From the IMG/VR virus record IMGVR_UViG_3300024273_000466, positions 1 to 24,038 of that record: a DNA stretch of 24,038 nt; one strand, given 5' to 3'. The stretch comes from a virus. Positions 1 through 24,038 of this stretch are shown piece by piece. Under the pieces are notes generated by a model that was not told the DNA's origin, ran no database searches, and was given only the letters and a program-made list of their open reading frames with translations. The stretch's first letter is position 1; each line of letters opens with the position of its first letter. The translations under genes were made by a program, and so were the position numbers.

Positions 1-1
1 A

Positions 2-1366
2 AGAGATAAATTCATGATTTGGGATGGTAACGAGGGAAAAGGTTTTAACTTAACAACTGGAACAACGTTTAACGTTGTACCATTCACTCCTCCTATAAGC
101 AGTTTAATAGAGGACGTTGGCGACGGATGGTTTAGATGTTCAATTGTTACAACCGACAAAACAGAAATGTCCTTATATCTTTTAAATGATAGTTCTGAAT
201 TTTCTTATCTAGGCAATGGAACTTCTGGTCTATATATTTGGGGCGCACAATTAACAGCAGGCTCAACCGTTAAGCCATACCTAAAAACAACAGACCGTTT
301 GAACATTCCAAGCATCGACTACACAAGCGGAACGGGTGCAATTTTAGTTGAGCCACAAGCTACGAACTTACTAACGTATTCAAGTGATTTTGACAATGTG
401 AGTTGGACAAAAGCAGGTTCAAGTATTTCAGCAAATTCTATTTTGTCTCCAGACGGCACTGTTAGCGCAAGTACATTAACAGAAAGCGCAACATTAGCAA
501 CTCATTTGGTTTTTAAATCTGTAACACTTTCAGCGACTTCTAACGTTTTCAGTTGCTACATAAAAGCAAAATTGGGGTCTACCAGGAATGTAGGCATACT
601 ATTCAATACAACGGCTAAAGGAGTTCTAGTGAATCCTGAAAACGGTAATATCGTTACATATTTCAATACAACTTCTGCAGATGTGAAAGTAAAAGCATTT
701 CCAGACGGTTGGTATAGGATTTCTTTTAAAGCAACAACTGCAGCAATTTCAGAAAGTATTCGTATTTATTTAGGAAATGGAACAACTTGGACTTCTACCT
801 ATTTAGGTGATGGAGTTTCAGGCGCTTATATTTGGGGCGCACAACTAGAAGCAAGCACGACAGCAACTTCCTACATTCCAACAACAACGGCAACGGTTAC
901 AAGGGTAACGGACGCAGTTTCTAAAACTGGAATTTCTTCTTTGATTGGTCAGACGGAAGGCGTTTTGTTTGTTGAAATGGCGGCTTTAGTAGACAACAGC
1001 ACATACAGAACAATTTCGCTAAACAGTAGTACTTCAAATTTTGTATTAATCAGATATAGAAACTCTTCAAATAGTTTGCAAGCATTCGTATTTGATGGTG
1101 CGACAGCTTACCTTCAAACTATTTCGGGGGTGAGTATTTTAAACTACAATAAATTTGCGCTACGATACTCAAATAGTGAGATTTCATTTTGGTTGAATGG
1201 AGTTAAGCAATTAGCAGGAATTTCAGGAGACGGCAATATTAGTTCTTTATCATTGAATAAGCTTGAATTTGGAAATAGTGGAGAAAATTTTTACGGAAAA
1301 ATTAAACAACTTCAAATATTCAAAACTGCTCTTTCAGATGCCGAAATGATTACTTTAACAACTTGA
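2..1366 (+). CDS. Tail fibre / receptor-binding protein with lectin-like repeats (5' partial)
   Basis: Probable virion adhesin that binds host surface glycans. The reading frame is open to the window edge. The codons before the first ATG (position 14) continue the first repeat, so the gene is 5'-truncated and the ATG at 14 is not the true start. Numbering from that ATG, two related beta-rich modules each end in the motif YIWGAQL, with Trp76 and Trp274 exactly 198 residues apart. Both have a 'GDGWFR' or 'PDGWYRISF' strand and a 'YLGNGTS' or 'YLGDGVS' turn before the motif. The last 150 or so residues (about 305-450) resemble a laminin-G/concanavalin-A-like sandwich, including FWLNGVKQ and a C-terminal KIKQLQIFKTALSDAEM segment. 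This architecture is common in tail fibres of Bacteroidota phages. The fold assignment is by eye; the glycan target is unknown. A small gene follows 4 bases downstream. Confidence 0.75.
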   Translation, partial: RDKFMIWDGNEGKGFNLTTGTTFNVVPFTPPISSLIEDVGDGWFRCSIVTTDKTEMSLYLLNDSSEFSYLGNGTSGLYIWGAQLTAGSTVKPYLKTTDRLNIPSIDYTSGTGAILVEPQATNLLTYSSDFDNVSWTKAGSSISANSILSPDGTVSASTLTESATLATHLVFKSVTLSATSNVFSCYIKAKLGSTRNVGILFNTTAKGVLVNPENGNIVTYFNTTSADVKVKAFPDGWYRISFKATTAAISESIRIYLGNGTTWTSTYLGDGVSGAYIWGAQLEASTTATSYIPTTTATVTRVTDAVSKTGISSLIGQTEGVLFVEMAALVDNSTYRTISLNSSTSNFVLIRYRNSSNSLQAFVFDGATAYLQTISGVSILNYNKFALRYSNSEISFWLNGVKQLAGISGDGNISSLSLNKLEFGNSGENFYGKIKQLQIFKTALSDAEMITLTT

Positions 1367-1370
1367 TAGT

Positions 1371-1685
1371 ATGAAAGCATACAGATTAAAATTTACAGAC
1401 AAAAAGGAAGCTGAAACGGTTTTAATTTCTGAGGAGGTAATTGATAAAGAATTAAACTTTTTAGAAGGAACTTTGGCAGTCGTTTGGATTGGTGCAATAG
1501 TTTTAATTCAGGCAGAAATAAACGAACAAATGGAAATAACAAAAGAAGCGGTTTTCGCTGAAGGTTTCCACGTTGATTTGTTGCTCGAAGACGAAACTAA
1601 AACTTTCGTAAACGAAATATTTCCAAACAGTCCAAATCATAGTTTTGCTGGGATAATAGAGTTTATAGAAGAAATTATCGAGTAA
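1371..1685 (+). CDS. Small acidic hypothetical protein downstream of the tail fibre
   Basis: A 104-residue protein that I do not recognise. It begins MKAYRLKFTDKKEAE, has a hydrophobic strand-like centre (LAVVWIGAIVLIQAE) that is too interrupted to call a membrane helix confidently, and ends in an acidic helix (FIEEIIE). It starts 4 bases after the fibre stop, and its stop codon overlaps the next start as TAATG, so it is probably translationally coupled on both sides. Its position between a fibre and a candidate holin would fit a fibre chaperone or an accessory lysis protein, but nothing in the sequence decides between these. Confidence 0.6.
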   Translation: MKAYRLKFTDKKEAETVLISEEVIDKELNFLEGTLAVVWIGAIVLIQAEINEQMEITKEAVFAEGFHVDLLLEDETKTFVNEIFPNSPNHSFAGIIEFIEEIIE

Positions 1686-2137
1686 TGAAAACAAGTATTT
1701 TCCTCAAATTCTTTGCAGCGTTTTTCACTTCGGTAATAGCTTTTTATGCGCCAATATACGCTACCTTATTAGTGGTGCTTTTGGTTATTACTTCTCGATT
1801 TATTATGGACTTGCTTATAGTAAAAAGATCCAAAAGAAGTAGAGGTACAAAGTGTGAGATGTATAAGGATTCTGGAGAAAATTTCTTTAAGTTTTTGGTT
1901 GCATACCTTGCGATATTGGTTTTGATTTATCCAACAGACATACACTTGTTAGCTTTCTTTGGTTCAAAGCATTTTATTGTAACTAGATTTGCAGCCTTGC
2001 TAATTATCGTGTATGAAGCAATAATTATAAATATGCGATTTAAGATGTTGACTGGAAAAAGCTTGTCGGAACGAGGAATGGAGTCTGTAAAGTTTTTAAT
2101 GAAATTAAAAGAGATCAAAAATAAATTGCAGGAATAG
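1685..2137 (+). CDS. Multi-pass membrane protein, candidate holin
   Basis: A 150-residue membrane protein with hydrophobic segments at about residues 5-22, 24-46, 67-92 and 97-115. A basic loop (KRSKRSRGTK, about 47-56) lies between the second and third, and the tail is a charged helix (about 125-150). A holin makes the inner-membrane lesion that starts lysis. Size, number of helices, basic loop and the MYKDSGENFFKFLVAY stretch recall the phage holin families of Bacteroidota (Phage_holin_4-like), but I see no decisive motif. The start overlaps the previous stop (TAATG). An endolysin and a spanin-like gene lie within 2.5 kb, which supports a lysis role. An unrelated membrane protein, such as a superinfection-exclusion factor, remains possible. 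Confidence 0.5.
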   Translation: MKTSIFLKFFAAFFTSVIAFYAPIYATLLVVLLVITSRFIMDLLIVKRSKRSRGTKCEMYKDSGENFFKFLVAYLAILVLIYPTDIHLLAFFGSKHFIVTRFAALLIIVYEAIIINMRFKMLTGKSLSERGMESVKFLMKLKEIKNKLQE

Positions 2138-2155
2138 AAAATTGTTTTATATTTG
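2126..2155 (+). promoter_or_regulatory. Bacteroidota-type promoter (TTG-N19-TATATTTG)
   Basis: A perfect -7 element TATATTTG (2148-2155, consensus TAnnTTTG) is preceded by TTG at 2126-2128 with a 19-base spacer, the usual geometry of Bacteroidota primary-sigma promoters. It lies across the 3' end of the candidate holin gene. No start codon for a plausible gene follows before the terminator at 2213-2244, so it may make a short untranslated RNA. Confidence 0.5.
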
Positions 2156-2159
2156 CAAT

Positions 2160-2244
2160 ATACTCAAAGTAAGTTAGGTTTATTAGTTATTTGTTTTAAT
2201 GTAGATTTGATTACCCCACAGTAAAATGTGGGGTTTTTCTTTTT
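2160..2244 (+). ncRNA. Possible small RNA between promoter and terminator
   Basis: A promoter-like element ends at 2155, and a strong intrinsic terminator begins 58 bases later and ends at about 2244. Any transcript would be about 80-85 nucleotides long, AT-rich in its 5' part, and capped by a GC-rich terminator hairpin. No open frame of useful length lies inside it. It could be a phage small RNA, or simply a promoter made idle by an upstream operon's terminator. This is inferred from signal order only; no known RNA family is recognised. Confidence 0.3.
2213..2244 (+). terminator. Strong intrinsic terminator
   Basis: A perfect stem pairs CCCCACA (2214-2220) with TGTGGGG (2227-2233), extended by an A-T pair. 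The loop is GTAAAA, and the stem is followed directly by TTTTTCTTTTT. It ends the fibre/holin transcript and any short transcript from the promoter at 2126-2155. Confidence 0.85.
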
Positions 2245-2265
2245 AAAACATTTAATTTAAAACAT

Positions 2266-2273
2266 TATCTTTG
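2266..2273 (+). promoter_or_regulatory. Bacteroidota -7 promoter element TATCTTTG
   Basis: A perfect TAnnTTTG match lies just after the terminator at 2213-2244 and 15 bases before the ATG at 2289. A T-rich stretch at 2241-2244 sits about 21 bases upstream and could act as a weak -33 element. It should drive the fibre-like gene and the two small genes after it, up to the terminator at 3532-3563. Confidence 0.7.
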
Positions 2274-2288
2274 TAAGAAAATAATTAC

Positions 2289-3029
2289 ATGGCAAATATA
2301 CCAGTAACAACAAGGTTCATTGGAATTGCAGATACTGCAAATCTAGTAGAGAAGAAGTCGGCACAAGTTAATGCTGAGACTCAACCATATACAATGCAAG
2401 ATATCATTGATACAGTTCCAGTTAGTCCTGGTATTGTTGAGACAATAGTTCCAGGAACAAACATATCTGTAGACTCAACTGACCCTGCTAATCCAATTGT
2501 TTCAGCTTTAGGAGGTGGTGGAGGAGGAACTAATCCAACAAGCGGATTTATACCAATAAATAATAACGGAACTTTTGTGGATTCTAAAATTCAACAAGGT
2601 ACTTTATATGGATTGCCTACATACGAGTTTAATGGACTTGCAAAAATAAGCGCAGTTCTAAGTGGCAATAATTTTTTGAACCTTGATGCTATGAATGAGT
2701 TTTTTGGCTTTGGTACAAACGTAGGTTTTCCAGGAGGAATACCTTCCGTTGATGTTGGAATGGCTATGACTGGGATGCGAATGGTTATAGGGATGAATAT
2801 GCAGGGCGGAACTGATGGCGTTATAAGAGCAAACGGTAATACGGGCGTTGTGTCTATTGGGGCGTTTGGGACGGAGTACGTTTTAGGGGTGAATCCTTTT
2901 GGCGGTGGCGTTCTCGTCGGGGCTGGGTTTATAGACACAATTCCACCAGCAAATTCAGGGGCTGCAGCGGTTTGGATTAATATTACCAATGAAAACGGCG
3001 TTCAATACAAAGTAGCAGGATACCAATAA
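2289..3029 (+). CDS. Fibre-like virion protein with poly-Gly linker
   Basis: A 246-residue protein, probably a head or tail fibre. Three parts are visible. Residues 1-50 are a polar N-terminal region (MANIPVTTRFIGIADT) that could attach to the virion. Residues 50-80 are a beta-rich stretch with GTNISVDSTDPANPI ending in six glycines, a flexible linker. The rest is a Gly/Met/Phe-rich domain with repeated hydrophobic strands and almost no charge. The phrase 'GFIPINNNGTFVDSKI' resembles linker segments I associate with Bacteroidota phage fibres. From about 2700 to 2930 the coding strand becomes strikingly G/T-rich, unlike neighbouring genes. The gene has its own promoter and terminator-bounded unit. 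No enzyme motif is seen, and the exact virion location is unknown. Confidence 0.6.
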   Translation: MANIPVTTRFIGIADTANLVEKKSAQVNAETQPYTMQDIIDTVPVSPGIVETIVPGTNISVDSTDPANPIVSALGGGGGGTNPTSGFIPINNNGTFVDSKIQQGTLYGLPTYEFNGLAKISAVLSGNNFLNLDAMNEFFGFGTNVGFPGGIPSVDVGMAMTGMRMVIGMNMQGGTDGVIRANGNTGVVSIGAFGTEYVLGVNPFGGGVLVGAGFIDTIPPANSGAAAVWINITNENGVQYKVAGYQ

Positions 3030-3035
3030 AAAAAA

Positions 3036-3063
3036 TAAACTTTAAAAAATAAACTTTAAAAAA
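3036..3063 (+). repeat. 14-base tandem repeat in an A-rich leader (2 copies)
   Basis: The unit TAAACTTTAAAAAA occurs twice in direct succession (3036-3049 and 3050-3063) in the 43-base gap before the ATG at 3073. It is A-rich, like other translation leaders here, and probably arose by slippage. Any effect on translation is speculative. Confidence 0.75.
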
Positions 3064-3072
3064 TAAAAAATT

Positions 3073-3372
3073 ATGGCACTTTTAGTAAGTAATGCAAAAT
3101 TTAAAAATACAGAAATCCTAACGCCTCAAATGTACGTTAGGTTGCAATATGTAGCAATAGCAGACGGATTGAAAACTTCGGTAATGCTAAAATCTGGATT
3201 AACAAAAGAAGCTGTTTCAAGCGGTGAAACAGTAGCTACTGATTTACCTGAAAATTTAATGCTCGAAATGGGAGAACAAAAACAAGATTTAGACGTTATC
3301 CATAACCTTGTTAAGGTAGAATTGGAAGCAAAAGGTTTTGAAGTGGTTATTGACTTACCAACAGCAGAATAA
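3073..3372 (+). CDS. Small hypothetical protein
   Basis: A 99-residue soluble protein that I do not recognise. It begins MALLVSNAKFKNTEIL, contains a mixed strand/helix core (MYVRLQYVAIADGLKTSVML) and ends in a helix plus strand (KVELEAKGFEVVIDLP). It has no Cys, no signal peptide and no membrane segment. It follows an unusual A-rich tandem repeat leader and is separated by a single base from the next small gene, so the two are probably co-translated. The unit ends at a terminator at 3532-3563. It may be a minor virion component associated with the fibre upstream, but only location supports this. Confidence 0.6.
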   Translation: MALLVSNAKFKNTEILTPQMYVRLQYVAIADGLKTSVMLKSGLTKEAVSSGETVATDLPENLMLEMGEQKQDLDVIHNLVKVELEAKGFEVVIDLPTAE

Positions 3373-3373
3373 A

Positions 3374-3499
3374 ATGGAAAAGGATCAAGCCTTACAAATT
3401 ATTGAACAAGCATTGAACGTTGCTACAACAAAGGGTGCGTTTAACCTTGCGGATGTTTCGCAGATTTTAACGGCATTACAAGCGTTGAAACAAGCGTAA
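3374..3499 (+). CDS. 41-residue helical protein
   Basis: A very short gene starting one base after the preceding stop: MEKDQALQIIEQALNVAT, then KGAFNLADVSQILTALQALKQA. Two amphipathic helices are joined by a KGAF turn, with regular Leu/Ile/Ala spacing. I recall very small proteins of this kind in Flavobacterium phages and prophages, but their function is unknown to me. A helix-hairpin self-assembling or adaptor role would fit. The clean start, tight spacing and the terminator after it argue that it is real. Confidence 0.5.
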   Translation: MEKDQALQIIEQALNVATTKGAFNLADVSQILTALQALKQA

Positions 3500-3531
3500 T
3501 CAAAACAAGCGATTTATAGCTATTATAAATA

Positions 3532-3563
3532 ACGCCAGTAATTTTTTTTATTGGCGTATTTTT
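3532..3563 (+). terminator. Intrinsic terminator
   Basis: A ten-pair stem with one G-U wobble joins ACGCCAGTAA (3532-3541) to TTATTGGCGT (3548-3557). The loop is six T residues, and a short T tail (3559-3563) follows. It ends the unit that starts at the promoter near 2266. Confidence 0.75.
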
Positions 3564-3564
3564 G

Positions 3565-3572
3565 TATATTTA
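3565..3572 (+). promoter_or_regulatory. Weak Bacteroidota -7-like element (TATATTTA)
   Basis: Seven of eight positions match TAnnTTTG; the final G is A. It sits right after a terminator and about 80 bases upstream of the spanin-like gene, which otherwise lacks a promoter. The T-run at 3542-3547 is near the -33 position. The match is imperfect, so confidence is modest. Confidence 0.35.
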
Positions 3573-3654
3573 CGAAAACTAAACGAATTAGCGTAATATT
3601 ATTAATACTTCTTATTTGTACGTTAATGTTGTAAATAGACAGAAACGAATGGTT

Positions 3655-4173
3655 ATGAATTATAAAAATTTAAACTATAAAATAGTAATTGCTGTATTGA
3701 TAGCGTTCCTTTTGGGGTATCTATCAAACTGTAAGCAATGTGAAAAACCAATTCAAGACAAGGTTATAAAGCAGAAGATTGAAGAACGCAAAGAAGAGGT
3801 TAAAATAATAGAGGCAAGGACCGAAATTAAACGTGCTAAATTAAAACCACTTAAACGGATAAATACCGATTTAACTGCTAAAATTATACAAGCTAAGGAG
3901 CGAAAAGACACTGTTACGATAATTGTTACGCAAGATAGCCTTATAGAGGTACAAAAGCTTCAAATAAAGACACTAGAAAGCGTTGTACTTATGCAGGACA
4001 AAACAATATTAGGTTTAAAGGATATTATTGAATTTCAAGAGATAGAAGTTAATTCCTTAAAGAGCGACTTAGTAGATAAAAATAATGACTTAAAAAAGTT
4101 AAAGCGAAGAAAAAATTTGACGATATTTGGTTGGATCGCAACAACAGTAGGTTTAATTTATATTTTAAAGTAG
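3655..4173 (+). CDS. Candidate unimolecular spanin (Rz-like lysis protein)
   Basis: A protein of about 172 residues. An N-terminal hydrophobic segment (about 10-25, IVIAVLIAFLLGYLSN) ends at Cys26, giving a lipobox-like LSNC. A long, highly charged helical region (about 30-150) follows, predicted to be coiled coil. A C-terminal hydrophobic segment (about 153-171, FGWIATTVGLIYIL) completes it. A lipidated N-terminus, periplasmic coiled coil and C-terminal membrane helix is the topology of u-spanins such as phage T1 gp11, which fuse inner and outer membranes at lysis. The caveat is Asn at -1 of the lipobox, which is atypical, so an ordinary Rz-like inner-membrane spanin is also possible. The endolysin starts immediately after its stop. 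I chose the ATG at 3655; 3649 (ATG) and 3616 (TTG) are in-frame alternatives. Confidence 0.55.
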   Translation: MNYKNLNYKIVIAVLIAFLLGYLSNCKQCEKPIQDKVIKQKIEERKEEVKIIEARTEIKRAKLKPLKRINTDLTAKIIQAKERKDTVTIIVTQDSLIEVQKLQIKTLESVVLMQDKTILGLKDIIEFQEIEVNSLKSDLVDKNNDLKKLKRRKNLTIFGWIATTVGLIYILK

Positions 4174-4677
4174 ATGGATAAGATAACAATTGACAGAATA
4201 AAATTAGCTCACCCAGACATTCGTGAGGAATTACTTAAACAGTATAATGAAGCAAATAATCTTCTTGGAAAAGGAGCTAGGCTTAGATTTGCTCATGTAT
4301 ATCGTTCTCCAGCGGAACAAAATCAGCTTTATTTGAAACGCCCAAAGGTAACAAACGCTAAAGCTTGGCAGTCAATACACAACTATGGGTTGGCTTTTGA
4401 TATTGTCATGCTCTATGATAATGATGGAAATGGAACTTTTGAGGAGGCAAGTTGGTCACAGATTCGAGACTTCGATAAAGACTCAGTAGCAGACTGGAAA
4501 GAGGTAACTACTTACTTTAAGTCTAAGGGATGGGAATGGGGAGGTGACTGGAAGTCATTTAAGGATGCTCCACACTTCCAAAAGACTTTTGGCTATACAT
4601 GGAGAACTCTAAAGGACTTGGTTGACAATGGAACTCATATAATTGATTCTGGCAATAGATATCCAAAAATTAAGTAA
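4174..4677 (+). CDS. Endolysin, M15-family zinc peptidase
   Basis: A 167-residue cell-wall peptidase, likely an L-alanyl-D-glutamate or related endopeptidase that cuts peptidoglycan stems at lysis. The M15 (VanY/Peptidase_M15_4-like) signature is complete. SIHNYGLAFDI supplies zinc ligands His69 and Asp76, the WEWGGDW segment (about 120-126) carries the likely catalytic acid, and PHF supplies His134. YRSPAEQNQLY (43-53) is the usual substrate-side loop. Residues 82-93 (DNDGNGTFEEAS) look like an EF-hand calcium loop inserted after the first zinc motif, as in calcium-responsive phage M15 lysins. There is no signal peptide, so release depends on a holin. It abuts the spanin-like gene with no gap (TAG then ATG). 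The length is normal for a single-domain M15 lysin. Confidence 0.88.
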   Translation: MDKITIDRIKLAHPDIREELLKQYNEANNLLGKGARLRFAHVYRSPAEQNQLYLKRPKVTNAKAWQSIHNYGLAFDIVMLYDNDGNGTFEEASWSQIRDFDKDSVADWKEVTTYFKSKGWEWGGDWKSFKDAPHFQKTFGYTWRTLKDLVDNGTHIIDSGNRYPKIK

Positions 4678-4691
4678 AAGAAATATTGTAT

Positions 4692-4699
4692 TATCTTTG
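4692..4699 (+). promoter_or_regulatory. Bacteroidota -7 promoter element TATCTTTG
   Basis: A perfect TAnnTTTG match in the 52-base gap after the endolysin, 30 bases before the ATG at 4730. No good -33 TTG is seen at the expected distance. It probably starts the unit that runs through the C1q-like fibre and may continue toward the terminase. Confidence 0.65.
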
Positions 4700-4729
4700 T
4701 AATATTAAATTCAAATTAAATAAATTATT

Positions 4730-4975
4730 ATGGTAAAATTATCAGAACAAGAGTTAGATTCATTTAGAAAATTAGTAAGTGATTTTAATGACACAAAATT
4801 GAAGCTTGGAGATACAGTTATGGCTCAAAGCTCATTGATGAAAGATTTAGATGAATTGAAAAAAGTATACGCTACAGAGGAGGCTTTACTTATTGAAAAA
4901 TATGGAAAGGATTCGGTTATTAATATCCAAACAGGAGAAGTAAGTAATTCTGACTACGTAGAAAAAGAAAAATAA
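4730..4975 (+). CDS. Small helical hypothetical protein
   Basis: An 81-residue soluble, charged protein. Residues 5-60 form a likely coiled-coil helix (LDSFRKLVSDFNDTKLKLGD, then LMKDLDELKKVYATEEALL). A short tail follows with NIQTGEVSN, ending in Lys/Glu. I do not recognise its function. Small coiled-coil proteins with a 'GKDSVINIQTGEV' type tail occur in phages of Bacteroidota, but their role is unknown to me. It follows its own promoter, and a single base separates it from the next start, so it is co-expressed with the C1q-like fibre. Confidence 0.6.
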   Translation: MVKLSEQELDSFRKLVSDFNDTKLKLGDTVMAQSSLMKDLDELKKVYATEEALLIEKYGKDSVINIQTGEVSNSDYVEKEK

Positions 4976-4976
4976 A

Positions 4977-5591
4977 ATGGGAAAAATTAGTACTTATCCA
5001 GTTGATTCTTCAATAACAGAAAGTGATTTTGTTATTGGGTCAGATGCAGAAAATCTAAATGCCACGAAGAACTATAGAGTTGGTGATATATTGGCTTTAG
5101 TTCCAGCTTTTACATTTGATAAGGTGTTAAGTGCCGCTTCTTATGCTACACAGCTTCCAACTACAGCAGGTGTTGAGTTACAAGTAAAATTTGGAGCTGC
5201 ACAGGGTTCTTCTATTGATCCAGTAGAGATTGATTCTAATGGATTAATTTTTTTCAATGAAGCTGGTCAGTATCTAGTTAAGTACTTTCAGTTTGCCAAT
5301 AGAACAGTAGTAACTCCAGGAAGATCATCTTTATACACTAGATACTTAATTAATTATATTGGTGGAAACGAATCATTTGGATTTGACTTTGGTACATCAG
5401 ATATGGGTATTTCCTATGAAGAGGATTTGATAATTGATATAGCTTCACCTGGAGATAAACTTGTATTTCAAATAATGAGAGATGCACTAGGAGTCAATGA
5501 AGGTGGTCTTTATTCAGTAGCACCTGGTGGATCAGGTTTAGAATGGGGCGAAATTCCATCGGCATCTGTAAATATTTGGAAGATTTCATAG
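4977..5591 (+). CDS. C1q/TNF-like fibre or decoration protein
   Basis: A 204-residue probable trimeric virion fibre. Residues 1-42 (MGKISTYPVDSSITESDFVIG, then NYRVGDILALVP) look like the N-terminal attachment segment found on several phage fibre proteins. Residues 45-204 resemble a C1q/TNF or BclA-like jelly roll: a FNEAGQYLVKYFQF strand pair, YTRYLINYIGG, SPGDKLVFQIMRD and a final SASVNIWKIS strand, in the order expected of that fold. Such domains trimerise and often bind surface ligands. In crAss-like phages head fibres are encoded near the packaging genes, so this could be one. No catalytic residues are seen. The fold assignment is by pattern only. Confidence 0.6.
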   Translation: MGKISTYPVDSSITESDFVIGSDAENLNATKNYRVGDILALVPAFTFDKVLSAASYATQLPTTAGVELQVKFGAAQGSSIDPVEIDSNGLIFFNEAGQYLVKYFQFANRTVVTPGRSSLYTRYLINYIGGNESFGFDFGTSDMGISYEEDLIIDIASPGDKLVFQIMRDALGVNEGGLYSVAPGGSGLEWGEIPSASVNIWKIS

Positions 5592-5593
5592 GT

Positions 5594-5818
5594 ATGGATA
5601 TTAGAAAAATATCTATAGGACCAGACTATAAGTCAGGGGCAATGCACTACATAGTGGGTCAAGAAGTACTTGGCTCATCTTATAGAATTCATCTGATAAA
5701 GTTAGATATCAATACAATGTCTATAAAGATTTGGATTGAAAAAAATGACGAGATACTGTTGTGGAAAGAATTCACAGATACAGTTCCAATATCTATAGAG
5801 TATAATATAAACTTCTAG
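5594..5818 (+). CDS. Small conserved-looking hypothetical protein
   Basis: A 74-residue protein starting MDIRKISIGPDYKSGAMHYI two bases after the fibre stop. The frame is open further upstream (ATG at 5543), but those codons overlap the fibre gene and read as unrelated sequence, so I chose 5594. The protein is beta-rich with alternating hydrophobic strands (YRIHLIKLDI, SIKIWIEKND, PISIEYNINF) and no Cys. I have an impression of similar sequences in Bacteroides or crAss-like phages but cannot name a function. A small beta-barrel or nucleic-acid-binding protein would fit. It may be followed by a weak terminator. Confidence 0.6.
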   Translation: MDIRKISIGPDYKSGAMHYIVGQEVLGSSYRIHLIKLDINTMSIKIWIEKNDEILLWKEFTDTVPISIEYNINF

Positions 5819-5836
5819 TACCTAAATGGGTATTTT
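5819..5836 (+). terminator. Weak possible terminator
   Basis: A five-pair stem TACCT/GGGTA (one G-U pair) with an AAAT loop is followed by TTTT. It lies directly after the stop of the 74-residue gene. It is short, so leaky termination at most is expected. Confidence 0.25.
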
Positions 5837-5863
5837 GGTGTTTGTATAAATTAAATTAAATCA

Positions 5864-6475
5864 ATGAAATCACCATTTGACTTTATAGTTAAACCACTTG
5901 ATGGTAAGAGATATAATAATATCAAAAAAATTGGTAGCATAGATCTTATTGTAAGTACTTCTGAGGAAGATCATAAATTCTCAAATAGATATGCGGAGGT
6001 TATAGAGGTTCCAGTTGGCTATGATGGTCAGATAAAACCTGGAGACATACTTCTTGTGCACCATAATGTATTTAAGTTTTACAATGACATGAGGGGAAAT
6101 CAGAGAAGTGGCAGAAGCTACTTTAAGGATGACTTGTTCTTTGTTGATTCCGAGCAGTTCTTCATGTACTACAATGGAAAAGATTGGAATGCATACGACA
6201 GATACTGCTTTGTTAAACCTATTCCACCAATTGACTCATATATATTTAAGCCATTAAGCGAAGAGCCACTTATAGGTGAGATGAAGTATCCAAATGACTA
6301 CTTAAAAAGTGAGGGTGTTAAGCAGGGAGACTTGGTAACTTTTCTTCCTGGAACTGAGTATGAGTTTAATGTTGATGGTGAGAAGCTTTACAGAATGTAC
6401 GATCATCATATAAGTATGGTTATACCTAAATTATTTTGCGATGGATTCAAAGGAAATAAAGTTAAAGATAATTGA
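5864..6475 (+). CDS. Tandem GroES-like protein, candidate co-chaperonin
   Basis: A 203-residue protein that seems to contain two GroES-like beta domains. The first opens with FIVKPL (residues 7-12) and has IKPGDILLV (57-65), then RSYFKDDLFFVDSEQFFMY. The second opens with FVKPI (116-120) and has VKQGDLVTFLPGTEYEFNVDG (152-172), then KLYRMYDHHISMVI. The last stretch follows the GroES C-terminal pattern (VKxGDxVxF, GTE, xDGExYxxMxxxDIxxVI) closely. Co-chaperonins cap the host GroEL cage; phage versions such as T4 gp31 help fold the capsid protein. Placement next to packaging and capsid genes fits. A chaperonin-binding mobile loop (about residues 17-40) is not obvious from sequence, so chaperonin binding is unproven. 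It overlaps the next gene by 35 bases. Confidence 0.5.
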   Translation: MKSPFDFIVKPLDGKRYNNIKKIGSIDLIVSTSEEDHKFSNRYAEVIEVPVGYDGQIKPGDILLVHHNVFKFYNDMRGNQRSGRSYFKDDLFFVDSEQFFMYYNGKDWNAYDRYCFVKPIPPIDSYIFKPLSEEPLIGEMKYPNDYLKSEGVKQGDLVTFLPGTEYEFNVDGEKLYRMYDHHISMVIPKLFCDGFKGNKVKDN

Positions 6476-6722
6476 AGCTGGTCATAGGGCTGTTGAGCAA
6501 TTAATAAAAGTTGCAAAGGAGTCTATTATAAAGATTGATCCAGAGGATGCATTATCAGCAGACAGACTTAAAAATGCGGCAGCCACAAAAAAGCTTGCTA
6601 TATTTGATGCGTTTGAGATATTAAGTAGAATAGAGTCTGAGAGGGAGGCTATAGAGTCAGCATCAGGACCAGTAAGTAAGACACATACAAAACAAGGATT
6701 TGCAGAACGAAGATCAAAATAG
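6441..6722 (+). CDS. Candidate small terminase subunit
   Basis: A 93-residue, almost wholly helical protein: a long helix (KLKIIEAGHRAVEQLIKVAKE), a linker with DPEDALSADRLKNAA, a second helix (KLAIFDAFEILSRIESERE) and a basic tail (QGFAERRSK). Small terminase proteins are helical oligomers that recognise phage DNA and feed it to the large subunit. Evidence for that role here is mainly position, immediately before and overlapping the large terminase gene, plus size and helical content. It lacks an obvious helix-turn-helix. It overlaps the gene before by 35 bases and the terminase by 23. Confidence 0.5.
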   Translation: MDSKEIKLKIIEAGHRAVEQLIKVAKESIIKIDPEDALSADRLKNAAATKKLAIFDAFEILSRIESEREAIESASGPVSKTHTKQGFAERRSK

Positions 6723-8946
6723 TTTATATATACAGCTTGAGGATTTAATACCTAATAGTGTTATATCAAGCAAGAACAAGGCTAAGTCTTGGGTGTATGG
6801 ATACGATAAGAAGTATGATGTTATTGTTATATCTAAGACAGGTGAGATTGGAGATATAGTTTCAATACAGGGTCTTGTTATTGCTCTGCCAAAAACTCCA
6901 AAAGAATGCATCCAAAGAAGCTCAGTTAAGAAAGAGCAGTATTGGGAAAGATATGAACTACCCAATGAGCTATCAAAGATTCAGTCAATATTCCAATGGA
7001 ATGATAAGCCATCAGAATTTAAGGATAGATGGGTTGACTATATAGAGTCTGAATTCGACAGAAGAGAGGAGGGGATTTGGTTTATGAATAATGGAGTTCC
7101 AACTTATATAACTGGAGCTCATTATATGTACTTACAATGGGCTAGTATTGATATTGGCTACCCAGACTATCGTGAAGCAAATAGAGTTCTTTATATCTAC
7201 TGGGAGGCATCAAGAGCAGATAATAGATCATTTGGAATTGACTACTTAAAAATTAGACGTTCAGGATTTTCATTTATGAGTTCTTCTGAGTGCTCTAATA
7301 TAGGAACACTTGCTAAAGATGCAAGGGTTGGCATCTTGTCAAAGACAGGGGCTGATGCTAAGAAGATGTTTACTGATAAGGTTGTTCCTATAACAAATAG
7401 ACTTCCATTCTTCTTCAAACCTATAAAAGATGGTATGGATAAGCCAAAGACTGAATTGGCGTTTAGAATTCCTGCATCAAAGATTACTAAAAAAAATATG
7501 TACACCCAAGAGGCTGATGATGTCGAGGGTCTTGATACAACAATAGATTGGAAAAATACAGATGATAATAGTTATGATGGTGAGAAATTGCTACTACTGG
7601 TTCATGACGAGAGTGGCAAGTGGATTAAGCCAAATAATATTCTTAATAACTGGAGGGTAACGAAGACCTGTCTACGTTTGGGATCTAAGATTATTGGAAA
7701 GTGCATGATGGGATCTACATCAAATGCACTATCAAAAGGTGGTGATAACTTCAAGAAGCTATATGAGGATTCAAATGTAAAGAATCGCAATATGAATGGT
7801 CAGACTAAAAGTGGTCTGTACTCGCTATTTATTCCAATGGAGTGGAATATGGAGGGCTTCATTGATAGATATGGAATGCCAGTATTTAGGAGACCTGAGA
7901 AACCTATACTTGGTATTGACAATGAGATGATATACAATGGTGCTATAGACTATTGGGAAGCTGAGGTAGATTCGCTAAAGAATGATGCTGATGCATTAAA
8001 TGAATTCTACAGACAGTTTCCTAGAACAGAGTCTCACGCATTTAGGGATGAAAGCAAACTATCTTTATTCAATCTAACAAAGATATACCAGCAAATTGAC
8101 TACGATGATTCATTGATAAAAGAACATCATGTGACTAGAGGATCATTCTCTTGGAAGGATGGTATAAAGGATACAAAGGTAATATTTAGTCCAAACAATA
8201 GCGGAAGATTTTATATAAGTTGGAATCCAAAGGCACATATGCAGAATAATATTATAGTTAAGAATGGAGTTAAGTTTCCAGGAAACGAACACATAGGAGT
8301 ATTTGGATGTGATAGCTATGATATATCAGGCGTAGTTGGTGGAGGTGGATCGAATGGTGCACTACATGGACTAACTACATACCATATGGACGAAGCTCCA
8401 GTAAATACTTTTTTCTTAGAGTATATAGCTAGACCTCAAACTGCTGAGATATTTTATGAAGACGTGTTGATGGCTTGTGTGTTCTATGGTATGCCAATAC
8501 TTATTGAGAACAATAAACCTAGACTCCTTTATCATTTTAAAAATAGAGGATATAGGGGATTCTGCATGAATAGACCTGATAAGCATTATACAAACCTATC
8601 TAAGACAGAGAAAGAGTTAGGAGGGATACCTAACTCAAGTGAGGACATTAAACAAGCTCACGCATCAGCTATTGAGTCATACATAGAAAAGTATGTTGGA
8701 ATGGATAATGAGGGAACGTATAGAGATCCTGGAGAAATGGGGGATATGATATTTATAAGAACATTAGAGGATTGGGCTAAGTTTGATATTTCAGATAGAA
8801 CTAAGCATGATGCATCTATTAGTTCAGGATTAGCTATAATGGCTACGCAAAAAAACCTTTATTTACCACAGAAAAAACAATCAAAAATAAAGATTAACTT
8901 TGCAAGGTACAGTAATAAAGGAACAATAAGCGAGATAATTAGATGA
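6700..8946 (+). CDS. terL: Terminase large subunit, crAss-like
   Basis: A 748-residue ATPase and nuclease that packages phage DNA through the portal. Near residues 133-175 it has the NNGVPTYITGAHYMYLQW and DIGYPDYREANR stretches I associate with crAss-like terminases. The ATPase site has a degenerate P-loop region (IRRSGFSFMSSSE, about 185-197) and a clear Walker B (LLLLVHDE, Asp303-Glu304). The C-terminal RNase H-like nuclease shows acidic positions at Asp538 (FGCDSYDISG), around the FYEDVLMAC and PILIEN segments, and at Asp704 (KHDASISSG). No in-frame ATG occurs before about residue 128, so I use TTG at 6700; translation is probably coupled to the overlapping small gene. Its stop overlaps the portal start as ATGA. 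The length is normal for this family. Confidence 0.9.
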   Translation: MQNEDQNSLYIQLEDLIPNSVISSKNKAKSWVYGYDKKYDVIVISKTGEIGDIVSIQGLVIALPKTPKECIQRSSVKKEQYWERYELPNELSKIQSIFQWNDKPSEFKDRWVDYIESEFDRREEGIWFMNNGVPTYITGAHYMYLQWASIDIGYPDYREANRVLYIYWEASRADNRSFGIDYLKIRRSGFSFMSSSECSNIGTLAKDARVGILSKTGADAKKMFTDKVVPITNRLPFFFKPIKDGMDKPKTELAFRIPASKITKKNMYTQEADDVEGLDTTIDWKNTDDNSYDGEKLLLLVHDESGKWIKPNNILNNWRVTKTCLRLGSKIIGKCMMGSTSNALSKGGDNFKKLYEDSNVKNRNMNGQTKSGLYSLFIPMEWNMEGFIDRYGMPVFRRPEKPILGIDNEMIYNGAIDYWEAEVDSLKNDADALNEFYRQFPRTESHAFRDESKLSLFNLTKIYQQIDYDDSLIKEHHVTRGSFSWKDGIKDTKVIFSPNNSGRFYISWNPKAHMQNNIIVKNGVKFPGNEHIGVFGCDSYDISGVVGGGGSNGALHGLTTYHMDEAPVNTFFLEYIARPQTAEIFYEDVLMACVFYGMPILIENNKPRLLYHFKNRGYRGFCMNRPDKHYTNLSKTEKELGGIPNSSEDIKQAHASAIESYIEKYVGMDNEGTYRDPGEMGDMIFIRTLEDWAKFDISDRTKHDASISSGLAIMATQKNLYLPQKKQSKIKINFARYSNKGTISEIIR

Positions 8947-11378
8947 AAGACGTTAAAATTAATATTACATCTTCAGCGTTTCCTGATCAGTTTGCTTCGG
9001 ACTCAGTGAAATCAAGCGATGAATTCGGTCTTCAGATTGGTCAAGCCATTCAATACGAGTGGTTTAAAAAAGATGGAAGTGGTAGTAGATACTATAGTCA
9101 GTGGAAAGAATTTCATAGATTGAGATTGTATGCTCGTGGGGAACAGTCAATTGCAAAATATAAGAATGAATTATCTGTAGATGGTGACTTGTCTTATTTA
9201 AACTTAGATTGGACTCCAGTTCCTGTACTACCTAAATTTATTGACATTGTAGTAAATGGAATGTCTGATAGATTATTTAAGGTAAAGGCATATGCACAAG
9301 ATGCAATGTCTCAGAATAATAGAAGTACTTATCAGGATATGATTGAAGGACAAATGGTTGCTAAACCTATTCTTCAAACCATTATGGATAAAACTGGAGC
9401 TAATCCATTTGTAACTAATCCAGATGAGCTTCCAAGCACAGACGAAGAGCTTTCTTTGTATATGCAGCTTAACTACAAGCCTGCGATTGAGATTGCTGAA
9501 GAGACTGCTATAAACACTTTATTTGATGCCAATCATTATGATGACATTAGAAAAAGAATTGACTATGACATTACTGTACTTGGTATAGGAATAGCAAAAC
9601 ATGAGTTCTTAATGGGTGATGGTGTAAGAATATCTTATGTTGACCCAGCGAATGTTGTTTATAGTTACACTGAAGATCCAAACTTTAAAGATTGTTTCTA
9701 TTGGGGTGAAGTAAAGACAGTATCTATAAATGAGCTTATAAAAATAGATCCAACACTAACAAATGATGACTTGAAAGAAATTTCAAAGTATAGTCAGAGT
9801 TGGGCGGATTACTACAATACATCTCAGATATATCAGAATGATATATTTAACAATGATACAGCTACGTTATTATATTTCAACTACAAGACAACAAAGAATA
9901 TTGTATATAAGAAGAAGATTACTGATTCTGGAAATACAAACATGGTTGAGAAGGATGACTCATTTAATCCACCTGCTGAAATGATGGAGGAAGGAAACTT
10001 TGAAAAGGTTTCTAAAGTGATTGATGTATGGTACGAGGGGGTTATGGTCATGGGAACTAACTACCTATTGAAGTGGAAGATGGCTGAGAATATGGTTCGA
10101 CCTAAGTCAGCTAGTCAGCACGCAATGCCAAACTATGTAGCTTGTGCTCCAAGAATGTACAAGGGTGTGATTGAGTCATTAACAAGAAGAATGATCCCAT
10201 TTGCTGATTTAATTCAGATGACTCACTTAAAGCTTCAGCAGGTAATATCAAGAGTTGTTCCTGATGGTGTATTTATTGATGCAGATGGTTTGAATGAAGT
10301 TGACCTTGGTACAGGAGCAGCATATAGTCCAGAGGATGCATTGAGATTATACTTCCAAACAGGTAGTGTTATCGGTAGATCATATACTCAAGATGGTGAT
10401 TATAATAATGCAAAAGTTCCTATTACTCAGCTTACAGCAAACTCTGGAGCTGCAAAAACTCAAATGCTATTAGGCAACTATAACCATTATCTAAATCAGA
10501 TAAGACAAGTTACAGGTCTTAATGAAGCTAGAGATGGAAGTACACCAGACCCTAATGCACTAGTTGGTGTTCAGAAGTTAGCAGCATTAAACTCAAATAC
10601 AGCTACAAGACATATTCTTGATTCAAGTCTATATATCTATAGAACACTAGCTGAAGCATTAACATATAGAATTGCTGACATATTAGAGTATGCTGACTTT
10701 AAAGATGAGTTCATAAATCAGATTGGAAAATACAACATAAATATTCTTAATAGCATTAGAGATTTATATATCTATGATTTTGGTATATTCATAGAAGTAT
10801 CTCCAGACGAAGAGCAAAGATCTCAGCTTGAACAGAATATAAATATGGCTTTATCTAAAGGAGATATTAATCTTGAGGATGCTATTGATGTTCGTGAGAT
10901 GAGAAATATTAAGATTGCTAATCAATTGCTTAAGCTTAAAAGAAAAGCTAAGCAGGATAGAGAAGAGAAGATGATTCAGCAACAACAAGCAATGCAGTCT
11001 CAGATTCAACAGCAATCTCAACAGATGGCTGCAGATGCATCTATGCAGAAAATGCAAATGGAAACTCAATCTAAGATGCAGATTAAGCAAGCTGAAATAT
11101 CTTTTGAAATAGAAAAGATGAAACAAGAAGCTATACTTAAATCTCAGTTGATGCAAGAAGAGTTTAATCTTAATATGCAACTTAGAGGAATAGAGGCAAA
11201 TGCTCAAAATAGAAGAGAAGATGATAAAGAGAAAGCTAAGGATAAAAGAATTGGCATTCAGAATACTCAGCAATCAAAATTAATTGACCAACGAAAAAAT
11301 AATTTGCCACCATTAAACTTTGAATCAAATGAGGATAGTCTTGATGGATTTGACTTAGCTGAATTCAATCCTAGATAG
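8943..11378 (+). CDS. Portal protein, crAss-like
   Basis: An 811-residue portal that forms the dodecameric channel at one capsid vertex. Features expected of crAss-like portals are the N-terminal YYSQWKEFHRLRLYARGEQ segment, the NLDWTPVPVLPKFIDIVVNG segment, a long helical stem and wing region, and the FQTGSVIGRSYTQDGDYNNA stretch near residues 475-495. Residues about 660-770 form a Gln/Met/Lys-rich coiled coil (IQQQQAMQSQIQQQSQQMAA), likely the barrel end projecting into the capsid. The C-terminus is polar and acidic. Its ATG overlaps the terminase stop, typical of tightly coupled packaging genes. Assignment is from gene order, size and remembered sequence character. Confidence 0.85.
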   Translation: MKDVKINITSSAFPDQFASDSVKSSDEFGLQIGQAIQYEWFKKDGSGSRYYSQWKEFHRLRLYARGEQSIAKYKNELSVDGDLSYLNLDWTPVPVLPKFIDIVVNGMSDRLFKVKAYAQDAMSQNNRSTYQDMIEGQMVAKPILQTIMDKTGANPFVTNPDELPSTDEELSLYMQLNYKPAIEIAEETAINTLFDANHYDDIRKRIDYDITVLGIGIAKHEFLMGDGVRISYVDPANVVYSYTEDPNFKDCFYWGEVKTVSINELIKIDPTLTNDDLKEISKYSQSWADYYNTSQIYQNDIFNNDTATLLYFNYKTTKNIVYKKKITDSGNTNMVEKDDSFNPPAEMMEEGNFEKVSKVIDVWYEGVMVMGTNYLLKWKMAENMVRPKSASQHAMPNYVACAPRMYKGVIESLTRRMIPFADLIQMTHLKLQQVISRVVPDGVFIDADGLNEVDLGTGAAYSPEDALRLYFQTGSVIGRSYTQDGDYNNAKVPITQLTANSGAAKTQMLLGNYNHYLNQIRQVTGLNEARDGSTPDPNALVGVQKLAALNSNTATRHILDSSLYIYRTLAEALTYRIADILEYADFKDEFINQIGKYNINILNSIRDLYIYDFGIFIEVSPDEEQRSQLEQNINMALSKGDINLEDAIDVREMRNIKIANQLLKLKRKAKQDREEKMIQQQQAMQSQIQQQSQQMAADASMQKMQMETQSKMQIKQAEISFEIEKMKQEAILKSQLMQEEFNLNMQLRGIEANAQNRREDDKEKAKDKRIGIQNTQQSKLIDQRKNNLPPLNFESNEDSLDGFDLAEFNPR

Positions 11379-11406
11379 GATTTTAAAAGTGCAATATTTT
11401 TTTAAG

Positions 11407-11414
11407 TAACTTTG
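11407..11414 (+). promoter_or_regulatory. Bacteroidota -7 promoter element TAACTTTG
   Basis: A perfect TAnnTTTG match lies in the 55-base gap between the portal and the next gene, 20 bases before the ATG at 11434. TTTT at 11381-11384 sits about 22 bases upstream as a possible -33 element. It would give a separate transcript for scaffold and capsid protein, ending at the terminator near 14010-14040. Confidence 0.6.
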
Positions 11415-11433
11415 TAATTAAATTAAATTCAAT

Positions 11434-12555
11434 ATGGAAATTAAAGTAAGAGAATTAGATGGCATTGAACAAAAATCAATGCAAGAAGTTGAGCAGAATT
11501 TATTAGACAAGCATGATAGCGAGTTTGTTAATGATGCTCCAGCTGATAATTTAAGTGATGCTCCAGCTGATAATGTAAGTGATGCTGTTGAAGATAAAGT
11601 ATTAAATCTTGATAAGTCTAATGATGGCTATGAGATTAAAGAAGAAGACGTTCTTTCATTTATTAAAAATAGATACGGAAAAGAGATTAACTCTATAGAA
11701 GAATTAACTAGAGAAAGAGAGGAAGCTGAAGAGTTACCTGGAGATGTTTCTGCTTATTTCAAATATAAAAAAGAAACAGGGCGTGGCATTGAGGACTTTG
11801 TAAAACTAAATAGAGATTTAGATGAAGTAAGTCCAGACAAACTGTTGAGAGAGTATTTGACTATTACCGAGAAAGGGTTAGATGATGAGGATATTGAATC
11901 TATGATGGAGGATTATTCTTATGATGAAGATCTTGACGATGATAGCACAATTAAAAAAGCTAGATTAGCTAAAAAGAAAATGGTTGCTAAAGCCAAAGAT
12001 TATTTTGAATCTGAAAAAGAAAAGTACAAAGCACCTATTGAGTCAATGGGTTCTTCTATTTCTGATGAGGATAAGATGAAAATCGATGAATACAACCAGT
12101 ATGTTAAAGAGTCAATGTCTTTGGGTGAACAAATGCAACGCAAGGAGCAGTGGTTTAAAGAAAAGACTAGTGAAGTATTCGGAAGTGAGTTCAAAGGTTT
12201 TGAGTTTACGCTTGACGATAACAAACTTGTTTTTACCCCAGGTGATTCAGCGGAGATGAACAAGATTCATAGTGATCCTTCAAACTTTACGAAGAAGTTT
12301 TTAGGTGAGGATGGTCTTTTAATTGATCCTGTAGGATACCACAAAGCATTGTCAGTCGCAATGAATCCTGAAAAGTTTGCTGAGTTCTTTTATAAGCAAG
12401 GCAAATCAGCAGCAGTTGATGACGTTATGCGTAAGGCTAAAAATGTAAATATGTCTGAGCAGAATGTACCTCAAAATATTGCTAAGGGAGGACCGACAAT
12501 TAGAGAGGTTGGACAAGACTCAGGTCGAGGTCTAAAAATTAGAAGTAAAAAATAA
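11434..12555 (+). CDS. Candidate capsid scaffolding protein
   Basis: A 373-residue, strongly acidic, mostly helical protein lying directly before the capsid gene, the usual place of scaffolds, which guide capsid assembly and then leave. Residues about 34-49 hold a duplicated DAPADN(L/V)S unit. Residues 100-200 are rich in Glu/Asp (SMMEDYSYDEDLDDDS), then a Lys-rich helix follows (KKARLAKKKMVAKAKDYF). The C-terminus is basic (GRGLKIRSKK), as in scaffolds whose basic tail binds capsid protein. No protease triad is evident. A head-interior or cargo protein is the alternative. It shares a transcript with the capsid gene, separated by 17 A-rich bases. Confidence 0.6.
   Translation: MEIKVRELDGIEQKSMQEVEQNLLDKHDSEFVNDAPADNLSDAPADNVSDAVEDKVLNLDKSNDGYEIKEEDVLSFIKNRYGKEINSIEELTREREEAEELPGDVSAYFKYKKETGRGIEDFVKLNRDLDEVSPDKLLREYLTITEKGLDDEDIESMMEDYSYDEDLDDDSTIKKARLAKKKMVAKAKDYFESEKEKYKAPIESMGSSISDEDKMKIDEYNQYVKESMSLGEQMQRKEQWFKEKTSEVFGSEFKGFEFTLDDNKLVFTPGDSAEMNKIHSDPSNFTKKFLGEDGLLIDPVGYHKALSVAMNPEKFAEFFYKQGKSAAVDDVMRKAKNVNMSEQNVPQNIAKGGPTIREVGQDSGRGLKIRSKK
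11533..11580 (+). repeat. 24-base tandem repeat in the scaffold gene (2 copies)
   Basis: The unit beginning GATGCTCCAGCTGATAAT occurs at 11533-11556 and 11557-11580, differing at one base, and a partial third unit (GATGCT) follows. It encodes DAPADNLS then DAPADNVS in a disordered acidic region. In-frame slippage could change the length without harm. Confidence 0.85.
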
Positions 12556-12572
12556 AACTAAAAAGAAAAATT

Positions 12573-13994
12573 ATGTCAGTACAAACAGTACCAGGATACC
12601 AATTGCAGCCAAGTGCGCAACAAGTTCCTTTGAAAACAAATTACATCAGTAATTTTGATTTCTTGAATCAATATTTACCAGATACTTACGAAAAAGAATT
12701 CGAGAGATATGGTAATAGAACAGTATCTTCTTTCTTACGTATGGTAGGAGCAGAGATGCCAACTAACTCTGACCTTATCAAATGGGCAGAACAAGGTCGT
12801 TTACATACTAAGTATGTTGACTGTACAACTACAGTTCTTACAAACTCAGATGTTGCAACATTCACAGTTAATGACACATTGAATCCAGCTTCAGCAGGTG
12901 CTATCGCTATTCGTGTTGGTCAAACACTTATGATTACAGCTAACGCAGGTGGAGCTAACTACAAAGCAATCGTAACAGCAGTAAGCACTTCAGCAGGTAC
13001 TTTTGATGTAGCATTCTACAATGCAGCTGGTATCACAAACGCATCAGCTGTAGACAAATGGTCAATCTTTATCTATGGTTCTGAGTTCAAAAAAGGAACA
13101 AACGGAATGCAAGGTTCTTTGGAAGCTGACGATGAGATCTTTGAGAACTCTCCAATCATCATCAAAGATAAGTATGCAGTATCAGGTTCTGATATGGCTC
13201 AAATCGGATGGGTTGAAGTAACAACTGAAAATGGTGCTAATGGGTACTTGTGGTACATGAAGTCAGAGCACGAAACACGTTTACGTTTTGATGACTACTT
13301 GGAAACTGCAATGATCGAAGCTGTTCCTGCTGAAACTGGTTCAGGTGCTGCGGCAACTGCTGGTGATGTTGGTAACAAAGGTTCTGAAGGTGTATTCTAT
13401 GTAGTAAACCAACGTGGAAACGTATGGGGTGGTGGTTTTCCAACTACATTGGCTGACTTCGATAACATCGTATCTCGCCTTGACAAACAAGGATCAATTG
13501 AAGAAAACGCATTATTCGTTGATAGAGCATTTAGCTTCAGCATCGATGATATGTTAGCTGCACAAAACTCTTACGGAGCAGGTGGTACTTCTTATGGTTT
13601 GTTTGAAAACGATAAAGAAATGGCTTTGAACTTAGGATTCTCAGGATTCCGTAGAGGTTATGATTTCTACAAATCTGACTGGAAATACTTGAACGATCCA
13701 ACAATGCGTGGTGGTTTACCAACAGCAGCTGGTTCAGGTAAAGTAAACGGATTGTTAGTTCCAGCTGGATCTACAACTGTTTATGACCAAATCCTTGGTA
13801 AGAACGCAAAACGTCCATTCTTACACGTTCGTTACAGAGCTTCAGAAACTGAAGATCGTCGTTACAAAACTTGGATTACAGGTTCAGCAGGTGGTGCAGA
13901 AACATCTGATCTTGATGCAATGGAGGTTAACTTCTTGTCTGAAAGAGCAGTATGTACACTAGGTGCAAACAACTTCTTCTTGTTCCAAAACTAA
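12573..13994 (+). CDS. Major capsid protein, crAss-like (HK97 fold)
   Basis: A 473-residue protein that builds the icosahedral shell. Residues about 28-76 (FLNQYLPDTYEKEFERYGNR, then SFLRMVGAEMPTNSDLIKWAEQGRLH) match the conserved N-terminal arm I recall from crAss-like capsid proteins. About residues 83-165 form a beta insertion (IRVGQTLMITANAGG). The YGSEFKKGTNGM segment starting near residue 170 begins the core HK97-like domain. Arg codons are mostly CGT (12 CGT, 1 CGC, 6 AGA), whereas neighbouring genes favour AGA, a sign of selection for high expression. The leader is A-rich (AAAAAGAAAAATT before the ATG). A strong terminator follows 16 bases after the stop. No cleavable N-terminal delta domain is evident. 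Confidence 0.9.
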   Translation: MSVQTVPGYQLQPSAQQVPLKTNYISNFDFLNQYLPDTYEKEFERYGNRTVSSFLRMVGAEMPTNSDLIKWAEQGRLHTKYVDCTTTVLTNSDVATFTVNDTLNPASAGAIAIRVGQTLMITANAGGANYKAIVTAVSTSAGTFDVAFYNAAGITNASAVDKWSIFIYGSEFKKGTNGMQGSLEADDEIFENSPIIIKDKYAVSGSDMAQIGWVEVTTENGANGYLWYMKSEHETRLRFDDYLETAMIEAVPAETGSGAAATAGDVGNKGSEGVFYVVNQRGNVWGGGFPTTLADFDNIVSRLDKQGSIEENALFVDRAFSFSIDDMLAAQNSYGAGGTSYGLFENDKEMALNLGFSGFRRGYDFYKSDWKYLNDPTMRGGLPTAAGSGKVNGLLVPAGSTTVYDQILGKNAKRPFLHVRYRASETEDRRYKTWITGSAGGAETSDLDAMEVNFLSERAVCTLGANNFFLFQN

Positions 13995-14006
13995 GAGGAA
14001 TAAATA

Positions 14007-14040
14007 AAAGGGGGTGGGCAATCTGCCCCCTTATTTTTTT
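14007..14040 (+). terminator. Strong GC-rich terminator after the capsid gene
   Basis: G-rich (14010-14018) and C-rich (14026-14030) arms pair around a short loop near AATCT, followed by TTATTTTTTT. Two alternative pairings are possible, both stable. It separates the capsid gene from the next gene, which starts only 19 bases later. Confidence 0.85.
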
Positions 14041-14058
14041 AAATTTTAATCATATCAA

Positions 14059-14805
14059 ATGAAAGTACAACAAAAAGTGTTAACCGACAAGGTTTACAAA
14101 TTAACAAAGTCTGAAGCTCCTTTATCATTCTTGATTCCAACGAGACACTCAGCACAATTTCCATTATTATATTTTGATGAAGAGTCTGGAACTAACAGAG
14201 CATTACGCTATGCTAGAAACCAAAAATCTCCATTTGAGGATGAGCAAGATGGTAATGCAATCTTAGAGCCAGTTACCTTTGAGGATGGCTTCCTATCTGT
14301 TTCAAGAACTAATCCAGTTCTACAACAATTTCTTTATTATCACCCACTTAATGGAGTTAAATTCATTGAGGTTAATGAAGAGAAAGATGCTTCAGTAGAA
14401 GTTGACAAATTAAATATTGAAGTTGATGCTCTTATCGAAGCAAGACAACTTAGTATTGACCAATTAGAAATGGTATCAAGAGTATTGTTCAATAGAGATG
14501 TGACTAAGATGTCTACAGCTGAATTGAAAAGAGATATCTTGGTATTTGCTAAAAATGATCCACGTACATTCTTGAGTGCCGTAAATGATCCAGCATTGAA
14601 GTTCCAGTCAACTGTTTCTTTGATATTTGAAAAAGGATTCCTTACATTCAGAAAGAGCAACAAGGAAGTGTGGTTTAATATAGATTCAAACAAAACAAAA
14701 ATGCTAAACATTCCATACGGAGAAAATCCAATGGATATTGTTGTGTCATATTTGCAATCAGATAATGGCTTAGAAACCTATAAGATTCTCGAAAACCTCT
14801 TATAG
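14059..14805 (+). CDS. Capsid-neighbour protein, conserved in crAss-like phages
   Basis: A 248-residue protein of unknown function. The N-terminal half is beta-rich with LSFLIPTRHSAQFPLLYFDEES, NRALRYARNQKSPFEDEQDG and a PVLQQFLYYHPLNGVKF segment. Residues about 115-175 are helical (VDALIEARQLSIDQLEMVSRV, then STAELKRDILVFAKNDPRTF). The C-terminal third is mixed (KGFLTFRKSNKEVWFN, IPYGENPMDIVVSYLQ). I associate this sequence type with the gene after the capsid gene in crAss-like phages and would guess an auxiliary capsid or head-completion role. It has no visible promoter and lies between two strong terminators, so it seems to depend on read-through from the capsid unit. Confidence 0.65.
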   Translation: MKVQQKVLTDKVYKLTKSEAPLSFLIPTRHSAQFPLLYFDEESGTNRALRYARNQKSPFEDEQDGNAILEPVTFEDGFLSVSRTNPVLQQFLYYHPLNGVKFIEVNEEKDASVEVDKLNIEVDALIEARQLSIDQLEMVSRVLFNRDVTKMSTAELKRDILVFAKNDPRTFLSAVNDPALKFQSTVSLIFEKGFLTFRKSNKEVWFNIDSNKTKMLNIPYGENPMDIVVSYLQSDNGLETYKILENLL

Positions 14806-14830
14806 TAAGTTGAAAACACTTAAAATACGA

Positions 14831-14864
14831 GACTCAATCTGAAAAATGATTGGGTCTTTTTTTT
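14831..14864 (+). terminator. Strong intrinsic terminator
   Basis: A nine-pair stem with one G-U pair joins GACTCAATC (14831-14839) to GATTGGGTC (14848-14856), followed by eight T residues. A promoter element comes immediately after, so this is a clean operon boundary between head and tail genes. Confidence 0.9.
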
Positions 14865-14867
14865 CGC

Positions 14868-14875
14868 TATCTTTG
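14868..14875 (+). promoter_or_regulatory. Bacteroidota -7 promoter element TATCTTTG (tail operon)
   Basis: A perfect TAnnTTTG match starting four bases after the T-run of the terminator and ending 17 bases before the ATG at 14893. No clear -33 TTG lies at the right distance, since that position falls in the terminator hairpin. It is the only candidate promoter for the 8.4-kb tail operon. Confidence 0.7.
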
Positions 14876-14892
14876 TACAAAATGTTTTATAG

Positions 14893-15873
14893 ATGATTAA
14901 CTCAGTTAGAAATACAGTATTATCTATACTTAATAAAAATAATTACGGATACATATCTCCTTCTGATTTCAATTTATTTGCAAAGCAGTCACAGTTAGAT
15001 TTGTTCGAGACGTATTTTTATCAGTATAACTATCAGATAAATAAAGAGAACGCTAGGCAGTCTGGTGAAGGATATGCTAATATTACTAAGACAATAGAGG
15101 AGTTGATTGATGTTTTTTCTATCACAAGTCCATTAACATTAAGTACACTACAGCCAACAATTAGCAATACATATTATCTTCCATCACCTACAACCACTGG
15201 TGATGACTACTATTTACTGAACAAAGTATTAGTATATTCTGATTTTATTACAAGCGGAGTAACAACAGCCATTGGAGCTGGTCTTGAATTAATAGATTCA
15301 AATGCTACATTCCAAACAAACGGTATTCAAGTTGGAGATGTCATAGGGCTTGTTAGCGGAGGTATTACTCAGTATGTGACTGTTATATCAGTAAACAGTC
15401 AAACGTCAATTACAACGACTGCCAGCATAATAACTTCAACTCCATTTAATGCCATAGGAATATCTTATAGTATATACAATGACAATACAAGTGAGGTAGA
15501 GAAAGTTTCTCATGGAAAGATAACAATGTTAAATAGCTCAAAGTTAACTAAGCCAACATTAGGATATCCTGCTTATACGCAAGAAGCGATCACTCTTACA
15601 GCATTTCCGCCTATAATAAATAACATTGGTCAAGTAGTATCTCAGTACATAAGATACCCAAAAGACCCGAAGTGGACATTCATCTCCTTAACAAATGGAG
15701 AGCCTACGTTTGATCAGTCACAACCCGACTATCAAGATTTTGAATTGCCGTTGGACTGCGAGCCTGACTTGGTGAGTAAAATTTTACAGTATGCAGGTAT
15801 GTCAATACGTGAAGTTAGTGCGGTTCAGTTTGGACAAAGCTTAGAGCAAGCTGATAATCAATCTCAACAATAA
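14893..15873 (+). CDS. Ring/adaptor (head-tail connector) protein, crAss-like
   Basis: A 326-residue protein, likely one of the ring proteins stacked below the portal. The N-terminal helical region (YISPSDFNLFAKQSQLDLFETYFYQYNYQINKENAR, about residues 20-55) is the most characteristic part and matches what I recall from crAss-like and related Bacteroidota podoviruses. Residues about 115-195 form an inserted Ser/Thr-rich beta domain (IQVGDVIGLVSGG, then YVTVISVNSQTSITTTAS). The C-terminal part (LPLDCEPDLVSKILQYAGMSIREV) is helical with a Gln-rich end. It is the first gene of the tail operon, 6 bases from the next. The specific ring number cannot be told from sequence alone. Confidence 0.7.
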   Translation: MINSVRNTVLSILNKNNYGYISPSDFNLFAKQSQLDLFETYFYQYNYQINKENARQSGEGYANITKTIEELIDVFSITSPLTLSTLQPTISNTYYLPSPTTTGDDYYLLNKVLVYSDFITSGVTTAIGAGLELIDSNATFQTNGIQVGDVIGLVSGGITQYVTVISVNSQTSITTTASIITSTPFNAIGISYSIYNDNTSEVEKVSHGKITMLNSSKLTKPTLGYPAYTQEAITLTAFPPIINNIGQVVSQYIRYPKDPKWTFISLTNGEPTFDQSQPDYQDFELPLDCEPDLVSKILQYAGMSIREVSAVQFGQSLEQADNQSQQ

Positions 15874-15879
15874 TAGTTT

Positions 15880-16803
15880 ATGAGTTATATATCACAGTAT
15901 CAGTATTATGAGAATGGTGGTCTTCAGCCAGAGGATGCTAATTGGGGATCATTTCAGTATGTATCTTTATACGATGTAGTAAATAACTTTATGTTGATGT
16001 ACTCTGGAAACCATAGTCTGGTAAACAATGAGGAAAGATTTAAGATACTATTCCATGCAAAAAGAGCAATACAAGAATTAAACTACGATGCCTTCAAAGA
16101 AATTAAAATACTAGAACTTAGTGTTGATGATCAGTTGAGGTTTATACTTCCATCAGACTATGTAAACTGGGTTAGGATATCTATAGAAAAGGATGGTATA
16201 CTTTATCCATTAAGTGAGAATATTCAAACAAACTGGTCGGCAGCATACTTGCAGGATAATACTGGAAGGATATTATTTGACCAAGATGGTAATGCATTGT
16301 CACCTCAGTTCTCAAAGCTAGATTACGACAGAATATTTACTATACAGCCGACTATATACTTAAACTCTTTATCTCCATACAATGGTATGTTAGGATACAA
16401 TGACAATGGTGTTTGGTATTTCTCTAAAGGTGTTGGTGGGAGTTTTGGTTTAAATACTGAGACAGCTAATGCTAACCCTACATTTAGTATTAATAAGAAA
16501 GGTGGGGTAATTAACTTCAGTTCAGGAATTCAAGGTGAGCTTGTTGTTCTTGAATACGTATCAGATGGTATGGAGAATGGTGACGATAGTATGGTTACTG
16601 TAAATAAAATGTTTGAAGACTACATATATGCTGCTATTGAGTACGCTCTATTGAGTTCTAAACTTAATGTTCAAGAGTATATCGTAAATAGAGTTAGAAA
16701 AAGAAAGACCGCATTGTTAAGAAATGCTAAAATAAGAATTAGTAATATCCATCCAGGAAGATTATTAATGAATATGAGGGGTCAAAATAAGTGGCTAAAA
16801 TAA
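15880..16803 (+). CDS. Ring/tail-tube adaptor protein, crAss-like
   Basis: A 307-residue structural protein. The stretch ERFKILFHAKRAIQELNYDA (about residues 52-71), then the LRFILPSDYVNWVRISIEKDG strand pair (about 87-107), is characteristic of a connector family widespread in Bacteroidota phages and reminiscent in role of T7 gp11 or P22 gp4 adaptors. Residues 110-220 are a variable beta region. The C-terminal helix bundle (FEDYIYAAIEYALLSSKL) and basic tail (RVRKRKTALLRNAKIRI, NKWLK) probably contact the neighbouring ring or DNA. It starts 6 bases after the previous gene and ends one base before the muzzle-like gene. Confidence 0.7.
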   Translation: MSYISQYQYYENGGLQPEDANWGSFQYVSLYDVVNNFMLMYSGNHSLVNNEERFKILFHAKRAIQELNYDAFKEIKILELSVDDQLRFILPSDYVNWVRISIEKDGILYPLSENIQTNWSAAYLQDNTGRILFDQDGNALSPQFSKLDYDRIFTIQPTIYLNSLSPYNGMLGYNDNGVWYFSKGVGGSFGLNTETANANPTFSINKKGGVINFSSGIQGELVVLEYVSDGMENGDDSMVTVNKMFEDYIYAAIEYALLSSKLNVQEYIVNRVRKRKTALLRNAKIRISNIHPGRLLMNMRGQNKWLK

Positions 16804-16804
16804 T

Positions 16805-19800
16805 ATGGCAAATTTAACTAGAAGTTTTGCATCAGGTAAAATGAATAAGAGTGTTGATGAACGTCTTATTCCAAATGGTGAATATATTGATGCCTTAAAT
16901 GTTAGGATGGGTTCTACTGAAGAATCTGAGCAAGGAGTTATTGAGAACGCGAAAGGAAATATTGAGCTAACTCAGTTACAATTTGAGGGTACTCCATTGA
17001 GTCAAGAAGCAAGATGTATTGGTGCATTTGAGGATGGAATTAATGAGACTATATACTGGTTTGTACATGATGAGAATTTTGCACCATCTCCAACTGGAAA
17101 AATAGATTTAGTTGTATCATATAATGTAAATACATCTGTACTTGTATATCACTTAATAAGTATGCAGGATGGAATATCTACAAATAGTACTTTAAATTTT
17201 AGTGATAAGTATTTAATTACTGGCATAGATAAAGTTGAGAGTCTATTGTACTGGACAGATGACTACAATCCTCCAAGACAGGTTAACATTAATAACAACT
17301 ATCCTAATCCAATCCTTGGAGTTGATCAGTTTTCTTATGAGTCAATACTTGTTATTAAAAAACCACCAATAGCTGCCCCAAGTGTCACACCAATGCCAAC
17401 CTCTAGTCAAGAAAATTTTCTTGAGGATAGATTTATTTGCTTTGCATATAGATACAAGTACGAAGATGGAGAATACTCAGCAACATCACAGTGGAGTAAG
17501 CCTGCATTTATACCAAGTAATTATTTCTACAATTCAGCAACAGGCTTAAATGATGGGATGAATGGACTTGCTAATATGGCTTCTGTAACTTACAACTCAG
17601 GAGGACCATTAGTAAAATCTATTGATTTACTGTTTAAAGAGATGGACTCTCCTATAATCAGAGTAATTGATAAGGTAAGTAAAAAAAACGATGGCTTATC
17701 TGACAATACTAATTATAGCTTTCAGTTTGAAAACAGCAAAATATTTACAATACTTGATGAGTCTGAAATATTAAGACTATACGATAATGTTCCATTACTA
17801 TCTAAGTCTCAAACTGTTATGGGAAACAGGTTGATGTATGGTAATTATGTTGATGGATATGATTTAATTGACCAATATGAAAATCCATTAAGATTAGAAT
17901 ATGCTTCAGAATTATTATCAAATGAAATTGGAGAAAGCAATATAGACTATTCTTTGTCAACTGGATATTATCCATTTGGAATACCAGGATTAATACCAGA
18001 ATCCATTGTAAATTTTGATTTTTCAGGAACAAACCTCGTATCTGGAGGCATTATTACATTTGAAATAAGATATACTTATTCTCAATATAGCGGAGACACT
18101 CCATTTCCAATAGATCAGCAACAAGCAACTACTGTAAATTTTTCATATATTTTACAACAAAATTTTAATAATATATATGATCTATCAGTAGATCCTGACT
18201 TTGTTGAAAAAATTGGAACAGAACTACCTAATCCCCCAGGCACAATACAAACTGTTGAAAATTCTTGCATTGGTACTACTTTTACAGATGCATTTAACTG
18301 CTCAGTAGAGCAGACTCTAGGTGGGTCTCCAACACTTTATAAATATCAAAGTGGAATATCGGCAGCTAATCAGCCAATGCAGATACTTTCTAGTCCAGGT
18401 AGTAATATTATATCTCTTCAGATTCCAGCAATGAGATATGTTGATGTTTCAACACTTTTACCACCATTTAATAAAAACGTATACGCATACTACAAAATGG
18501 AGTTTGCTGAAGCGATATATTCAGAGATAGGAAATCCAACTAGTCTTCATAGCAATAGAGGTTATGAGATTGGAATGGTATACATGGATGAGTTCAATAG
18601 ATCATCAACTCCACTAGTAAGTAGTTACAATGCTGTGTACGTTCCATGTTCATCATCAGAATTTCAGAATAAAATACAAGTAACTATACCAGCAATTCAA
18701 GAAGCACCATACTGGGCTAAGAGATATAAATTTGTAGTGAAGCCTGATAAAGAAATATATGAGACAATATACTCTGATTTTTTTGTTAGAGATCCAACGA
18801 GTGGAGCAGACTTTTTTCTACTTGAAGGACAAAACTCTCAGAAGGTTGAAGTAGGAGATGATCTTATCGTAAAAGTTGATACTACTGGAGCTTTGAATTC
18901 TTGCACGTATACGTCTGTTCTTGATAAACGAACATATGAAGCTAATTTCTTAAGTCCAGCTCCAACTGACTCGGCTGGTCAAGTAATTTCCATCCCAACT
19001 GGAGTATATATAAAGCTTCAATCAAACAACTTCAGTACAGCCTATGATAATCTTGGCGGAATACCAAATGTAATAACATATGGGTTAATAAAAAATGATA
19101 CTGGTATCAGTGATAATAGTTGCGCTCCAGTAGGTTATCCAACATATATAGCAGATCCATCTAATCCAGGTACTTTTATTCCAATACCAATACCAGCTGG
19201 TTCATCAATATATCTTAACTTCAAAAGTAATAGAGAGGGCAAAAATAGTGTTAGTGGTAGACATTATGAATATGAGAACACACTAAAAGCATCTCAAGAT
19301 TATAATAGTTTTAAAGAGTGGTGGGATGGAGATAATATAGGATTAACATTAAATGGTAGCAATTCAAGTGCATCATCAACAGGAGGACAAAATGCTCCAG
19401 TAGCATATTATTATTCACCATTAAATGCTTTTATTCCTTGTAATTTAGATGTTCACTTTTCATTTTCTGAGACAGGAACAAATGAAATTAAATTGTTTAT
19501 GAATGGAATATTAGGTTATGAAAATGGTAAAAAAATTACACATAACTCTATTCAAATTGTTATAGTTAGAGCAGGATCAGGCGTTGTTTTTGAGACAAAG
19601 CCATTAGATGCAGCTCCAAACATCTGGTATGAATCATCTGAAGTATTTGACATAAATAGCAATGGTGAACATATGGGTAATGATCAAGACCAAGATATAG
19701 CTACGAATAAACCAGCCATTATTACAACTGATTTCTTTAACTGCTATTCATTTGGAAATGGAGTGGAAAGCTACAAAATACAAGACTCAATTATAGGTAA

Positions 19801-21463
19801 GGCTTTATCGTTAGGTAATAGGGTTTACGCTACAACAGAGCTTGACTATAAAAGAACAAGAAGATATTATGATATAACATATAGCGGTCTATATAATGAG
19901 GAGTCAAATATAAATAGACTCAACGAATTTAATCTTGGTTTGCTTAATTACAAATCACTTGAACAATCGTTTGGTCCTATAAATAAAATGTTTGCTAGAG
20001 AAACTGATATCCTTACTTTACAAGAAGATAAAATATCATATGTATTACAGGGTAGAACAATACTTCAGAGTCCAGGAGCACAAAGCTCACTTATGGCTGT
20101 TCCAGAAATACTTGGTCAGCAAGTAGCTAGAATTGAGAAATTTGGCATATCACACAACCCTGAAAGTTTTGTTCAATGGGGTGCTGATAAATACTTTACT
20201 GATGCAAAGCGTGGTTCTGTAATACAGTTAAAAGGCTCTTCATACGCTAATGATCAACTAACTCAAATTTCTAACCAAGGGATGAGAACTTGGTTTAGAG
20301 ATTTATTTAATGAATCATTTAATACTCAGAAGCTTGGTGGATTTGACCCATATATGAATGAATATGTATTATCATCAAATGATATTCCAATACCTGTAGA
20401 TGGAATAGCAACTGATTGTGGTATAACTACATCGGTAATTATACCAGATGAAACCACTGTATACACTCAGTCTGTTGATTTAGGTGACTTGGTTGGAAAT
20501 GTTTACATAGATTACAATATAACATCATTAACTGGAACTACTACCATAACTGCAACATACAATGGCGTAATATACACAACTGGACCTGTTACTACAAGTG
20601 GAACTTTGACTATATTAAAAAGCCAAGTAAATATATCCTTAGCTGAACTAGTAATATCTACAACTGGAAGCGTATCTATATCATACACTATAAATTGTCC
20701 TGATGCTGATGAAATAACAATTGTACTTGTGACATTGACTAGTAATAGTGAGCAAGGACTGCAAACTACAAATCAATATAGATGGACTTCTGGAACATTT
20801 ATATCTCCAGTTCATAGTGATACAATAATATTTCCAGCAGGAGGGTCTCCTGTAGTGGCTCAATATGACGTAGTGATAGGTCCACAGGGAGGTGGGGTAA
20901 TACCTGTAAATGGAGCTATAGTTACTATGTTAAATAATACATTTGGATCTGATAATTTTAACTTTGACGAGTCAAAGGATAAGTTAAAATATTTAAGAAC
21001 AAATACTTTATATGGAAATAATACTGCAGATATTAATTCATTAATATTATCTTCCACAAATTTAACTCCAATAATACCTCCATCTTCTGGAAATACAGCT
21101 TATTATTCTGATTTTATAATGCCATCTGTTGGTTCATACTTATATTTAATATGGGATTACAGAACAATAACTGAAATAAATTTATGCTTTGCTGATGGTT
21201 CGGCTGCAGATGTATGTTGTATATGTGATGATGGACCAGTTCCTAGCCCTAAAACTTATAAAATTATAGATTGTATAACTGGTTTAGAGTATAATGCATT
21301 AGGAACATTCTTCTTTAGCATAGGTGACGTAGTTAAATACAAAGTAGGAGCAGGAGGCGGATCAGGAGTTGATGAGTATGGAACAATTGTATCTATATTA
21401 TTTTCATTTACAGTTGTAGATGCAACAATTCAATCAAATGGAACATTCGATTGTGCAGGATAA
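16805..21463 (+). CDS. Giant tail stabilization / muzzle-like protein
   Basis: A 1552-residue structural protein, the largest here. The N-terminus (SGKMNKSVDERLIPNGEYID, from residue 10) is the hallmark of the podovirus tail stabilization/nozzle group (crAss-like 'stabilization' or muzzle proteins, probably analogous to T7 gp12 and P22 gp10). These cap the tail tube and hold DNA in until ejection. Beta-propeller-like repeats seem likely in residues 60-450 and 980-1200. Residues about 1219-1300 form a Thr/Ser-rich Ig-like insertion (YTQSVDLGDLVGNVYIDY). The C-terminus carries a Cys cluster (Cys1461, 1471, 1472, 1474) and a small beta module (IIDCITGLEY, then FSIGDVVKYKV) ending in FDCAG. Fold statements are inference; the family call rests on the N-terminal motif, size and gene order. 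Confidence 0.8.
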   Translation: MANLTRSFASGKMNKSVDERLIPNGEYIDALNVRMGSTEESEQGVIENAKGNIELTQLQFEGTPLSQEARCIGAFEDGINETIYWFVHDENFAPSPTGKIDLVVSYNVNTSVLVYHLISMQDGISTNSTLNFSDKYLITGIDKVESLLYWTDDYNPPRQVNINNNYPNPILGVDQFSYESILVIKKPPIAAPSVTPMPTSSQENFLEDRFICFAYRYKYEDGEYSATSQWSKPAFIPSNYFYNSATGLNDGMNGLANMASVTYNSGGPLVKSIDLLFKEMDSPIIRVIDKVSKKNDGLSDNTNYSFQFENSKIFTILDESEILRLYDNVPLLSKSQTVMGNRLMYGNYVDGYDLIDQYENPLRLEYASELLSNEIGESNIDYSLSTGYYPFGIPGLIPESIVNFDFSGTNLVSGGIITFEIRYTYSQYSGDTPFPIDQQQATTVNFSYILQQNFNNIYDLSVDPDFVEKIGTELPNPPGTIQTVENSCIGTTFTDAFNCSVEQTLGGSPTLYKYQSGISAANQPMQILSSPGSNIISLQIPAMRYVDVSTLLPPFNKNVYAYYKMEFAEAIYSEIGNPTSLHSNRGYEIGMVYMDEFNRSSTPLVSSYNAVYVPCSSSEFQNKIQVTIPAIQEAPYWAKRYKFVVKPDKEIYETIYSDFFVRDPTSGADFFLLEGQNSQKVEVGDDLIVKVDTTGALNSCTYTSVLDKRTYEANFLSPAPTDSAGQVISIPTGVYIKLQSNNFSTAYDNLGGIPNVITYGLIKNDTGISDNSCAPVGYPTYIADPSNPGTFIPIPIPAGSSIYLNFKSNREGKNSVSGRHYEYENTLKASQDYNSFKEWWDGDNIGLTLNGSNSSASSTGGQNAPVAYYYSPLNAFIPCNLDVHFSFSETGTNEIKLFMNGILGYENGKKITHNSIQIVIVRAGSGVVFETKPLDAAPNIWYESSEVFDINSNGEHMGNDQDQDIATNKPAIITTDFFNCYSFGNGVESYKIQDSIIGKALSLGNRVYATTELDYKRTRRYYDITYSGLYNEESNINRLNEFNLGLLNYKSLEQSFGPINKMFARETDILTLQEDKISYVLQGRTILQSPGAQSSLMAVPEILGQQVARIEKFGISHNPESFVQWGADKYFTDAKRGSVIQLKGSSYANDQLTQISNQGMRTWFRDLFNESFNTQKLGGFDPYMNEYVLSSNDIPIPVDGIATDCGITTSVIIPDETTVYTQSVDLGDLVGNVYIDYNITSLTGTTTITATYNGVIYTTGPVTTSGTLTILKSQVNISLAELVISTTGSVSISYTINCPDADEITIVLVTLTSNSEQGLQTTNQYRWTSGTFISPVHSDTIIFPAGGSPVVAQYDVVIGPQGGGVIPVNGAIVTMLNNTFGSDNFNFDESKDKLKYLRTNTLYGNNTADINSLILSSTNLTPIIPPSSGNTAYYSDFIMPSVGSYLYLIWDYRTITEINLCFADGSAADVCCICDDGPVPSPKTYKIIDCITGLEYNALGTFFFSIGDVVKYKVGAGGGSGVDEYGTIVSILFSFTVVDATIQSNGTFDCAG

Positions 21464-21482
21464 TTAATTAAAAATAAAATAA

Positions 21483-22415
21483 ATGGCAACTTATTATTTA
21501 GACGGAAATACACTATCAAACTCATCAGCTATATATACTAATTCAAGTCTTACATCGTGTGCTCCAGATGGGTTTTATTCAGATGGTATCATATCAAGAC
21601 AACAAATTAGCTGCGTATTACTTGCTGTAAATGATTGCATTGGATGTGGAGTGGTTTTAGATTGCAGTTCATCTCTTGGTATTTCGTATAATGATACAGC
21701 ACAAGGGGTGTATTCACTTAATATAGACATAGACTCTGCTAGCATTGGAGCTGTTGTTATAAAATTTCTTGGCTCTACTAATCAAGCACAGGGAATTAGA
21801 GCCATATATAATGGTATTACATATAATGAAGTATCTAGGGCTAGTAGCGGATACTTCGCAGCAACATCTCCTAGTGATTTCACATTTCTTCAGGGATCTT
21901 TCCCGACTTGTACTGTAGCTGGATTGACATTCCCATCTGTTCCATCGTTTTATTATGATGGATCAGTCTTTCAGCCAACAGGATCGATTCAATCAATATC
22001 AGTTGCTAGTGGAGATGTTGGTGTAGTTAGCACTATGGCATTTGTAATGGTAGTACCAAAAATAACCAATCTACCAGATGTTTTAAAATATCAAATTGCA
22101 AGTCTATGTGGTACAACGAGTTCATTTCAGCTAATGGTAGAGTGTCCAAGATTATTAACTGGATTTCAAATAACTAGTGTGCGCCCTAATGCTATTGATA
22201 TATGCACTATTCCACTTGTATCTATTGGCTATAATGTTCCAATTATTGACACTGATATATATGGACTTCCTAATATTAATCACTGGGTATTTTCAGATCC
22301 ATATGGTCAATTTGTTCTTACAGATGGATATTATGGATTCCTACAGCCAAATAGTCTAAGAGGTTTTTTTAGATGTGAGAATGGAGTTGTAACAGAGATA
22401 GCAAGTTGTAATTAA
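21483..22415 (+). CDS. Cys-rich tail-associated protein
   Basis: A 310-residue, low-charge, beta-rich protein, probably a tail component. The N-terminal unit (YYLDGNTLSNSSAIYTNSSL, then SCAPDGFYSDGIISRQQISC) and the C-terminal unit (WVFSDPYGQFVLTDGYYGFL, then GFFRCENGVVTEIASCN) look like two versions of one small module flanking a larger domain. Eleven or so Cys residues include the IGC cluster CIGCGVVLDC near residue 53. Disulfides or metal sites are possible; many may become oxidised outside the cell. The module resembles the Cys-containing end of the preceding muzzle-like protein in style, and the two are separated by 19 A-rich bases. I do not recognise a named family. Confidence 0.6.
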   Translation: MATYYLDGNTLSNSSAIYTNSSLTSCAPDGFYSDGIISRQQISCVLLAVNDCIGCGVVLDCSSSLGISYNDTAQGVYSLNIDIDSASIGAVVIKFLGSTNQAQGIRAIYNGITYNEVSRASSGYFAATSPSDFTFLQGSFPTCTVAGLTFPSVPSFYYDGSVFQPTGSIQSISVASGDVGVVSTMAFVMVVPKITNLPDVLKYQIASLCGTTSSFQLMVECPRLLTGFQITSVRPNAIDICTIPLVSIGYNVPIIDTDIYGLPNINHWVFSDPYGQFVLTDGYYGFLQPNSLRGFFRCENGVVTEIASCN

Positions 22416-22425
22416 ATAAAATAAA

Positions 22426-23253
22426 ATGGCAGATTATACATTAACATATTCGGAATGGGCGCAGGGATTCCCATCTTTCTATTCTTACAATCCTGATTGG
22501 ATGATAGGTATGAATAACTACTTCTATACTTTTAAGGGTGGTAATTTATATAGACACAACGTAAATAACGTAAGAAATAACTTCTATGGCATTCAGTATA
22601 ACTCAACGCTAAAGAGTGTATTTAACGACTTGCCATTAGAAAATAAGTTATTTAAAACAATAAACCTTGAAGGTGACAATACATGGCAAACTAGCTTGAT
22701 TACTGATATTCAAGACTCAGGATTTATAGATGGGTCTTGGTTTGAGAAGAAGGAGCAGTCATGGTATGGATTTGTTCGTAATATTGGAACAGTTCCATCA
22801 CAAACATCTGAGTATGCATTACGATCATTGAATGGTATTGGTAGAAGTACGATAGTTACATTTGGTGTTAACACAGCAACTATATCATTTTCTACAGATA
22901 TTGGAATAGGAAATATTATAAGTATTGGTGATATGATGTACTTTTCATTGCCACCAAACTATAGCTCACCATCGCTAGCTGGTCAGATTACGGCAGTCAA
23001 TATAAATCTTAGAGCAGGCATAAATGAGATAGTTATAAATACTGATGGAAATACATTTATACCAGCAGTATTACCAGTGCCAACAACTATACCAATTCCT
23101 ATAAACGATGCGTATTTCTTATACATAAAGAACTCAGTAGCTGAGTCGCATGGTGTGCTAGGACACTATTGTGTATTCGATATTTCAAATTCAAATACAG
23201 ATAAGACAGAATTATTTACTGTTGAGTCAGAAGTTATGAAATCGTTTCCTTAA
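22426..23253 (+). CDS. Conserved tail structural protein
   Basis: A 275-residue protein. The N-terminal half (GFPSFYSYNPDWMIGMNNYF, YTFKGGNLYRHNVNNVRNNFYG) and the ending (ESHGVLGHYCVFDISN, then SEVMKSFP) match a protein I associate with the tail gene block of crAss-like phages. Residues about 95-120 (SGFIDGSWFEKKEQSWYGFVRN) continue the conserved core. Residues about 143-220 are an inserted beta stretch with ISIGDMMYFSLPPNYSS. Aromatic residues are abundant, typical of hub or fibre-anchor proteins. It is the last gene of the tail operon before a new promoter. Whether it is the tail hub, a ring or another piece cannot be told here. Confidence 0.7.
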   Translation: MADYTLTYSEWAQGFPSFYSYNPDWMIGMNNYFYTFKGGNLYRHNVNNVRNNFYGIQYNSTLKSVFNDLPLENKLFKTINLEGDNTWQTSLITDIQDSGFIDGSWFEKKEQSWYGFVRNIGTVPSQTSEYALRSLNGIGRSTIVTFGVNTATISFSTDIGIGNIISIGDMMYFSLPPNYSSPSLAGQITAVNINLRAGINEIVINTDGNTFIPAVLPVPTTIPIPINDAYFLYIKNSVAESHGVLGHYCVFDISNSNTDKTELFTVESEVMKSFP

Positions 23254-23259
23254 ATTTCT

Positions 23260-23267
23260 TATCTTTG
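23260..23267 (+). promoter_or_regulatory. Promoter element TATCTTTG very close to a start codon
   Basis: A perfect TAnnTTTG match ends only 8 bases before the ATG at 23276. With the usual start-site distance (a few bases after the element) the transcript would have little or no leader. No good -33 TTG is seen. It sits in the 22-base gap between two genes, where coding constraint cannot explain it. Confidence 0.6.
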
Positions 23268-23275
23268 CGATACGT

Positions 23276-23797
23276 ATGGGAATATTTAGCTTGTTCAAAA
23301 AGAAGAAAGAGAATCCTGAAGACTTACTAAAGTTTATATCAGTAGACAGAGGAATTCTTTGGGAGGCTATTGCTGAGTTTAGAGATACCATTAAAAATAT
23401 AGATGGTGCAATAAACCATAATACTGATGAGATGGATGAGGTGTTCCCACTCAAGCATAATATTCAAGATGGTTTATATACGAGAGAAGTATTTATGCCG
23501 AAGGGATCGTTAGTTGTTAGCTTTATACACAAGACAAATCATCCATCATTTTTTATGTCTGGGGAGATGTCTATACTAGCCGACAATGGTGAGGTTAAAA
23601 GAATAAAAGCTCCAATGAAAGTTATGACTGAAATTGGAACACAGAGAGTTGCCTATATGCATGAAGATTGCGTTTGGGTTTGCGTATACAAAACAGATAA
23701 AGAAACAGTTGAAGAGGCGGAGAAAGATGTTTATACTGAAGATTATCTTGAACTTCCAATAGAAATAATAAATAGAAAATTACAATGGCAGGATTAA
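23276..23797 (+). CDS. Cupin-like protein of the tail region
   Basis: A 173-residue protein. The N-terminus is basic and amphipathic (MGIFSLFKKKKENPEDLLKF). Residues about 66-140 look like a single cupin barrel: MPKGSLVVSFIHKTNHPSFF, GEMSILADNGEVKRIKAP, then MTEIGTQRVAYMHEDCVWV. His85, His89, Glu97 and His129 are placed like cupin metal ligands, although spacing differs from the classical motif. Similar cupin-like proteins occur among tail genes of other phages; their role (structural versus enzymatic) is not known to me. It overlaps the next gene by 13 bases and has its own promoter with almost no leader. Confidence 0.65.
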   Translation: MGIFSLFKKKKENPEDLLKFISVDRGILWEAIAEFRDTIKNIDGAINHNTDEMDEVFPLKHNIQDGLYTREVFMPKGSLVVSFIHKTNHPSFFMSGEMSILADNGEVKRIKAPMKVMTEIGTQRVAYMHEDCVWVCVYKTDKETVEEAEKDVYTEDYLELPIEIINRKLQWQD

Positions 23798-24038
23798 TAA
23801 CAGGCATTGCAGGTCTAGCTATAACAGCAGGAACAACCGCTTACTCATTTGCTCAAGCAAATAAGGAGAAAAATAAACAGCTTCAATATGAGAATGAGGC
23901 AAATAAGGCACTAGCCGAGGCAAAAAAAGCTTTGCAGGTAAACTATGCGAGGCAGATGTCAATCAAGAAAGAACCATACAATCAAGAAAGAATGGCTCTA
24001 CTTAATCAAGGAGCTATGATTACACAATCTGCCGCTGA
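23785..24038 (+). CDS. Probable internal virion (ejection) protein, 3' partial
   Basis: The first 84 codons are visible before the window ends. The N-terminus has a Gly/Ala/Ile-rich hydrophobic segment (AGLITGIAGLAITAGTTAY, about residues 2-20). A long charged helix follows (FAQANKEKNKQLQYENEANK, then ALAEAKKALQVNY), with further polar sequence (SIKKEPYNQERMALLNQG). A glycine-rich hydrophobic start plus coiled coil is typical of podovirus internal proteins that are ejected with the DNA and cross the host envelope. In crAss-like phages large cargo proteins are encoded after the tail genes. The start codon lies inside the preceding cupin-like gene, so the two are translationally coupled. Confidence 0.65.
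   Translation, partial: MAGLITGIAGLAITAGTTAYSFAQANKEKNKQLQYENEANKALAEAKKALQVNYARQMSIKKEPYNQERMALLNQGAMITQSAA

Follow-up and report, generated by a model that had tools for sequence, protein, structure and literature searches.

The account that we favor, with confidence that stands at about even, is that the gene-free stretch at positions 2156–2212 belongs to an ordinary operon boundary that also carries a probably active promoter of host type, from which a terminated RNA of 65–80 nt would arise, most likely as a by-product. The terminator would end the upstream transcript and a second promoter (P2) would open the next one; between them the first promoter (P1, TTG-N19-TATATTTG) would fire into the same terminator and be stopped after 65–80 nt, and it may have been kept or stranded at a boundary where neighboring gene cassettes swap. 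Because its sequence drifts freely, the RNA is most likely incidental and not a dedicated trans-acting regulator, and since it changes as freely as neutral DNA, an ordinary operon boundary is likelier than a new regulatory RNA.

The phage and its late region

The window, by which we mean the whole stretch of DNA that was analyzed, comprises the 24,038 bases of the virus record, and its terminase, portal, and virion proteins resemble those of Flavobacterium/Cellulophaga podoviruses. The host group of this uncultured phage is Bacteroidota, the phage is podovirus-like, and the stretch lies in its late region. Among annotated records the closest is that of an uncultured phage of 60.8 kb, whose terminase is 76% identical; in Elemovirus (host Flavobacterium sp. 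BAL314), the closest group in culture that the searches found, the terminase is 45% identical. A DNA search of isolate phages with positions 1371–3530 returned no match, and the weak AT-rich matches to 2120–2250 (E at least 0.1) were rejected; among the matches listed, those from Flavobacterium lie mostly inside genes annotated as structural or tape-measure. The features of the boundary, all on the + strand, are as follows.

1685..2137, +: upstream gene M, encoding a 150-aa protein with hydrophobic stretches; its 3′ end holds the −33 TTG of P1
2126..2128, +: TTG, the −33 element of P1, inside the upstream open reading frame 1685–2137
2148..2155, +: TATATTTG, the −7 element of P1, 19 bases past the TTG
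2156..2212, +: gene-free spacer of 57 bases; the predicted RNA would start near 2160
2202..2209, +: TAGATTTG, a second −7-like match within the spacer, lacking a −33 TTG; relatives have TATGTTTT at that place
2213–2234, +: intrinsic terminator ACCCCACAGTAAAATGTGGGGT with an 8-bp stem and a T-rich tail to 2244
2266..2273, +: TATCTTTG, the −7 element of P2, which belongs to the following gene; kept in L192/L002 and L003
2289..3029, +: following gene, 246 aa; the N-terminal part of the product (often ~42 aa) is found in 30 other loci

A family match for the product of gene M was sought and none was found; its relatives are 75–83% identical, a profile search returned the same three, and we read the protein as holin-like. 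The product of 2289–3029 is tail-fiber-like in our reading. Its N-terminal part is common to loci L005–L034 while the remainder is usually unmatched, a pattern comparable to modular tail-fiber anchors. The endolysin-like genes of this group also vary: the window has an M15 peptidase (4174–4677), L192 (2554–3141) and L059 have a gene, Y, whose similarity to endolysins is weak (phrog_33083, E 2.9e-5), and L004 has at 882–1346 an endolysin-like gene of another family than either. A close relative (L193, G001 29704–38547) has the gene of a 2947-residue predicted protein toward the end of its late region, a short way before opposite-strand genes.

Terminator and second promoter

The original prediction described a TTG-N19-box, a gene-free gap, a terminator, and a further promoter at 2266, and direct reading of the sequence confirms these coordinates. 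It went on to argue that two promoters with an intervening terminator make little sense for messenger RNA, a view that comparison with related loci does not support. A TAnnTTTG box follows within 80 bases of 32 of 84 distinct terminators where about 6 would be expected, mostly in the form TATCTTTG, and the window itself repeats the layout of terminator, TATCTTTG, and gene at 14829–14893. In L003/L056, with an M protein 75% identical to that of the window, M is followed by this terminator core and by TATCTTTG, and no P1 lies in between. These counts come from 94 loci (the window and its relatives), after removal of duplicate terminators (identical 27-base key) and of any that had a start within 120 bases. 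A terminator followed by a promoter is how the phages of this group begin the next operon; being ordinary, it leaves only P1 in need of explanation. P2 has no −33 TTG 17–23 bases upstream.

The stem-loop of the terminator is the same in L192 and L059, save one outer pair in L059, and L003 has a shorter exact core. The exact 18-base core CCCACAGTAAAATGTGGG occurs in 23 viral stretches (L035–L057), three of which (L038, L046, and L056) are the module of P1, spacer, and terminator or its boundary; most of the 23 adjoin other genes, and the terminator sequence is therefore widely reused.

First promoter-like site

A TTG at −33 with a spacing of about 19 bases is a feature of Flavobacterium promoters, and P1 combines such a TTG with the TAnnTTTG −7 box of Bacteroidota sigma-A promoters, for which a TTG some 19–20 bases upstream is expected. 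TTG-N19-TAnnTTTG gives one match in the whole window against 0.66 expected on both strands, which is not beyond chance; the exact TTG-N19-TATATTTG also occurs a single time, against 0.02 expected per strand. Location carries more weight: intergenic segments of at least 30 nt hold seven TAnnTTTG on the + strand where 0.85 would be expected, a number reached by none of 500 shuffles. The late-strand sites of this box in the window are at 2202, 2266, 3557, 4692, 11407, 14868, and 23260. Across the 94 loci, TTG-N17-23-TAnnTTTG stands 15–110 nt upstream of 7 of the 84 distinct terminators against 0.76 expected (0/300 shuffles), and some of the seven are mutually homologous, so that the independent number is nearer five.

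When the intergenic TAnnTTTG sites of 110 sequences (1.32 Mb) were sorted by the next feature, leaving out duplicates (identical 22-base key) and those close to an end, two kinds of promoter emerged. Those facing a terminator within 130 nt have a TTG at 17–23 in six of seven distinct cases, whereas among 167 late-strand gene promoters it is found at 17–23 in 15 and at 18–21 in 10 (Fisher, 1e-5; 5/6 and 7e-5 with homologues merged). Opposite-strand, putatively early promoters have it at 18–21 in 13 of 34, with N20 commonest and N19 next, and differ from the late ones at 4e-6; “early” and “late” here are classes assigned from gene content and strand, not from expression, and the count leaves out the gene-class sites of L189–L191 (12/213). 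The six-of-seven pattern is stable at stricter terminator thresholds and becomes 7/10 at relaxed settings, with independent terminator-facing units being few, about five. Since TTG is commoner in terminator-facing and opposite-strand promoters than in late gene promoters, P1 looks host-type.

The six units with a TTG are those of the window, L192, L189, L004, L184, and L201, and the terminator lies 30–60 nt from the promoter in six cases. The L004 unit is located after an endolysin gene (phrog_17001, E 2.5e-56), and those of L184 and L201 (the same as L102 and L073) follow, as we read it, the gene of a 250-residue protein homologous to the window gene at 14059. The TTG pattern did not reappear when five isolate phages at a greater distance were compared (1/4 units, late strand 0/3), and we take the pattern as a hint limited to the phage group of the window. 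Late-strand gene promoters in this group are mostly TATCTTTG, generally with no −33 TTG, and an early/late promoter split is possible.

Recurrence beside changing neighbors

The module of P1, spacer, and terminator recurs in a 54-kb contig (L192/L046/L002) and in a 6.6-kb contig (L059/L038). Both have TTG-N19-TATATTTG (the element being at 3145 in L192 and 251 in L059), a spacer of 41–42 bases, and the same terminator core, while the upstream gene is Y instead of M and the downstream gene differs in all three genomes. The TTG sits within a codon of M in the window and within gene Y in L192 and L059. Other loci hold parts of the arrangement: at the end of Y in L189/L165/L166 there is the same −33 element in TTG-N19-TATCTTTG, where TATCTTTG is TATATTTG with one change, but neither its spacer nor its terminator is related to those of the module; L169 has a terminator after Y and lacks a P1-type match; and in L167/L168 what follows Y is a promoter for the gene after it. 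It follows that P1 is not universal and is not bound to one RNA sequence. Past Y and its terminator, L169 also has GTTACA/TGTAAC repeats after 5585, in non-coding-looking DNA.

From TATATTTG to the spacer, homology of the window to its relatives is not clear, so the window P1 may be a chance fusion. We infer from a short similarity that the window TATATTTG may be a remnant of a Y end joined to the end of M, whose own TTG would now be rightly spaced.

The predicted RNA

The original prediction had the first promoter producing a small RNA of about 80 nt. Such a transcript is plausible, as promoter, spacer, and terminator persist together in L192 and L059 beside different genes. The intrinsic terminator would give the RNA a defined 3′ end. 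A functional role as a small RNA finds no support in the comparisons below. The longest open reading frame from the −7 box to the end of the terminator has 5 aa, and no coding peptide lies in the spacer. The predicted RNA is antisense to no gene.

The spacer measures 57 nt in the window and 41 and 42 nt in L192 and L059, and the 5′ part of the predicted RNA differs between the window and its relatives in both length and sequence. Where they align, the window spacer is identical at 28/37 positions to L192 and 29/36 to L059 (76–81%). Fourfold-site identity between the window and L192 ranges over 49–94%, by gene 49% in M, 60% in the 3649–4173 gene, and 68–80% in the majority of late genes; the small gene at 4730–4975 reaches 90% and the capsid gene 94%. 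Other late intergenic comparisons, three against L192 and one before 3649 against L059, are 87–96% identical. The divergence of the spacer is neutral-like, resembling that of synonymous sites; the RNA is not conserved above the neutral rate, and no selection on its sequence is detectable.

Structure gives a similar picture. With its terminator, the window RNA folds better than shuffles (z −3.48), whereas the spacer alone does not (z −0.66 in the window, 0.01 in L046), and the fold signal is therefore that of the terminator. An AU-rich hairpin is possible in the window spacer, with four of its pairs broken in both relatives. Over the three sequences available, covariation did not exceed that of shuffles (160/500) and RNAalifold found no two-sided changes, so that no conserved or covarying structure was detected outside the terminator. 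Pairing of the window spacer with 24 phage start regions was equaled by 185 of 200 shuffled spacers, and for the L192 spacer by 127 of 200.

Rfam gave no match at the gathering threshold in the window, L059, or L004; two sub-threshold matches in 2000–2400 were set aside as chance, a trpB motif (19.2 bits, gathering 59) and an L31 leader (12.8 bits against 33.3). The spacer motif had 15 matches in 84,980 species genomes, none with the terminator of the module after it in the flanks examined, and these were likewise taken as chance. In viral contigs it was found in 10 stretches, two of which are the module (L038 and L046) and eight were rejected; a second spacer 17-mer had a single, unrelated match in L058.

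Alternative explanations

Of the alternatives, we rank a chance motif first, then a dedicated small RNA, a conditional leader, and last a recombination linker. That P1 is no working promoter, the TTG being simply the end of M, TATATTTG a match that arose by chance in AT-rich sequence, and the whole stretch a 3′ untranslated end with its terminator, is possible, if on the unlikely side. The loose motif does not stand out from shuffles in the window, the terminator does without P1 in L003, L169 has a terminator after Y with no P1-type match, and the TTG belongs to a codon of M in the window but to gene Y in L192 and L059; against this stand the excess of TTG-bearing boxes before terminators (7/84, with 0.76 in shuffles) and the recurrence of TTG at 19 with TATATTTG, exactly in L192 and L059 and with a single change in L189. 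A dedicated phage small RNA of 65–80 nt, pairing with messages of the phage or its host, strikes us as unlikely. It would account for a promoter-like site of its own, the lack of an open reading frame, and a strong terminator in three genomes, and the RNA with its terminator folds well, but the spacer by itself folds like its shuffles and diverges like neutral sites, its hairpin is broken in both relatives with neither covariation nor RNAalifold in its favor, its pairing with phage start regions is matched by shuffles, and Rfam offers just the two sub-threshold matches.

A conditional leader like lambda pR′-tR′, in which early firing of a host-type promoter would run into the terminator until a phage factor permitted read-through to tail or lysis genes, is in our judgment very unlikely. 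A host-type promoter does lie shortly before a terminator within the late region, at 30–60 nt in six cases, the downstream genes are late, and PR′-tR′ transcription offers a precedent in giving StxS RNA (PMC7873438); however, the units occupy differing places in the late region, and with a promoter-like P2 of their own the downstream genes would not need read-through. We think it rather improbable that, as a rule for the group, late boundaries, often just after lysis genes, hold host-type promoters that point into a terminator close by, with a short RNA that may vary from phage to phage preceding the late genes and timing late transcription as pR′-tR′ does. That the module is a recombination linker, conserved as a short boundary because it supplies homology for the exchange of flanking cassettes, hardly seems credible: a module of ~100 bp is constant while its upstream (M or Y) and downstream (three types) neighbors change, but a linker would not require a promoter, and the homology upstream at P1 is poor.

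Comparison with known systems

Our searches, which covered mostly literature outside subscription journals, found none on small RNAs of Bacteroidota phages and none on the late promoters of Bacteroidetes phages; three papers that turned up for Flavobacterium phages were unrelated, judged by their titles. Should P1 fire, short terminated transcripts would exist within the late regions of Bacteroidota phages, and the distinction between TTG-less late and TTG-bearing, putatively early promoters would become a testable hypothesis of transcription timing. If P1 is silent, the boundary is a warning that promoter and terminator motifs flanking a short gap in AT-rich phage DNA do not on their own amount to a small RNA gene.

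Promoters of the primary sigma factor of Bacteroidota resemble P1 in having TATATTTG at −7 and a TTG 19 bases upstream, the activity of P1 itself being putative; in Flavobacterium psychrophilum the −7 box of sigma-A is reported to be TAnnTTTG (PMC9723704). The nearest working analogue, in layout only, is the lambdoid PR′-tR′ leader, where a host-type promoter likewise faces a close terminator in the late region, and there yields a short RNA. Transcription and termination of that leader are described as constitutive, and Shiga-toxin phages obtain the small RNA StxS from it (PMC7873438). Unlike there, the next gene here has a promoter of its own and a conserved RNA sequence was not detected. Lambda OOP RNA, given as 77 nt and antisense to cII (PMC12197685), is similar in length, in having a promoter of its own (a predicted one here), and in being phage-encoded, and differs in that the RNA predicted here is not antisense. 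The ordinary operon boundary of these phages shares the same succession of terminator, TATCTTTG, and gene, to which the boundary described here adds an extra promoter-like site before the terminator.
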